64,000 nucleotides of DNA from NCBI GenBank assembly GCA_015296085.1, contig DVDT01000075.1, forward strand, positions 1 to 64,000. Reading direction: 5' to 3'. Numbering within the stretch: position 1 is the first letter of the stretch; the number at the start of each line of letters is the position of its first letter. A program made the position numbers and the translations under genes. This stretch comes from Trichormus sp. M33_DOE_039 (GTDB lineage: Bacteria > Cyanobacteriota > Cyanobacteriia > Cyanobacteriales > Nostocaceae). Below, piece after piece: positions 1 to 64,000 of this stretch. The notes under the pieces were generated by a model. It was not told where the DNA came from. It worked only from the letters and a program-made list of their open reading frames with translations, and made no database searches.

Positions 1-119
1 GAATCATTTTGTCACTAAGTTTCACAAATGAGATTAATCTCAACAACATGCTTTATTGAGAATAGATGAAAACATAGCTTCAGACCGAACAACGAGAACT
101 CAAGGGTTTCGAGGATTTC

Positions 120-1676
120 TTATCCCGAACTCAGGTTAACTATTTCTCTTGCAGCAAAATATTCATGAAACGTTAAGTGGGAGAAGGAATAGATACCCTT
201 TGCCCGTTCCACTAGTAGCCCATGCTGTGATTCAACGGACTTTAATACGGCTTCACTATCAAGTTTTAATCCTTCTGGATCTAAGTCAGCATCACGCAAG
301 TTACGTATAAAATCAGCAATGTATGCTTCGGCCGTTTTTTGTTTAAAGAAATAGTCTTTCTTCTCAAAAGTTGTTAAACCTATTTGACTGAGCAAATCTT
401 CTTTGCGTTGCAAAGATAGATTTTTATATACTTGATCCCTTTCAATGTTGCGTTTGGCATCCCATTTCTTGAGCAATACATCTAATCCCTCTTTATAAAG
501 TTCGGAGCGGTTTGCGGGGAAATCTCCACTATCTCCAAACACCAAACACAGTAATGTTAACAATAAAGGGCTACTTGCTAGTTCTTGGATTGGTTGATTA
601 TCCTTCAGTTTTTGAATAAATCTCTTACCTTTAACTGGATCAGTTAACTGAAACCAGTTTTGAGCAAAAATGGCTATTTGTTTTTCGTCAAAATCCGCCA
701 TTTCTACTTCTGTAAAACTTTCAAATGTGTATTCTTTAGCAGCAATGCGACAGGTAATTACAAACTGATTAGCATGAAACACATCGGAAAATTCACGAAT
801 TATTCTTAAAACACGCTTGGTATCTTCCTCCCTTACTTCATCCAATCCATCCAGTAATACCAATGCTTTACCCTGTTGCAACAGTTGCTCTATTTTCACA
901 CTGGTATGAATTACACCACAGCTTGATAATTGTTGAGCAATAAATTTTAAAATATCTGGTTGTTTAGTTGCTTCTGCAAAATCTTTCAAAGTGATAAACA
1001 AGGGAACCCTATCTGCTTGAAACTTCCCTTCAATACACTGCATTGCTAGATATTTTAAAAAGGTAGTTTTTCCTGCCCCTGGTTTACCTAATACCATTAG
1101 CTTACTGTGTCGCTGCACAGCTTCTAATCCTGATACTCGCTTCTGTTTTATCTGGCTGAGTCCAATCCTCTCAAAGTTATCATGGTCGCAGTTTTGCATG
1201 AGTTCTGCAACTTTAAGTCGTCTTCGTCCTGTTATTTCTTCCAAAATATTGACATTCGTGTAAATACCTTGTTTACCTGTTAACTCAATTGGCTTAGGCA
1301 TATCTAATACCCTCATAGTTCCGCACTTTTCTTTGATGTAAGGTTTGACTTGTTCGCGGATTTCTTGCACTAAGTTGTCAATAGAATCATCTATGTCATC
1401 TGTAGTTAGATGAGCAGAGGGTTTTTGGTGTGAGTATCTTTTGCTCAGATACTCCCTTAAGCGACTTTCTTTAACAGGGCCATTACCATTGATACAAAAT
1501 TTTTTGTAGATACCTGTAAGGCAAGTGCTGAGGTTACTTTCAGATATGTTCAATTCTTGAGCTACCTGGACTCGATCCTTACTGCGACCGAATATTTCCA
1601 GAAAGACTTGTTTCTCTCTTTGCGACAACTCACTGTATTGCTCCAGTTGCTTAAGAAAGTCCTCTGGTATAGACAT
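120..1676 (-). CDS. NACHT-domain NTPase with N-terminal helix-turn-helix, probably truncated
   Basis: A 518-residue STAND-class NTPase. Residues 15-80 look like the LuxR-like helix-turn-helix found at the front of many cyanobacterial STAND proteins. The NACHT core follows, with Walker A GKPGAGKT at 197-204 and Walker B LVLLDGLDE near 270. NACHT proteins act as nucleotide-driven switches in signalling or antiphage immunity. The protein ends nine residues after the FSHLTFHEYFAAR motif that closes the helical part of the NACHT module, so there is no C-terminal sensor such as WD40, TPR or HEAT repeats. The 119 bases downstream show no convincing continuation in any frame. It may be a truncated remnant or a short form. 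The family is clear; whether it is intact is not. Confidence 0.8.
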   Translation of the reverse strand: MSIPEDFLKQLEQYSELSQREKQVFLEIFGRSKDRVQVAQELNISESNLSTCLTGIYKKFCINGNGPVKESRLREYLSKRYSHQKPSAHLTTDDIDDSIDNLVQEIREQVKPYIKEKCGTMRVLDMPKPIELTGKQGIYTNVNILEEITGRRRLKVAELMQNCDHDNFERIGLSQIKQKRVSGLEAVQRHSKLMVLGKPGAGKTTFLKYLAMQCIEGKFQADRVPLFITLKDFAEATKQPDILKFIAQQLSSCGVIHTSVKIEQLLQQGKALVLLDGLDEVREEDTKRVLRIIREFSDVFHANQFVITCRIAAKEYTFESFTEVEMADFDEKQIAIFAQNWFQLTDPVKGKRFIQKLKDNQPIQELASSPLLLTLLCLVFGDSGDFPANRSELYKEGLDVLLKKWDAKRNIERDQVYKNLSLQRKEDLLSQIGLTTFEKKDYFFKQKTAEAYIADFIRNLRDADLDPEGLKLDSEAVLKSVESQHGLLVERAKGIYSFSHLTFHEYFAAREIVNLSSG

Positions 1677-1836
1677 TAACCACTCCCAAAATCACTTATA
1701 AGCCAGTGTAGCCAAAGTTTTTATTAAAATGTGTAGTTAACTCAGCGTAAGTCAGGCTAAGTCAAGGTAAGTCAGATAAATAGTTACAAAAGAAAATTGC
1801 GACATTGAACACAGTCAAGCTACTGAGGCGATCGCA

Positions 1837-2055
1837 ATGCTAGAAATACTAATTCCTCTGGTTGTAAATAAATCTGTTGAAGTGGTTGTTGGAATACTTT
1901 TGGAAAAGTTGTGTAAGTGGGTACTGAGTGATTCCAATCTCAAGAGTCTCAACAAGTTTCTGAAAATCCAAATTCTTGTGCTTTATCTTGATTTGGTTGT
2001 ACGAAAAACACCCCTAAAATCTTTACCGGAAGAATCACAATCACAACAGAAGTAG
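1837..2055 (+). CDS. small hypothetical protein, hydrophobic N-terminus
   Basis: A 72-residue frame divergent from the NACHT gene. Residues 3-30 are rich in Leu, Ile and Val and could form one membrane-associated helix; the tail is polar and Gln/Ser-rich. No family is recognised. The spacer between it and the NACHT gene carries three imperfect TAAGTCA-type direct repeats at about 1747-1780. It may be a real small gene accompanying the NACHT gene, but there is no strong ribosome binding site and it could be chance. Confidence 0.35.
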   Translation: MLEILIPLVVNKSVEVVVGILLEKLCKWVLSDSNLKSLNKFLKIQILVLYLDLVVRKTPLKSLPEESQSQQK

Positions 2056-2154
2056 TAGAGATAATAAAGCGATCGCACTTACAAACCAAAGGTGATCGCA
2101 TCCTCTCCTCTTCCCCCAAGCTCTATCGTGCTACCATGAGCAATAAATTCCTGT

Positions 2155-2313
2155 ATGAAGTCAAGAATGGCTATTGTAAACATACCCGATGATTTATACG
2201 CACAACTGCAAGAGTTAGCCAACGCTGAAAATTGCTCAGTTGAGGCTATAGTAGTTAAGATTTTGCAGAACGAATTGCAGGCAAAAGCACAACAAATTAC
2301 AGAATATAAATAA
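2155..2313 (+). CDS. ribbon-helix-helix (antitoxin-like) small protein
   Basis: Reading from ATG 2155 (52 residues) or ATG 2167 (48 residues) gives a short beta strand, AIVNIPDDLYAQLQELA, followed by two helices containing SVEAIVVKILQNELQ. This is the pattern of Arc/CopG/FitA ribbon-helix-helix DNA-binding proteins, which commonly act as antitoxins and repress their own operon. No PIN or RelE-like toxin gene follows: the next 80 bases hold only HIP1 octamers and then the end of the S1 gene. It is either an orphan antitoxin or a small regulator. The choice between the two starts is open. Confidence 0.55.
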   Translation: MKSRMAIVNIPDDLYAQLQELANAENCSVEAIVVKILQNELQAKAQQITEYK

Positions 2314-2396
2314 AAATTTTTACCATCAATATAAAAAAGCGATCGCTCTCTTCATCCTTGCATAAAAAAAGCGATCGCAGTAATTTTTAAACAAAT

Positions 2397-3299
2397 TTAT
2401 TCAGCTGATTTATTAGCGGCTCGATGAGCGCGAGCTTCTGCTGAATTCATCACTTCCTCTAAGTTTTCTACTACTTCACCGGGGAAGTTTTCTAACACTC
2501 TGGTAGAAATAGCAATCCGACCTTTCCCTTCATCCAAGTCAATAATTACAGCTTTAATTTGTTGACCTACTTGGAAGACTTTTTCTAGGGAGTCGATGAA
2601 TTTTTGGCTGACTTGTTTAATATGCAGTAAAGCACTCATACCATCTATATCAACAAACACACCAAAAGGTTTAATCCCAGTGACTTTACCTTCTACTAAC
2701 TGACCAACTTCTAACAAGTTGAAGTTACTAGAACGAGTCGCCACACGCTGAGAAAGAATCAGTTTTTTGTTGTTGCGGTCTACTTCCAAAAAGCCAACGG
2801 TGAGAGTTTGACCTTTGAGTGCTTCTAAGTTATCACGTTCTGCCAAGTGCGATCGCGGAATAAATCCCCGCAATGATTGCAAATCGACGGTGACACCACC
2901 TTTATTCACGCCTGTTACCCGGACTTGCACTGTCTGGGAATTTTCCTGCATACCAACCAGTTTTTCCCAGATATGCTGAATTTCTAATTGTTTTCGAGAC
3001 AGAGTTACTTGACCTTCGGCATCCTGTTCGCGGATGATCAAAAACTCTAATTCTTCTTGTAACGGCAAAACCTCCGATAAATCGGTAACACTCCTCAAAG
3101 AAGCCTCATCACGGGGAATGTACGCTGACGACTTACCGCCAATATCGACATAAGCCCCATCAGGATCAAGTTGAAAAACTTTGCCGTACACAACCTGTCC
3201 CTTTTGAAACTGGTAGTCGTGTTTTTCTAATGCTTTGGCAAAGTCGTCCATTGTAAAAGACGAGTTGGCTTTTTGAGAAAGTTTCGATTCGGAATTCAT
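2397..3299 (-). CDS. rps1: 30S ribosomal protein S1-like, three S1 domains
   Basis: About 300 residues with three consecutive S1 (OB-fold) RNA-binding domains. The first contains GKVFQLDPDGAYVDIGGKSSAYIP, the second VNKGGVTVDLQSLRGFIPRSHL, and the third KPFGVFVDIDGMSALLHIKQVS. This three-domain length is typical of cyanobacterial and plastid S1, which is shorter than the six-domain enterobacterial protein, and binds mRNA at the small ribosomal subunit. The frame stays open 20 codons further upstream, but the ATG at 3299 (MNSESKLSQK) fits the family better. Cyanobacteria often carry more than one S1 paralogue, so it may be the secondary copy. Confidence 0.88.
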   Translation of the reverse strand: MNSESKLSQKANSSFTMDDFAKALEKHDYQFQKGQVVYGKVFQLDPDGAYVDIGGKSSAYIPRDEASLRSVTDLSEVLPLQEELEFLIIREQDAEGQVTLSRKQLEIQHIWEKLVGMQENSQTVQVRVTGVNKGGVTVDLQSLRGFIPRSHLAERDNLEALKGQTLTVGFLEVDRNNKKLILSQRVATRSSNFNLLEVGQLVEGKVTGIKPFGVFVDIDGMSALLHIKQVSQKFIDSLEKVFQVGQQIKAVIIDLDEGKGRIAISTRVLENFPGEVVENLEEVMNSAEARAHRAANKSAE

Positions 3300-3465
3300 G
3301 ACAATTGACAATAAATTATTTTTATTTGATTTAAGACCAACGGAGTTTGTAATTCGCAATTGTAATTCTTAATTGAGTCCATCCAGATAGAAACAATTAA
3401 TTTCTGGATACTTCAATGAGATGATTACGTCATGACAAATTAACATTTTCAAGACTCAAAAGTCC

Positions 3466-4215
3466 TTACTTTGCCAACACAGTCCCAAACAATTGCTGTA
3501 CTTGTTCCCAAGCTTCGGCTGCTGCTTGAGGATTATAGCTGGCGCGACGGTCACAGAAAAATCCGTGGTCAGCTCCATCGTAGCGGAACACACGATGGGA
3601 AATGTTGTATTTTTCTAACTCTGTTGCAATCTCGCTAATGTGTGCTGGGGAAATACTCGCATCTTCTTCGCCAAAAAATGTATATATTGTACCTTTGATT
3701 TCAGAAGTGCGAGTAATAGTAGGTGCGCCGCCACCCGGTGTAGTAGTGGGAATTCGCGCACCGTAGAAGGAAGCTGTAGCTGTAATTTCTGGTAGAGTAG
3801 CAGCAAGATATGCTACATGACCGCCAAAACAAAAACCTATACAGCCAAAGCCATCTTTCTTTACTTTCGGTAAGGTTTTGAGGTGGTCAATGGCGGTTTG
3901 AATATCACTTAATAATTCTGAGGCTGTAGTTTGCTCCCAGGCGTATTTTCTACCGATCTCAATATCTGCGGGAGTGTAACCAGTTTCAAATCCAGGCGCA
4001 ACCCGCTCAAATAATGCGGGTGCGATCGCCACATATCCTAACTCGGCAATTCGTTCTGTCACATCCCGGATATGCTCATTTACGCCGAAAATCTCCTGCA
4101 AAACCACAACTCCTGGGTAAGAACCTGGTGCTTGGGGTTGTGCTAGATACGCGGCAATTTGTAAACTGTTGTGCGAAATCTTAACGGGTTGAGTATCTAA
4201 TGCTCGCTCAGTCAT
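3466..4215 (-). CDS. dienelactone hydrolase family protein
   Basis: An alpha/beta hydrolase of the dienelactone hydrolase family, about 249 residues from ATG 4215; a GTG at 4236 would add seven. The triad is visible: nucleophile Cys in GFCFGGH (about residue 129), Asp in FGEEDASI (about 185) and His in DGADHGFFC (about 217). Family members are cytoplasmic enzymes that hydrolyse lactones or esters; the substrate here is unknown. An Ala/Gly/Pro/Thr-rich insert, TTTPGGGAPT, lies between strands. It is probably monocistronic. Confidence 0.87.
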   Translation of the reverse strand: MTERALDTQPVKISHNSLQIAAYLAQPQAPGSYPGVVVLQEIFGVNEHIRDVTERIAELGYVAIAPALFERVAPGFETGYTPADIEIGRKYAWEQTTASELLSDIQTAIDHLKTLPKVKKDGFGCIGFCFGGHVAYLAATLPEITATASFYGARIPTTTPGGGAPTITRTSEIKGTIYTFFGEEDASISPAHISEIATELEKYNISHRVFRYDGADHGFFCDRRASYNPQAAAEAWEQVQQLFGTVLAK

Positions 4216-4415
4216 AATAATTTTTACCCATGCCACTTGATAAAGCTTTGTGATTATTTGATATAACTATGCCAGTATGTTTAGGTGATTTTTCCTCAAA
4301 TATCCTTATACATGAGACATTTAAGTAATAAAAAGCTCCCATGTAAAATACCAAAATTCTCGCTGTACTTAGTTTTCTTAATTTTAAATTTTGAATTTTG
4401 AATTTTGAATTGCCT

Positions 4416-4421
4416 AGGAGG
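4416..4421 (+). promoter_or_regulatory. ribosome binding site deciding the GntR start
   Basis: A full AGGAGG lies seven bases before ATG 4429. It falls inside the longer open frame that starts at 4405, so it argues for the internal ATG as the true start. Confidence 0.7.
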
Positions 4422-4428
4422 TTGGGTG

Positions 4429-5412
4429 ATGATTCAATTCCGTATTCAGCCAGATAGTGAAATTCCCGCATCAACCCAGCTATTTAATCAAATGCGGTTT
4501 GCGATCGCTTCCCGACAATATCCCCCAGGATACAAGTTACCTAGTACACGGGCTTTAGCCATGCAAACGGGATTACATCGCAACACCATTAGTAAAGTTT
4601 ACCGTCAGCTAGAAGAAGACGGTTTTGTAGAAAGTCTGGCTGGTTCAGGAATTTATGTCCGCGCCCAAGGTCATGAAGGCGGAAGCAGGCTACAATCACC
4701 CATTTTAAAACAACATCCTGAAGCATCAAAAGTCTTGCAACAAGCTCTAGACGAGCTTATTAGCCAAGGATACTCACTCAATCAAGCACGAGAGATATAC
4801 TTAGCAGAAATTGATTGGCGTTTGCGTTGTAGCGCACGAGTATTGGTTGCAGCCCCCTCTCAAGATATGGGTGTAGGCGAATTAATGGCCTATGAATTGG
4901 AGGAATATCTAGAAATACCTGTGCAAATAGCAGCAATAGATGAATTAGCCGCTATCCTAGATAAAACTACCTCGGCTACTGTAGTTACCAGTCGATATTT
5001 TATTAATGATGTAGAAGCGATCGCTGCACCTAAATCTGTGCGGGTGATTCCTCTGGATATCTACGACTATAGTAAAGAACTGAATTTTCTCAAAAATCTA
5101 CCTAAAGATAACTGTGTGGGTATAGTTAGCCTTAGTTCTGGAATTGGACACCAAGCAGAGGTCATCTTACACGGTTTGCGGGGTGATGATTTACTCATCA
5201 TGACTGCTCAACCACAAGATAATTACAAATTGCAAGCGATTGTGAAACGAGCCGAAGTAATTATTTGTGATCAAGCCTGTTTTACCATCGTGCAAACAGC
5301 CGTCCACGAAGCATCTGAAGATATCATTCGTCCGCCTAAGCTGATTAAAGTTGAAAATTACATCGGGACAAATTCAATTAACCTACTCAAACGAGAATTG
5401 GGATTAGGTTGA
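4429..5412 (+). CDS. GntR-family transcriptional regulator
   Basis: A 327-residue regulator. The N-terminus carries a GntR winged helix (residues 5-75) with the signature PPGYKLPSTRALAMQTGLHRNTISKVYRQLEEDGFV, shown here only to place the motif around residues 28-62 (key stretch LPSTRALA, then RNTISKVYRQL). The C-terminal 230 residues are an alpha/beta domain that is not an obvious MocR aminotransferase, FadR or UTRA effector domain; it may be a cyanobacterial variety that binds an unknown ligand. It runs divergently from the hydrolase gene at 3466-4215, which could be a target. Start chosen from the AGGAGG at 4416. Confidence 0.85.
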   Translation: MIQFRIQPDSEIPASTQLFNQMRFAIASRQYPPGYKLPSTRALAMQTGLHRNTISKVYRQLEEDGFVESLAGSGIYVRAQGHEGGSRLQSPILKQHPEASKVLQQALDELISQGYSLNQAREIYLAEIDWRLRCSARVLVAAPSQDMGVGELMAYELEEYLEIPVQIAAIDELAAILDKTTSATVVTSRYFINDVEAIAAPKSVRVIPLDIYDYSKELNFLKNLPKDNCVGIVSLSSGIGHQAEVILHGLRGDDLLIMTAQPQDNYKLQAIVKRAEVIICDQACFTIVQTAVHEASEDIIRPPKLIKVENYIGTNSINLLKRELGLG

Positions 5413-5915
5413 TGTAGAAATGAGTGCGTAGGCTTTGCCCATTGTAGACATCGCCTGTCATTATTGTTGATGATTTTAGCAGGCGATCGCTCACCTTCAT
5501 TATTATTAAATTTATTGATTTGAGGTGTTTTGTTATTGGCTTAACCAGCGTTCTAAATCTGCGACTTGGTAAACTCATGTTTTATAAATCATATCAAGAT
5601 GCTGCGAGACGCAACAAGAATGTATTTACCATCAGTGCTAATCAAATTGTCATTAAAATGATGCAAGATTTAAACTTCATTCTGTTTAAAAGTTTGCTAG
5701 ACTTTCCCCAAGAAATTAGTCAATATAGATACACATTTTATGGGCATTCTCTAGCGTGGCTGATGAATTTCTACAGAATGCAATAAATCATTAGAAAAAT
5801 CGTAGTTTACAGCGATCGCAAAAATTTTGTCTATGGGATTAATCTCACCTATAGATAGAGGGGATAAGACAGAAGATAAGGGGAGAATATCAAAGGAATA
5901 CACGACTAAAAACCT
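5413..5915. other. intergenic, one doubtful small frame
   Basis: A 503-base spacer. It contains an 8-bp inverted repeat ATCGCCTG/CAGGCGAT (5450-5457 and 5480-5487), possibly a weak terminator for the GntR gene. A plus-strand frame of 69 residues from ATG 5577 to 5786 has no ribosome binding site and no family resemblance, and is probably not a gene. AT-rich DNA follows up to the nitroreductase start. Confidence 0.4.
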
Positions 5916-6590
5916 ATGTTTGTCGAAATGCACCCCTATATCGGTCTGACAGAAGCCATCAAACAACGTCGTGCTACTAGATCATTCAAAAGCGATCGCA
6001 TCCCTGAAGCCATTCTACAAGAAATCCTTGCGCTAGCAGTACAAGCACCATCAGGTTTTAACCTCCAACCTTGGCGATTTATTGTAGTCAAGGAGCAACA
6101 AAATAAAGAAAAACTTCAAGATTGCGCCTTTAATCAACGTCAAGTTGGTGAAGCACCAGTTGTCCTAATTTGTTGTGGTGACAGAAGTGTAAGACAAATG
6201 GAAAATATCACCTCTGTCATTCAACTAGGCGAAGAAAACAGAATTATGACACCAAGCTGCGCCAACTATATGCGTTCCAACATCCCCGAATTTTTCACCA
6301 ATCATCCCAGCTTCGAGACAATGGAAGCTTGGACAAACCGCCACACCATGATAGCTGTAGCTTACATGATGATTGTTGCCAAAAGTTTTGGCATCGATAG
6401 CTGTCCAATGGAAGGATTCAACACCCAACAAATCAAACAAGCATTTCAAATCCCCGCAGAAGTTGATATTTGCTGTCTACTAGCCCTGGGCTACGCTTGC
6501 GAACCCTTTAAAGAATATGGCGGACGCTTTCCCCTCAATCAAGTATGCTTCCAAGAAAGCTATAATCAACCCTTCCAAATAAATTCTTAG
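5916..6590 (+). CDS. nitroreductase family protein
   Basis: A 224-residue FMN-dependent nitroreductase-like oxidoreductase. The N-terminal FMN phosphate-binding pattern KQRRATRSFKSD (about 17-28) is present, followed by APSGFNLQPWRFIVV (about 47-61), which contacts the flavin, and a C-terminal CLLALGYACEP segment. Such enzymes reduce nitro compounds, quinones or flavins with NAD(P)H in the cytoplasm. The length is normal. It stands alone, followed by the convergent hydrolase gene at 6635. Confidence 0.87.
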   Translation: MFVEMHPYIGLTEAIKQRRATRSFKSDRIPEAILQEILALAVQAPSGFNLQPWRFIVVKEQQNKEKLQDCAFNQRQVGEAPVVLICCGDRSVRQMENITSVIQLGEENRIMTPSCANYMRSNIPEFFTNHPSFETMEAWTNRHTMIAVAYMMIVAKSFGIDSCPMEGFNTQQIKQAFQIPAEVDICCLLALGYACEPFKEYGGRFPLNQVCFQESYNQPFQINS

Positions 6591-6634
6591 TACCTTTGTC
6601 TAAAAAAAACTCCGCGCGCCTTTGCGTTTAAAAT

Positions 6635-7555
6635 CTAACCCGCCTGCAACTCTGCTACAGGAACTTGCAAAAACTCCCGCACCCGTCGCAGGTAAGTTGC
6701 TGCATCCTCCAACATCGGAAAATGTGCCGTATTAGGAATCACCACAAACTCCACCTTGTCATTTAACGCCGCTGCTTGTCGTCCCATTTCCGCCGGAATA
6801 ATCTGGTCATACTCCCCAGAAATCATTAAAGTTGGTACTTGCAACTTAGCAAACTCCTGGGGCATCAATTCTGACTGAGCCTTACTTACAGAAGTAAAAA
6901 TAGTACCTAACGCTGCGTCATAATCAGCATCGAGAAAGTCTTGTAAAAAAGCCTGACGCTCAGATTTGGGGATGGAACGATGTAAAAATCTCGCCATGAA
7001 CATCCGGTCAACAAATGGTATTTTTCCTAACCACTTGGGACGAAACTTAACTACATAGCCACCAAATTTATGAAAAGATGTAAAAGCTTTTTCGTCGTAC
7101 TCAAAAATCCCACTACAAGTCAAAATTCCCTTTTCGACTCGTTGAGGATAGCGGTTAAAGAACAAAGCTGCAACAGAAGCACCCATTGAGTGAGCATTCA
7201 CATAAACACGCTGGAGGCGCAATTCATCTAATAAAACTGCCAAGTCCTCAGCATATTCTTCCAATTCATAAGTTAACTCTTGAATTGCTTGGGATTTTTC
7301 CTGGTTTGACTCTGAATCAGCAATAGACTCACTAGTTTGAAACACTGTTGGTTTTCCACCAGAACGTCCAAACCCCCGCAAATCATAGAGTAAACAATCA
7401 AATTTGTCTACTAAAGCATTGGCTGTACTTCTCCAATACCTAGCAGAACCAGCCCAACCATGAATGAAAACCATCACAGGCTTTACCACGCCACTAGATG
7501 GCTGTTTTACCCACTCGTAATAATGCTCAACGCCACGAACACTAATGTAAGGCAT
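6635..7555 (-). CDS. alpha/beta hydrolase
   Basis: A 306-residue alpha/beta hydrolase fold. The oxyanion segment FIHGWAGSARYWR lies at about 30-42, the nucleophile elbow AHSMGAS places Ser near 123, the acid is likely Asp in GEYDQIIP, and His is in NTAHFPM near the C-terminus. A polar 28-residue insert (about 68-95) separates strand 4 from the following helix. There is no signal peptide, so it should be cytoplasmic. Substrate unknown. It lies downstream of clpX on the same strand, separated by a repeat-rich spacer. Confidence 0.85.
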   Translation of the reverse strand: MPYISVRGVEHYYEWVKQPSSGVVKPVMVFIHGWAGSARYWRSTANALVDKFDCLLYDLRGFGRSGGKPTVFQTSESIADSESNQEKSQAIQELTYELEEYAEDLAVLLDELRLQRVYVNAHSMGASVAALFFNRYPQRVEKGILTCSGIFEYDEKAFTSFHKFGGYVVKFRPKWLGKIPFVDRMFMARFLHRSIPKSERQAFLQDFLDADYDAALGTIFTSVSKAQSELMPQEFAKLQVPTLMISGEYDQIIPAEMGRQAAALNDKVEFVVIPNTAHFPMLEDAATYLRRVREFLQVPVAELQAG

Positions 7556-7559
7556 TTAT

Positions 7560-7644
7560 CAAGAGTCCATAGTCAACAATTAACAGTCAAAAGTCAAAAG
7601 TCAACAGTTTCTTCACTAATGACCGTTGACCAATGACTATTAAC
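7560..7644. repeat. AGTCAA/TTGACT-rich short repeat spacer
   Basis: The spacer between the hydrolase and clpX is built from reiterated AGTCAA, AGTCAAAAGTC and the complementary TTGACCAATGACTATT blocks, able to fold back on themselves. Similar wording occurs at 27666-27712 and 47045-47095, so this is a small dispersed intergenic repeat type that may serve as a terminator. Confidence 0.45.
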
Positions 7645-7646
7645 TA

Positions 7647-8987
7647 CTAAGCAGATTCAGGCTTAGGTAACGAAGATGGGTGTACTATGAGTTCGGCAGT
7701 GGAGCGTTTCTCTACCATTTCCCGTGTCACTGTGCAGCGTGTCACATCTTTACGAGATGGCAACTCGTACATCACATCTAGCATGAGTTCTTCAACAATA
7801 CCCCGTAAAGCTCTCGCACCAGTTTTCCGCCGATAGGCTTCTTGTGCGATCGCTCTTAAGGCATCGGGTTTAAAATCTAGCTGGACGTTATCCATCTTCA
7901 GCAGTTTTTGATACTGCTTCACTAAAGCACTGCGTGGTTGGGTCAGAATCGCCATTAAAGCTTCTTCATCTAACGGATCTACCACCGCTACCATTGGTAC
8001 ACGTCCGATAAATTCGGGAATCATGCCAAATTTAACTAAATCATCTGGTTCGAGATGACGCAGTACATCTGCTGCTCGTTTTTCTTTAGATTGCCCCTCC
8101 CCAGGTTGCACAAAGCCTATTGACTTTTTGCCTCCTCTCTGCTCTACAACCTTTTCTAAACCAACAAAAGCTCCACCACAAATAAACAGGATGTTGCTGG
8201 TATCGATTTGGATACAGTCTTGATAAGGGTGCTTACGTCCGCCTTGGGGTGGAACATTGGCAATTGTCCCCTCTAGCATCTTGAGTAAGGCTTGCTGCAC
8301 ACCTTCGCCAGAAACGTCACGGGTAATTGAGGGATTTTCACTCTTGCGGGCAATTTTATCGATTTCATCAATGTAGATAATCCCTCGCTGCGCTTCTTCT
8401 ACATCTAAATCAGCTACTTGCAACAGTCGCAGGAGGATATTTTCCACATCTTCCCCTACATACCCTGCTTCTGTGAGAGTTGTGGCATCCGCAACGGCAA
8501 AAGGAACATCCAGGATTTTTGCCAAAGTTTGGGCTAAGAGAGTTTTACCACAACCAGTAGGGCCAATTAACAGAATGTTAGATTTTTGCAGTTCTACGGC
8601 ATCATCAGCACCATTTTTGCCACTGCCTTTCGACTGCAAAATCGCCAACCGTTTGTAGTGGTTATAAACTGCCACAGACAAAACCTTTTTGGCTTCATCT
8701 TGACCTATGACGTGTTCGTCTAGATATTTTTTAATCTCTCTAGGCTTGGGGATTTGGCTCAAGGAGAGACTGGAAGAACGGGCGCGGCGTTTTTGGGGTG
8801 GTTCTGACTTGGGTGCTGGTTGTGCTGCCGCCCCATTAGTATCTAGCAACTCCTCATCTAGTATTTCATTACACAAGTCAACGCATTCATCGCAGATGTA
8901 GACTCCCGGCCCTGCGATCAACTTACGCACCTGCTCTTGAGACTTGCCACAAAACGAACATTTTAAATGGGAGTCGTACTTAGACAT
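7647..8987 (-). CDS. clpX: ATP-dependent Clp protease ATP-binding subunit ClpX
   Basis: A 446-residue AAA+ unfoldase that recognises, unfolds and feeds substrates to ClpP. The N-terminal C4 zinc-binding domain has Cys10, Cys13, Cys32 and Cys35 (CSFCG, CDEC). Walker A GPTGCGKT is at 142-149, Walker [10 protein letters not shown] near 203-211, the pore motif GYVGEDV just before it, and the ClpP-docking IGF loop is visible as KSIGFVQPG. The C-terminal sensor-2 segment contains [13 protein letters not shown]. It follows clpP by nine bases, so the two are co-transcribed. Confidence 0.98.
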
Positions 8988-8996
8988 ACCAGCCTC

Positions 8997-9698
8997 TTAT
9001 TTGACAATGGTGACATTTTCCCCTGCGGTGGGAAGATTTTGTCTGGAGATGACTTGATCAATTAAACCGTAACTCTTAGACTCTTCTGCGGACATGAAGA
9101 AGTCGCGATCAGTATCTGTTTCAATTTTTTCTAAGGGTTGACCAGTGTGTTTAGCCAATAACTGATTTAACAGACCCTTAATGTAAAGAATCTCCCTGGC
9201 TTGGATTTCGATGTCAATTGCTTGACCTTGCGCGCCGCCTAGGGGTTGGTGAATCATAATCCGCGAGTCTGGCAGAGACATACGCTTACCAGCAGTTCCA
9301 GCTGCTAGTAGAAATGCACCCATGCTCGCGGCTAATCCAAAACATATGGTAACAACATCCGGGCGGATCTGTTGAATTGTATCATAGATTGCCATACCTG
9401 CGTAGACAGAGCCACCAGGGGAGTTAATGTACAGTTGGATGTCTTTTTCTGAGTCTTCGGCATCTAGAAACAATAACTGAGCAACAATCGTGTTAGCTAC
9501 GGCATCATCTATGGGAGTTCCCAGAAATATAATTCGCTCTCGCAGTAGGCGGGAGTAGATGTCAAAAGCCCTTTCTCCCATGCCTGATTGTTCCACAACC
9601 ATAGGCACAATATTGCTAGTGCCGTGCATATGGGAGTAAATTCCGCCGATTTGACCTAAGCTGTTGATGGGGTAGTTTGCCGACTGCGATACAAGCAT
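8997..9698 (-). CDS. clpP: ATP-dependent Clp protease proteolytic subunit ClpP
   Basis: A 233-residue serine protease subunit. The catalytic triad is Ser125 in GLAASMGA, His150 in MIHQPLGG and Asp199 in [10 protein letters not shown]. The first 23 residues before MHGTSNIVP are longer than in many ClpPs, so an internal start at 9629 is possible. It forms the tetradecameric chamber that partners the ClpX encoded directly downstream. Cyanobacteria carry several clpP genes; linkage to clpX and tig indicates the ClpX-partnered paralogue. Confidence 0.97.
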
Positions 9699-10058
9699 AG
9701 GAGAACTTTTAAAGATAGGTTGATTACAGATATTTTGGCAGCTATGGCTGCTGGGTATGGAATAGGAGAAATTTTGTTTTTACCTATGTGTATTATGCCT
9801 CATCTATATTCTTCTCGTGTAGCTGGGTATCAGGCAAGTAAGATCACAAATCTTATTTACTAGGGGATAGGGCATTGAGCATGGGGTACGGGGTATAAGG
9901 CATCGTGAATAGAAAATAGGTTTATTTACTCAATGCCTTATTCAGCATTTATAACCCAGTATTCGCGATTTGTGGAAGGGTTATTCCCCCTAAGCAAGTG
10001 TAGATTTTTCCTCAAGGTATAAATCAACCCCTACAGCCATACCTACACCCCTAAACCC
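9699..10058. other. tig-clpP spacer with repeats
   Basis: A 360-base gap between two same-strand genes, so clpPX probably has its own promoter here. It contains a 9-bp inverted repeat GGCATTGAG/CTCAATGCC (9871-9879 and 9929-9937) and, near 10025-10066, a TGTAGGGG-type short repeat tract read on the complementary strand. No small gene is apparent. Confidence 0.4.
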
Positions 10059-11474
10059 TTACACCCCTGATTCTGCGGTAGATTCTGCGGTTTGTGCCTC
10101 AGTCTCAGGTGCAGTTGTTTCCGTCTCTTCCTCTTGGCTGGACAATGAACCTTCTGGTACGAGTTCAACTGTGGAATGTTCTAAGAGCCAATCGATAATT
10201 TTTTCGCTTAACATTTCGTTTTCTACGACAGATTGCAGTCTATCTTCATCCACATCCTCATCTGGATATTGCTCCAATAGTTCGGTGACTCTGGCTTGAA
10301 TTTCTTCGGGAGTAACTGCAATTGACTCGCGTTTAGAGACTTCTTGTAAAACCAAAGACCGCTTCAGACGTTCAATGGCTTCAGGGCGCGATCGCTCCCG
10401 TAACTGGGGAATAATATCTTGGGTAAATAACTTTTTCACATCTAGCCCTTGCTGCGACAGCTTAATCGCTGTTTGTGTCAGCATTGTGTCGATTTCCTGG
10501 TCAATCATGGTGGCTGGTAAATCGACTTCTACGTGCTTGACTAGTTCGTTTAACAGGGCTTCTTGTTTGTTAGCTTTGGTTTTATCCTCGGCCTCTTTTT
10601 GATATCGCTCGTCTAAAGATGCACGCAACGCCTCTAAGGTCTCAAAGTCACTGACTTCTTGGGCGAAGTCATCATCCAATGCAGGCAATTCTTTTTCTTT
10701 GAGTTCCTTGAGTGTGATTGTGAATAACGCTGGTTTACCAGCTAATTCTTGATTCACGTAAGGGTCTGGGAATTGTGCCGTAACTTCTCTGGTTTCTCCA
10801 GGATTCATCCCTACCATCCCAGAGACAAACCCAGGAATGAATTTATCTTCCTGCAACTCTACTTGAAAATCAGTCGCGTCACCGCCAGGAATCGGTTCTG
10901 GTTCAGCTTCGGGGTCTGCGTCTTCAGCTTTAGCAATGACTCCTTTAAAATCTACTACGGCTACATCACCAATTTGGGCTGCACGTCCTTCTACGGGAAT
11001 TAATGTGGCCATTTGCTGACGTTCTTTGTCCAGAACTTCATCTACCCGACTGGAGTCATAGTTAATTTCTTCGGCTTGGACTGTCAAACCAGTGTACTGC
11101 GTTAGGGTAATTTCTGGTTCAACATCAACCGCCGCCGCGAACACGAGAGGTTTTCCAGGTTCGTAATTAGTAATTAAGTCATCAAAGGAAGAGCGTAAAC
11201 GTGGTTGACCAATTGCGGCAATGGATTCTTGTTTTACGGCTTTCTCAATCCCATCTTGAATGAGTTCTTCCAGTGCTGCTGCTTTGATCCGAATACTGCC
11301 CAATTGCTGTAACAATATGTGCCTAGGGACTTTGCCTTTACGAAACCCAGGAATATTGACAGTTTTGGCTAAGTTTTTAATGACCTGTTCGTAAGTTTGC
11401 TGAGTGCTTTCTGGTGTAATTTCTATCTCCAGCCCAATTTGGCTGGCGGGAAGTTTTTCCTGGGTAACTTTCAT
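10059..11474 (-). CDS. tig: trigger factor
   Basis: A 471-residue ribosome-associated chaperone and peptidyl-prolyl isomerase that receives nascent chains. The ribosome-docking signature FRKGKVPRHIL lies near residue 44. An FKBP-type PPIase domain follows (GDVAVVDFKG, then FIPGFVSGMVGMNPGE) at about 165-250, and a long helical C-terminal arm. The last 25 residues are Glu/Thr/Ala-rich, as common in cyanobacteria. It heads the tig-clpP-clpX arrangement, a linkage conserved widely among bacteria and joining folding with proteolysis. Confidence 0.97.
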   Translation of the reverse strand: MKVTQEKLPASQIGLEIEITPESTQQTYEQVIKNLAKTVNIPGFRKGKVPRHILLQQLGSIRIKAAALEELIQDGIEKAVKQESIAAIGQPRLRSSFDDLITNYEPGKPLVFAAAVDVEPEITLTQYTGLTVQAEEINYDSSRVDEVLDKERQQMATLIPVEGRAAQIGDVAVVDFKGVIAKAEDADPEAEPEPIPGGDATDFQVELQEDKFIPGFVSGMVGMNPGETREVTAQFPDPYVNQELAGKPALFTITLKELKEKELPALDDDFAQEVSDFETLEALRASLDERYQKEAEDKTKANKQEALLNELVKHVEVDLPATMIDQEIDTMLTQTAIKLSQQGLDVKKLFTQDIIPQLRERSRPEAIERLKRSLVLQEVSKRESIAVTPEEIQARVTELLEQYPDEDVDEDRLQSVVENEMLSEKIIDWLLEHSTVELVPEGSLSSQEEETETTAPETEAQTAESTAESGV

Positions 11475-12091
11475 GCTTCGTCTCTAATTTTCTGGTTTTT
11501 GTGACTCCAAGTACACACAAGACGGGATTTACCGTTTTTGAGTTTGATGTCTCTTGGTTTAAAATGGGAGGTTTCTACAAGGCATATTTTCTGCCCTTGA
11601 TTGTAGATATCCAGTTTACTGCTAATGGCAAAAGACTTGACACTTTACCTCTATAACTTTACTCAATTCAGCAGAGGTAGGGGTATGGGGCGTGGGAAAT
11701 AATAGTCTATATTGTCTCCTCTCCTGCTCCCTAACACCTTACACTCCTAATCAGCACTTTCAAATTAGCAGAGTGGAAACTTTTGACTGTGGACTATAGA
11801 CTTTTGACTATAATGAATAACGATTTTCCTTTGTAGGGCAGATTTATTGTATAATAAACCCACATTATTTTAAATTTAATGGTAAACATCAGCAAAAAAC
11901 GCGCTAAACTTTAGCATCAACTTAATACTATGTGATTAAAGAAATATTCTTATACTTAATAAAAATATTGGTACTACATTAAAGAAATTAATTTTAAGTT
12001 AAGAGCGGTTATTGCTAAATTTTTTAGGAAAAATTGTCAATTTTTGTAAAGCATTAAATTACCCATCACCTCTTGGAAGGAGGAAGTTAGT
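11475..12091. other. divergent promoter region between tig and asd
   Basis: A 617-base AT-rich spacer from which tig reads leftward and asd rightward. It should hold promoters for both. TATAAT-like hexamers occur (for example 11809-11814, and in the 11845-11855 stretch), but none has a clear -35 partner, so no promoter is called. No hairpin or small gene was recognised. Confidence 0.5.
12077..12083 (+). promoter_or_regulatory. strong ribosome binding site for a TTG start of asd
   Basis: AAGGAGG, complementary to the 3' end of 16S rRNA, lies eight bases before TTG 12092. No in-frame ATG exists before residue 100, so the TTG is the start. Confidence 0.75.
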
Positions 12092-13135
12092 TTGTCAAAG
12101 TTGTATCGTTTAGCTATTTTGGGGGCAACTGGTGCTGTAGGCACAGAGTTGTTGGAACTGCTAGAAAGTCGTAATTTTCCGGTGGGAGAGCTAAAACTAT
12201 TAGCGTCTGCTAGAAGTGTGGGGCGATCGCTCCCATTTAAAGGCGAAAATATCCCAGTAGAGGCTGTCAGCGATCGCGCCTTGGAAAATGTTGATATAGT
12301 ACTGGCTAGTGCTGGTGGTTCTACATCCAAAGCTTGGGCAAAAGTCGCAGTCGAAAAAGGTGCTGTTGTCATTGACAATTCCAGTGCTTTCCGAATGCAC
12401 CCGGAAGTCCCTCTTGTAGTTCCAGAGGTCAACCCCCACGCGGCCGCTACCCACCAAGGGATTATCGCTAACCCCAACTGCACTACAATTTTGATGACTT
12501 TGGCAGTCTGGCCTTTACATCAAGTTCAACCAGTGCAGCGCATTGTCGCCGCCACCTATCAATCAGCCAGTGGTGCAGGTGCCAAAGCAATGGAGGAAGT
12601 TAAAATTCAAAGTAGTGCCATCCTCCAAGGAGAATCACCAGTAGCGGAAGTATTACCCTACCCATTAGCATTTAACTTATTTCCTCACAATTCCCCAATG
12701 ACCGATTCAGGTTATTGTGAAGAAGAAATGAAAATGGTCAACGAAACCCGCAAAATCTTCGGCACACAAGAAATTAGAATTACCGCAACTTGTGTTAGAG
12801 TCCCGGTACTGCGGGCGCACTCCGAAGCCATTAATTTGGAGTTTGCTGAACCATTCTCTCCAGAATCAGCCAAGGAAATTTTAAGTCAAGCTCCGGGAGT
12901 AAAATTAGTAGAAGACTGGGGGAAAAATTACTTCCCCATGCCTATAGAAGCCAGCGGTCGAGATGAAGTTTTAGTCGGTAGAATTCGCCAAGATATTTCT
13001 CATCCCTATGGCTTGGAACTATGGTTGTGTGGCGACCAAATTCGCAAAGGTGCAGCATTAAATGCAGTTCAAATTGCCGAGTTGTTGGTAGAGAAAAATC
13101 TGCTCCAACCAACAAAGGTATACGCTTCTTCGTAG
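12092..13135 (+). CDS. asd: aspartate-semialdehyde dehydrogenase
   Basis: A 347-residue enzyme that reduces aspartyl phosphate to aspartate semialdehyde with NADPH, the branch point to lysine/diaminopimelate, threonine and methionine. The NADP-binding loop GATGAVG is at 11-17, the catalytic Cys130 in NPNCTT, and the substrate-binding segment SGAGAKAMEE follows at about 160-170. The later RVPVLRAHSEA motif contains the catalytic His. It starts at TTG with an excellent AAGGAGG. dapA, the next enzyme of the lysine/peptidoglycan branch, follows 159 bases downstream. Confidence 0.97.
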   Translation: MSKLYRLAILGATGAVGTELLELLESRNFPVGELKLLASARSVGRSLPFKGENIPVEAVSDRALENVDIVLASAGGSTSKAWAKVAVEKGAVVIDNSSAFRMHPEVPLVVPEVNPHAAATHQGIIANPNCTTILMTLAVWPLHQVQPVQRIVAATYQSASGAGAKAMEEVKIQSSAILQGESPVAEVLPYPLAFNLFPHNSPMTDSGYCEEEMKMVNETRKIFGTQEIRITATCVRVPVLRAHSEAINLEFAEPFSPESAKEILSQAPGVKLVEDWGKNYFPMPIEASGRDEVLVGRIRQDISHPYGLELWLCGDQIRKGAALNAVQIAELLVEKNLLQPTKVYASS

Positions 13136-13294
13136 GAAGTATTGAGTAGGGAGTGGGGATAGGGGCAGTAAATAGAAAATTCCATGCCCAATTCCCCATA
13201 CCAAGACCCAACTTGTAAGGCAGTGGGAAATAAGTTATTACAATAAAAACCACCAAGACATAAACACGACAAGGTAGTTAGGAGTAAAAAAAGG

Positions 13295-14179
13295 GTGGGC
13301 GATTTTGGCAGAGTTTTAACCGCTATGATTACGCCGTTTAAAGCAGACGGTAGTGTCGATTATGATGTCGCAGCAAAACTAGCAGTACATCTAGCTGATA
13401 ACGGTACAGATACATTGGTAGTGTGTGGGACGACTGGAGAATCTCCTACTCTCAGTTGGGACGAAGAATATCAGTTGTTTGTTGAAGTTTTGCAAGCTGT
13501 AGCAGGCAAAGCTAAAGTAATAGCAGGCTGTGGCTCTAATTCCACCAAAGAAGCGATCGCAGCGACACAAAAAGCAGCTAAAATAGGTGTACATGGTACT
13601 TTACAGGTCGTACCCTACTACAACAAACCCCCACAGGCTGGACTGTACCAGCATTTTCAAGCAATAGCACAAGCCTGTCCCGACTTACCGATATTGTTGT
13701 ACAACATCCCCGGACGGACTGGTCAAAATCTCTCTCCAGAGACAGTTGTACAATTAGCTGCAATTGAGAATATAGTTGGCATAAAAGAAGCTAGTGGCAA
13801 TCTTGATCAAGCCAGTGAAATTCGCAGGTTGACACCACAAGAGTTTCAGATTTACGCTGGAGATGATTCGTTAACCCTGCCCTTGTTAGCGATCGGGGCA
13901 AAGGGTGTAGTGAGCGTGGCTTCTCATCTTGTAGGTAATCAGCTACAGCAGATGATTCAAGCTTTTAATGCAGGACAAGTTGCACTGGCTAGTGAAATTC
14001 ACCTCCGATTTTTCCCACTGTTTAAAGCATTATTTCTCTCTACAAATCCTATTCCTATTAAACAAGCACTAAAACTTCAAGGTTGGGAGGTTGGTTCGAC
14101 TCGTCTGCCATTATGTGAAGCTGACCAAGATGTTAGTGAAAAGTTAGCAGGAGTCATGAAAAAACTCGATTTAATTTAA
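13295..14179 (+). CDS. dapA: 4-hydroxy-tetrahydrodipicolinate synthase
   Basis: A 294-residue TIM-barrel aldolase that condenses pyruvate with aspartate semialdehyde in diaminopimelate and lysine synthesis. GTTGESPTL at 45-53 binds pyruvate, Tyr136 (LLYNIPGR) relays protons and Lys164 (GIKEASGN) forms the Schiff base. It starts at GTG 13295 with AGGAG about ten bases upstream. It uses the product of asd immediately upstream, and the pair probably shares a transcript. Confidence 0.97.
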
Positions 14180-14453
14180 TCATAATTACCGTTATTGTAG
14201 TCTTTGTTAATTGCTACTATTTGTTAATTAAGTCGGCATAATTTTGATTAATCTTGATGAGAACACCTTTGAGAAAACTAGATAGATATACAGTGAAATA
14301 TTCAATGTAAAGTCCTTTTTATTGACTCAACAAATTACAAATTTAAGTAAAATTTGGCGGCTGAACTACAGCAGGCTAATCTTGTCATTCATACAAGACT
14401 AATAAGTTTGAATTTATTAAACCTAAAACCACAAACAACAACATCAGGAGAAA

Positions 14454-16223
14454 ATGGCTAAAAACGAAGCAACCTCCGCCCTCAAAATTATTCCTTTGGG
14501 TGGTTTACATGAAATTGGTAAGAATACCTGTGTTTTTGAATACGATGATGAAATCATCTTGTTAGATGCAGGATTGGCTTTCCCTACAGAGGCGATGCAC
14601 GGAGTAAATATCGTCCTTCCAGATATGACTTATCTGCGGGAAAATCGCCACAAAATTAAAGGCATGATTGTTACCCACGGTCATGAAGACCACATCGGCG
14701 GGATTGCTTTCCACTTGAAGCAATTTGACATTCCGGTGATTTACGGGCCAAGACTAGCTATGGCCATGTTAGAAGGGAAGTTGGAAGAAGCAGGAGTACG
14801 CGATCGCACCGAATTAAGAAAAGTCCTCCCCCGTGATGTGGTACGAATTGGCAAACACTTCTTTGTCGAGTACATCCGTAACACTCACTCGATTGCTGAC
14901 AGTTTCACCGTCGCTATTCATACACCTTTGGGTGTCGTCATTCATACCGGCGATTTTAAAATTGACCACACCCCCGTCGATGGCGAGAGATTTGACCTGC
15001 AACGCCTCGCAGAACACGGCGAAAAAGGCGTACTGTGTCTGTTGAGCGATTCAACTAACTCCGAAGTACCTGGATTTACTCCCTCAGAATCAGCCGTTTT
15101 TCCGAACCTAGATCGAGTATTTGGTCAAGCAACTGGGCGATTATTTGTTACTACCTTCGCTTCCAGCGTGCATCGCATTAACATGATTTTGCAATTGGCT
15201 AAAAAGCATCATCGTGTGGTGACGGTTGTGGGGCGTTCCATGCTGAATTTAATTGCCCATGCTCGTAATCTGGGTTATATCAAGTGTGAAGATAATTTGT
15301 TTCAACCTTTGCATACAGTTCGCGGTATGCCTGATGAAAATGTCCTGATTCTCACTACAGGTTCTCAAGGTGAGACAATGGCAGCTATGACCCGCATTGC
15401 TAACCAAGAACACCCCCACATTAAAATTCGTGAGGGAGACACAGTTGTTTTCTCCGCCAACCCTATTCCCGGCAATACTATTGCTGTCGTCAACACCATC
15501 GATAAGTTGATGATTCAAGGGGCAAAAGTAGTCTATGGACGGGAGCAAGGGATTCACGTTTCTGGTCATGGCTGTCAAGAAGAACAAAAGCTGATGATTG
15601 CCTTAACCCGTCCCAAATTTTTTGTTCCAGTCCACGGGGAACATCGCATGTTGGTGAAACACGCCGAAACAGCGCGGAAGATGGGTGTGCCAGCAGAGAA
15701 TATGGTAATTATTCAGAATGGGGACGTGATTGAACTGACGGAAGAATCCATTCGGGTGGCGGGGAAAGTGCCATCTGGAATCGAACTGGTAGATACTACA
15801 AGTTCTGGGATGGTCAGTGCCAAAGTTCTACAAGAACGGCAACGCATGGCAGAGGAAGGCATTGTTACTATTGCCGCAGCGATTGATTGGCAGGGTAAGC
15901 TCATGGCCAAGCCGGAAATTCACCTGCGGGGTGTTGTTACCAGTGTAGAGCGATCGCTCGTACAAAAATGGGTGCAACAGCGCATCGAAGAAATACTCAG
16001 CGTTCGGTGGTCGGAGTTTGCGACTGGAACAACCGAGCAACCGCAAGTAGATTGGGGTGGATTACATGGGATGTTGGAGCGGGAATTGCACCGTTCTATT
16101 AAGCGGGAATTGCAATGTCAACCTTCGGTGACTTTGTTGATGCAGACTCCAGATGAAGCCCCTGTGAAAGTGGCTGATGGTAGAAGGCGGCGGACTCGGA
16201 CGGCTGCTCAGGTGGCTTCCTAA
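14454..16223 (+). CDS. rnj: ribonuclease J
   Basis: A 589-residue metallo-beta-lactamase/beta-CASP ribonuclease involved in rRNA maturation and mRNA decay. The metal-binding HGHEDH is at 75-80, later ligands appear in NTHSIAD and HTGDFKID, and the beta-CASP part carries TGSQGE and SGHGCQEE. A C-terminal oligomerisation domain follows, ending in a basic RRRRTR tail. The length matches bacterial RNase J. A 274-base gap after dapA suggests its own promoter; asd-dapA-rnj synteny is familiar in cyanobacteria. A terminator-like hairpin follows. Confidence 0.95.
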   Translation: MAKNEATSALKIIPLGGLHEIGKNTCVFEYDDEIILLDAGLAFPTEAMHGVNIVLPDMTYLRENRHKIKGMIVTHGHEDHIGGIAFHLKQFDIPVIYGPRLAMAMLEGKLEEAGVRDRTELRKVLPRDVVRIGKHFFVEYIRNTHSIADSFTVAIHTPLGVVIHTGDFKIDHTPVDGERFDLQRLAEHGEKGVLCLLSDSTNSEVPGFTPSESAVFPNLDRVFGQATGRLFVTTFASSVHRINMILQLAKKHHRVVTVVGRSMLNLIAHARNLGYIKCEDNLFQPLHTVRGMPDENVLILTTGSQGETMAAMTRIANQEHPHIKIREGDTVVFSANPIPGNTIAVVNTIDKLMIQGAKVVYGREQGIHVSGHGCQEEQKLMIALTRPKFFVPVHGEHRMLVKHAETARKMGVPAENMVIIQNGDVIELTEESIRVAGKVPSGIELVDTTSSGMVSAKVLQERQRMAEEGIVTIAAAIDWQGKLMAKPEIHLRGVVTSVERSLVQKWVQQRIEEILSVRWSEFATGTTEQPQVDWGGLHGMLERELHRSIKRELQCQPSVTLLMQTPDEAPVKVADGRRRRTRTAAQVAS

Positions 16224-16247
16224 GAATTAGCTCACGCATACGAGTAG

Positions 16248-16306
16248 GCGCAAAGACGCAAAGGCTAGATGAGGGTCTTTGCGCTTTGTACTGAGGAATT
16301 TTTTTA
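16248..16306 (+). terminator. rho-independent-like terminator after rnj
   Basis: A 10-bp perfect stem, GCGCAAAGAC (16248-16257) with GTCTTTGCGC (16275-16284), and a 17-base loop. It is followed about 15 bases later by a run of seven T. The position just after the rnj stop fits a terminator; the T run is further from the stem than usual. Confidence 0.6.
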
Positions 16307-16323
16307 TGGGAGGCGATGTCTAT

Positions 16324-17520
16324 TTAGTGAACCCAAAAATAAGTGATAGTTACAGTTAATAAAGTTAGTGGTACACCAAAGCGGAGATGTTCCCAGAAGG
16401 TGAGTTTATATCCTAAGTCCGCAGCCGCTTCTACAGTAATTAAATTCGCAACTGCACCAAATAAAGTGAGGTTGCCGGCTAAAGTTGAACCGGCAGCTAG
16501 CAATAGCCAAGATTTAGTATCACCCTGAGGAATTAATGGTTGTAATAGTAGTACAGCCGGGACATTGGAAATTAAGTTCGATAACACAACAGTTAAACCT
16601 AATAAACTCGCCGCAGAATTAACTGTATGAGTAAATGGTTGTAGTAAGTTTAGTTTTTGTGTGGCTTTAGTTAAGATAAACAGCCCAGAAAACATTACTA
16701 ATAAGTTCCAATCTACTTTTTTTAAAATTCTTTGTGGTTTAATCCTTCTAGTAATTAATAATAAGCTAGCAGCCACTAAAGCTGATTCTGCTAAGGGTAA
16801 ACCTACTGCAAAAGCGATCAGTAAACAGGTGGTAATGATTAATGTTTTCTTAAATAGGGGTTTAAATATTCTTTGGTTAGTAGGAAGTGCAACCGGGCAA
16901 GGTTTGATTGAGCGCACATCTGGATAAAGTAACCATAGTAATCCCAGTTGGATAAATAAGCCGACAATCGCTACCGGAGCTAATGCTTGTAGAAAATCTA
17001 GATAGCCAATCCCAGAAAATGAGCCAATTAGGATATTTTGCGGATTACCGCTTAAAGTTGCTACAGAGCCAATGTTAGTTGCACCGGCGATCGCCAATAA
17101 ATAGGGAATGGGATTTAAACTTAAGGCTTGCGCCAAACTCAAAGTCAAAGGCGTGAACACCAAGGCCAATGTGTCATTCAAGAAAAAAGCGGAAAGAATC
17201 CCGCTGCCAAAGGTTAAGGCTATCAATAAACCAAAGGGACTGCGAGTCAACCTGAGTAGGGCGGATAAGGCTTGCTCGAAAAACCCCGCATAGGAAAGGT
17301 TGGCGTTGACTAGCATCATGCTTAACAAAAACACAATGGTGTTAGCATCAATTGCTTGCCAAGCTTCTTGGAGATTCAGGACACCCAAAGCCAACAAAAA
17401 TGCCGAACCTACTAAAGCGATGGTGGCACGGTTCATTCGTAAGCCGGGAAGATAACCCAGTGCTAACCCTAGGTAGGTTATACCCAATACGCTATAAACT
17501 CCAAATTGGATGATTTTCAC
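16324..17520 (-). CDS. SLC13/ArsB-like anion or ion permease
   Basis: A 398-residue polytopic membrane protein with roughly ten to eleven hydrophobic helices. Two related halves each carry a reentrant-type motif: GATNIGSVATLSGNPQN near 165-181 and the later AAGSTLAGNLTLFGAVAN. These are hallmarks of the ion transporter superfamily that includes SLC13 (DASS), ArsB and NhaD. Sulfate, dicarboxylate, arsenite or Na+/H+ exchange are all possible; the sequence alone does not decide. No arsenic genes lie nearby. Confidence 0.8.
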   Translation of the reverse strand: MKIIQFGVYSVLGITYLGLALGYLPGLRMNRATIALVGSAFLLALGVLNLQEAWQAIDANTIVFLLSMMLVNANLSYAGFFEQALSALLRLTRSPFGLLIALTFGSGILSAFFLNDTLALVFTPLTLSLAQALSLNPIPYLLAIAGATNIGSVATLSGNPQNILIGSFSGIGYLDFLQALAPVAIVGLFIQLGLLWLLYPDVRSIKPCPVALPTNQRIFKPLFKKTLIITTCLLIAFAVGLPLAESALVAASLLLITRRIKPQRILKKVDWNLLVMFSGLFILTKATQKLNLLQPFTHTVNSAASLLGLTVVLSNLISNVPAVLLLQPLIPQGDTKSWLLLAAGSTLAGNLTLFGAVANLITVEAAADLGYKLTFWEHLRFGVPLTLLTVTITYFWVH

Positions 17521-17891
17521 TGTCTGGATGAAGCTTTTACGTTGATTGTTAACTCAAGATAGAACAATGTACGCCTATCTCCAATATGCTCAATTGGGAA
17601 AAATTTTTATATCAAGTTTTGTAACGATTAACATAAAATCCACCCACTGGCGGATGTCTTTATTAGAATTTAAACTGTGTCAAGTTATCAACAAGATTGT
17701 ATAGCCACACTACCAATTCTGGAAAAATTGCGATTAACTTGACGTAGTAATAAGTTGTTTCCTGATCTCAGTGGCTAGTCACGAACTTCATTATATCTCA
17801 GTCAGGACAGGGTTTTTCCCGATTAGGTAATTTTCAAGCTGTATATATTCACCGGAAGGGTGAATACCCTCATTTACACAGAGGCACAACC
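17521..17891. other. divergent spacer, no gene seen
   Basis: A 371-base AT-rich region between two divergently transcribed genes. A short inverted repeat CCAATATG...CAATTGG occurs near 17580-17598, and TTCACCGG/GGGTGAA near 17849-17864 could form a small hairpin upstream of the nitrogenase-domain gene. No clear promoter could be assigned. Confidence 0.4.
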
Positions 17892-18269
17892 ATGAAGGTA
17901 TTTGATAATACCACAAAAAAGATTTTTCTGGCAAGTTGGGTTTGGGTTAATCAACAAGAAGTAATTAAACATGATCCCCAGCCATTGCCAAGCTCTAATT
18001 CTCCAGGTAGATGGGATCTTCTCCAACCTCTACGCCGATGGTTAGATAGCATTGAAGTATGCGATCGCCAATTTGCTCACCGCCTGTGTCAGTTGATCCC
18101 CGCCCAATGCCCCTTTGAACGCGATATTAATTTGTTTGGCAAAACTCTGTTGCACATTCCGCCATTATGCAAACTCAATCCCCTATATGAAGAAGTGGTG
18201 AGTTTACGTTTTCGGGCCATGTGCTACCTAGCCGATGAGTGCGGCGAGGATGTATCGCAATATTGTTAG
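17892..18269 (+). CDS. Mo-dependent nitrogenase C-terminal domain protein
   Basis: A 125-residue protein. Residues 45-125 match the small cyanobacterial domain called Mo-dependent nitrogenase C-terminal: RRWLDSIEVCDRQFAHRLC, then IPAQCPFERDI, IPPLCKLNPLYEE and LADECGED. It has several conserved Cys. The domain is widespread in cyanobacteria, including non-fixers, and its function is unknown, so the name does not prove a role in nitrogen fixation. The N-terminal 40 residues are variable and polar. A strong hairpin follows. Confidence 0.85.
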   Translation: MKVFDNTTKKIFLASWVWVNQQEVIKHDPQPLPSSNSPGRWDLLQPLRRWLDSIEVCDRQFAHRLCQLIPAQCPFERDINLFGKTLLHIPPLCKLNPLYEEVVSLRFRAMCYLADECGEDVSQYC

Positions 18270-18295
18270 TCAATGTTTGAAAACTAATTCATCAA

Positions 18296-18338
18296 CAGTC
18301 AGATACCCGACTTCTCAAAGAAGTCGGGTATCTGACTG
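18296..18338. terminator. bidirectional terminator, perfect 20-bp stem
   Basis: A perfect 20-bp inverted repeat, 18296-18315 and 18319-18338, with a three-base CAA loop; the core is CCCGACTTCT/AGAAGTCGGG. It sits between the convergent nitrogenase-domain and orthocaspase genes, so it can serve both. The same core reappears in the hairpin at 62738-62770. Confidence 0.8.
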
Positions 18339-18359
18339 TTTGTCCACAATCTTTGATGA

Positions 18360-20351
18360 TTATTGACCCTTTTTTCTAGTTCGCCATTTTTGGATAGCTT
18401 CTTGAGCATCCTCATGGATAGGGGTGATTTCTGGAACTAGAGTCGCTGTGGCGATCGCAGCTTGAAAGTTGCCTTGTTCAGCACGGGTTTTCGCCAAGTC
18501 TAAAATCTTTTCACTCCATTGGTTAATAGATTTTTTGGCCAAGTCGTAACCAGGTTGCCCTTGTGGAACTCTTTTAGCGACTTCAATGGCACGATTATAA
18601 GTGGATGCTTGTCCCGGCTTAATTAAGGCATTAGCAGCATCTAAAAGGGTGGTATTGGCAAGATACTGTTTAGCTTCTGTGCGCCACTGAGTAATTGCCG
18701 TTTGGGCTTGGGGATAAAGGTTTTCGCCTTTGGGGATCAATTGAGCAGCTGCGATCGCATAATTATATTGTCTTTGTTTTGCTCGACCTTCTGCTAAATC
18801 GAGGATCATCCGACTCCAAATTTTGATATTCTCCTGCGCTTGGTCGTAGAGGGGTTCGCCAGGGTTGATTTTTTTTGCTGTGGCGATCGCCAAGCTGAGA
18901 TCACTCGCTTGAGTTTGTCTGAGAGATTTTTTGGCTAAATCTAGTAAAGCTTGGTTTCGTTTTTGTGATTCAGAAATCGCTGCAATTTGGGCTGTTGATT
19001 GGTTTTTTGGGGTGCGAGGTCGTGATATTTTGGGCGTGGATTGGGAACTTGAGGCAGTTTTGATGATGGGAGACTCATTATTATTAATAGCGGTAGAATA
19101 TACTTCCTCCCTCGCCTGCAAAACTCTGGCTTGATTACGCAGCAAAACTATTGTAATTAAAGTTACTACCAGCATCGTACCGCCACCCCAAATCAGAAAT
19201 TGTCGCCACAATGAAGAGTCTGGTTTGTTTTCCGGGAGACGTGAGATATAAGGTTGGGGAGTTTCAGGTATAAATCTGCTACTCATCTCTTGATCCGTGG
19301 CTGTTGGGGCAAAAGATTGGCTGTTATTGCTGATATTGGGGAATTGTGGCTCATTAAATGTCAGGTTTGGGAATGATAACGCTTGGGATCTATCTTTAAT
19401 CGCCGTTTCTGCATTTTGAGCTTCCAACCACATACTCATGGGGTATGAATTGGCTGTAGTATTGGTTGATGTTTCTCCTAGTGATGGCGCAGCTAATGCG
19501 ACGGCAAAACTTTCCTCTGGAAAAATAATTGGTTCTGTGACTGATGGTTCTAATGTACTAGGAATGAATGTGTGAGGAATTGTGGCTCTAAATTGTAATT
19601 TATTGGTATTTGGCGCAGTTTCAACTGGCGGTAAGATCACTGGTGGCGTAGATGGGATGATGGCAACTGGATTTTGGGTAGGTCGCCAGTAATGCTGAGA
19701 TAATTCTGGGGTGATAATACTCAGGTGTTTTTCTAAATCCGCCAAACTAATGCCATAACCAGAACGTAAAGCGGCTAACAATGCCGCAGTAAAGATGCCG
19801 TGACCAAGTTCTCTACTTTCTTGGGAAAATTGTTCTGGTTGGCAAGAAAAAATTGTTGCTATTTGTAGTTCTTCGGCTAGTTCTAGGGTTTCTTTACCGA
19901 CAAGATTATCCCCGGCTGCACCAAAAGCCCGGTTAATATCCAACAGCAACAAGACATTGAAGTTCGCTAGTTGCAGACTTTGCATTAGCGATCGCACTTC
20001 TATGCCTGTCTCCGGGACACGTTTGGGATCGCCATCTACAGGCATGAGGTAATCTCTACCTGCATAGTTGACCCCATAGCCACTAAAAAATAACCAGATA
20101 CTGTCTTGGGGTTGCCAACAGGCCGCTGCTAAATCTTCTAACAGTAGCAGAATATTTTCTTTAGTCGGATAGGTGGATCGGTCGCCAATTGGTGGTGACG
20201 TATCACTCATGAGCAGACAACGTTGATTTAAAAAACCCGCTTGCTGCACTAAAAAATCTTTTAACGCCTCAGCATCAGCCTGAGCGCAACTTAAAGGTTG
20301 AAATAACTGATATTGATTGATGCCTATGGCGATCGCCCAGTAGTTTGCCAT
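18360..20351 (-). CDS. pseudo-orthocaspase (inactive peptidase C14 domain) membrane protein
   Basis: A 663-residue protein. Residues 1-225 have the caspase/metacaspase p20 fold (WAIAIGINQYQ, then IWLFFSGYG and NVLLLLDINRAFG). The catalytic His of FFSGHG is Tyr92 and the catalytic Cys of the LDxC motif is Asn140, so it should not be a peptidase. A Pro/Ser/Thr-rich linker leads to one membrane segment near 390-412, and the C-terminus holds three to four helical repeats of about 50 residues (AIATAKKINPGEPLYDQA, AIAAAQLIPKGENLYPQA and so on). Pseudo-orthocaspases are known in cyanobacteria; their role is unsettled. Possibly a scaffold. Confidence 0.85.
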   Translation of the reverse strand: MANYWAIAIGINQYQLFQPLSCAQADAEALKDFLVQQAGFLNQRCLLMSDTSPPIGDRSTYPTKENILLLLEDLAAACWQPQDSIWLFFSGYGVNYAGRDYLMPVDGDPKRVPETGIEVRSLMQSLQLANFNVLLLLDINRAFGAAGDNLVGKETLELAEELQIATIFSCQPEQFSQESRELGHGIFTAALLAALRSGYGISLADLEKHLSIITPELSQHYWRPTQNPVAIIPSTPPVILPPVETAPNTNKLQFRATIPHTFIPSTLEPSVTEPIIFPEESFAVALAAPSLGETSTNTTANSYPMSMWLEAQNAETAIKDRSQALSFPNLTFNEPQFPNISNNSQSFAPTATDQEMSSRFIPETPQPYISRLPENKPDSSLWRQFLIWGGGTMLVVTLITIVLLRNQARVLQAREEVYSTAINNNESPIIKTASSSQSTPKISRPRTPKNQSTAQIAAISESQKRNQALLDLAKKSLRQTQASDLSLAIATAKKINPGEPLYDQAQENIKIWSRMILDLAEGRAKQRQYNYAIAAAQLIPKGENLYPQAQTAITQWRTEAKQYLANTTLLDAANALIKPGQASTYNRAIEVAKRVPQGQPGYDLAKKSINQWSEKILDLAKTRAEQGNFQAAIATATLVPEITPIHEDAQEAIQKWRTRKKGQ

Positions 20352-20546
20352 CCCGCCCTTTGTAGGTTGTTGTGTGCTTGCCTAAAATTGCGGTTGGCTT
20401 TGCTGAAAAAACAAAGCTAACCTATGTCTTATAGTTTTGGTGATTCTCTTGGATTCACCGATTTTATGTAATTAATATTACATAGAGTCTCAATAAAACC
20501 CTCAGATTATTCAAAATATTGAACTTCACCAGGGAGCTATAAAGTT

Positions 20547-21134
20547 ATGACCAAAAGTGGTGTACACCAACTATCATCGATCATTCCCTTCTCATTTATT
20601 AGCCAATTTGACAAAAAAATCCGGACATTTCCGTTAATATTTTTGCTCCTTTCTCCCGTGTCTGTATGGATAATCACAGAAACGATTTTCCCCCAAATTG
20701 TGCAAGCTTACACAGCCAGAGTAGACTTGACTATTGATCGATTACCAGATGAAGGCTATGAAGCCATTCTCAGACGAGCCGAAATGACTGCTAGAGCAGC
20801 AGCACAACGTAGCTTTGATCAAGATATTCTAGTAACAGATGTTTCTGTAATTATCTCCGTACAAAGTTATGGAGCGATCGCCCCAATATTAACGTTAGGT
20901 GTTAGCCGCCAACAATGGCGCACCCGTCCCGATCCCCGTCGATGGGCAACTTATTATAAATATGCGCGATCGCTCCTCCGTTTTGAACAACCATCCACTC
21001 CCAACCCAGCTGCCGCAGTAACTATTCCCACAACCTCACCGGAGGCAGGAAGCCAAAAACCAGAAGTAGGAGGAAATACTCCCGTAGTTCCACCAGCAGC
21101 AGGAGGCCAGAAGCCGGAGACCGGAGGAATTTAG
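20547..21134 (+). CDS. hypothetical membrane-anchored or exported protein
   Basis: A 195-residue protein with one hydrophobic segment at about 30-52 (FPLIFLLLSPVSVWII). A compact extracytoplasmic part follows (about 55-150, with DLTIDRLPDEGYEAILRRAE), then a Pro/Gly/Glu-rich tail carrying a repeated GGQKPE/GSQKPE unit. No family recognised beyond resemblance to other cyanobacterial hypotheticals. GGGAG about 13 bases before ATG supports the start. It is divergent from the pseudo-orthocaspase gene. Confidence 0.7.
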   Translation: MTKSGVHQLSSIIPFSFISQFDKKIRTFPLIFLLLSPVSVWIITETIFPQIVQAYTARVDLTIDRLPDEGYEAILRRAEMTARAAAQRSFDQDILVTDVSVIISVQSYGAIAPILTLGVSRQQWRTRPDPRRWATYYKYARSLLRFEQPSTPNPAAAVTIPTTSPEAGSQKPEVGGNTPVVPPAAGGQKPETGGI

Positions 21135-21373
21135 CGATGTAGGGGTAAATGCAATCTTTCTTTACTATGCTCAATGATGGCAGTTGCTCCACTTAGGGAA
21201 AAGTCAGATTTTCATCCACCCCTATACCCTTACACCCTAAAACAGTGTCTTATAGGCAAAGCGTAAAAAACCTACACCTGTGAGTCACTGCCTCCCCCAT
21301 GCCCAATTTATTTGACTTCGGCTAGCGATCGCTTAGAATAGAAAGGTTGTCAAGAATTGCGATATCGGCTATC

Positions 21374-21547
21374 ATGGCTGTTCCTAAGAAGAAAACATCT
21401 AAATCTAAACGAGATAAACGTCGAGCTACCTGGAGACACAAGGCTGCTGTTGAAGCGCAAAAAGCTCTTTCCTTGGGTAAATCTATTTTGACGGGACGTT
21501 CTACATTTGTCTATCCTACTGCTGAAGAAGAAGACGAAGAAGAATAA
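21374..21547 (+). CDS. rpmF: 50S ribosomal protein L32
   Basis: A 57-residue protein beginning [20 protein letters not shown], the L32 signature. It ends with an acidic EEEDEEE tail typical of cyanobacteria. It lacks the zinc-binding Cys pairs present in some bacterial L32s. The open frame extends nine codons upstream, but ATG 21374 gives the conserved N-terminus. Confidence 0.95.
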
Positions 21548-21556
21548 GAAAAAATC

Positions 21557-21598
21557 GGTAATGAGTAATTAGAGTTACCTAATTACCCATTACCTTTT
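21557..21598 (+). terminator. terminator after rpmF
   Basis: A 16-bp stem with one mismatch, 21557-21572 against 21579-21594, followed by TTTT. It starts nine bases after the rpmF stop codon. Confidence 0.7.
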
Positions 21599-21693
21599 AC
21601 CCATGACTGATGATCAAATAATCACATCAACAGTAAAGTATATCTAGCCTCTGATTTTTTGATTTTCAATAAAATTAATATTTAACTTGGAAA

Positions 21694-21728
21694 TAGGGGC
21701 GTAGGGGGTAAGGGTATAGGGGTGTAAA
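21694..21728. repeat. TAGGGGTGTAAGGG short tandem repeat tract
   Basis: Degenerate tandem TAGGGGT/GTAAGGG units lie in the spacer after rpmF, with the complementary version near 21790. Comparable tracts occur at 10025-10066, 39664-39707, 57150-57185 and 61461-61507. Confidence 0.6.
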
Positions 21729-21839
21729 GGAAACCATATTAATATAGTCATTGTCTGAAATTGAATTGTATAAGTCTTGGAAACTCTTACCCCACCCCTA
21801 CACGCCCATATTCATACACCCTCTACCTAAAATGGGATT

Positions 21840-22457
21840 ATGTTAGGGAAATTTTTTCAAAAACCAAATTCAGGAAATAGCGATGGGCTAGACCCCGCCT
21901 TAGGCGATCGCGTCCCCCCAGGACAACACTTGGCTAAAGGTTTTCCTGTGTTAACCTACGGTCAAGCACCGCAAGTTAGTATAGAAGGATGGGAATTTCG
22001 GGTTTGGGGTTTGGCTAAACCTGTAGTGTTGAGTTGGTCAGATTTTATGAGTCTACCTCAACATGAATTCACCGCAGATTTTCACTGTGTCACCCGTTGG
22101 TCTAAGCTTGATGTCAAGTGGACAGGAATCAAAGTCACAGATTTCATGAATTTAATTGAGGTAGATCCCCAAGCAGCTCATGTGATGGAACATTGCTATG
22201 GGGGCTACACTACTAATATTGCAATGGTGGATTTTGTTAGAGAAGAAAACTTTTTCGCCTTTAAATTATTTGGTGAACCATTATCAGGAGAACATGGCGG
22301 GCCGATGCGGTTGGTTGTACCCCACCTTTACGCATGGAAAAGTGCTAAATGGATTAATGGATTGGAGTTTCTAGACCAGGAAGAACTAGGTTTTTGGGAA
22401 CGCAATGGCTATCATCGCCGTGGCGAACCTTGGGCGCAAGAGCGATATAGTTACTAG
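21840..22457 (+). CDS. sulfite oxidase-like molybdopterin oxidoreductase
   Basis: A 205-residue single-domain molybdopterin-binding protein of the sulfite oxidase/YedY superfamily. Cys83 in DFHCVTRW is the expected molybdenum ligand, and EHGGPMRLVVPHLYAWKSAKW near the C-terminus is the characteristic cofactor-binding stretch. No signal peptide, haem domain or dimerisation domain is present, so it is a compact cytoplasmic form. Substrate unknown. Confidence 0.87.
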   Translation: MLGKFFQKPNSGNSDGLDPALGDRVPPGQHLAKGFPVLTYGQAPQVSIEGWEFRVWGLAKPVVLSWSDFMSLPQHEFTADFHCVTRWSKLDVKWTGIKVTDFMNLIEVDPQAAHVMEHCYGGYTTNIAMVDFVREENFFAFKLFGEPLSGEHGGPMRLVVPHLYAWKSAKWINGLEFLDQEELGFWERNGYHRRGEPWAQERYSY

Positions 22458-22527
22458 AAAAAAAGGAAGGGAAAAGAATTAATCCCTTTCCTATTTTACC
22501 TATTTGATAAGTTGTAATCCCTAACCT

Positions 22528-23901
22528 CTACCTAATAATTAGTTTCAACAAAGATAGTTTACCTTTGTATGGTGCGTAACGCCAATTTAAGTCTAGCCAA
22601 AAGGAATTTTTTAAGACACTTTTGTAATGTGAGAAGGTGTCAAAACTAGCTTTTCCGTGATAACTACCAATACCGCTATTACCTACACCACCAAAGGGGA
22701 GAGACGAGACAGCAAATTGCATGGCTATATCGTTGATACATACTCCACCAGATGATGTGTTTTGCAAGATATATTTTTGGAGTTTTTGATTGCGTGAAAA
22801 TAGATATAAAGCTAAGGGTTTTGGTTGAGAATTAATTAAGGCGATCGCAGCTTCTATATTGGTATATTCTAAGATGGGTAAAATCGGCCCGAAAATTTCT
22901 TCCTGCATTATCGGATCTGTTAGAGATACATGATCAATTAATGTGGGAGAAATATATAATTCTTCAGGTTTAGTGTCACCACCAATGATAATTTCACCAT
23001 TATTCAACAGTTGATTTAAACGCTCAAAATGTTGTTGATTGATAATCCTGGGATAATCTGGACTATTGACTGGATTTTCACCATAAAAGTCTCTGATAGT
23101 TCTTGTTAAAGCTGCAATTAAATCTGGTTTAATGGTTTGATTAACTAACAGATAATCTGGTGCAATACAAGTTTGTCCAGCATTAATAAACTTACCCCAT
23201 ATAATCCGTTTTGCTGTATGTTCTAGATTAATATCTGTATCGACAATGCAAGGACTTTTACCGCCTAATTCTAACGTCACTGGTGTGAGAGTTTTTGCTG
23301 CTGCCATCATCACGAGTTTACCAACGGATGAACTACCAGTAAACAAAATATGATCAAATTTTTCTGCTAATAGTTGTTGACTGGTTTCTATCCCACCTGT
23401 AACTACAGCAATATAATCACTGGCAAAATATTTACTAATAATTTCAACTAATAAATTAGAAGTATGAGGTGCAAGTTCTGAAGGTTTGATAATGGCACAA
23501 TTACCAGCCGCAATCGCACCTATTAAGGGGGCAATAATTAACTGAAATTGGTAGTTCCAAGCCCCAATAATTAAGACAATTCCTAAGGGTTCTGGGCAAA
23601 TTTGGGCTGAGTATTGAAAAAGTTCTAATGGGACTGCTACTTTTTTAGGCTGAGTCCAACTTTTTAGATGCTTGATGGCGTAGTCAATTTCTTTAGTAAT
23701 AAAGATTTCTGTAGCGTAAGTTTCAAACTCCGATTTATGCAAATCTGCTTTTAAAGCCTGAATAATTTCTAGCTGATGACTTTTAATTAATTGTTTGAGT
23801 GTTTGGAGTTGGGCAAGGCGAAAGTTGATATCTTTAGTTTGGCCAGTTTGAAAAAACTGACGCTGTTTTTGTATGATTTCTTGAATATTTAAAGTATTCA
23901 T
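22528..23901 (-). CDS. aldehyde dehydrogenase family protein
   Basis: A 457-residue NAD(P)-dependent aldehyde dehydrogenase from the likelier ATG at 23901; an upstream ATG at 23913 would add four residues. Nucleotide-binding motifs IIGAWNYQF and FTGSSSVGK are visible. The general base Glu is in TLELGGKSP (about 211) and the catalytic Cys in GQTCIAPDY (about 245). The C-terminus ends in a hydrophobic LSLLKLIIR, reminiscent of fatty aldehyde dehydrogenases that associate with membranes. A fatty aldehyde substrate is an inference. Confidence 0.92.
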   Translation of the reverse strand: MNTLNIQEIIQKQRQFFQTGQTKDINFRLAQLQTLKQLIKSHQLEIIQALKADLHKSEFETYATEIFITKEIDYAIKHLKSWTQPKKVAVPLELFQYSAQICPEPLGIVLIIGAWNYQFQLIIAPLIGAIAAGNCAIIKPSELAPHTSNLLVEIISKYFASDYIAVVTGGIETSQQLLAEKFDHILFTGSSSVGKLVMMAAAKTLTPVTLELGGKSPCIVDTDINLEHTAKRIIWGKFINAGQTCIAPDYLLVNQTIKPDLIAALTRTIRDFYGENPVNSPDYPRIINQQHFERLNQLLNNGEIIIGGDTKPEELYISPTLIDHVSLTDPIMQEEIFGPILPILEYTNIEAAIALINSQPKPLALYLFSRNQKLQKYILQNTSSGGVCINDIAMQFAVSSLPFGGVGNSGIGSYHGKASFDTFSHYKSVLKNSFWLDLNWRYAPYKGKLSLLKLIIR

Positions 23902-24356
23902 AGTACATGGCAACGTTTCTACTTTTAATTAACGTAAGTTCGACAAAACCTAACCCCAACCCCTTCCCTTTTAGGGAAGGGGCAGAAAATCTACAACTTG
24001 GTAAGAAAAAATAGATTTTTTAAACCTCTCCCTGAAGCAGAGCTACGGTGTACACACAAGTCTAATAAGCTAGCCCGACAACGTTTTGATCCCCCCTAAC
24101 CCCCCTTAAAAAAGGGGGAACAAGAATCAAAGTCCCCCTTTTGAAAGGGAGCCACTGCGTTGGAGAGACACTGCGTCGGGCGGCTTTGCCGACTTGTAGC
24201 AAGTGGCGTGGATTTAGGGGGATCAAGCCACATTTTGCACTTAGCAACAAAGATGTGTGTACACGGTAGCTGAAGCAGAGAGGGGTACACTGCGGGTAGC
24301 AAGCTATGGAGAGGTGTTCTTCATATCCATCGAACTTACGTTAATTGATATTGATA
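23902..24356. repeat. intergenic region packed with hairpins and a dispersed repeat
   Basis: A 455-base spacer. It holds a 10-bp hairpin CCCCTTCCCT/AGGGAAGGGG (23960-23982), a CCCCCTT/AAGGGGG hairpin (24101-24118), and a copy of a dispersed element whose core GGGCGGCTTTGCCGACTTG spans 24178-24196 and recurs at 46152 and 46393. The direct-repeat words ACTGCGTTGGAGAGACACTG precede the core. Short open frames on the minus strand here are artefacts of the repeats. Confidence 0.65.
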
Positions 24357-25463
24357 TTAATGTTGAATGGGTAGGCTGACAATAAATACACTACCTTTTC
24401 CTAATTCAGAACTGACAACAATATTACCGTGATGGGCTTCGACAATGCGCCGGGAAAGGTACAAACCTAAACCACTACCAGAAATTTTGTGACTACCTTG
24501 GCGAAATCTTTCAAATAGAGTAGCTTGTTCTGCGGGTGGAATTCCTCGCCCGGTATCTGCTATCTCTATATTTATATAGTCGGCTTGATCTAAATTAGAA
24601 TGTTGCAGGCGGATAGTCACTGAACCAGATTCAGTAAATTTGATGGCGTTACCGATAAGGTTAGTAAATAGGCGATGTAGTTCTAAGCGATCGCCTGTGA
24701 CGGTGCTGGAATTTGCTGTACCATCAAACTCTAGATTAATACTTAAGCTTTTTGGTTGGGCTAGGGGTGTGAGTTCTCCTACTACTTCTTTGAGTAATTG
24801 GCTCAAATTTACTGGCTGAAACGCTAAGGTTTTACGACCGGCTTCAAAGCGATAAACTTCTAATAAAGTATTCACCATCGATAGCAGATTGCTATTACTA
24901 CGCCCCATAATCACGATCACTTCCTGCATTTGGGGTGATAATGTGCCTAATGCACCTTGTTGAAACAGTGTCAGCATCCGATCAGCTGCTACTAGGGGTG
25001 TTCGCAAATCGTGAGTAAGACGAGACACAAAATCTTCCCTCTGGCGGGCTATTTCATCCCGTTCATCCATGCTATGTTTTAACCGCAACAGCGATCGCAC
25101 CCTGGCTAATAACTCATCCACTGTCACGGGTTTGCGGATAAAATCATCAGCACCTAAATCTAATCCCTGTGCTACATTCGGTGCATCATGGGCGGTAATT
25201 AAGAGGATGGGAATGTATTGTGGTAACTGCATTTCCCCACGAATGCGCCTGGTAACTTCATAACCATCCATTCCCGGCATCATTAGATCTAGCAGTACTA
25301 AGTCACAAGGAGATGCTTGCAGTTGTGCTAATGCTGAGAAGCCATTTTCTGCGGTACTAATTGTATAGCCTTCTTCCTCCAAGATGGTTTTAATTAAAAA
25401 CACATTATCAGGAGAGTCATCCACAACTAGAATTTTGCCAGAGTGAGAAGTATGTGAACTCAT
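24357..25463 (-). CDS. response regulator-histidine kinase hybrid
   Basis: A 368-residue cytoplasmic protein. An N-terminal receiver domain (10-125) has phosphoacceptor Asp59 in LVLLDLMMPGMDG and conserved Lys in FIRKPV. A HisKA dimerisation domain follows with His151 in SRLTHDLRTP, then a HATPase with N box NLIGNAIKF, G1 DTGRGIP and G2 GSGLGLYLS. The REC-first layout, common in cyanobacteria, suggests that it takes phosphate from another kinase and then signals onward. No cognate regulator is adjacent. It lies downstream of sppA on the same strand, but a strong hairpin separates them. Confidence 0.92.
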   Translation of the reverse strand: MSSHTSHSGKILVVDDSPDNVFLIKTILEEEGYTISTAENGFSALAQLQASPCDLVLLDLMMPGMDGYEVTRRIRGEMQLPQYIPILLITAHDAPNVAQGLDLGADDFIRKPVTVDELLARVRSLLRLKHSMDERDEIARQREDFVSRLTHDLRTPLVAADRMLTLFQQGALGTLSPQMQEVIVIMGRSNSNLLSMVNTLLEVYRFEAGRKTLAFQPVNLSQLLKEVVGELTPLAQPKSLSINLEFDGTANSSTVTGDRLELHRLFTNLIGNAIKFTESGSVTIRLQHSNLDQADYINIEIADTGRGIPPAEQATLFERFRQGSHKISGSGLGLYLSRRIVEAHHGNIVVSSELGKGSVFIVSLPIQH

Positions 25464-25755
25464 GAGACACCGAGATAAGAATAAGGGATTCGCTCAAAGC
25501 TTATTGTTTGTTGTCGTAACAAAATGTGCTTTTTACTTAGTGGGCCATCAACTTTGAAAATAGCGTATGGATAAGTTTTTGGGCAGATGTTACGCAATGT
25601 CAATTTAAATTCACTTTTGCCGCAGTGAGGTATTAAGAGATTTTAAAATTAATTTGCAAAAATTAGCAGTTATCACAAATTTTTTTATACCTCAATCTCC
25701 GGTAGTTCCCCTTAGTAAACACACCCTTCAATGATGAACTTTCCTATTGAAATAA

Positions 25756-25808
25756 AGTACATCTCGTTAAGTTCCGGCTTCTTTGCTGGGAACTTAACGA
25801 GATGTACT
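25756..25808 (-). terminator. terminator after sppA, perfect 20-bp stem
   Basis: A perfect 20-bp inverted repeat, 25756-25775 and 25789-25808, with a 13-base loop, begins 22 bases beyond the sppA stop. On the minus strand it is followed by TTTATTT, consistent with a terminator for sppA. Confidence 0.7.
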
Positions 25809-25829
25809 GAGAAAAAATACAATATATAA

Positions 25830-27665
25830 CTATTCGATTTTCAAATTGAACGGTAATCGTGCATAAACTCCTTGGGGGTCGTTCATATTTTGCATAATTG
25901 CTAGTTCCTTTTGGATTTTTTGGAATTCAACAGTGAGGGGATTAGTTGGCTTAATGTCTAATTGTTGAAAACCTAAAGTGGTACTAATTTCGTCAACTGT
26001 CCGCCCAAACAAACGTTCGCCAAATGTGCTTTCTTTGGGATATTCTTGCAATTGCCAATTTTTACCCAGTTTGGCTTGTTTAGCAGCATATTCCACGGCT
26101 GCATTTAAGCCACCGATTTCATCGACTAAACCAATTTGTTTAGCAGCGACACCAGACCAAACTCTACCTTGGGCAATTTCTGCTACTTTTTGTTCTGGTA
26201 GTTTGCGTCCTTGGGCGACTTTATTGAGAAATAAATTATAAATGCGGTTAACGCTACGTTGATAGAGGGCTAATTCTTGGGGTGATTTGGGACGCGCAAA
26301 GGTTTGACTATCAGCATAACGGGCCGTTTTGACAGAATCCCACGTGATTCCATTGTCGTTGGCTAGCTTTTGACCATTGAGTAATATCCCAAATACACCA
26401 ATCGAACCTGTAATAGTATTGGGTTCAGCAAAGATGCGGTTGGAATCGCTGGCTATCCAATAACCTCCAGAGGCGGCGACATCACCCATAGAGACGATGA
26501 CAGGTTTAACTTGGCGAGTCAGTCGCACTTCTCGCTGCATAACTTCGGATGCTGTCGCACTACCGCCAGGACTGTTAATTCTTAAAACAACCGCTTTGAT
26601 ATTTTTATCTTGACGGATTTTGTTGAAGATAGCCGCAAAGCGATCGCCTCCTATTTGAGTGTCGTCACCTTTACCATCAACAATCTCACCTTCGGCATAG
26701 ACGACAGCAACTTTATTTTTGGCTGTGCGTTCTACTGGTAAAGACTTGTCGGGTACTTGTGCGTATTCCATTAAGTCTATTTGGCGGAAGCTTTTCTCAT
26801 CTTCTTTGCTATTTGTTAATTTCTTTAAGTCAGTTACTACCTGATCGCTATACGCTATTTGATCAACTAAACCATTTGTTTTCGCTGTAGTCGCTTCTAA
26901 TATGGCTTGATTATCGGCGATCGCTTGTAATTTTTGTGGGTTAATTTTTCGGCTTTTGCCTACTGTCGCACGCCATTCTCCCCAAATATCATCTAACAAT
27001 TTTTGGGTTTGTGCGCGGTTTTCTGGGCTAAGTTGATTCAATACCAAAGGTTCCACTGCGCCTTTGAATTTGCCTACACGGACAACCTGCACCCCAATTC
27101 CATACTTTTGCAATGCTCCAGCCAGAAACATGGGTTGGCTACTGAAACCGTTGATTTCCATCGCACCCAAGGGATTCAGTGCAATGGTATCGGCTGCAGA
27201 ACTGAGATAATATTCCTTTTCTCCCCATTCCATACCATAGGCAATTACCTTCTTGCCACTAGCACGGAAGTCTTCTAAGGCTTTACGAATTTCTTTGAGA
27301 GATGCAAATCCTAAGCTATTCGCTCCCCCAGTGCGGGTAGCATCTAAGTAAATGCCTACAATCCGCTTATCACTCTTGGCTTTAGCGATAGTATCTAGGA
27401 CACTACGGAGGGTCATCCGTTCTTGTTTTACTCCAGATAAAGTATTTTGAAATACTTCACCAGAACTGGGTTCTCTGTCAGTGATATTCATTGATAAGTC
27501 AAAGACGACTACAGACTTATCTTTGACTAGAGGCCCCGGATCTTTGGAACTTGCCAGAGTCAATAACAATATTAATAGTCCTGTTGTACTAATCCCAGAG
27601 AAAATAATTAGTCCTAATACAGTTCCTAGTAAGCTAGCAGCAGTTTGTTTTAAAAAGTTATTCAT
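25830..27665 (-). CDS. sppA: signal peptide peptidase SppA, long (67K) type
   Basis: A 611-residue membrane serine protease that degrades cleaved signal peptides. One N-terminal membrane segment lies at 8-40. Two tandem peptidase S49 domains follow. The catalytic Lys is likely in EWGEKEYYLSS (about 150, first domain) and the Ser in DVAASGGYW (about 395, second domain), preceded by NSPGGSATASE. This split dyad is characteristic of the long bacterial SppA. In cyanobacteria SppA proteins have been linked to thylakoid light acclimation; which role applies here is unknown. Confidence 0.93.
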   Translation of the reverse strand: MNNFLKQTAASLLGTVLGLIIFSGISTTGLLILLLTLASSKDPGPLVKDKSVVVFDLSMNITDREPSSGEVFQNTLSGVKQERMTLRSVLDTIAKAKSDKRIVGIYLDATRTGGANSLGFASLKEIRKALEDFRASGKKVIAYGMEWGEKEYYLSSAADTIALNPLGAMEINGFSSQPMFLAGALQKYGIGVQVVRVGKFKGAVEPLVLNQLSPENRAQTQKLLDDIWGEWRATVGKSRKINPQKLQAIADNQAILEATTAKTNGLVDQIAYSDQVVTDLKKLTNSKEDEKSFRQIDLMEYAQVPDKSLPVERTAKNKVAVVYAEGEIVDGKGDDTQIGGDRFAAIFNKIRQDKNIKAVVLRINSPGGSATASEVMQREVRLTRQVKPVIVSMGDVAASGGYWIASDSNRIFAEPNTITGSIGVFGILLNGQKLANDNGITWDSVKTARYADSQTFARPKSPQELALYQRSVNRIYNLFLNKVAQGRKLPEQKVAEIAQGRVWSGVAAKQIGLVDEIGGLNAAVEYAAKQAKLGKNWQLQEYPKESTFGERLFGRTVDEISTTLGFQQLDIKPTNPLTVEFQKIQKELAIMQNMNDPQGVYARLPFNLKIE

Positions 27666-27742
27666 TAGTTAATAGTCAATGGTCATTAGTTAATAGTTAA
27701 CACTCAACAGTTGTCCGTGTTTTCTCCTCTGCTCCCTATCCC

Positions 27743-28795
27743 CTATTGTATTGTTTGTAAACTTTTTGAGTGTTTTAACTCAGATAAAGTTGTGTTACCT
27801 GTGCAGAATAATACTGTAGTGACTTCTGCAATTAATACCTCGGCTAAATCTTGCAGTGCGGCTTCTGATTCTACTGCGGCTTTGAGGAAAGGCATAGCCA
27901 AGCCTGCGATGTCTGCTCCGAGGGCGATCGCTTTTGCAACATCTAAGCCATGACGTAAGCCACCGGAGGCAATTAAGGGTATATGGGGAGCGATCGCTCT
28001 AATACTAGTAATACACTCTGCTGTTGGTATGCCCCAATCTGCAAAGGTGCGACCTAAACGTCTTTGCAGGGCGTTTTCTGCCCTTTCTCCCTCTACTTTT
28101 GCCCAAGAAGTTCCACCTGCACCAGCTACGTCAATTGCTCTGACTCCCGCTGCTAATAACTTTTCGGCCATTGCTGCGGAAATGCCATTACCGACTTCTT
28201 TGGCAATCACTGGCACAGGCAATTTGGAACATAATTTGTCGATTTTATCAAGTAAACCGCGAAAATTTGTATCACCTCTAGGCTGAATAAACTCTTGCAG
28301 AGGATTAATATGCAAAATTAAAGCATCTGCCTCTAACATATCAATGATTTGCAGACATTGCTCTAAGCCATATTTATAGTTAAGCTGCACAGCACCGACA
28401 TTGGCAAACAAGAGAATATTTGGTGCATATTTGCGAACCGCAAAAGTGTCAACTACTTGGGGTTTTTCTACTGCTACCCGTTGAGAACCAACACCCATCG
28501 CCAATTTATAGTTTTGAGCGACTGCAGCTAAACGCTGGTTAATCATTTTTGCTTGTTCAGTTCCTCCAGTCATGGAGGAGATTAACAAAGGTGCGTTGAG
28601 CGTTTTACCGAAAAAATTTGTTTTGAGATTGATGTCGTCGCGGTCTAATTCTGGTAGACAACAATGGGTGAAGCGATAGCGTTCTAGTCCATTAGTGATT
28701 TCGTGACATTGGACATCTTCTTCTAAGCAGATGCGGATGTGATCTGCCTTACGTGACTGGGTGGGGATGGATGTGTTATTGGTAGGCGCGTTCAC
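27743..28795 (-). CDS. fni: type 2 isopentenyl-diphosphate delta-isomerase
   Basis: A 350-residue FMN- and NADPH-dependent TIM-barrel enzyme that interconverts IPP and DMAPP for isoprenoid synthesis (carotenoids, phytol, quinones). Visible motifs are [15 protein letters not shown] at the N-terminus, [21 protein letters not shown], the HINPLQE segment, and the FMN phosphate-binding [10 protein letters not shown] with IASGGLRHG near the C-terminus. Length is normal. Cyanobacteria characteristically use this type. It is upstream of sppA on the same strand, separated by an AGTCAA-type repeat spacer. Confidence 0.95.
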
Positions 28796-29090
28796 TGGTC
28801 AGTATGATATATGGCTTGCGATTACTATTGTAAGTGTGTCTGCTGAGTTGTAGGGGCGATCGCAGTTTGTCGTAGTCTTATGCCACTTTTGGAGGTGTGA
28901 AATGACCAAAAATCGCAGAGTTTGGATAGTTACAGCCATAACAACTTTAAATGTCTTGACCCAATCCCTCGTTTACAAAGACTAAAATTTGTTGTTAGGC
29001 AATTGCTACGGTAATTGGTAATTGAGGAGTAATTATGCGTGTATTTCACACAAAATATTAATGCTGTATTTTTCTATAAACTAATAAGAA

Positions 29091-29690
29091 TCAGTTAGAG
29101 CCATTAATAATAGGTTCTTTAACTTTCAACTGAGTTTGCATTTCTTCTCTAGTTTGTAGGTGTGCTTGCTCTAATTTATAACTGAGCCAAACACAGCTAC
29201 CGCCAAAAGAGGTAATGGTAATTAAACAAACAGTAATTAATAATCTAACTTGAGAACGCAGAGATTTAATTTCTTGTGTTTGCTCTGACAAATTCATCGG
29301 TAGTTGTGTAGTAAGCTGGGGATTTTCTACAATTTTTGCTGCTTGTTGTGGTGCTACACTGGCAAATTTAACTTGTTCGTACAACCAATTAGTAATTAAT
29401 TGTGGGCAGTTTTTCTTAAACCATCGCCAAGCCAGCATTCTAAATACAGGCTTAGAAAATTTAGCAATCATTTTCAATGTGCTATTAACGGTATGGGAGC
29501 GGAACTTTTGGTTGATTAAATTAGTTGCTCCTACATCATATAAACAATCTAATATCAACTTAACTGTTGTTTCTTCCCTAGATGACAGATTTTCCAACAA
29601 TAGAAGTACGTCATGAATACGCTCTTCTGCCATGATTTGTTCTGCTGATTTCGGCGATAAACTAATAAGTTGATGATTGGAAGTATTCAT
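29091..29690 (-). CDS. hypothetical protein with C-terminal membrane anchor
   Basis: A 199-residue protein. Residues 15-110 are helical and basic (for example KFSKPVFRMLAWRWFKKNC). A segment near 140-172 (RLLITVCLITITSFGGSCVWLSYKL) is a clear membrane helix, followed by a short polar tail. This gives a large cytoplasmic head with a near-C-terminal anchor. No family recognised. It has about 300 bases of gene-free DNA on one side and 1 kb on the other. Confidence 0.65.
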   Translation of the reverse strand: MNTSNHQLISLSPKSAEQIMAEERIHDVLLLLENLSSREETTVKLILDCLYDVGATNLINQKFRSHTVNSTLKMIAKFSKPVFRMLAWRWFKKNCPQLITNWLYEQVKFASVAPQQAAKIVENPQLTTQLPMNLSEQTQEIKSLRSQVRLLITVCLITITSFGGSCVWLSYKLEQAHLQTREEMQTQLKVKEPIINGSN

Positions 29691-30722
29691 GACATCTATC
29701 TATCTAGGGATTTTTGTATACAAGTTTGAGTTGCTGATTATGTGTTTACATTTGATAGCCCAAGAAATGCAATTGTAGATGCTGGCTTAGTGGTGGTTGA
29801 GAAAATATAATTCACAACGAAAATGTATTTATTCAGGTAATGACATAATATACAAACTGATTTAGCTATATTAACTACTTGTCGTTTTACCTAACCTTTT
29901 CACCTGATTATCCAGAGAAAAGCAATATATTCCTGAAATATATACTTTTTGTCTATATTTTCCAGTCGCTGGACTTGTAAATTTCAGTAATTTTACGTGA
30001 TTTCCACTAAACGCGACATTTGACCAACCAATATCATTATATACCATTAATTAAAACATACTTAATTATATATAAGTGTTTTCTGAATTTGCATACTTCT
30101 CAGTCAGACATAGAAAATGTGATTTTTTATCTATTAATCAAGGCTTTCAGATGCAAGTACTCTCCAAAAATCTGATTTTGCTTCAGATGGGCGATGTTAG
30201 TGTACAAGAAAATTGTTCTAAATAATTTACACTTGAGGAATGTAGACAATCTCCTACAGGGTAGTTGTATATACAAGATTAATCATTTCATCAAGAAATT
30301 GGGAAAATCACAGCTTTTTCAATTCAGAATAAATGATTGCCATCAACATCAAATTTGGTCAATGCTAAATTAGATTACAAATATTCAAATTAATTCTATA
30401 AGGTCAGATTCTTAACTTTAATTTAAAGTACATATGCGTGTTAAGCCTAAAAATTAAAACTCGGATGTTAGCGTTCCCTAGCGGAATTCCTTATACAAGG
30501 ACAACGCATAGTATTATAGATTTTCATCTGTGAATTATTCTGACAGCGATCGCCACTCTTAAAACCAGCAAAAACATGATCTCTAAATGTTATAAGTACA
30601 TAATTCCGGCAATATGGTTTTGTCTAAAGCGCAAAAATCACGACAAGTTTAACGTCACATCTGCCACTATCCCTTAGACTAGGGGCAGAAACTTTGTTAA
30701 GACTGGTCGAGGAAAGTGGAAA
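29691..30722. other. 1 kb AT-rich gene-free region upstream of mgtE
   Basis: No open frame of note on either strand. The DNA is strongly AT-rich, with one HIP1-related site near 30547. It lies between the divergent anchored protein and mgtE. It could hold a long mgtE leader, a small RNA or a decayed gene. I looked for a magnesium-sensing leader but could not recognise one by eye. Confidence 0.5.
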
Positions 30723-32123
30723 GTGACGGAAACGAACAATTTAAACACTGCGCTTCAGGATGTTTCACGTAGAGAATTGCGAGATTTAGTCAGGACACAG
30801 CTGCGAATGCTATTGGAAGCTGGAGATTTGCAAGCAGCTAAGGCTATTCTTGTACCTGTACAGCCTGCGGATATAGCTGAGGCGATTGAAGGTTTACCAG
30901 AAGCGATGCACGCTTTGGCGTTTCGTCTACTTTCAAAAAGTGAGGCGATAGAAGTTTATGAGTATCTGGACTATAGCGTTCAAGAACGACTGATAGAGGA
31001 ATTGAAAAGTCAAGAAGTCCGCGATATTGTTGATCAGATGTCTTCAGATGACAGAGCTAGGTTATTTGATGAACTACCAGCCAAAGTTGTCAATCGTCTT
31101 TTAGAACAACTCAGTCCCATCGAACGCCAAGCTACAGCTTTACTTTTGGGTTATGAGGCTGATACCGCTGGGCGGATTATGACCCTAGAATTCATTGCAT
31201 TGAAAGAAAATTTCACGGTAAGTCAAGCCCTAGAACGGATACGCAGCCTAGCTAATGCCAGTGAAATGATTTACTATCTTTACGTTACTGATGCTGCTAG
31301 GCGATTAACAGGGATTGTATCTTTACGGGAGTTAGTCACATCTCAGCCTGAACAAATCGTGGGCGAAATCATGACCCGCGATGTGATTTGCATTCACACC
31401 GATACAGACCAAGAGGAAGTTGCAAGATTAATTCAAAGATACGATTTTTTAGCTGTACCTGTAGTAGATAGAGAAGAACGCTTAGTAGGAATTGTCACTG
31501 TCGATGATGTCATTGATATTTTGCAACAAGAAACTACCGAAGATATCTACGCTGTAGGCGGTGGTGTGCAATCTAGTGGCGATAATTATTTTCAAATGGA
31601 TTTACTGGAGGTAGCCCGGAAGCGAGTTTTATGGTTATTCGTATTGCTGATTACCAATACTGTTACAGGTACGATTATTAAATCTCAAGAAGATATTCTG
31701 ACCAAAGTTGTCACTTTAACCGCTTTTATTCCCTTATTGACTGGTACTGGTGGTAATGTGGGAGCGCAATCCTCAACAGTAGTAATTCGGGGGATGAACA
31801 CCGATGAAATTAGATCCTTGGGGACATTACAGGTAATTGGCCGGGAAGCGATCGCCGGTGCATTGCTGGGTGGTATGTTAGGCAGTATCGCTACAGTTTG
31901 GGCTTTCTTTTTGCAAGGACGAATAGAAGTTGCGATCGCTGTTGGGACTAGTTTAGTCGCTATTTCCGTATTAGCTTCTGTCTCCGGTTCAGCACTACCA
32001 TTCTTATTTCGCTTTTTGCGTTTAGATCCAGCCTTGATGTCTGCACCATTCATTACTACAGCTGTTGATGTGTTGGGTGTGCTAATCTACTTCAACTTGG
32101 CACGAGTCATTTTACGGCTGTAA
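30723..32123 (+). CDS. mgtE: magnesium transporter MgtE
   Basis: A 466-residue Mg2+ channel/transporter. The N-terminal helical superhelix domain (about 20-140) contains VQPADIAEAIEGLPE and MSSDDRARLFDELP. A CBS-domain pair (about 145-270) follows with ITRDVICIHTDTD-like and GIVTVDDVIDIL motifs, then five membrane helices. The pore signature PLLTGTGGNVGAQSS lies near 340-354. The CBS and N domains sense cytoplasmic Mg2+ and close the pore. Start is GTG 30723 preceded by GAGGAAAG. Confidence 0.95.
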   Translation: MTETNNLNTALQDVSRRELRDLVRTQLRMLLEAGDLQAAKAILVPVQPADIAEAIEGLPEAMHALAFRLLSKSEAIEVYEYLDYSVQERLIEELKSQEVRDIVDQMSSDDRARLFDELPAKVVNRLLEQLSPIERQATALLLGYEADTAGRIMTLEFIALKENFTVSQALERIRSLANASEMIYYLYVTDAARRLTGIVSLRELVTSQPEQIVGEIMTRDVICIHTDTDQEEVARLIQRYDFLAVPVVDREERLVGIVTVDDVIDILQQETTEDIYAVGGGVQSSGDNYFQMDLLEVARKRVLWLFVLLITNTVTGTIIKSQEDILTKVVTLTAFIPLLTGTGGNVGAQSSTVVIRGMNTDEIRSLGTLQVIGREAIAGALLGGMLGSIATVWAFFLQGRIEVAIAVGTSLVAISVLASVSGSALPFLFRFLRLDPALMSAPFITTAVDVLGVLIYFNLARVILRL

Positions 32124-32242
32124 AACCAAAGAGTAATGGATACCGTTAATCTAGACCGTGTCGAATAGAATATTCTATAAGTCAAGTTTTGGAATCCAAA
32201 ATTTAAAATCCCAAAGCCAAAATTGGCACAACCTCATAAGTT

Positions 32243-32503
32243 CTACAATTCTGTAGGTGTATCTGGAGCAATGATTTCGCCAGCACCCATCGTTTTTAAG
32301 ATCATGTCTTGGTCAGTCACTAACTCATTCAATTCTTTCACTTGTAAATTCATCTGTTCACAAGCTTGTCGAAGTTCTCGTGCGAAGGTATTAATATCTT
32401 CGCCGTAACCACATTGATAAGCAGCAGTTTCAATTCCTTGCTTGGCATTTGCCCTAGCACAATCTACTAGGTCAGTTCCATGCAATGGTTTTGCAGATGC
32501 CAT
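32243..32503 (-). CDS. small conserved hypothetical protein
   Basis: An 86-residue acidic, largely helical, soluble protein. Residues 10-45 contain VDCARANAKQGIETAAYQCGYGEDI with two Cys, and the following helix is ACEQMNLQVKELNELV. It resembles a small protein often annotated as hypothetical in filamentous cyanobacteria. Codon use and the clean ATG support a real gene. It is convergent with mgtE. Confidence 0.65.
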   Translation of the reverse strand: MASAKPLHGTDLVDCARANAKQGIETAAYQCGYGEDINTFARELRQACEQMNLQVKELNELVTDQDMILKTMGAGEIIAPDTPTEL

Positions 32504-32614
32504 AGACTTTTGTTGTAACTTTTAAATCGTTTTTCCTTAGCTAGATTAGCAATGCTCTGGGACGAAATCATCTCTCTGTTGGCAGACAGCAAAGTCATCT
32601 TCAGGTGTAATCTT

Positions 32615-34954
32615 CTAAATTTTCTCAGCTAGGCTAGCGACTACAGCAACTAAATGTGTAGTTTCAATTGGTTTGGGGAAATGTGCTTGATAGCCAGAGG
32701 CGATCGCTTTGAGCCGATCTTCTTCCCGTGCAAATGCTGTGACTGCTATGGCGGGGATATGACCACCTACATGAATCTCCCACTCCCTGACTTTGCGGAT
32801 AAAATCGTAGCCGTCTGCTTGTGGCATACCGATATCGCAAAGAATGACAGTAGGTTTCCAAGCGAAGACTTCTTTCAATCCCTCTGCTGCTGAACTACAG
32901 GCGCGAACTTCTGCTCCCTGTTGCATCAGAGCTGCTGCCACCACATCTCTAGCGTCGGGTTCGTCATCAACCACAAGTACTCGCGCACCCACAAGCCTAT
33001 CTAGGCTTGTAGATGGTGCAGTGGTTTTGGGGTTGCTAAAGCTCTCCTGATGAGTATTCACGGGAAGTTTCAGAGTGAAAGTTGCCCCTTGACCCTCACC
33101 GTCACTGTCAGCCTGCACTGTCCCACCATGAAGCTCAACCAAGTGACGAACGATCGCCAGACCTAGCCCCAAACCACCAAATTTCCTAGTAGTTGAACCG
33201 TCAGCTTGGCGGAAGCGTTCAAAGACGTGTGGTAGGAATTCTGCCTTAATACCCACGCCAGTATCCCTCACTATGACTTGGACAAGGGAGTCAACCTGGC
33301 TTAAACTCACATCGACCCGCCCACCCGGAGGCGTAAATTTAACGGCGTTGCTGAGGAGATTCCAGACTATCTGCTGAAGGCGATTCTGGTCTCCTAAGAC
33401 AGATTCCACATGAGCCAGTTGCATCTGTAATTCAATGTTTTTCACTTCGGTGGTGTGGCGCATCGAATCTACTGCACTGATGATGACAGCGGCTAAGTTG
33501 AGCGGCTGTAGTTCGAGATGAAGTTTACCAACGATAATTCGTGAGGTGTCGAGGAGGTCTTCCACCAGTTTTGCTTGGGCTTTAGCATTTCGCTCGATGA
33601 TTGCGATCGCTTGCTGCGCCTTTTCCGCGTTGAGCTTCCCGGTGCGTAGCAACTGAGACCAGCCAAAGATAGCATTCAGAGGGGTTCTCAGTTCGTGTGA
33701 GACTGTAATTAAAAATTCATCCTTCAGACGGTTAGCCGCTTCTGCCTCTGCCCGTGCAGTCTCGGCCTGCTTTAAATTTTCATCCCGCTCACGTTCACGC
33801 TTTTGTAGAAGGTCAGCCGAAAATTCTAATGCTTCTCCTAACAAGACGACTTCTTTAATTTGTGAGGGAATCATGCAGGGATACTCACCTTTGGCCAGTG
33901 CTTCTGCGGCGATAGCAGCTGAGGTGATGCCTTGAGACATCGAGCGCGATAAAAAAAGCGCACCCACCCCACTGACCACCAGCAATAATAAACCCGACCC
34001 AATAACCAACCACATCGCACGGCGAGCCGGACTTTCAATCGTGTCAACGGGAACAACAACAGCCGTCGTCCAGTCAGAGAAATTCGCCCGCCGGAAAGCA
34101 ACATATACTGATGCTCCTTCCAAAGTCCTCTCGCGGTAGACTCCCTCGGTTGTTTGAGCAATTCGCCTCAGAAAAGATGGAGTACCTGGCTTCCCCACAA
34201 AGCGTTCAGGATCACGAGTCCGGGCTACAACAATACCGTGACCATCAACGACAGTACGCGTCCACTCTCCGTCAACTGTTGTTTGGGTTTTGAGGACGCT
34301 AGTTAGTGCTTCTGAGGTGATGAGAGCAGTAAGCACATATCGCAGCTTACCACCGCGCATAACTGGGACACGGATGGGAAAAGCCCATTTCTGTTTGCGA
34401 CGAGCAAAGGCGAGATAACCCACTGCCGGCTGGTTTGTTGCGATGACATGCCGCACACTTTTAGGCTCATTCGCCAAGGGTAATTGCGTCCCGAAGGGAC
34501 GAAAGGTATTGAAAACCTGGCGTTCGTCCGGCGTGAGAAGGATCACACCTAACCAAGTCGGCTGCGTCTGCGCTGTGCGCTGTGCTTCCTGATAAAAGGC
34601 TTTTAAATCATCTTGCTCAATTCGGTCAGAGGCCGCCAGTGATTGGAGTGTCCTAGTTGTACTGGAAACCTCGCGTTCTACATCCTGAGTGAGATTGCGT
34701 GCTGCTAGAATCAAGCGGCGTTCTGATGCTGTACGCTCGTTGAGTGAAAGTTTGTGTACAACGGCAACAGCAAAAAGAACGACTGGAAGTAACGCCCCTA
34801 CCACAAGTAGCAAAAGATGCCACTTCAAAGAAAGTGTGCGTCTACCGACAGCTTTCAAATCTTGATTTCTACTTGTTTTATGCAACCTAACTTCCCAATG
34901 TGAGGATAATGTAGTTTTAGTGAATATTGTGATGCTCTTTCGTTGAAAGCACAC
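32615..34954 (-). CDS. hybrid sensor histidine kinase with Cache-type sensor
   Basis: A 779-residue membrane kinase. Two membrane segments (about 43-67 and 310-335) flank an extracytoplasmic sensor of about 240 residues with the double-Cache look (FPIRVPVMRGGKLRYVL, WTTAVVVPVDTI). Next come a HAMP-like linker, coiled coil, HisKA with SHELRTPLNAIFGW, HATPase with NLLSNAVKF, DTGVGIK and GLGLGLAIV, and a C-terminal receiver with the DIGMPQADGY phosphorylation site. The first 30 residues before the first membrane segment are poorly supported and the start may be further in. Ligand unknown; Cache domains often bind small metabolites. Confidence 0.92.
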   Translation of the reverse strand: MCFQRKSITIFTKTTLSSHWEVRLHKTSRNQDLKAVGRRTLSLKWHLLLLVVGALLPVVLFAVAVVHKLSLNERTASERRLILAARNLTQDVEREVSSTTRTLQSLAASDRIEQDDLKAFYQEAQRTAQTQPTWLGVILLTPDERQVFNTFRPFGTQLPLANEPKSVRHVIATNQPAVGYLAFARRKQKWAFPIRVPVMRGGKLRYVLTALITSEALTSVLKTQTTVDGEWTRTVVDGHGIVVARTRDPERFVGKPGTPSFLRRIAQTTEGVYRERTLEGASVYVAFRRANFSDWTTAVVVPVDTIESPARRAMWLVIGSGLLLLVVSGVGALFLSRSMSQGITSAAIAAEALAKGEYPCMIPSQIKEVVLLGEALEFSADLLQKRERERDENLKQAETARAEAEAANRLKDEFLITVSHELRTPLNAIFGWSQLLRTGKLNAEKAQQAIAIIERNAKAQAKLVEDLLDTSRIIVGKLHLELQPLNLAAVIISAVDSMRHTTEVKNIELQMQLAHVESVLGDQNRLQQIVWNLLSNAVKFTPPGGRVDVSLSQVDSLVQVIVRDTGVGIKAEFLPHVFERFRQADGSTTRKFGGLGLGLAIVRHLVELHGGTVQADSDGEGQGATFTLKLPVNTHQESFSNPKTTAPSTSLDRLVGARVLVVDDEPDARDVVAAALMQQGAEVRACSSAAEGLKEVFAWKPTVILCDIGMPQADGYDFIRKVREWEIHVGGHIPAIAVTAFAREEDRLKAIASGYQAHFPKPIETTHLVAVVASLAEKI

Positions 34955-35194
34955 AAATCACTTAGTTTAGTGTAATTATTTGGATTATAGCTACCCTTAA
35001 TACTTGGGTGCAGTTTATATGATGGTCGCAAGATGCTAATCTGTGAAAATTCCCAGGCATATTGATGTAGCAGTTACTAATGCCATTAGGAATGTTTTAA
35101 AGCGAGTACTAAACAATATTAGCTAACAGAAACTAAAGACGTTTTTGGGGAAATTGAGCATGGATATTGCGGATTAGAGCAAGTTTTCTAGTCT

Positions 35195-37864
35195 CTAACT
35201 CCTAGATAGCAATTGTGCATTTAATGCTTTAGTAATGCGATCGCTAGAAAATTGTAAGTGAGCTAGTGTGTAAGTATCGAGTTGTTCACTAAATTGTTTG
35301 AGCCGATGATCAATAGCTTGTTGTAGTTGACGTAGTTCGTACCAAGCTAGTGTACAAGCATCTTCTGGTAAATCATTTTGATCGAGGATCATTTCTAGCA
35401 GAATATTGAGATATTCTCGTTGTAACGAACGACGGATACTAGAAATTGGCTTTGGCTGTGCGGTAGCTAAAATTTCTGTCCAAATACCTGTTTGTAAAGT
35501 ATCAAACAGCTCTGGAATAGATAGGGCTTGATCGGTTGGGTTTTTTAATTCTATGTCACGTAACCGATGCAGGCGATCGCTATCTAAGAGCGATCGTAAT
35601 ATCCCGCTTTGGAACTGCAAAATCCGTTCATGGATCGGATAATCAAGGCGGTTATTCGGTACAAAGCTACCCCAGTGTTCCCATCTTGACGGTGCTAACT
35701 GATTCAGTAATTGCGGTGAGAATGTGAAAGCATCTTCAGCAAAGACATACTCTTGTAACTTGGCTAATGCTTGATGTTGTTGGACGCGTGGAACTGCTAC
35801 AAAAGCCCAAGAATGATCATTACCCACATGGAGACGCTGAAACGATTGTCCCCCAATATACTTAGAAACCAAGGTGGCATTGCGGAAATAATATTGCAAT
35901 ATTCTATTGAAGAGAACACGCAAATTACTATAGCTTTCTCCTTTCATCAGATCATCCTCGTTGAGATGCTGCCACATCACACGGGCGTTATCCATTTGCC
36001 ACTGAGAATACAATAAGACATCACTACTCATATCCCAAACATTGGCCAGAGGATTAATATCCCAAATATCCTCATCAGTGGCATAAGATAATTCTGGTTG
36101 CGGCGATGCCAAAGCAATCTGCTCTAAAAAGTCTTTTTCCGCTTCCGGTATGCTGGGTTCTATTGTTGGGCTTGGTTTATAGCCATACTCTATCGCCCAT
36201 TCATCATAGGGGCCGATCACCCAAGGAAAATAGTCACCTTGCTCTACTCCCTGCGGTGCTATATTCACGGGTACATAATCCATCACTGAAGCAACTAAAC
36301 CTTTAGTGTGGGTAATGGCAGTGTTATTTAATTCTGCGGGCGATAACATGGTACTGCCGTGAAAGTTATGGCGCAAACCCAGGGTATGCCCAACTTCGTG
36401 AGCAATCACAGAACGCAAATATTGATGCACATACTCTTGCATGAGTTCATGCTGCGGTTTAGTATCTGGCAAAAGTGACAATGCCAAAGCTCCCATTGCA
36501 GCTTGATTTGTAGATTCCATCCCATAGCAGAATTCCGATGCCAGTTTTTGGCAGGAGTTATTACCCAATAATGCAGTTGTTTCTCTCAAGGCGCGATATT
36601 GTTGCTGAACTGAACGCACCATATTGGCATCGATGATAATATCCGCATCTAAGATTTCACCGGTCAGGGGGTTGACGCGAATTGGCCCTTTGGCAAAGCC
36701 TGCATCTAGGGAGTTGAACCAGCGAATTGTGTTGTAGCGGACATCACCTGGTTGCCAATCAGCATTATCAGGCATTTGCCGCACTTCGATCGCGTTTTCA
36801 AACCCAGCCTTGGTGAAAGCTTTGTTCCACATCAGCACACCTTCGCGGATTGCATCCCGGTATTCTAGGGGAACAGCATTTTCAATCCAAAATACTATCG
36901 GCTGTTTTGGTGAAGATAAAGGTGCATTAGGATCAGATGGTTCTAGATGCCAACGATTGATGTAACGTACAAAGGTGTCTGGTGAGTCGTTGTGAGAAAA
37001 ATCTTGAAAGGCTGTAATAAAATATCCTACTCGGTCGTCCGCTAGTCGGGGAATATAGCCGTTATTTTTGGGCAGTTGGGAAAAACTGTAATGTACCTTC
37101 AGACTCAACGCCCTGCTATCAGGCAAGGTAACTAAATTTGACCCTTCTGGTGAGTAAAACCCGTAAATAGCATCTATTTCTACATTCTCTGGGAAGCTAT
37201 TGACATCGCCAAAATAAGACTTACTGGTTTCTAAACGGTAATCGGTTTGTAAAGAATATTTTAATAGGGGAGTTAACCCTGGAAAGTCCCGCATCAGCAG
37301 ATCATCCAGGTTGATGAGAATATTATGATTGTAAGGATTAATACTATCTATTGGGAGTGAATACAGCACTGAATCGCTAAATGAACGGGCAAGCGATCGC
37401 TGTTCTGGTTCTGTTGCATCAGTGCGAAACTTCACATTACGCACCACAAAGTGCAAGTTATTGTTTACTTGTTGGCAGTAGAACAGAAAATCAGTCAGAG
37501 GTAAGCCACTATAAATCCCACTTTCCCCAATCCCTGATTCTAACGTCACTGTTGCTAGATAATTTTGATTGAGCTGCTCAGGTTTAATTTCCCAGTAAAC
37601 TTGTCCTGATTCCTGACTGTAATAAAGATTGAACAGTCCATCTAGTTTCTCTGTGGCTTTAATTACATCGCGGAATCGGCGAAAATCTTCTTTCCTACCT
37701 TGATCAAAACTATTAGCACTGGCTAAATTTTCCACTACTGAAATTGGGTTGAATTGCTGCACATCAGGATCGGCCAGTTGGTTAGCTCCTGCGCCATCAA
37801 CATTTAAGAAAAAAATCCACAATATAATCGTGTAAATTGCTAATTGCCTGATCCAGTGTTTCAT
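35195..37864 (-). CDS. exported zinc-dependent metalloprotease (DUF5117/DUF5118 type)
   Basis: An 889-residue protein. Residues 1-28 form a signal peptide (IRQLAIYTIILWIFFLNVDGAGA). The zinc site HEVGHTLGLRHNFHGS near 484-499 is the extended HExxHxxGxxH of metzincin-like peptidases. Upstream sequence (LFNLYYSQESGQVYWEI and the two following beta-rich blocks) matches large bacterial secreted metalloproteases that carry DUF5117 and DUF5118 domains. It should act in the periplasm or outside the cell. No dedicated transporter or inhibitor gene is adjacent. Confidence 0.88.
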   Translation of the reverse strand: MKHWIRQLAIYTIILWIFFLNVDGAGANQLADPDVQQFNPISVVENLASANSFDQGRKEDFRRFRDVIKATEKLDGLFNLYYSQESGQVYWEIKPEQLNQNYLATVTLESGIGESGIYSGLPLTDFLFYCQQVNNNLHFVVRNVKFRTDATEPEQRSLARSFSDSVLYSLPIDSINPYNHNILINLDDLLMRDFPGLTPLLKYSLQTDYRLETSKSYFGDVNSFPENVEIDAIYGFYSPEGSNLVTLPDSRALSLKVHYSFSQLPKNNGYIPRLADDRVGYFITAFQDFSHNDSPDTFVRYINRWHLEPSDPNAPLSSPKQPIVFWIENAVPLEYRDAIREGVLMWNKAFTKAGFENAIEVRQMPDNADWQPGDVRYNTIRWFNSLDAGFAKGPIRVNPLTGEILDADIIIDANMVRSVQQQYRALRETTALLGNNSCQKLASEFCYGMESTNQAAMGALALSLLPDTKPQHELMQEYVHQYLRSVIAHEVGHTLGLRHNFHGSTMLSPAELNNTAITHTKGLVASVMDYVPVNIAPQGVEQGDYFPWVIGPYDEWAIEYGYKPSPTIEPSIPEAEKDFLEQIALASPQPELSYATDEDIWDINPLANVWDMSSDVLLYSQWQMDNARVMWQHLNEDDLMKGESYSNLRVLFNRILQYYFRNATLVSKYIGGQSFQRLHVGNDHSWAFVAVPRVQQHQALAKLQEYVFAEDAFTFSPQLLNQLAPSRWEHWGSFVPNNRLDYPIHERILQFQSGILRSLLDSDRLHRLRDIELKNPTDQALSIPELFDTLQTGIWTEILATAQPKPISSIRRSLQREYLNILLEMILDQNDLPEDACTLAWYELRQLQQAIDHRLKQFSEQLDTYTLAHLQFSSDRITKALNAQLLSRS

Positions 37865-38194
37865 TTTCAGTAAAAATGTGGATTAATTCGTCCAAAATCC
37901 ACTTTGGTCAGATAAACATTGTGACTTGACAGGAAAACAACCACTAGCTTGTCGGTAGTGAGTCTTGTAATAGCTATGAGCGTTTTTTAGTAATTTTTCA
38001 TTTATAAAATAAAATTCGCTAGATAGCAATATTTACGTCTTAAGATAGATGAATAATCATCTCATAAGTTGTGTAGCAAACTACATTTGCCACAAAGATA
38101 CTTGTTCTTTCCCTAGGTACAGGATATTGCTCAAACTGAGTGCGAACATGATAGATGATGTGCTACCAAACCCTAGCTACGCACCAGGGCATTG
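37865..38194. other. intergenic, nothing recognised
   Basis: A 330-base AT-rich spacer between the divergent metalloprotease and the small gene at 38195. It must hold the metalloprotease promoter, but no specific element stands out. Confidence 0.4.
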
Positions 38195-38383
38195 ATGAAT
38201 AGAACAACAAAGAACAGATTCAGTTCTGGAATGACTGACGAAGATTGGTTCAATCAAGGGAAATCTGATGCTTGGGCAGGCAGACCCAAAGTGCCACCAG
38301 AACAAGATGCTCAAGCTGCTAGTATGTATGACTTAGGTTACAGTGAGGGAGAAATTACGCATCCGCCAACAGAACTTAAGTAA
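38195..38383 (+). CDS. small hypothetical protein
   Basis: A 62-residue soluble protein from ATG 38195; a TTG directly before it is less likely. It contains a compact motif DEDWFNQGKSDAWAGRPKVPP followed by ASMYDLGYSEGE, resembling short repeats in which GxxDAxxG and YxxGYxxG pair up. No known function. The organised motif suggests a real gene despite the short length. Confidence 0.6.
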   Translation: MNRTTKNRFSSGMTDEDWFNQGKSDAWAGRPKVPPEQDAQAASMYDLGYSEGEITHPPTELK

Positions 38384-38756
38384 GTAGCCGTCATGAACTG
38401 CGTACATAAGAAAACAAAAAAAAGTCTTTCCCTTACACCCCTAAACCCCTTTTTCAAGCTAGAACGGCTTAAATATTTCTAGTTGGGATCAGGCAGTAAG
38501 CAGCAAAAGCATTCCCGCAGGTTAGGCAGAAGGAAAGAGGGTTTTAGCTTATCTGTCAGAAGATAATTGTGCTATTTTCACAAACCTATTTACTGGTGAA
38601 TTAGTGTTTTGAACTTTTAGAAGTAATCAGCCCATTTTCTGACAAGTAAAATCAATCTCATCTGCGGTGTTTACCTATGACGGAGGAAACATTTTCAATT
38701 AATGCTTACTATTAAAACCATAGAAGTAAAAATGCAGACAAGGTTGGTTTTTAATT
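38384..38756. other. intergenic, no gene seen
   Basis: A 373-base spacer containing a short CTTACACCCCTAAACCCC fragment of the dispersed TAGGGGT repeat type (about 38431-38452) and otherwise unremarkable AT-rich DNA. Confidence 0.4.
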
Positions 38757-38975
38757 ATGGACTTTAGATACAGATGGAAGAATGGCAGACCACCAAGCCG
38801 AGATGAGGCAGCGCGGCAAAGATATCTATTAGATGAGAGTCAGTTTGAAAGCGAAAATGACCACAAGCTAGCGGAGGAATCAGCAAGGAAACATTTAAAT
38901 ATTCCTCTAATTACTCCAGATGAGGAGTCCTCTACATTGCCTCATGCAGCTTCACCTAATGAAAGAAAAATGTAA
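38757..38975 (+). CDS. small hypothetical protein
   Basis: A 72-residue, highly charged soluble protein (RWKNGRPPSRDEAARQRYLLDE, then HKLAEESARKHLNIP). No membrane segment, no Cys, no known family. It starts at an ATG after a long AT-rich leader with no strong ribosome binding site. It lies 20 bases upstream of the longest version of the GAF gene frame, so the two may be co-transcribed. Confidence 0.55.
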   Translation: MDFRYRWKNGRPPSRDEAARQRYLLDESQFESENDHKLAEESARKHLNIPLITPDEESSTLPHAASPNERKM

Positions 38976-39092
38976 TGTAGCCATCCGATTTAATTTTTGA
39001 AATTGCTTGCACAAGATAGGAGTAGAGAAGAAAAATTTTTGGTTAATATTCAGGCGATTGCCAAAATATTCAAGTTTAAGACTTGCTTTTCA

Positions 39093-39635
39093 ATGAGTGA
39101 TTTAGCTTTACTAGAAACCATACAAAGTGTTTTAGAAAAGCACTTTGAGCCAGATGCTGTTTTCCAGGCAGTACTGCCGCAAATTGGAGAAGTTTTAAAA
39201 TGCGATCGCTGTTTTCTTTACTTGAGAAATCCTCAAACTCACTTTGGTAAAGTCGCATATTGCTGGCGGCGAGATCACACTATCCCAGATATTGCTGAGT
39301 ACGAATGGAAGTTAGAGCCAGACTTATTACGCCAGGAAGATCCTTTATTTGCTGCGGCACTGCGAACCGAAGCTTCTATTTATATTGAAGATGTGGAAAC
39401 TGCTAACCCCAAAGTAGTTAATAAAGAGTTTGAGCGCGAAAACTTTGGACATCGGGCGTTAATTCATGCTCATCTGTGCCAAGATGGTCAACTTTGGGGA
39501 ATTTTGCAGCCTTGTGTGTTTGGTGAAAAAAGGATTTGGTCAGATTTTGACCGTGCCGTGATCACTCAATTAGAAAGCGAATTAACGCCTTTAGTTGTTA
39601 GCTATATTAACGTGAATTCGATGAGTGCTTTTTGA
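39093..39635 (+). CDS. GAF-domain protein
   Basis: About 180 residues from ATG 39093; a TTG at 38997 would add 32. It is almost entirely one GAF domain: LLETIQSVLEKHFEPDAVFQAVLP, then CDRCFLYLRNPQTHFGKVAYCW, DPLFAAALRTEASIYIEDV and QLWGILQPCVFGEKRIWSDFDRAVI. A Cys lies in the CDRCFLY segment, but it is not at the usual bilin-attachment position as far as can be judged. It has no output domain, so it likely works by binding a small ligand or a partner protein. Similar stand-alone GAF proteins are common in cyanobacteria. Confidence 0.8.
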   Translation: MSDLALLETIQSVLEKHFEPDAVFQAVLPQIGEVLKCDRCFLYLRNPQTHFGKVAYCWRRDHTIPDIAEYEWKLEPDLLRQEDPLFAAALRTEASIYIEDVETANPKVVNKEFERENFGHRALIHAHLCQDGQLWGILQPCVFGEKRIWSDFDRAVITQLESELTPLVVSYINVNSMSAF

Positions 39636-39663
39636 TCTCACCATCAGCCCCTCTGACTTGAAA

Positions 39664-39707
39664 GGGGTTTAGGGGTGTAGGGGTGTAAGGGTATAGGGGT
39701 GTTGGGG
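39664..39707. repeat. TGTAGGGG short tandem repeat tract
   Basis: Tandem TTTAGGGG, TGTAGGGG, TGTAAGGG, TATAGGGG, TGTTGGGG octamers occur in the 433-base spacer between the GAF gene and the TamB gene. The remainder of the spacer holds the hairpin at 39760-39796 and GAGGGAGGTTGGGAGGGAGAGG purine-rich DNA. Confidence 0.65.
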
Positions 39708-39759
39708 AAAGACACCTTTCCTCCTCGACTGTGAAACTTGCTTCATCGGGACTGTCTTG

Positions 39760-39796
39760 AAAAGTCTGATCGCCGACTTCAGGCGATCAGACTTTT
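39760..39796. terminator. 15-bp hairpin between convergent genes
   Basis: A perfect stem AAAAGTCTGATCGCC (39760-39774) with GGCGATCAGACTTTT (39782-39796) and a seven-base loop. The symmetric A and T runs make it usable from both directions, between the convergent GAF and TamB genes. Confidence 0.65.
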
Positions 39797-40068
39797 GCTC
39801 CTACGAGGAGAGGGGAGTCAAGCCCTCATTTTTCGTTGCTCCTCCCTCGCCTTGTAGGAGAGGGAGGTTGGGAGGGAGAGGTCTATCGAATTCACGTTAC
39901 ATTACCACAGAAAATCACTCTAACGAACTTTAAATTGTGAATTTCTCCAAGTATTTGACGCTTTAAGTGTTCAATTAAAATAAAGCGAATAGCATGATTT
40001 TTGGTAATCAGTTTTATCCCAGTTTGTTGAAGATTTAAGAAATCTAATCCATCCCATTCTTTAATTCC

Positions 40069-43000
40069 TCAAAACCTAGTTTGATACTCAATCACAGCCC
40101 GGCTATCATCTTCTAAATTCGTTGAAGCACGTACTCGAACTTTATCGTTAATACGGTAATTAATTCCCCACTGAAAGGGGTCATTAGCTGTCAAAATCTT
40201 AATACTAGAAATCGATAATCTAGTAGAAATATCAACGCCTGCTTCAGCGGCTAATTCGATAGATGAACTACTCTTACCCGCTTCTGGGTTATCCGAAATT
40301 ACGGTGGGGAATATTCGCAATTCACTTAAACCAAACGCAGTCCCAATTTGGTTAAAGGCTGACTGAAAATTATTAAACACTGCTGAACCTGCTATGTTAA
40401 TGATACCCAAGGTACTGTCACCCCGTCCTTGAGCGTTCACAAATCCACCACCCAATAAAGCGACAATTTCGTTTTCACTGCGAGAGGGACTGCTTCTTAA
40501 TTCCAGGCTTTCGTTGAGTCTGCTAGCTGGGCCTTTGACATTGGCTTCAACGCGCACAGTTTCTAATGCGGCTAACCCGGTAGGACTCAATCTGCTATCA
40601 CTAAAGTCACTGTTTTGGACTACATCAAGGACTTTAGCAAATAGCTGTACATCTAAATCGGGGTCACGGGGTTGATTGGCTCTGAAGGTGGCGGTATGTT
40701 TATAACCGCCAGCTAGTTTAAATTGGGTGGTAAACAAGTTGACCCCACCGTCTTTTAACTGGATAGTCCCCACGGGAATGAGGTCGGCAAAAGTACCGCT
40801 AACTGTGAGGTTGCCTGTAGCGCGGAAGCTTAAAATAGGTGGGCGGGTAATTTGCAGGTTTTTGCCTAATTCTAGTTCTAAATTATTAAAGCGAGCGATC
40901 GCACCTGTACCATTAACTTCTTGTTTATCTTGCTTATTCTGTTTTGTGAGCGATATGCCAACATTACTATTTTGCTGCTCGGTGTTGGTCGATTCTGCTA
41001 GCAATACTTGACCATCATATAAACTGATTTTCCCGCCAATCGCAGGTTTGAGTGCAGAACCAGTGATTTGTAAGTTACCACTCGCCCCACCTTGATACAG
41101 TCCCTTCAGGTTTAAGTTTAGCTGCTCTAGGGCAACAGTCAGAGGGTTGTTAACCGCTAGTTCGGTATTGAAAACGGGCAATTCACCGGAGGCTTCTACT
41201 TTGCCACGGCTAAATCTGCCTTGCAAACTTTCTACTAAGATGCGGTCAAAATCGAATTGTACTTTACCTGTGACGCGTCGGACTTTTCCGGGTAAAGCTT
41301 GAGCGGAGAAAGTGGCATTTTGGATAGTCGCAGTCCCGTTTAATATGGGTCTTTGTCTAGTTCCCCTGACTGCTAGGTCTATTTCACCTTCCCCTTTTTC
41401 AAAGGCAATTTGGTTGGTTAACAAGTTTAATAATGCCAATCCCTCATTCTGCACTTTCACATCTAAGCTGATTTGGTCATTATCGGGATTAGTGGTAGCA
41501 AAAGGCAATTTATAAGGAATACTGCCGTTAATATTGACAGGTTGTGGCCCAGCTACAGAAACGATACTACCGAAATTCAAACGACCATTGGCGTAGCTAA
41601 AACTGGCGTTGGCTGATTCTATGGCTTTCTCGTTGAGTTTACCTTCGGTAATTTGCAGTTCTCCTCTGGCTTGAGGATTGGCAACACTACCTGCTAAAGC
41701 TGCCGTACCGCTAAGATTACCATTGATACCAATGGGCAGTCTGACAAAGTTATTCAGTACTTCTAGGGGGAAATTACTCACTCGTAATTGCCCAGATTGT
41801 TCGGTACCGCCAATGTTACCTGCAAAAGCTACAAGACTATTTTCCGATTCAATGCGGAATGGTCGCACCTGCAACACGCCATTGTCAAAGCTACCTTCCG
41901 CAACGATTTTGTCAGCACGATAAAAACAGTTTTCTTCTCCTTCCCTACACCAAGTAAAGTTCTGTCCGTTCAAATTAAACTGTACGGATAAACCGTTGGA
42001 AGTAGCAGTGTCTAAAGCCACATCTCCGCTAAAAGTTCCCTGTAAATCTGCTAGTTCAGGAATCGGGGAAGCAGTGCGTTCTTGTTCTCGTCCAGTTACT
42101 AACTGATTAATTTGGGCTAGACGTTCAAGTTGGTCTAATAAAGGACGATTTGGCAAACCTTGGGGTTCGGTAGTTAAGTCTGCTGCACTTCCATAGTTAG
42201 GATCTGAGCCATTGTTTTGGAAATCTTGGAAGTCAAAGATTTGGGCTACTGTGAGTACGTCTTGGATATTGCCTTGGCTGACATTGAGTTTACCTTGGAT
42301 TCTTGGCCCTTTAGCAGTTTGAGCAATATTACCAGCTAGGGCGTAGCGACTATTACCTTTGATAAATTCACTACTAGTAATGCTGGCTGTTCCATCACTG
42401 TAACGGAACTGAGCTGCAAAGCGATCGCCTTTAATCCGACCGATTTCTGGTTGGGCGATCGCTAAATTAGCTGTAGTTGCAAATGTGCTTTGATTAAATT
42501 GCAGGTCTCCCGTTAAATATCCTGTGAGTTTCCCCCCTCCTAAACGCAGACTTGGCGGTGGTGACACATTCAAGATTTGTAAGGGGAAGTTGGCAACTTT
42601 CACACCCCAATTGTCTCCTCGGACTTGACCTTGTGCTGAGGCTTGTTGCCACTGTACCAAGAATGATTCGGGACGATTATTAGCATTGAGATTGAAGGCG
42701 ATGCGGTCATTATTGCCTCTCAAGTCTAAATTTAAACCCTGTCCTGGGGCTGACTGCACACTACCCTTTAACAAAGGTTCAAAGGCGATACCTTGCACGA
42801 CAAAATCTTTTAAGCCAATTTGTCCAGCTACATTGGGTAATGGTAACTTCCCAGTCACTCGCCCGTTAAAATCTACTCTGCCGGCTACCGCCACCTGATT
42901 AGGTAAAGTTACAGGTAACTGTTGCAAATCAAAATCTTGGGCTTGGACGTTAAGATTTAAGGCTGTAATTTCTGGGATACCCGGCCTAGTAGCATTAGCT

Positions 43001-45960
43001 GCTATTTGACCACTAATATTTAATCCAGGCGCAGTGGCTTGCTGAATTGTCAACTGTTCGCCAGTCCAAGCCAGGGAAGCCACTAAGGGGCGTTCAATTC
43101 CTGGTAAGCCTTGGGATAACTGCACTTGGCCAGCAGCTTCGACATCTGCTAATCTGGTCGAACCCAAATTTCCAGCTAATTGTAACTGTCCGCCCAATTG
43201 TCCGCGCAGTTGTTGATTGAACCGATTTAACTGCACACCAGCCGCAGCCACCACTGCTTGATAGCGACCATTGGCAAGTTGAATGTTAGACGCTGTTACC
43301 TGACCCCCTGCGACATTCAGTTGTGCTTGACCCCTAGCTTGGATACTGTTGAGACTAAAGGAATCTACACCCCCAGCTACATTCAATTGACCAGTTAAAT
43401 CACCTTGAAATTGGGGCGGTACTGAGGCCAAGCGTTGCACAGGGACATTATTCGCTTGGATTTGGGTTTGATAACGACCGTTAGCCAGCTGAATATTCGC
43501 GGCGGTAATTGTGCCATTACCGACGTTAATTTTCGCCTGTCCGCTAGCTTGGATGGTTTTAGGACTGAAAGAATCAACTGCACCGGCTACGTTTAATTGA
43601 CCAGTTAAATCGCCTTGTAGCGGCACTTTCGCCAAGCGTTGCACAGGGACATTATTCGCTTGGATTTGGGTTTGATAACGACCGTTAGCCAGTTGAATAT
43701 TCGCGGCGGTAATTGTGCCATTACCGACGTTAATTTTCGCCTGTCCGCTAGCTTGGATGGTTTTAGGACTGAAAGAATCAACCGAACCAGCTACGTTTAA
43801 TTGACCAGTTAAATTACCTTGTAGTGATACTGCTGCTAAACGTTGTACAGGGACATTATTGGCTTGGACTTGGGTTTGATAACGACCGTTAGCCAGTTGA
43901 ATATTCGCCGCAGTAATTGTACCGTTACCTACCCGTAAACGCGCTTCGCCACTGCCTTGGAGAGTTTTGAGACTAAAATTTTCTCTGTTCCCGGCAATTT
44001 GGAATGTTCCATCTAGGGGATTAGCTAAAGCTGGAGGAGCATTTTTGAGGATGCGTCCCAGGCGAACATTATTAGCAATGAAGCGGGCGGCAAAGTTTTT
44101 GTCTTGTAATTGGAGACTAGCGATCGCAATTCTACCGCCACCAATCTGCACCCCCGCACCATCGGGACGAATACTCACAATTTGGAAGGGTTCTGCTGTC
44201 CCCGCCAGAAGAAAGCGACCATTTAATTCTGTCCCAGCTAAAGAGATATTTTGCAGTTGATTTTGATTAACAAAGGGTTGTAAACTCACGCCGGCAGCTT
44301 GGGCTACGGCTTGCCAACGTTGATTAGCAAAACTCCCACTACCCCGGACTGTTCCTCCAGCCACCCGTGCCACCACGTTGCGGAAGTTATAGTTACGATT
44401 AGCACCGACTATCACTTCCCCAGTAGTCGGATAAATTGCTTCTGGTGCGGAAAATTGGACAAAAGTTTGGGCGTTGGTGGGTGTACCTGTCACCCTGGCT
44501 GTAGCATTGACTGTGCCGATTTTCACGGCAATATCAGGATTATAGAGTTTAGCGATCGCATCCCCAGGGACTTGATTCGCCGCAAAACTCAAATTGACTT
44601 GGGGTTTTTCTCCCAGTTGGATCACACCACCACCCCTAATCTCACCACCTACCGCAGTTTCTCCCAGAACATTTTCCAGCTTCACTAAGGCTTCCTGGGG
44701 ATTAAATTCAAACTTACTACTAACTCTCTTAAAATTAATCTTATCGATCCGGGCAGTTTTAACGGTGGTGACAGTACCTACAAGAACCGGGTTAGTAGTA
44801 TCCCCTATCACCTGCAATTTTGCTTGTAATTGTCCAGCCACAGGTACAGGTAGTTTTAACTTCAAAGTTTCTTGGGCTGTGGCGACACTTACCCCATTAA
44901 TTCGTCCAGCCAACTTGAAGCCTTTACTGCTGTCAATAGTTCCCGCCGCCAACAGCGGAATTTTGCCGTAGTTAGTAGTCAGATTCTCCAGTTTAATTAC
45001 AGTACCTTGGAAGTAGATACTACCTTGGCTATTAATAAATGGTTGTGGTGCGCGGGGAATTTGTAGCGTTACGCCTTCTAAATCAGCACTACCATACAAC
45101 AATGGTTTCTGCTCTGGCACGAGTTGGATTTGTAAATCCCCGTTGACTCGACCTGTTTGTAGTTCCAGTGGTAATTTCACTAAACTAGTAACGTTTGCAG
45201 CTAGTATTTTTTCGGCTTGTACTTGCAAATTAGCTACCAACGTCTTAGGACGTACATCTCCCGCTAGAGAAATTTTCCCGCCAGTATCCGCTTGACCTTG
45301 GACTGCAAATTTAACCAGTTGGTTGTTTTCTAATAATTGAGCAGATCCCAAAAGTTGAGAAAGTACTATAGGAGAAGCAGAAATATCCTCTTGGTCTACT
45401 TTGTTCCCTTGTTCCCCTAGATTGGCAACCTCTTTCTTCTGGGGTAAAAGTACTAAATTGCCATTACGTAAGCGGATTGTATTTAAATCAGTTTTAATTG
45501 CTCCCGCTGCTCCCGGCGGAGCTAAGGTTGTAGTAATCCAGCGTCCTTCATTATCCTGTTCAATGTAAGCATCAGGATTAACTAGGGTGACATCCAGTTT
45601 TAGCTGACGATTAAAAATTAACAGCCAAGGATTAAAAGTTACTTCCACAGCCTCCACTTCTGCCTTATCTGGGTCTGTAGCCGTGGGAGGAATAGCAGAA
45701 GCAGCAAAATTTACCCCAGTGAGTGAAAATTGCGTGACTTTACCCAGTTTGACCGGACGGTTAAGTGTACTGGTGAGACTTTTTTCTGCTAACGGCGTTA
45801 ATTCCTTCTGTACAAAAATCCACAATCGCCAAGCACCGCCCATTAAACCCAGTAGTAAAATACCCCCTAGGGCAATACCACCACGCTTCAAACCCAGCAA
45901 CCACAAACGCTTGCGGTCAGAATTACGGGACTCATTATCTGGATGGGAAGAATTACTCAT
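40069..45960 (-). CDS. tamB: TamB-like translocation/assembly module protein (DUF490)
   Basis: A 1963-residue protein. One N-terminal membrane segment (about 27-50) anchors a very long beta-rich, repetitive periplasmic body that ends in the DUF490/TamB C-terminal domain (DDSRAVIEYQTRF at the end). TamB-type proteins bridge inner and outer membranes and are implicated in lipid transport or outer-membrane protein assembly; plants have the related TIC236. Residues of about 670-880 consist of nearly identical tandem repeats. The length is larger than enterobacterial TamB but normal for cyanobacteria. No Omp85/TamA gene is adjacent. Confidence 0.92.
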   Translation of the reverse strand: MSNSSHPDNESRNSDRKRLWLLGLKRGGIALGGILLLGLMGGAWRLWIFVQKELTPLAEKSLTSTLNRPVKLGKVTQFSLTGVNFAASAIPPTATDPDKAEVEAVEVTFNPWLLIFNRQLKLDVTLVNPDAYIEQDNEGRWITTTLAPPGAAGAIKTDLNTIRLRNGNLVLLPQKKEVANLGEQGNKVDQEDISASPIVLSQLLGSAQLLENNQLVKFAVQGQADTGGKISLAGDVRPKTLVANLQVQAEKILAANVTSLVKLPLELQTGRVNGDLQIQLVPEQKPLLYGSADLEGVTLQIPRAPQPFINSQGSIYFQGTVIKLENLTTNYGKIPLLAAGTIDSSKGFKLAGRINGVSVATAQETLKLKLPVPVAGQLQAKLQVIGDTTNPVLVGTVTTVKTARIDKINFKRVSSKFEFNPQEALVKLENVLGETAVGGEIRGGGVIQLGEKPQVNLSFAANQVPGDAIAKLYNPDIAVKIGTVNATARVTGTPTNAQTFVQFSAPEAIYPTTGEVIVGANRNYNFRNVVARVAGGTVRGSGSFANQRWQAVAQAAGVSLQPFVNQNQLQNISLAGTELNGRFLLAGTAEPFQIVSIRPDGAGVQIGGGRIAIASLQLQDKNFAARFIANNVRLGRILKNAPPALANPLDGTFQIAGNRENFSLKTLQGSGEARLRVGNGTITAANIQLANGRYQTQVQANNVPVQRLAAVSLQGNLTGQLNVAGSVDSFSPKTIQASGQAKINVGNGTITAANIQLANGRYQTQIQANNVPVQRLAKVPLQGDLTGQLNVAGAVDSFSPKTIQASGQAKINVGNGTITAANIQLANGRYQTQIQANNVPVQRLASVPPQFQGDLTGQLNVAGGVDSFSLNSIQARGQAQLNVAGGQVTASNIQLANGRYQAVVAAAGVQLNRFNQQLRGQLGGQLQLAGNLGSTRLADVEAAGQVQLSQGLPGIERPLVASLAWTGEQLTIQQATAPGLNISGQIAANATRPGIPEITALNLNVQAQDFDLQQLPVTLPNQVAVAGRVDFNGRVTGKLPLPNVAGQIGLKDFVVQGIAFEPLLKGSVQSAPGQGLNLDLRGNNDRIAFNLNANNRPESFLVQWQQASAQGQVRGDNWGVKVANFPLQILNVSPPPSLRLGGGKLTGYLTGDLQFNQSTFATTANLAIAQPEIGRIKGDRFAAQFRYSDGTASITSSEFIKGNSRYALAGNIAQTAKGPRIQGKLNVSQGNIQDVLTVAQIFDFQDFQNNGSDPNYGSAADLTTEPQGLPNRPLLDQLERLAQINQLVTGREQERTASPIPELADLQGTFSGDVALDTATSNGLSVQFNLNGQNFTWCREGEENCFYRADKIVAEGSFDNGVLQVRPFRIESENSLVAFAGNIGGTEQSGQLRVSNFPLEVLNNFVRLPIGINGNLSGTAALAGSVANPQARGELQITEGKLNEKAIESANASFSYANGRLNFGSIVSVAGPQPVNINGSIPYKLPFATTNPDNDQISLDVKVQNEGLALLNLLTNQIAFEKGEGEIDLAVRGTRQRPILNGTATIQNATFSAQALPGKVRRVTGKVQFDFDRILVESLQGRFSRGKVEASGELPVFNTELAVNNPLTVALEQLNLNLKGLYQGGASGNLQITGSALKPAIGGKISLYDGQVLLAESTNTEQQNSNVGISLTKQNKQDKQEVNGTGAIARFNNLELELGKNLQITRPPILSFRATGNLTVSGTFADLIPVGTIQLKDGGVNLFTTQFKLAGGYKHTATFRANQPRDPDLDVQLFAKVLDVVQNSDFSDSRLSPTGLAALETVRVEANVKGPASRLNESLELRSSPSRSENEIVALLGGGFVNAQGRGDSTLGIINIAGSAVFNNFQSAFNQIGTAFGLSELRIFPTVISDNPEAGKSSSSIELAAEAGVDISTRLSISSIKILTANDPFQWGINYRINDKVRVRASTNLEDDSRAVIEYQTRF
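43330..43990 (-). repeat. tandem 204-bp coding repeats inside the TamB gene
   Basis: About three and a half copies of a 68-codon unit containing VGNGTITAANIQLANGRYQT and VPVQRLA, followed by DLTGQLNVAG. The stretches at about 43454-43577 and 43658-43781 are nearly identical over 120 bases with a 204-base offset, which points to recent duplication or gene conversion. Flanking copies are more diverged. Confidence 0.85.
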
Positions 45961-46101
45961 GTGGCTTCACTTCTTTCTCGCTGGATGTGGTAGGCACACT
46001 ACTAGCACTATGGGCATATTACTACGCCAATACCAAGATACAAACCAATCTCATGTTTTGACATTCGGATGAATGCGTAGTCAATAATTGGGTATTAGGA
46101 A

Positions 46102-46545
46102 TTGGGGAGGCAGGGCGTTGGGGAGACACTGCTTTGGGGAGACGCTGCGTTGGGCGGCTTTGCCGACTTGTAGCAAGTGTCGTCTGGTTTCCCGCCGTAG
46201 GGGATGAACCCGGAGGGAAGTATCTTTGGTTGTAGCAACTGCCGTCACTGGGCATTGGGGTAAAATCTCTTAATACACCCTTACACCTCTATACCTTGAA
46301 ACCCAGACTATTTCTCACTTGTTGAATTTTAAATTTGGCGAAAAGTTGAGCCAGTGCATTGGGGAGACACTGCTTTGGGGAGACACTGCTTTGGGCGGCT
46401 TTGCCGACTTGTAGCAAGTGTCGTCGGGCAATGCCCGACTTATAGCAAGTGTCGTCTGGTTTCCCAGCTTGGAGCAACTGCCTAAAGGGTTTCCCGGCAT
46501 AAGCTGCATTGGTGAACCCGAAGGGGTCTCCCGACTTGAGCAAAC
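46102..46545. repeat. dispersed palindromic repeat cluster
   Basis: The spacer of 655 bases between TamB and the DUF3110 gene is largely repeats. Units of GGGGAGACACTGCTTT occur in tandem, followed by the core GGGCGGCTTTGCCGACTTG and TAGCAAGTGTCGTC (cores at 46152 and 46393). The second cluster adds GGGCAATGCCCGACTT and a further AGCAAGTGTCGTC copy. A related element is at 24150-24210. GGCTTTGCC and GGGCAATGCCC are self-complementary, so RNA from here would fold. Minus-strand short frames are repeat artefacts. Confidence 0.75.
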
Positions 46546-46615
46546 TTTTCAAGACGAATTTTGAATTGGTACTACACCCCTAAACTTATAAATAGACTTC
46601 AAAATACAAGGACGG

Positions 46616-47044
46616 ATGATTACGCCAATGCGGGTTTTTGTGTTGATTTTTAATGCTAATACGGAAAATGAGGGGATTCATACAGTTCGCGTGGGCGATC
46701 GCAATAAAATTTTAATGTTTGAGTCTCAAGATGATGCTATCCGTTTTGCCCTGATGTTAGAAGCTCAAGATTTCCCTACGCCTACTGTCGAAGCAATGGA
46801 CGCTGAGGAAATTAAGGAGTTTTGCGACAGTGCTGATTATGACTGGGAAATTATCCCAGAAAATAGTGATCTTGTCATTCCCCCAGAAATTAATGTAGAA
46901 GAAACAGACTGGCAACCAGATGGGCAATATGATGATACCGACGACAGCAGTTTAGACTTTGACGATGTACCACCCGCAGAAGAAACAGAATTTTCTGCGG
47001 CTGAGTTGGAAAAGATTCGTCGCAAATTAGAAGGATTGTTGTAA
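46616..47044 (+). CDS. DUF3110 domain protein
   Basis: A 142-residue acidic cytoplasmic protein. The N-terminal 80 residues (MRVFVLIFNANTENEGIHTV, then MFESQDDAIRFALMLEAQDF) match DUF3110, a family found in cyanobacteria and plastids and of unknown function. The C-terminal half is an Asp/Glu-rich linker ending in a short helix AAELEKIRRKLEGLL. AAGGA about four bases before ATG 46616 supports the start. Confidence 0.85.
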   Translation: MITPMRVFVLIFNANTENEGIHTVRVGDRNKILMFESQDDAIRFALMLEAQDFPTPTVEAMDAEEIKEFCDSADYDWEIIPENSDLVIPPEINVEETDWQPDGQYDDTDDSSLDFDDVPPAEETEFSAAELEKIRRKLEGLL

Positions 47045-47140
47045 CTTAGTCATTTAGTCAATAGTCCATAGTCATTGGTCAATAGTTCCTAGTTGATGGA
47101 AATTGACAAAGATAAAAAACAAACGCACAGGCTAGTATAA

Positions 47141-48067
47141 ATGACAAATTTGCAGGAACGCGGGCATTTACTGACTGAACAAGTCAATCCTTTAAGCCTG
47201 AATCTAGACCAACTCAGTTGTTTGGAGTTGGTGGAGTTGTTTAATAGTGAAGACTATAAAGCGGTGGCGGCGGTAGCGGCGGCTAAGGTGGAGATAGCTC
47301 AAGCTATTGAACAGACAGCAACGCGTTTGCGTCAGGGTGGACGCTTGTTTTATGTGGGTGCGGGGACGAGTGGCAGGTTGGGGGTGTTAGATGCGGCGGA
47401 ATGCCCCCCAACGTTTTGTACCCCACCAGAGTTAGTCCAGGGGATTATTGCTGGTGGTGCTGGGGCGTTGGTACGTAGTTCTGAGGATTTAGAAGACAGG
47501 GCGGAAGATGGAGATGGGGCGATCGCTCAACGTCATGTTACTCAGTTAGATGTAGTGGTGGGAATTACTGCCGGTGGGACGACTCCTTTTGTCCACGGTG
47601 CGCTGAATGCTGCCCGTCAACGGGGGGCATTGACAATTTTCATCGCTTGTGTGCCATCTGAACAGGTACATTTTGAGGCTGATATTGATATTCGCCTGTT
47701 AACAGGGCCAGAGGTGTTAGCAGGTTCTACCCGTCTTAAAGCTGGTACAGTCACCAAGCTGACTTTAAATATCTTGTCTACTGGAGTGATGGTCAAACTC
47801 GGCAAAGTTTACGGCAATCGCATGGTAGATGTAGCGGTTACGAATCAAAAGTTACGCGATCGCGCTCTACGGATTTTACAAGACCTCACAGGTTTAAGTC
47901 GAGAAGCAGCTGGTTATTTATTGGAACGTAGCGGTAAATGGGTGAAGCTGTCATTATTAATGCACTGGACTGGTTTAAGCAAGGAGGACGGGGAACAGCT
48001 TTTATCAGCACACCAAGGTAATCTCAGAAATGCTGTTGCTAGCTATAAAGATACTCAGTCGTCTTGA
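47141..48067 (+). CDS. murQ: N-acetylmuramic acid 6-phosphate etherase
   Basis: A 308-residue SIS-domain enzyme that cleaves the lactyl ether of MurNAc-6-phosphate during peptidoglycan recycling. The sugar-phosphate-binding segment GAGTSGRLGVLDAAECPPTF is at about 73-92, the catalytic Glu region SSEDLEDRAEDG near 112-123, and the second SIS part ITAGGTTPFVHGAL follows. Length is normal. Neither a MurNAc phosphotransferase gene nor anmK is adjacent. Confidence 0.95.
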   Translation: MTNLQERGHLLTEQVNPLSLNLDQLSCLELVELFNSEDYKAVAAVAAAKVEIAQAIEQTATRLRQGGRLFYVGAGTSGRLGVLDAAECPPTFCTPPELVQGIIAGGAGALVRSSEDLEDRAEDGDGAIAQRHVTQLDVVVGITAGGTTPFVHGALNAARQRGALTIFIACVPSEQVHFEADIDIRLLTGPEVLAGSTRLKAGTVTKLTLNILSTGVMVKLGKVYGNRMVDVAVTNQKLRDRALRILQDLTGLSREAAGYLLERSGKWVKLSLLMHWTGLSKEDGEQLLSAHQGNLRNAVASYKDTQSS

Positions 48068-48274
48068 ACGTTTTCCAGTGCAATACTCTAAACACGGCTG
48101 CTACTATAATTTTCGTAGTCAGCCTTTTTTTATACCCCCTTGATTACAAAGTAAATGAGTATGAGAAAATAATGTGGCTTTAACTACGCCATTGATTTGA
48201 ATTACTAAGATAAACTCAATGAGTATATGCCATGCAACTGCTAACTTACACTTAGTAATAAAAGAGGTTCACTC

Positions 48275-48538
48275 ATGAGTATAGAAGGAGCTAAAGTAAT
48301 CTTATGGGAAGAAAATCAAAGAGACTTTATTAAGAAATTCTATGATCTACAATTTCTGCCCAGAGTAGGAGAAGAAGTTTATCTCAGGAAAGAGAGTTGG
48401 AAAGTAATTAGAATTGAACATGATATAGAAGTAGATGAAATTAATATCTATATGGAAATAATTAAAAAGGGTAAGCAGGATAAGGATAAAGATAAAGAGA
48501 AAGATAAGGATAAGGATAAGGATAAAGATAAATATTAA
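48275..48538 (+). CDS. small hypothetical protein with Lys-Asp repeat tail
   Basis: An 87-residue protein. Residues 1-66 form a compact soluble domain (FYDLQFLPRVGEEVYLRKESWKVIR, then EINIYMEIIKKG). The tail is a run of KD repeats encoded by GATAAR hexamers. No family recognised. It is the first of a row of closely spaced plus-strand small genes (13, 29, 4 and about 150 bases apart) that converges on the vWA-MoxR cluster. Confidence 0.6.
   Translation: MSIEGAKVILWEENQRDFIKKFYDLQFLPRVGEEVYLRKESWKVIRIEHDIEVDEINIYMEIIKKGKQDKDKDKEKDKDKDKDKDKY
48479..48532 (+). repeat. in-frame GATAAR hexanucleotide microsatellite
   Basis: Nine consecutive hexamers GATAAG/GATAAA, one of them GAGAAA, encode the Asp-Lys tail directly before the stop codon. 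Hexamer gain or loss would keep the frame and change only tail length. Confidence 0.9.
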
Positions 48539-48550
48539 TCATCAACAGCT

Positions 48551-48748
48551 ATGAATGACTCAGTATTCACGATATTTATCATCTTTGGGAGCATCTGGAT
48601 TTTAATGGCTAGCGCAGGTGTAATATCCATTTTCAAAGCAGATGGGCAAGAAATTCGTTTAGGTAAAACGGGAATGATAATTATTATGTCTATCATTTTG
48701 CCAATTATCATTACTCTTGCCTATGCTGCTTTTAGGGGTACATTCTAA
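48551..48748 (+). CDS. small membrane protein, two predicted helices
   Basis: A 65-residue protein with hydrophobic stretches at about 5-26 (VFTIFIIFGSIWILMASAGVI) and 42-60 (MIIIMSIILPIIITLAYAAF). They are joined by a short polar loop, a hairpin-like membrane topology. No family recognised. It lies 12 bases after the preceding small gene. Confidence 0.6.
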   Translation: MNDSVFTIFIIFGSIWILMASAGVISIFKADGQEIRLGKTGMIIIMSIILPIIITLAYAAFRGTF

Positions 48749-48777
48749 AGCATAATTCTATAATTTGTGCATCTTCT

Positions 48778-49005
48778 ATGACTTCAGAAGACCAATACCA
48801 ACGAATACAATTAAATTTAGATTTATCACCAGAATTATATGAAACGATTAATAATCTAGGTAAACAAATGAATGGAGATCAGGTTGAGGTATTGCTAAAA
48901 GCGATCGCACTCTTAGAAATAGCTGTAGAAGCCAAACAGAAAGGTAAACATCTCTGGATTTTAGATGATAATCAAAATCTGGAAACTGAAATTTTGGGCA
49001 TCTAA
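48778..49005 (+). CDS. ribbon-helix-helix-like small protein
   Basis: A 75-residue protein. A short strand RIQLNLDLSPELYETINNL leads into two helices, the second being VEVLLKAIALLEIAVEAKQKG, then KHLWILDDNQNLETEILGI. This pattern is common to small CopG-like ribbon-helix-helix proteins of cyanobacteria. It may repress the small-gene row. It is followed four bases later by a small membrane protein gene, an arrangement that would allow coupled expression. Confidence 0.6.
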   Translation: MTSEDQYQRIQLNLDLSPELYETINNLGKQMNGDQVEVLLKAIALLEIAVEAKQKGKHLWILDDNQNLETEILGI

Positions 49006-49009
49006 GAGT

Positions 49010-49261
49010 ATGACAAATGTAAAATATTTATCAGAGATAATTAATACTAAAGGTGAAAACCCACTCATTATATCAATAGTCAATCAAAAGTCCCAGGAAG
49101 ATGCAGAATTTGAGCGTAAACTGCGAGAACTGCAATTTAAACAAGAACTGAGAAAAAATTGGATTTTATTTATAGTTAGAGATGTTGTCGTATTCTCCGC
49201 TACAGCCTTGTTTATTTTGGCGGCTAGCGGTTATTCCTTATTTATGCACATTTATAAGTAA
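49010..49261 (+). CDS. small membrane-anchored protein
   Basis: An 83-residue protein from ATG 49010; the frame is open 15 codons further upstream but overlaps the previous gene. The N-terminal 55 residues are polar and helical (EDAEFERKLRELQFKQELRK). One membrane helix lies at about 60-80 (VVVFSATALFILAASGYSLF). It starts four bases after the ribbon-helix-helix gene. Function unknown. Confidence 0.6.
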   Translation: MTNVKYLSEIINTKGENPLIISIVNQKSQEDAEFERKLRELQFKQELRKNWILFIVRDVVVFSATALFILAASGYSLFMHIYK

Positions 49262-49414
49262 AACTACGTTTGGCTTGATGCAGAAGCATTGCATAAGTCA
49301 AGTGAGGAAATTAGGACGAAATACCTAAACCCATCTAATTTTAGTTTGAGGAAACCTATTTTTATCTCTCCTCTAAAGAGCGAATTATTTCATATTTTTA
49401 TAAAAATTTATCTC

Positions 49415-50125
49415 ATGCTTACTCCATCAATTACTCCCATTCGTCTCCTGAAAGATTCTCTGAGATTGATGTTACTTGTTTACATCAATCTCCTATTTTT
49501 TTTAATTCCGTACATCATATTATCTTTATCTAAGTTTGCCGTTTCTGAAATCGCATTTTCTCTAATTTATATACTGTACTATTTCTCTTTAGGTATTCTA
49601 GTAATCGGAGCAAGAGTTTTTCTTGTATATAAAAAACTCAATTATGAAGACGTTACAGTATATGATTCTTTAAGAGTAACAATTAACAAGTTTCCAGAAA
49701 TTATTTTTTTAGAAGTTATCAATCTTTTAGGAATAATAACATTTCTATTACCTCGTTTATATTTTGTCCGCTACTTAGTAATAATTGAAGATTTGACGAC
49801 AGCAGAAGCGATTAAAAGATGTTGGTACATGACAAAAGGATATGGCTGGCAAATTTTCTGGAATCTCTTAACTTTTTCGTTTTCTATTAGAACTACATTA
49901 AACATCTTATCTAGTCTAATAACTGCTTTTGTATTTGGTGCTTCATTTTGGGATGTTAATCGAGATGCCTCATCAATCAATCAGCAAGTTTTTATTTCCT
50001 ATAATTTAATTAATATCTCAATTAATTTCTTTTTTAGTTATCCGTTGTCTACTGTCTATGATATGTTAATGTTTATCAGAATCTTGAATGCAGACAAAAG
50101 AAATTTAAAGGCATTAATTAGTTAG
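49415..50125 (+). CDS. polytopic membrane protein
   Basis: A 236-residue protein from ATG 49415; a TTG at 49289 would add 42 residues with no clear support. It has about five hydrophobic segments and the stretch LTTAEAIKRCWYMTKGYGWQIFWNLL. That motif, a short amphipathic EAIKRSW.L.KG segment before a membrane helix, is seen in the membrane domains of glycerophosphodiester phosphodiesterase-like and YciC-type proteins. Function unknown. AT-rich coding sequence. Its end overlaps by eight bases the end of the convergent pentapeptide-repeat gene. Confidence 0.65.
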   Translation: MLTPSITPIRLLKDSLRLMLLVYINLLFFLIPYIILSLSKFAVSEIAFSLIYILYYFSLGILVIGARVFLVYKKLNYEDVTVYDSLRVTINKFPEIIFLEVINLLGIITFLLPRLYFVRYLVIIEDLTTAEAIKRCWYMTKGYGWQIFWNLLTFSFSIRTTLNILSSLITAFVFGASFWDVNRDASSINQQVFISYNLINISINFFFSYPLSTVYDMLMFIRILNADKRNLKALIS

Positions 50126-52424
50126 AGATTGTCGATATTAAAATAAAATCGGCAAATTCACCAGGTTCAAAGATTCTTTGGTAGTTTTCAGGCTGACGGT
50201 GGGGGTTTGGATTATTTGATGTTGCTAAGTTGGTATAAATGTAATCACACTCCACTCCATCAAGTTTAGTGACAGTGTTAATCTTCCAGTCTTGAATACA
50301 AGCACCCGTTAAACAAGCACCAGTCAAATCTGTCTGTTCAAGATTAGCTTTGATCAGCTTTGCACCAGAAAGGTTCGCATTTTGTAAATTTGTTCCACTT
50401 AAGTTAGTACCAATAAAACTCGCCTCGGCCAAATCTGCACCTGATAAATTTAAACCGCTCAAACATAAGTGATCAAAATTCTGACCTTTACCTAAGCTTG
50501 TGATTACTAACTTTCTAATTTGTGGTGATTGCAAATTAGTTATACCAAGATAGGCAAATTCTAATTTTTTAGCTTGAAACCAAGAAGTGTGCTTCAGATT
50601 AGCATCACTGAAATCTGCACATTTAAGTGTGGTGTTGAAAAAATTAGCATTACGCAAATCAGCGCCTTGAAAACTTGTACTCTTCAAGCATAAACTTGTT
50701 GTAGCAACGGCAGTATTTAAAACAAACGCATATTTATCACTGCCATTTATAGCTTGCCAACCCACATAAAAACCTAGCCCAGCCATACTTGTCAGAATCA
50801 GTAAACTTCCAGCCGAGCTAAGTTCTGTTTCACTTAAAATTAAAAATATTAACCAAATTGGAATCCAAGATAACCCCACTGTTACAGCCAATGTTTTATT
50901 TACAAGCATAGCCACAGCCATTCCTACAGCTTCTAGCAAAATAAAACCAACAGTTGCAAATAAAGCAATACTAATAGCTAAAATAATATATTTATCTAGT
51001 TCAAACTGAGTAGATGTTAATACAGACTCAAGCCAGGCCTTAAATTTAGGGTCAGCTATATCAGATATTGATCTTGCAGAACCTTTATAACCACTCATTA
51101 ATAATAAACTCCAACCTCCAAATGTTATTCCTATCATTAGAGTCAAGCGAGTAGACCATTTACCCAAAAAACCTAAAACTCCTAACCTTGCGCCACTACC
51201 ACCAATAATCACAGCTATAATTCCTGCTATTGCTAAAATTGTCTTTTCGGGCCAACTCCAAATAGCAGGTAGTCCCATAGCACCTAAAGCTAAAATACCA
51301 GCGATACTTAAACTGCAAGCTCCTATAGTGGCTTCAATACCTCGTCGGAGAATTACAACGCAGATAATTGGAAACAATATCAGTACACTGATGGCAAAAA
51401 TATAAGTGGCTTCATTATTAGGATTTATTAGCAAGGTTTGTAAATAATATCCCGAAATAATTGCACCAATACCTGATGCTAGTGATAGGAATATTGAGCA
51501 AAATATTAAAACTAATAACCAGATATTTTGTAAATCGGCTTTGGAGTATGCAAAGTTAGCACCAACAAGAATAGCTTTGGTAAAATCTGCGCCTTGAATA
51601 TTGGAGTAGCTAAAATCTGCACCTGTCAAGTCTTGTCCTTTAAAAGACCGACCTTGTAAATTCTCATGAGAGAAGTTCGGTTTCCCTTGAGAACGTAATG
51701 CACTAATCCTTGATAAAACAGGTGTAGGGGTAGGCAAACTTACACCTGCTATGCGGATTTGGTTATTCACATCTACCAAATCATTTAAAAGTCTTGCTGC
51801 TAACTCCATATTGCCACGTACAAAAGCTGCAATACCGTGAGCATAGTTCAGCAAAGATTGAAACTCTTGTCGCGGTAATGCTAAAGCTTCTAGTAATGCC
51901 AACATCCGTAAGATTTCAGCAGGATGATCAAAATCTAGTTGAGAAAATGCTAGTGCTAGTTCATAAGTAGTTTTGTGGGGGCGAGTATAGCCTAAAGCAG
52001 CCCATCGCTGTGCTTTGGCAATATTTTGAATTTCCAGATCATCACTTTGTAGTTGTTGGCGAATATAGTCTAGTAAAAATTTCGATAACTCTTCAATTCG
52101 TCTTTTGCCAAAACAATCATCTTTTTGCAAACGATTGAGTAATTCCTGTCTGACTGTCGCATCCATTTGGTATATTTCATACCCTACTTCATTACACAGA
52201 CTAGAAAGCATTAAATCTGCTACAGCAATCCAAGGAATATTTAAGGCTTGTCCACGGATATTCTGTCGAAAGTTGATCCACAAGGCATAAAGTAAATCAG
52301 AGGTAAGTACCAACGGGAAAGCTGCATGATAAGCAAAAAAAAGATGCGCCTGACCGAAGCGTTTTTCAAACAATGCAATCCTTCGAGCCGCAATACCTGG
52401 TTTGAGATTAGAAATAACTGTCAT
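50118..52424 (-). CDS. VMAP-like N-terminal domain, pentapeptide-repeat membrane protein
   Basis: A 768-residue protein, last of the five-gene cluster. Residues 1-235 are a helical domain (RFGQAHLFFAYHAAFPLVL, PWIAVADLMLSSLCNEVGYEIY, VRQELLNRL) of the kind I know from cyanobacterial proteins encoded beside vWA and MoxR genes. A short pentapeptide-repeat block (about 245-297, LTGADFSYSNIQGADF) follows. Next come about eight to ten membrane helices (298-568), then a longer pentapeptide block (575-725, LSGADLAEASFIGTNLSGTNL). It is probably the adaptor or target-recognition part of a vWA-MoxR ternary system, fixed in the membrane. It begins 33 bases after the vWA gene. Confidence 0.8.
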   Translation of the reverse strand: MTVISNLKPGIAARRIALFEKRFGQAHLFFAYHAAFPLVLTSDLLYALWINFRQNIRGQALNIPWIAVADLMLSSLCNEVGYEIYQMDATVRQELLNRLQKDDCFGKRRIEELSKFLLDYIRQQLQSDDLEIQNIAKAQRWAALGYTRPHKTTYELALAFSQLDFDHPAEILRMLALLEALALPRQEFQSLLNYAHGIAAFVRGNMELAARLLNDLVDVNNQIRIAGVSLPTPTPVLSRISALRSQGKPNFSHENLQGRSFKGQDLTGADFSYSNIQGADFTKAILVGANFAYSKADLQNIWLLVLIFCSIFLSLASGIGAIISGYYLQTLLINPNNEATYIFAISVLILFPIICVVILRRGIEATIGACSLSIAGILALGAMGLPAIWSWPEKTILAIAGIIAVIIGGSGARLGVLGFLGKWSTRLTLMIGITFGGWSLLLMSGYKGSARSISDIADPKFKAWLESVLTSTQFELDKYIILAISIALFATVGFILLEAVGMAVAMLVNKTLAVTVGLSWIPIWLIFLILSETELSSAGSLLILTSMAGLGFYVGWQAINGSDKYAFVLNTAVATTSLCLKSTSFQGADLRNANFFNTTLKCADFSDANLKHTSWFQAKKLEFAYLGITNLQSPQIRKLVITSLGKGQNFDHLCLSGLNLSGADLAEASFIGTNLSGTNLQNANLSGAKLIKANLEQTDLTGACLTGACIQDWKINTVTKLDGVECDYIYTNLATSNNPNPHRQPENYQRIFEPGEFADFILISTISN

Positions 52425-52457
52425 ATAAAAAATTAATTTTCTTAATTATCCAAATTT

Positions 52458-54149
52458 CTACAGTCTAGAATTTCCAGATTGTCCACGTAGTACAGCAATT
52501 GCATTGTGTAAACCTTGACGACTTAATTCAAACATGGGGACTAGTTGAGCAATTTTACCTGCTGTAGTTCCTAACCAACGAGAACGAGGTATAGGGTTTA
52601 ACCAAGCAATATGACGAACTTGTTGTTTAAGTTGTTGTAAGAATTGGGCTGTTACTTCCTCTCGTTCTGGGTTAAAGCTGCCTCTCGCTGCTCCAGCATC
52701 ACTGAAGATTAAAACAGATGTGTGGGGTAAACGTAGGTGATTGAGAATATCTTCAATTGTTTCTGGCATTTGGTAGTAGCGATCGCGGTATAAATAATCA
52801 ATCGGGCAATTGTGAAAGTAATAAATATCAGTATTATCTAAACGTCCACCGCGCATAGCCGTTTCTGTTAATTGATATGATAAATTTTTAAACGGTATCA
52901 TCGAGCCATCATGATCAACAAGTAAAACTAACTTACTACGGTTAATCCGACATGGGACTAAAACAGGCTCTAGGAAAACTCCCTGTCTGCCAATGTTATT
53001 AATTGTTGCCTCTACATCAATTTCAGTGGGAACTCCTTCTTGCACCATACGGCGTAGGTAACGCCAACTCTGTTTCATTTGGCGACGACTGAGAGGAGGA
53101 TATTCGATTATTTGAATAAATCGGTTAAGATGTTTTATATTTTCCGTTTGAGATGTTTTGATCAGAGTTTCTGCTAATTTGATTTCATTATTAATAATTA
53201 CAGAATTTTCAGATTGTATTTGTTCTCTTTTGTTATTACTAACTGATTTACCCGCAAAGAAATTTTTTTCTCGTGTATTTTTATCTTTACTTCTGCCTAA
53301 AGTAACATATGTAATAGTTAGCAATATAGAAATAGCAATAGCATAATCCCTAATAATTGACCAGATTGAAACTTCTCTGACAGTATTGTTATTATTAATT
53401 AACTTAATATTAAAACTTTGTTCACTTTCCGCACCATGTTCATCTTTTACTTGCAACTTTACATTATAGAACTTTGGTTTTTCTGGCGATACGTTTCTAT
53501 TATTCAGTAGTTCTTCAAATGGATCATATTGACAGTTACCCTCTTCACTGCCTTCTGTACCTTCTAAAACTGCCGTCCCATTCTGATAATCTTTGAAGCT
53601 TAACCATGAGGGACAGGTTACAGCTTTAATAGTTAATTTATCTTTTCTGTTAACATCATAAGCTTTAATTTGATATCGATATAATTTACCTTTTTCTACT
53701 TGCTCAATCGGTTTACTAATAAAAATTGGTACTTTATTGGCTCGCCAAATATTAATAGTGACTCCAAAGACTAAAACAAAAACTCCCACTGGAATTGCAG
53801 AACTGATTAACAAAACTAAATAATCAGACCATCTGACAGTTTTATATGCTTCTACTACAATGTCATCTGGAGATACTTGTTCAGGAATAGCATTAACAGT
53901 GGTTAATCTAGAAGCTTGAGGTAATTCATTGGAGTTGAGAATAGATTTTTCAAAGTGATAATCAAATAATTTTTGATCTTGTGCTGATTTGATCCATAAA
54001 GTCCGGCATAATCTAGCTAAAGCCGCTTTATTTTCTAGACCAAAACCTGCCTGTAAAGCCTGTAAAACTGCTTGATAATCATCTATACCAAGCGGTAATC
54101 CTGCTTCTCGCAATCGAGTAAATAATTCTAAGAGGGGCAAATTATCCAT
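52458..54149 (-). CDS. vWA-domain membrane protein with extracytoplasmic cadherin-like segment
   Basis: A 563-residue protein. Residues 1-70 form a helical N-terminus (LPLLELFTRLREAGLPLG, CRTLWIKSAQDQKLFDYHF). A membrane helix lies at about 106-132. An Ig/cadherin-like beta domain at 140-255 (KPIEQVEKGKLYRYQIKAYD, VKDEHGAESEQSFNIKLI) follows, then a second membrane helix (260-286). The C-terminal vWA domain has MIDAS sequence LLVDHDGSM near 406-416, a DxDGS form rather than DxSxS, and ends in an IAWLNPIPRSRW segment. The vWA would be cytoplasmic beside the MoxR ATPase encoded 35 bases upstream, a classic vWA-MoxR pair. Confidence 0.85.
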   Translation of the reverse strand: MDNLPLLELFTRLREAGLPLGIDDYQAVLQALQAGFGLENKAALARLCRTLWIKSAQDQKLFDYHFEKSILNSNELPQASRLTTVNAIPEQVSPDDIVVEAYKTVRWSDYLVLLISSAIPVGVFVLVFGVTINIWRANKVPIFISKPIEQVEKGKLYRYQIKAYDVNRKDKLTIKAVTCPSWLSFKDYQNGTAVLEGTEGSEEGNCQYDPFEELLNNRNVSPEKPKFYNVKLQVKDEHGAESEQSFNIKLINNNNTVREVSIWSIIRDYAIAISILLTITYVTLGRSKDKNTREKNFFAGKSVSNNKREQIQSENSVIINNEIKLAETLIKTSQTENIKHLNRFIQIIEYPPLSRRQMKQSWRYLRRMVQEGVPTEIDVEATINNIGRQGVFLEPVLVPCRINRSKLVLLVDHDGSMIPFKNLSYQLTETAMRGGRLDNTDIYYFHNCPIDYLYRDRYYQMPETIEDILNHLRLPHTSVLIFSDAGAARGSFNPEREEVTAQFLQQLKQQVRHIAWLNPIPRSRWLGTTAGKIAQLVPMFELSRQGLHNAIAVLRGQSGNSRL

Positions 54150-54184
54150 TTAATTGTGGAGAAATACTGTTTAAATACGAGAAA

Positions 54185-55120
54185 TTATTGAATATAGCGT
54201 TTATGATCATCCCAGTTTTTAATTAATACACCCGCAAAAGGAATTTTTCCCTCTAACTTGGACAAAATTTCATCTTCAGGATATCGTCTTAACACTCGTA
54301 ACCAATCAATTAATTCACTGGTGCTAACTTTTTTACCAGCTTCTCCTTTATCTTGCAGCATTTTTTCACGTAGTTCTACAAAGCGAGTGAGTGCTGTTCT
54401 GACTAAAGCTTCTGACTCCGTAGGGAAGTGAGCATTGATAATCGCAAATAATTGTTCTACGTTAGGAAATTCAACATAATGAAATAGACAACGCCGCAAA
54501 AAGGCATCGGGGAGGTCTTTTTCATCGTTGCTAGTAATAACAACTATTGGCGGAAAATTGGCTTGAATCACCTCTTGAGTTTCACTGACAATAAAAAAAA
54601 GCTGATCCAATTCCAACAATAAATCATTGGGAAAATCAATATCTGCTTTATCAATTTCATCAATTAAGACTACTGTTGGCTGCTCTGCAATGAAAGCCTC
54701 TCCAAGAGCATTCCAGGTGATATAGGTTGCAGGATTATCAATGCGCTGATATTGTTCTGGGGTCAGACGATTGGAAGCAGCAAGTTGAGCATCTCGTAAT
54801 CTACCAACAGCATCGTAGGTGTATAAACCATCTCTGGCTCGACTTGTTGATTTGATATACCAAGCTTTAAAATCTAGTCCCAATTCATAAGCAACTGCTC
54901 TAGCTAATTGGGTTTTACCACATCCGGGTTCTCCTTTAAGCAACAAAGGACGTTGTAGATATATTGCCAGGTTAACCGCTTCCACTAATTCAGGATTTGG
55001 TAAGTAGGGATAAAGCAATTGTCCTGTTTTGGGGTCGCATTCTCCAGGATGAGGTTGAACTAAGCCTGTGTATTCAGCTACAGAGTTTCTCAACAAATTT
55101 TTAACCATTCTTCCAACCAT
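54185..55120 (-). CDS. MoxR-type AAA+ ATPase
   Basis: A 311-residue AAA+ ATPase of the MoxR branch. Walker A GEPGCGKT is near 62-69, Walker B VVLIDEIDKADIDFPNDLL near 150-168 and sensor 1 VVITSNDEKDLPDAFLRRC contains the Arg finger. MoxR ATPases remodel complexes with vWA partners, and the vWA gene follows directly. The first codons overlap the preceding gene by 31 bases if ATG 55120 is used; ATG 55108 gives a smaller overlap. Tight packing indicates one transcript. Confidence 0.93.
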   Translation of the reverse strand: MVGRMVKNLLRNSVAEYTGLVQPHPGECDPKTGQLLYPYLPNPELVEAVNLAIYLQRPLLLKGEPGCGKTQLARAVAYELGLDFKAWYIKSTSRARDGLYTYDAVGRLRDAQLAASNRLTPEQYQRIDNPATYITWNALGEAFIAEQPTVVLIDEIDKADIDFPNDLLLELDQLFFIVSETQEVIQANFPPIVVITSNDEKDLPDAFLRRCLFHYVEFPNVEQLFAIINAHFPTESEALVRTALTRFVELREKMLQDKGEAGKKVSTSELIDWLRVLRRYPEDEILSKLEGKIPFAGVLIKNWDDHKRYIQ

Positions 55121-56055
55121 TCACACTCACATAGATTACATATTTCCCAAAACGCTGGTATGGGTAAACCAGCATCGCTGTTTTCTAAGATTGTTTGCAC
55201 AGATAAATCGACATTTTCTACTAATTGGTCTGGTAAATATTGAAATTCGTTAACAATCCAATTGCGTAATACTTGATCAGAAAAAATTTTATTTACAGGT
55301 AGTTTTATGGGTACATGAGAACTCCAGCCTGACTCAAAAATTTCTGAAAAGGAAATGTTCCATTTTTGGCTTTCTACTGAACTTTTGTGATCTATTAAAA
55401 ACATCAATAATTTAAAGTTGGTTTGGGATGCGATATTTTGAGCTTGAGTTACTAAAGGCATCCAAAAACTTTGGATTAGCTCTTGCAAGAGTTGTTCAGA
55501 CATAAATTCTACATTGTCCACAACAATGTAAATATTTTTAGTTGTCCAAGATTTAAATACTTTTTCCGCAATTACAGACGGAGAATCTTTAATTCCGCCA
55601 AAGTGACGGCCTAATGCTCGCCACATTGTTTGAGGATGGGGATTATAAACTAGGCAGTCAAGATCCACTAGGACTGGTTTATCTGAAACTCTGCGGATTT
55701 CTTTGAGCAATCTATTTGCTAACCAATGTTGTCCATATTCCTGAGAAAAACCATGTATTAGGAAAGCTGCTATTTGACTCCTTCTAATAAATCTAGAAAA
55801 TAGCTGGGTTTGGTCTGTATAGTCTAATCTTAGTAGTAAGTGATAGAGTTGTTGATTTTTTATTTGATAAATTTGCCACTCAAGTTCACTACGTTTTGCC
55901 TGAGCTTGTTGGAGTTGCTGTTCATATTGAAGACATCTAGTTACATCTGTTTCAATAGCTAAACTATTACCTAATCTGTTGATTTTTTCAGTAAAAAGGT
56001 GATATTGCTGCTGGATTTCTTCAAGGTCATTCTCAAAGTCAGAATTATAAAACAT
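55090..56055 (-). CDS. inactive STAND-like protein with N-terminal effector-association module
   Basis: A 321-residue protein. Residues 8-65 form a coiled, helical module (QQQYHLFTEKINRLGN, LAIETDVTRCLQYEQQLQQAQ) that matches the C-terminus of the CHAT protein encoded just upstream. The rest has the layout of a STAND NTPase but with a degenerate P loop (HGFSQEYGQHWLANRLL, no GKT/S) and a Walker-B-like IYIVVDNVEF. That is how inactive STAND domains of conflict systems look. It would bind a partner or a signal rather than hydrolyse ATP. It starts 39 bases after the CHAT gene. Confidence 0.75.
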   Translation of the reverse strand: MFYNSDFENDLEEIQQQYHLFTEKINRLGNSLAIETDVTRCLQYEQQLQQAQAKRSELEWQIYQIKNQQLYHLLLRLDYTDQTQLFSRFIRRSQIAAFLIHGFSQEYGQHWLANRLLKEIRRVSDKPVLVDLDCLVYNPHPQTMWRALGRHFGGIKDSPSVIAEKVFKSWTTKNIYIVVDNVEFMSEQLLQELIQSFWMPLVTQAQNIASQTNFKLLMFLIDHKSSVESQKWNISFSEIFESGWSSHVPIKLPVNKIFSDQVLRNWIVNEFQYLPDQLVENVDLSVQTILENSDAGLPIPAFWEICNLCECEWLEEWLKIC

Positions 56056-56094
56056 TGAAATATCTAATAATTTTTATTGATATAAATAAAAAAT

Positions 56095-56952
56095 TTATGG
56101 GAGTTGATGACTGATAGTTTCAAGCTGTTCTGTGATGCGTTGACATTCTAATTGGGCGTGTTCAATCTGTTTTTCTAACTTAAAGCAAACTGCCTCATCT
56201 GTTTCAATAGCTCTAGCATTTCTCAAGCGTCGTAGCTTTTCATGCCACAAATCGTATTGCTGCTGCAAGCCTTGATGCTCCTGTTCTAGATGACGATATT
56301 GCCAGTTGTTTAATTTTTTAGCAGGAGGATTAATATTTTGATGAGCAGCAGATAATTTTGGGTTTTTCTGTAAGACAGGGGTTAAATGTTCTTGAATACC
56401 AGCCATACGGATAGAATTACACGCCCATTTGTAGGCAAATTCTATGTCACGCCCTGCTCCTAAAGCGTTATAAAAACCAAAAGCAAATTCGAGCGCTGCC
56501 TGATCTCCGATCGCCTGTTTCATGCCAATTACATAGGAAATATGTTGAGCGATCGCTTTTACCTGTATCTCTGAGTAACAAGCATTCAAAATTACACATT
56601 CTATTTGATCAGCTACAAGTTCTAATAAACCTGCTAATGATTCACCATCAACAAATGTCGCTGCGCCAACTTCATTCTCAAAAATTAAACCTTCTTCTTG
56701 CCCACCATGCCCAGAAAAGTGGATAATCTGAGGATTGACATCTAAAATCGCAGTTTGAATATCTCTAGGACGAACTGCCCACCTTGACACTAAACTAAAA
56801 TGCTGTCGGTATTGCGATCGCTGTAAAGTTTCACCTATATCACGCACTTCCTGATCCAGTCGCAAGGAAGTCGTGTTTCTAGGATTGGCTGCTAGAATCA
56901 AAATCTTTCTGGTAGGAACACCATCAAGACTTTGAAGACGTACATCAGTCAT
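56095..56952 (-). CDS. CHAT-domain caspase-like protease with C-terminal association module
   Basis: A 285-residue protein, first in the cluster. Residues 15-195 are a CHAT (caspase HetF associated with TPRs) peptidase: KILILAANPRNTTSLRLDQEVRDI, shown to mark residues 16-39 (key stretch AANPRNTTSLRLD), then catalytic His82 in IHFSGHGG and Cys125 in VILNACYSE. Both catalytic residues are intact. Residues 220-282 form a helical module (QQQYDLWHEKLRRLRNARAI, CFKLEKQIEHAQ) shared with the next protein. CHAT proteases act as effectors that cleave host proteins or activate other effectors once released from control. Likely the executioner of the cluster. Confidence 0.88.
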   Translation of the reverse strand: MTDVRLQSLDGVPTRKILILAANPRNTTSLRLDQEVRDIGETLQRSQYRQHFSLVSRWAVRPRDIQTAILDVNPQIIHFSGHGGQEEGLIFENEVGAATFVDGESLAGLLELVADQIECVILNACYSEIQVKAIAQHISYVIGMKQAIGDQAALEFAFGFYNALGAGRDIEFAYKWACNSIRMAGIQEHLTPVLQKNPKLSAAHQNINPPAKKLNNWQYRHLEQEHQGLQQQYDLWHEKLRRLRNARAIETDEAVCFKLEKQIEHAQLECQRITEQLETISHQLP

Positions 56953-57149
56953 CTTAGGTAAACTCTAACTCTTAAATCTGGCTATTTATCTAGATTAAGG
57001 TAATATTACTGACGTTAATCACTTGTATAGTAACAAAAATCTGATCAATTGCTCTAAAACTCGCTTAAAGAGGAAAAACGCTCAGAAATCAATTGAAGAA
57101 GGCAGTCCCAATGAAACAAGTTTCACAGCCAAGGAGGAAAGGTGTCTTT

Positions 57150-57185
57150 CCCCTACACCCCTACACCCCTACACCCCTACACCCC
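57150..57185. repeat. CCCCTACA tandem octamers
   Basis: Four perfect copies plus a half copy of CCCCTACA lie in the spacer between the divergently placed end of the hybrid kinase gene and the CHAT gene start. This is the cleanest example in the window of the TGTAGGGG repeat type. Confidence 0.9.
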
Positions 57186-57243
57186 TTTCGAGTCAGAAGA
57201 CAGAAGGCTCAATTAAATGAGGATGCTGACCAGTTTGCAGGTG

Positions 57244-59607
57244 CTATTTCGTTAGTACCAAAATGTTCTCAAAATCAAAGTTATTGACTAACTGCGTTAA
57301 ACCATTCGCTAAATGAGCATGAGATGGGGGAATTTGATTAATTAATTGCAGAATTTGCTTGGCATTAACTTTAGTGGCACAGTCCTGTAGTTGGGCTATC
57401 CATGCAGCCGGCATGACGGCTAAATCTTGGGGTGTAAGGGTGTAGTTGTTGTTGGTGCTGCTGCTTGACTCGACTGCATAAAGATAACGTACGCCTAAAT
57501 GCAGTGCCATTTTGTCAAACACTTCTTCTGTACGGAAAGGTTTACGTACAAAGTCATCACAACCACTTGATAATGCGATTTGGCGGTCTTCTTCAAATGC
57601 ACTACCACTTAATGCAATTACAATTGTCGGGGGAGTTCCTGCTGCTTTAATTTGTTTGGTCGCCTCATAACCATTCAGTACGGGCATTTTCATATCCATC
57701 CAAATTAAATGCGGTTGCCAACTTTGCCACAAGTTAATTGCTTCTTGTCCATTTGTGGCGCAACGCACTTCAAAGCCTACAGGTGTCAACAACTCTATCA
57801 GTAATTGCCGATTTTCTGGTTTGTCTTCAGCCACGAGAATTTTATACTTTGGTTGTCCGGCGATGAGTCCGATAACTTGCTGACTGGGTGCTGGTATTTC
57901 AATTTGTGCGGTGACAACTGCTTGAGTTTGAATAGTAAATTGAAAAGTTGAGCCAAATCCCTCCTGACTAATAACGGTAATATCTCCGCCCATTAACTGT
58001 ACAAAACTACGACTAATTGCTAATCCTAGTCCCGTTCCTTCTTGGGATTTACGGCCGCTTTCGGTTTGCACAAAAGGTTCAAAGAGGTTTGCTAATTCTG
58101 CTTGTGAAATACCGAGACCAGTATCTTCTACCTCAAATTTTAGTGTCAGTGGTTGTTGATTCACTACTGACACCCGCAAAGTTACCTGACCTTTGGGTGT
58201 GAACTTAATTGCGTTTCCTAACAGGTTGACTAAAATTTGGCGTAACTTACTTTCATCTGTGTAGATATATTTGGGTAAATTAGCTGCAAAGGCGAAAATT
58301 AGTTCAATATTTTTCGACTGGGCTTTAAATTGAAATACTTGTTGCAGCCAATTCAAAAGAGCCGCAAGATTAAAATTAGTTTCGTTGAGTGTGGTGCGAC
58401 CGGCTTCAATTTTGGACATTTCCAACACATCATTAATTAAGGTCAGCAGGTGTTCACCGCTGCGCCTAATGGTCTCTAAATAATTTTGCTGTTGGGAATT
58501 GAGAGAACCATTACGCAGCATCAACTGCACAAAACCCGAAATCACATTTAGGGGAGTTCGCAGTTCATGACTCATGTTGGAGAGAAACAAACTTTTGGTT
58601 TTATTCGCAGCTTCAGCTTTTGCCCTGGCGGTTTCTGCTTCTTGAATACTTGCTGCTAACTCGGCGGTGCGGAGGTTGACTACTTGCGTCAGATTTTGTT
58701 CACGGGTGGCGACTTCATGCGCCATGTATTGGAATGTGCGTGCTAGTTGTCCCGGTTCATCAGCTCGTTGCGCTACTTTGATTATTTCTGGCGAATCAAA
58801 GCCTTTGACTTGCTCAACAGTGATTGTACCAGCACCAACTTGTTGGGCGATCGCAGTTAGTTGTTTGAGTGGTTGAATGACTGTCCCTTTCAAAAATCGA
58901 TTGATGAACCACACACCCAATGCAAACACAGTCACCACAATACTCATCACTAAAGTCAAAGTGTGACGCACACGCGTAAAAACTTCATCGGCTGGGACAT
59001 AAACTGTTTGTGCTGCCACTATCTCATTTAACTTCCAACCAAACCCACCTTGTGTTCCGTAGGTTTGAATCATGCTTTTGGGGGCTGATGCTGGCTGACC
59101 ATGACACACTAAACAGTTTTTCTGGGTTACTTTTAGCGGTCTAGCAATATAAAACAGAGTTTCCCCATAAATAGGCCGATAACCAGAAAGTTTAGTCTTC
59201 TGCGGTTGTTGACGAAATTGTTCTACTAAATTGATTTCAAACTCATCCGCTTGGTCACGGGGATTTGTGGGATTGAGTGTCGCTTCCTTATAGAGAAAGC
59301 TTTTATATTCGGAATGGGTGCGAAATTGTTCAAAAACTTGTCTGGCTGCATATCCAGGAACAGTTTCGGGGATAAATACTGGCGCAGTGAGTAGTTGATT
59401 TTCTAAGAGGGGATTAATACTATTGTCGGTGTATTCTCTGACAGAGTTCATCGTCTGAGCTAACATTTCTGCTTTGGTACTGACATCTTCCTCTGCAAAG
59501 CGTTGCATGGCTGAAGCCAGAATTATCCCACTTAAGCAAATCCCACCTAGAAATACTAGTGTGAGTAGTAAGGTAAATTTTGTCCCCAGTTTTAGCTTTC
59601 TGAGCAT
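57244..59607 (-). CDS. hybrid histidine kinase with DUF3365 (Tll0287-like) haem-type sensor
   Basis: About 787 residues from ATG 59607; the frame is open six codons upstream. A membrane helix (about 10-30) is followed by a DUF3365 sensor (50-215) with CLVCHG near residue 170, a CxxCH motif capable of covalent c-type haem attachment. A second membrane helix (about 220-240), HAMP (VIQPLKQLTAIAQQVGAG), HisKA (SNMSHELRTPLNVISG), HATPase (NLLGNAIKF, DTGLGIS, GTGLGLAIS) and a receiver (LIWMDMKMPVLNG) follow. The last 75 residues resemble a degenerate Hpt-like tail. A redox or gas sensor is an inference. It is divergent from a two-component pair. Confidence 0.92.
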   Translation of the reverse strand: MLRKLKLGTKFTLLLTLVFLGGICLSGIILASAMQRFAEEDVSTKAEMLAQTMNSVREYTDNSINPLLENQLLTAPVFIPETVPGYAARQVFEQFRTHSEYKSFLYKEATLNPTNPRDQADEFEINLVEQFRQQPQKTKLSGYRPIYGETLFYIARPLKVTQKNCLVCHGQPASAPKSMIQTYGTQGGFGWKLNEIVAAQTVYVPADEVFTRVRHTLTLVMSIVVTVFALGVWFINRFLKGTVIQPLKQLTAIAQQVGAGTITVEQVKGFDSPEIIKVAQRADEPGQLARTFQYMAHEVATREQNLTQVVNLRTAELAASIQEAETARAKAEAANKTKSLFLSNMSHELRTPLNVISGFVQLMLRNGSLNSQQQNYLETIRRSGEHLLTLINDVLEMSKIEAGRTTLNETNFNLAALLNWLQQVFQFKAQSKNIELIFAFAANLPKYIYTDESKLRQILVNLLGNAIKFTPKGQVTLRVSVVNQQPLTLKFEVEDTGLGISQAELANLFEPFVQTESGRKSQEGTGLGLAISRSFVQLMGGDITVISQEGFGSTFQFTIQTQAVVTAQIEIPAPSQQVIGLIAGQPKYKILVAEDKPENRQLLIELLTPVGFEVRCATNGQEAINLWQSWQPHLIWMDMKMPVLNGYEATKQIKAAGTPPTIVIALSGSAFEEDRQIALSSGCDDFVRKPFRTEEVFDKMALHLGVRYLYAVESSSSTNNNYTLTPQDLAVMPAAWIAQLQDCATKVNAKQILQLINQIPPSHAHLANGLTQLVNNFDFENILVLTK

Positions 59608-59724
59608 TTTCACCCCTCTGCTCATGTGCGTATGTTCAAAAGTATATAATTTTAGCTAAGTTTTCTGAGTGTAGATTTTTGACGCACGCAGATACACCCC
59701 TCTACCCTGACATTCCCGTCCCTT

Positions 59725-60786
59725 ATGAATGCCAATTCCTCAAAAGGCGACATCCTCATTGTTGATGACACGTTAGATAATTTACGTCTGTTATCGACAA
59801 TGTTGATGCAGCAGGGATATGAGGTTCGCAGTGTCACTAATGGCCAAACAGCATTAATGGGAACACAAGCCCAACCTCCTGACTTGATTTTGCTGGATAT
59901 TAATATGCCAGGGATGAATGGCTATGAAGTTTGTCAGCGATTAAAAGCTAATCCTCAAACTGAAAGAATTCCGATTATTTTTATTAGTGCTTTAAATGAA
60001 GTCTTTGATAAAGTCAAAGCGTTTACGGCTGGGGGAGTAGATTATATTACTAAGCCGTTTCAAGTTGAGGAAGTTTTGGCACGGGTGGAGAATCAGTTAA
60101 CGATTTGTAGATTGCAAGGACAGTTATTGAAAGCTTTAGCCCAGGAAAAGGCACTCAACCAACGCATAGAAGCAATGGCGACTGTAGAAGAACGCAACCG
60201 CATCGCCCGTGACATCCATGATTCTCTAGGACACGCCCTAGTTGCACTCAATATTCAAATGGAAACTGCCCTGACTTTATGGCAGACTGACCCTACACAA
60301 GCCTACGAATTTTTAAAAGAGGCGAAACAACTGGGTTCTGATGCCTTGAAAGCTGTGCGTCAGTCGGTTTCAGATATTCGTTCTGACCCATTGCAAGGTC
60401 AACTTTTGGAAAATGCGATCGCTACTCTTAGCCAAGAATTCTATCGCACTACTGGCATCCTTCCTCAATGCCAGATCGATTTATCTCACCCCTTTTCTCA
60501 TCAAGTCAATACCGTTGTCTACAGAATCATTCAAGAAGGATTGACAAATATCTGCAAATATGCAAACGCAACTCAGGTGCAGATTCAAATTCAGACTACT
60601 GCTGCGGGTTTGTTGTTGATTCTCCAAGATAACGGCAAAGGAATGTGCATTGATATGTCTGCTGCCGGTTTTGGACTGCAAGGAATGCGTGAGAGAACAT
60701 TAGCTGTAGGTGGACAATTAGAAATTCACAGTCAACCTGGTGCTGGTTGTCGAATTACTGCAAGATTTCCGAGGCTAGTGGCATGA
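59725..60786 (+). CDS. receiver-HisKA_3 hybrid histidine kinase
   Basis: A 353-residue cytoplasmic protein. The N-terminal receiver (9-125) has Asp58 in LILLDINMPGMNG. A short coiled coil leads to a HisKA_3 dimerisation domain with His164 in EERNRIARDIHDSLGHAL, typical of NarL-type kinases. The HATPase has IIQEGLTNICKYANA, LQDNGKGM and GFGLQGMRERT. It overlaps the next gene by the ATGA tetranucleotide, so the two are translationally coupled. It lies about 100 bases from the divergent DUF3365 kinase, which could phosphorylate its receiver. Confidence 0.94.
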   Translation: MNANSSKGDILIVDDTLDNLRLLSTMLMQQGYEVRSVTNGQTALMGTQAQPPDLILLDINMPGMNGYEVCQRLKANPQTERIPIIFISALNEVFDKVKAFTAGGVDYITKPFQVEEVLARVENQLTICRLQGQLLKALAQEKALNQRIEAMATVEERNRIARDIHDSLGHALVALNIQMETALTLWQTDPTQAYEFLKEAKQLGSDALKAVRQSVSDIRSDPLQGQLLENAIATLSQEFYRTTGILPQCQIDLSHPFSHQVNTVVYRIIQEGLTNICKYANATQVQIQIQTTAAGLLLILQDNGKGMCIDMSAAGFGLQGMRERTLAVGGQLEIHSQPGAGCRITARFPRLVA

Positions 60787-61454
60787 TTAGAGTATTAATT
60801 GCGGAAGACCAAGAGATTGTTCGGCGAGGTTTGAAAACCTTGTTAACAACTAAGCCAGATTTACAAGTAGTTGGCGAAGCAGAGAATGGCCAAAGGGCAA
60901 TTCAACTCATAGAAAGTTTACAAGCGCAATTTCTCCCACCGGATGTTGTACTCATGGATATTCGGATGCCGGTGATGGACGGAGTAGAAGCCACAAGGTT
61001 AATTTGCCAACAGTTCCCCGGTACGAAGATTTTAATTCTCACCACTTTTGATGATGCTAAATATGTGTCTGAGGCGTTGCGCTTTGGGGCTAAGGGCTAC
61101 TTATTAAAAGATACACCTGCGGAGGAATTAGCAGAAGCCATTCGCTCAATCCATAAGGGTTACACCCAATTTGGGCCGGGAATTGTCGAAAAGATGATGG
61201 CGAACGTGTCAGTGATGGAAACCGACAAGCCCCAAGAGTTACCGCCGGGAATGACGGAACTAACAGCAAGAGAAAAAGAAATTTTAATTATGATTGCCAA
61301 AGGCGCGAGTAATCGTGAAATTGCCCAAGCCGTCTTTCTTTCCGAAGGGACAGTGAGAAATCATATCAGCAATATCTTAGCGCGCCTCAATTTACGCGAT
61401 CGCACCCAAGCAGCAATAGTGGCGAATTCTTTTATGTCTTGGTTAGAGAATTAG
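60783..61454 (+). CDS. NarL/LuxR-family response regulator
   Basis: A 223-residue regulator. The receiver (1-120) has phosphoacceptor Asp59 in VVLMDIRMPVMDG and the Lys in GYLLKDTPAEEL. A LuxR-type helix-turn-helix follows (LTAREKEILIMIAKGASNRE, VFLSEGTVRNHISNILARL). The start at 60783 overlaps the stop of the kinase gene (ATGA), making it the obvious partner of that HisKA_3 kinase. Targets are unknown. Confidence 0.95.
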   Translation: MIRVLIAEDQEIVRRGLKTLLTTKPDLQVVGEAENGQRAIQLIESLQAQFLPPDVVLMDIRMPVMDGVEATRLICQQFPGTKILILTTFDDAKYVSEALRFGAKGYLLKDTPAEELAEAIRSIHKGYTQFGPGIVEKMMANVSVMETDKPQELPPGMTELTAREKEILIMIAKGASNREIAQAVFLSEGTVRNHISNILARLNLRDRTQAAIVANSFMSWLEN

Positions 61455-61939
61455 AGAATTAGGGGTGTAAGGGTGTAGGGGTGTAGGGGTTTAGGGGTGT
61501 AAGGGTAAAAAAATCCAATGCCCAATTCCCGGATTTCTTTAATTTTGAATTTTGTAGCTTGTTTCCCACAGGTATTTTGAATTTTGATTTGAATTTTGAA
61601 TTGATTAGCCCAATGACAAATGTCATCCCAGTGACATGACATTTATTCGATGTGGGCAACCTTGATTACGGGATATCTTAAATTCATCGAAACGAGGACA
61701 ACGGTTGGTGAGTTAACTAACCTACCTCAATCGCCAAACTCTCCGAATTTCAGGAGTTTAGAGATAAGTCTAACAGGGTTAGTGAAAGTTAAATATACTT
61801 TTGCTCTCCTGAAAAATTTTAGTCAGACTCAATGCTTTCGTTTGCTAACGCCGATGGTTGCAATTACTGCACATCATCTTGGCGGATGCTTGTTCACACA
61901 AATTAATTTTTACTCGATAAACAATTAGGAGTTTTCATC
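61455..61939. repeat. intergenic with TGTAGGGG tract
   Basis: A 485-base spacer. Positions 61461-61507 hold tandem TTAGGGGTG/TGTAAGGG/TGTAGGGG units, followed by AATTTTGAATTTTG direct repeats (about 61549-61600) and CAATGACAAATGTCATCCCAG inverted words near 61610-61640. A 92-residue plus-strand frame at 61650-61928 has no ribosome binding site or motif and is doubtful. TAGGAG at 61927-61932 serves the next gene. Confidence 0.5.
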
Positions 61940-62683
61940 ATGTCTATTATCAACAACACCAAATTCAACAAGTCCCTGTTACAAGTAGTTGCACTCATTG
62001 GTGCAAGTCTTCCTCTATTCACCGTATCTTTTGAAAGTCCGGCAATGGCACAATCAGCCAACAACCGTCACTGCATTGATGTACAGAATATCGGGATTTG
62101 TGCCGAAGAGAAGGGTCAAGGCTATGAATTCTATGCCCAGTTTGGCCCAGTCACCAGTCAAAAACAATACATTGGTCGTGATGGAGGTTGTGCAACTTTC
62201 GGTACAATTAGCGTTGCTGGTTCTCATGCCCAAGTTAAAGGTTGCATTAAAGGTAGTCCAGTGCGTTTTGAAGGCAAAGCGGAAGCTTGTGCAGTCCGCA
62301 GATGTAAGAGTAAAGATTTTGCTATGAACTTAACCGGTACAGGTAATTCCTCAAATCCTGTACAACCCCCTTCTCAAGCACCATCTCAAATTGGCAAATA
62401 TGAGTTGTTCTGGGATGGTGTACGTGTCGGTACAGAACCCAGTTGGACAAGAGAACAAGCGATCGCTAACCTAGAATGGAACAAAAAGTCTTATCCTAAT
62501 CAGAAGGTTGAAGGTTTCTTTAATGGTCAAAAAATTGGCTATGAGTTGATTTGGGATGGTGTACGTGTCGGCTTTGAACCATCTTGGACAAGGGAACAAG
62601 CGATCGCTAATCTGGAATGGAACAAAAAAGCTTATCCTAATAAGAAGATCGAAGCTGTATTTAATGGTGAAAAACTTTTATAG
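61940..62683 (+). CDS. exported protein with two C-terminal 47-residue repeats
   Basis: A 247-residue protein. Residues 1-36 form a signal peptide (LLQVVALIGASLPLF, cleavage likely after AMA). A Cys-rich domain (40-135) with about six Cys (CIDVQNIGICAEE, GGCATF, KGCIKG, CAVRRCKSK) probably forms disulfides. A Pro/Ser linker leads to two near-identical repeats (WDGVRVGTEPSWTREQAIAN and WDGVRVGFEPSWTREQAIAN). Each repeat ends in YPN.K.E..FNG. No function known. AGGAG about eight bases before ATG supports the start. Confidence 0.8.
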   Translation: MSIINNTKFNKSLLQVVALIGASLPLFTVSFESPAMAQSANNRHCIDVQNIGICAEEKGQGYEFYAQFGPVTSQKQYIGRDGGCATFGTISVAGSHAQVKGCIKGSPVRFEGKAEACAVRRCKSKDFAMNLTGTGNSSNPVQPPSQAPSQIGKYELFWDGVRVGTEPSWTREQAIANLEWNKKSYPNQKVEGFFNGQKIGYELIWDGVRVGFEPSWTREQAIANLEWNKKAYPNKKIEAVFNGEKLL

Positions 62684-63330
62684 TTCAAACTAGCTCACCA
62701 ACATTTTTGTTGAGTATTAAGTGTAATTGCAAGCTATAGAAACCCGACCTTTTCAAGAAGTCGGGTTTCTTGTTGATCATCAAATCACTGACTCTTATAA
62801 ATAGAAACTTACGTTAGCATTTAAATTACTAGTTAGTCGTTGTTGATTATATTTATAATTTACTCAGCAATAATTGTAATTATAATTACAAATTAATAAT
62901 TGACGAATGTTGCGATCGCACATTTAAATATTTTGTATATGCAATATACTAATTGGCAAGTAAAGATACATTATAAAAGACTTGTTTTTGCTAATCAAAA
63001 AATTTTAAAAAAAGTTTGAATAACTTTTGACAACTACAAAAAAAATCCTTAAGCTAATAAATAGGTCTCACTCAATCAACAAACAACAGTAATTTTGTTA
63101 GGTAAATTAAAAATCGCTGTTGTAGCTTATCACTATGAACAAATGAATTAAACTCAATCCTTGACTATAAATAATAGCCTCATATAATTTGACACCAAGC
63201 AGCGTGGACAGATTTCGCTACGACTATCTGATTTACCAATTCTGGTCATATTTGAGAGCTTATCTTGATGTGAGTGAATGTCAATTATTGAGATTTAACT
63301 GAGGTGAGGCAATATGCCTAGGAGAGTAGA
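62684..63330. other. 647-base AT-rich intergenic region
   Basis: Apart from the hairpin at 62738-62770 it holds no recognised element. Long A/T runs dominate 62820-63060. It would contain the promoter of the DUF2231 gene pair. Confidence 0.45.
62738..62770 (+). terminator. terminator-like hairpin
   Basis: An 11-bp perfect stem AGAAACCCGAC (62738-62748) with GTCGGGTTTCT (62760-62770), about 55 bases after the exported-protein gene. It is followed by TTGTTGATC. Its CCCGAC/GTCGGG core matches the 18296-18338 hairpin. Confidence 0.6.
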
Positions 63331-63831
63331 ATGCTTGATTATCTTACATCTTTGAACGACCACAATTTACCATATCCAGACACACTCCATCCTATCGTTG
63401 TTCACTTTGTAATTGCGATGGTTTTGTTTGCTTTTGCCTGTGATGCAATTGGTTTTTTCACAGGTAAAGCTCGCTTTTATGAAGTGGGTTGGTGGAATCT
63501 ATTTGTCGCGACTATTGCCATTTTTGTTGCCATTATTTTCGGTCAGTTTGAAGCTGGCTTGGCAAAACCCTATGAAGTGGCTAAATCAGTACTGAATTTG
63601 CATACACTAATTGGTTGGTCACTGTCAGGTATTATCGCTGCAATGACAGCTTGGCGATATGTTCTCCGGGCGCGTAACCCACAAAAAATCCCTGTTCATT
63701 ACTTGGGAGCAGGGTTAATTTTAGTCTTAATTGTTGGTATGCAAGTCTATCTCGGAGATGAACTCGTTTGGGTCTATGGGCTGCACACAGTCCCAGTTGT
63801 TGAAGCTGTTAAGGATGGAATGCTGCCATGA
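63331..63831 (+). CDS. DUF2231 membrane protein
   Basis: A 166-residue protein with four predicted membrane helices. It carries the DUF2231 signature near the N-terminus, LHPIVVHFVIAMVLFAFACD, with a His pair (LHPxxVHF). Later LHTLIGWSLSGIIAAM and GMQVYLGDELVWVYGLH are also typical. DUF2231 proteins are small membrane proteins sometimes associated with redox or haem proteins; the function is not established. Its stop codon overlaps the start of the next gene (ATGA), so the two are co-translated. Confidence 0.88.
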   Translation: MLDYLTSLNDHNLPYPDTLHPIVVHFVIAMVLFAFACDAIGFFTGKARFYEVGWWNLFVATIAIFVAIIFGQFEAGLAKPYEVAKSVLNLHTLIGWSLSGIIAAMTAWRYVLRARNPQKIPVHYLGAGLILVLIVGMQVYLGDELVWVYGLHTVPVVEAVKDGMLP

Positions 63832-64000
63832 ACTCAGAACTGATTGAGCAATTAAATATCCAATTAGGTGCTAACGGATTACCTTACACAATTCCGATTC
63901 ATCCTAATCTAGTTCATTTGACATTAGGCTTATTCATCATTGGCATTACCTTTGATATCGTTGCTGTTCTCTTCCCCTTCCAGAAATGGGTGTTCAAATT
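63828..64000 (+). CDS. second DUF2231-like membrane protein, cut by window end
   Basis: An open frame from ATG 63828, overlapping the previous stop by ATGA, runs off the window after 57 codons. The visible part contains IPIHPNLVHLTLGLFIIGITFDIVAVLF, placed at residues 23-50, with the same HPxxVH motif and a first membrane helix as its neighbour. It is a paralogue of the preceding gene and probably forms a heteromer with it. Confidence 0.8.
   Translation, partial: MNSELIEQLNIQLGANGLPYTIPIHPNLVHLTLGLFIIGITFDIVAVLFPFQKWVFK

Follow-up and report, generated by a model that had tools for sequence, protein, structure and literature searches.

In the window, by which we mean the whole 64,000-nucleotide stretch of DNA analysed here, five genes on one strand are transcribed in the order CHAT protein, iSTAND protein, MoxR, vWA protein, and pentapeptide/membrane protein. 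These genes, and the features within them, are as follows.

56095..56952, minus strand: CHAT (caspase-like) protein with SGHG and NAC motifs (PF12770, 35.7 bits)
56104..56289, minus strand: second copy of the coupling coil, CHAT C-terminus, residues 222-283 (match to the iSTAND coil)
55090..56055, minus strand: iSTAND protein (PF19995, 92.9 bits, cut-off 24)
55852..56037, minus strand: coupling coil, iSTAND N-terminus, residues 7-68 (39% identity to the CHAT coil, E 9e-10)
54185..55120, minus strand: MoxR-type AAA+ ATPase, Walker A (GEPGCGKT) and Walker B (VVLIDE) both intact
52458..54149, minus strand: vWA co-chaperone protein of 563 aa with a two-helix membrane hairpin (PF05762 and AlphaFold2 model)
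53925..54149, minus strand: N-terminal four-helix domain, residues 1-75 (model helices 6-15, 22-33, 41-52, and 56-75)
53739..53831, minus strand: transmembrane (TM) helix 1, residues 107-137 (hydropathy and AlphaFold2 model)
53382..53738, minus strand: cadherin-like/He_PIG ectodomain, residues 138-256 (model, profile, and structural matches)
53289..53366, minus strand: TM helix 2, residues 262-287 (hydropathy and AlphaFold2 model)
52479..53105, minus strand: vWA domain, residues 349-557 (Pfam and structure comparison)
52902..52916, minus strand: MIDAS motif DHDGS, residues 412-416 (sequence)
50118..52424, minus strand: fifth gene, encoding a conserved helical N-domain and six predicted TM segments with pentapeptide repeats on either side
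51714..52406, minus strand: conserved N-domain of the fifth protein, residues 7-237 (fused behind vWA in six relatives that lack TM segments)

Judged by its domain content, this operon is an iSTAND-type MoxR-vWA ternary conflict system, that is, a system of a known kind. PF19995, AAA, VWA_CoxE, and CHAT each score above their Pfam cut-offs, and PF19995 has a single match in the whole genome. The MoxR protein reaches 40.1 bits with the AAA model, and its gene adjoins the vWA gene on the same strand. No GK[ST] P-loop motif occurs in the iSTAND protein, so its STAND domain is read as inactive; it is the iSTAND model that matches this third component, with no VMAP-named model among the Pfam matches. 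The SGHG and NAC motifs of the CHAT protein presumably hold the catalytic His and Cys. The arrangement recurs: of 56 loci that span 6 kb or more, 43 have iSTAND (counted at over 100 bits) and MoxR before the vWA gene and the fifth gene, or its fused N-domain, behind it. Two Hormoscilla loci (L073 and L076) look decayed: their vWA gene is split into separate short frames, and L076 moreover has a MoxR frame of just 131 aa.

The open reading frame at 52458-54149 is a genuine gene, since its neighbors run on the same strand, its product exceeds the VWA_CoxE (PF05762) cut-off (38.8 against 26.4 bits), and it has matches in other genomes. The original prediction described its product as a vWA protein in which a two-helix anchor encloses a beta domain, and this anchor is borne out by Kyte-Doolittle peaks at 112-130 (2.58) and 262-280 (1.55) together with model helices at 107-137 and 262-287. 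The AlphaFold2 model, built from an alignment of 39 rows, has a mean pLDDT of 78.7 and a pTM of 0.45, a value so low that the domains are not positioned relative to one another. Confidence in the two membrane helices is middling (pLDDT, averaged by tens of residues, of 45-79 for the first and 64-87 for the second), and it falls below 50 at 75-107, 288-317, and 333-343. At the C-terminus the model has the alpha/beta vWA fold. The four helices within residues 6-75 form a four-helix N-terminus, putatively akin to CoxE, of the kind that vWA proteins of iSTAND systems have. The MIDAS had been noted as DxDGS in place of DxSxS; the motif is present, as DHDGS, but it is not odd for this family, in which DxDGS is the commonest form (49 of 110 proteins by pattern search, with 10 missed by the pattern).

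The domain between the helices is, according to the model, an Ig/cadherin-type sandwich, and the cadherin/Ig reading of the original prediction was thus correct as to fold. Seven strands lie between residues 150 and 251, and pLDDT by tens is 89-96 over 141-200 and 231-250, dropping to 68-85 over 201-230. In a VIA-align comparison of model residues ~138-254, Z was 11.0 for SraP, 10.3 for CELSR1, and 8.8-9.7 for protocadherins; the best structural match for residues 138-253 was the SraP binding region (PDB 4m00; Z 11.0, rmsd 2.0 over 88 residues). The best 50 Foldseek rows (E 3e-4 to 5e-3), with those of poor rmsd disregarded, were mostly Rib, SraP/SrpA, PKD, cadherin, and Ig domains. At the sequence level, the He_PIG (putative Ig domain) model gives 20.4 bits against a cut-off of 24 in the whole protein and 26.6 bits with the domain alone, and 5 of the 6 aligned domains match it at E up to 1. 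A profile built from six rows matched a solved fucoidanase at 2e-12 over the whole chain, a value summed over three repeats of which the best single one gives 0.008, and it also matched solved collagenase chains; both are enzymes which we take to be secreted. Beyond the vWA family, residues 128-205 match very long frames of up to 7866 aa in related genomes, which probably encode surface proteins. The window protein has a single cadherin-like domain and no tandem repeat of it. Between this protein and its relative L042 the ectodomain is 50% identical and the flanking domains 79-80% (80% for the N-terminal domain), but this divergence is no sign of recognition selection or an arms race, since the linkers and TM helices have diverged faster (23-44% identity).

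Membrane topology was assessed in 110 distinct proteins that retain most of their vWA domain, the window's included. They come from loci that make up part of all matches, in searches of 149 genomes and of 388 genomes of the class and among 46 named loci. The N-terminal domain is present in 104 of these proteins, and 39 of the 104 have exactly two TM segments between it and the vWA, a frequency that does not bear out the earlier view of the hairpin as an exception among MoxR-partner vWA proteins. In the 15-residue flanks of the 39 hairpins, Lys and Arg together number 146 before TM1 and 67 after it, and 32 before TM2 and 140 after it. Taken protein by protein, the positive-inside rule places the loop outside in 37 of the 39, with 1 reversed and 1 tie. 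Hydropathy and charge counts therefore support the four-helix domain and the vWA lying on one side of the membrane and the cadherin-like domain on the other, as the original prediction had it. The side of the N-terminal domain and vWA should be the cytoplasm, because the number of helices is even and the MoxR partner has no export signal discernible by eye.

It is very improbable that the beta domain is instead cytoplasmic, with helices that are amphipathic or re-entrant. Such a placement would fit the window protein taken alone, where the charge difference is small (2 and 5 in the outer flanks against 2 and 2 in the loop flanks, or 7 against 4), the TM2 peak is only 1.55, and the helix confidence is middling, but it is at odds with the 37 of 39 proteins that favor an outside loop and with an even helix count that puts both ends on the same side as the MoxR partner. 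Cysteine depletion was considered as a further sign of export and dropped as non-discriminating, since middle regions that lack TM segments are Cys-poor as well (5 of 6463 residues, against 12 of 5054 in the loops and 121 of 15028 in the cytoplasmic parts).

Comparison with relatives supports the hairpin loop being an exchangeable cassette. In many of them the N-domain and vWA are ~40-70% identical to those of the window protein, and the middle differs. The survey found four kinds of loop in the 39 hairpins: 27 are short, 6 are of a single He_PIG type, 3 are Calx-beta-like, and 3 are He_PIG domains with nested WD40 repeats, so that a cadherin-like loop occurs in 9 of the 39. The short loops span 22-80 residues, and by eye most of them are rich in Pro, Ser, Thr, or Gln. 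Because they make up 27 of the 39, a hairpin is evidently possible without a folded ectodomain, and a folded sensor is not essential. The single He_PIG-type loops are those of the window protein, L039, L042, L040, L041, and L095, the last three of which were assigned by alignment, with He_PIG unmatched in their whole-protein scans. Among the Calx-beta-like loops, L116 scores 28.8 bits (cut-off 27), L098 25.9 bits and hence below the cut-off, and L115 was assigned by resemblance only.

The nested WD40 repeats exceed the Pfam cut-off in L056, L060, and L058, whose loops reach 462, 493, and 1403 residues; the corresponding vWA genes lie at L056:6189-9017, L060:5889-8657, and L058:3216-8738. In L056 the WD40 stretch is flanked by matches to window residues 4-197 and 216-557, and in L058, L060, and L052 the first-half matches end near window residue 198-208, which puts the insertion point in the loop between model strands 192-198 and 227-235. 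The second half of the cadherin-like domain, taken alone, is matched only weakly (E 0.25 in L060). In L052 (8049-9958) and L019 a nested-WD40 copy is split, leaving two frames (387 and 241 aa). Twenty extra regions chosen by reading-frame size, partly duplicates and excluded from all counts, added, judged by eye, three Calx-beta-like loops (L190-L192) and a further kind of loop, a 284-residue stretch of short repeats that look helical (L189:4798-6876). The vWA domain of the L072 protein (L072:7995-9917) is nearly identical to that of L025, and the L072 middle is ~200 residues longer, matches DUF4114, and has no predicted TM segment.

The fifth gene is the other variable element of these loci. 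Its N-domain, which has no Pfam match, recurs across loci and connects the vWA to very diverse partners. Three of the relatives in which this domain is fused behind the vWA were scanned, and two of them (L117 and L121) continue into an FGE-sulfatase domain that the third (L122) lacks. Scans of 10 fifth genes returned CHASE2, FGE-sulfatase, SLH, AAA_35, T4SS-type, CHAT, and pentapeptide domains, with one gene giving no match. The window's fifth protein has one long inter-helix stretch (415-478), and its structure prediction has a mean pLDDT of 56, with the membrane part at ~40. In 388 genomes this membrane part has, besides the window, weak matches only (E 1e-7 or worse), mostly at the pentapeptide border. 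A second frame in the window's own genome (724 aa; G000:C54:91295-91627) has weak similarity to the TM/pentapeptide border.

The nature of the fifth protein goes together with that of the ectodomain. All 9 rows with a He_PIG-type vWA protein, nested forms included, have a fifth protein with at least 4 TM segments (6-13 observed), against 1 of 60 other rows, the exception being L057 with 5. Fisher's exact test gives p 1.8e-10, and p 5e-7 when only hairpins are compared (9 of 9 against 1 of 22), though these values ignore kinship. The TM counts are hydropathy counts made with cut-offs of our own choosing, and the window's value of six was entered by hand. Because TM segments could be missed in fifth genes cut by a locus end, as in 36 rows, this count takes complete fifth genes and leaves out 39 rows without one and the broken copy L019; a first count, with 21 of the 109 tree rows left out, was 9 of 9 against 1 of 79. 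In a quick tree of the 109 rows, the well-supported branches provide a single independent comparison and all branches together three, so common descent may explain the pairing. The three Calx-beta-like vWA proteins of the survey pair with fifth proteins that have no TM segments, the two scanned being FGE-sulfatase proteins.

At the other end of the operon, the iSTAND and CHAT proteins share a coil. Its presence on a core component and an effector of one operon resembles the effector-associated domains (EAD) of Kaur et al., and neither protein has an EAD-named Pfam match at E up to 1. When coils were compared across 17 pairs, the own partner ranked first in 6, and the window's pair ranked fifth. 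Two further weak copies of the coil occur in the genome (28-31% identity, E 9e-5 and 7e-4). They lie at G000:C60:148853-149032 (L156) and G000:C39:98751-98924 (L157), and with domains assigned by eye, the first follows a TIR-like domain, while the second precedes a STAND-like ATPase in a protein that also has an HTH.

An exchangeable outside part suggests an outward-looking sensor, and sensing of an envelope event by the ectodomain is plausible. It is quite possible that the window protein is the membrane-spanning vWA subunit of an iSTAND system whose ectodomain recognizes an outside event that is passed to the chaperone and effectors. The ectodomain would recognize something periplasmic or at the surface, such as an envelope change, an adsorbed phage, a neighboring cell of the filament, or a wall polymer, and this recognition would move the hairpin and hence the vWA. 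The MoxR ring would then spend ATP on remodeling the complex of vWA and iSTAND. Through its coil the iSTAND protein could hand its state to the CHAT protease, which bears a copy of that coil, and the vWA could act on the product of the fifth gene, a pentapeptide/membrane protein that would serve as membrane effector. Such a route, from recognition through hairpin transmission and MoxR remodeling to a protease and a membrane effector as outputs, is what we infer for the operon as a whole. The sensing reading is weakened by the expectation of Kaur et al., in the portion of their paper covered here, that the third component (VMAP or iSTAND) coordinates sensing, a task thereby not assigned to the vWA protein (PMC7159879). 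We propose more tentatively a general form of this reading, in which the vWA co-chaperone is a modular transmembrane receptor whose hairpin accepts cadherin-like, Calx-beta-like, or propeller-bearing ectodomains and relays an outside signal through the chaperone to the protease and a matched membrane effector.

Two readings of the same observations, neither of which needs a foreign ligand, are serious rivals. The ectodomain might recognize the polytopic pentapeptide protein of its own operon and so join chaperone and effector, with nothing foreign bound. The strict pairing of He_PIG-type vWA proteins with fifth proteins of 6-13 TM segments speaks for such docking, as does the pairing of the Calx-beta-like proteins with partners that lack TM segments. 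We nevertheless regard it as rather doubtful, given the few independent origins of the pairing and the WD40-bearing loops of 462-1403 residues, which exceed the needs of a dock. Alternatively, the hairpin could simply fix the complex at the membrane, with its domain serving as a spacer or as a permanent binder of peptidoglycan or sheath polysaccharide and with the iSTAND protein as the sensor. This we consider unlikely, for swapping large unrelated folds at one site is more than a tether needs. In its favor are the many short loops, the SLH domain in one fifth protein, and, in the covered part of Kaur et al., the inference that a subset of iSTAND systems acts near the membrane and wall, with the third component sensing (PMC7159879).

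A role as sensor might also fall to the fifth protein, with the vWA hairpin as its membrane partner. The fifth gene is highly variable in its domains, and the part of a study of Nostoc punctiforme covered here describes CHAT, MoxR, and VWA genes in the neighborhood of a diversity-generating retroelement (DGR) as co-expressed with the DGR target gene (PMC12691664). The idea is improbable, however, in view of the six relatives that carry the fifth protein's N-domain as a fusion behind the vWA, which is the effector position in the covered text of Kaur et al. (PMC7159879), and of the window's own genome, in which RVT_1 has no match.

If the preferred reading of the vWA protein as a transmembrane receptor is true, the exchangeable ectodomain gives ternary conflict systems a testable sensor and indicates where to seek the trigger. 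MoxR-vWA pairs have mostly been studied as cytoplasmic chaperone machines, and here a bacterial receptor would be built so that a chaperone, not a kinase, conveys the signal inward. The receptor would also adjoin a caspase-like protease, recalling the cell-death pathways of animals.

The distribution of the family is patchy, as would be expected for accessory systems. The vWA protein has matches in 60 of 149 genomes, its own included; in some of these the match is confined to the beta domain and lies in a very long frame. In the plasmid collection 27 records match, all below 60% identity and none covering 80% of the protein, and among the 12 plasmid matches listed, four from Aeromonas and Acinetobacter concern the vWA part only. 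PADLOC models did not match the vWA, iSTAND, or fifth protein. Its 'chat' model is matched by the CHAT protein (59.5 bits), and MoxR matches AAA models weakly, the best being IetA (28.5 bits). MADS is a phage-defense system, and the operon was not classed as MADS, since the MadB model gives 85.8 bits where the cut-off is 475 and MadC gives 10.5 where it is 600. GAP1-N2 GTPase conflict systems are also unlike the operon, having a GTPase-based core without a MoxR-vWA pair. SraP, the best structural match of the ectodomain, is a staphylococcal surface adhesin without a vWA-MoxR context, unlike the window protein.

The closest relationship is to the iSTAND ternary systems (subsystem 2) of Kaur et al. 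(2020; PMC7159879), of which the comparison here covers part of the text. Their conflict role was proposed from genomics, and ~28% have N-terminal TM segments. Shared with the operon are MoxR, a vWA protein with a four-helix N-terminus, an inactive STAND protein, a variable effector part, and the N-terminal TM segments. The variable region of those systems is C-terminal in the vWA protein, whereas the window protein ends with its vWA and the variable part is encoded by a gene of its own. The covered text describes neither an ectodomain between TM helices, nor its exchange, nor nested WD40 repeats. The beta-propeller ternary systems of the same paper have a vWA-propeller fusion, like L056, L058, and L060, but with the propeller C-terminal to the vWA, whereas in these three proteins it lies N-terminal to the vWA, between the TM helices and nested in the cadherin-like domain. 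The window operon was rejected as a beta-propeller system, as the vWA match ends at residue 557 of 563 and bpMoxR scores below its cut-off on the MoxR protein (16.8 against 27 bits).

Searches of the open-licence literature found nothing on He_PIG with MoxR or on Calx-beta with vWA and MoxR, and for iSTAND with transmembrane and cadherin terms only PMC7159879 was relevant, judged by titles. Neither an ectodomain cassette nor nested WD40 repeats turned up in the open-licence literature searched, and both are thus apparently new. The window's genome has no RVT_1 match (3 of 14 control genomes do), so there is no sign of a DGR here. In DGR-diversified ternary systems, as the covered part of PMC10907252 presents them, variation is introduced by a retroelement, whereas the relatives of the window protein exchange whole ectodomains. 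The same part of that source proposes, for one locus (DGR 7), that a protein with a vWA and a variable C-lectin domain is an antigen sensor, and this is the nearest published idea that we found.
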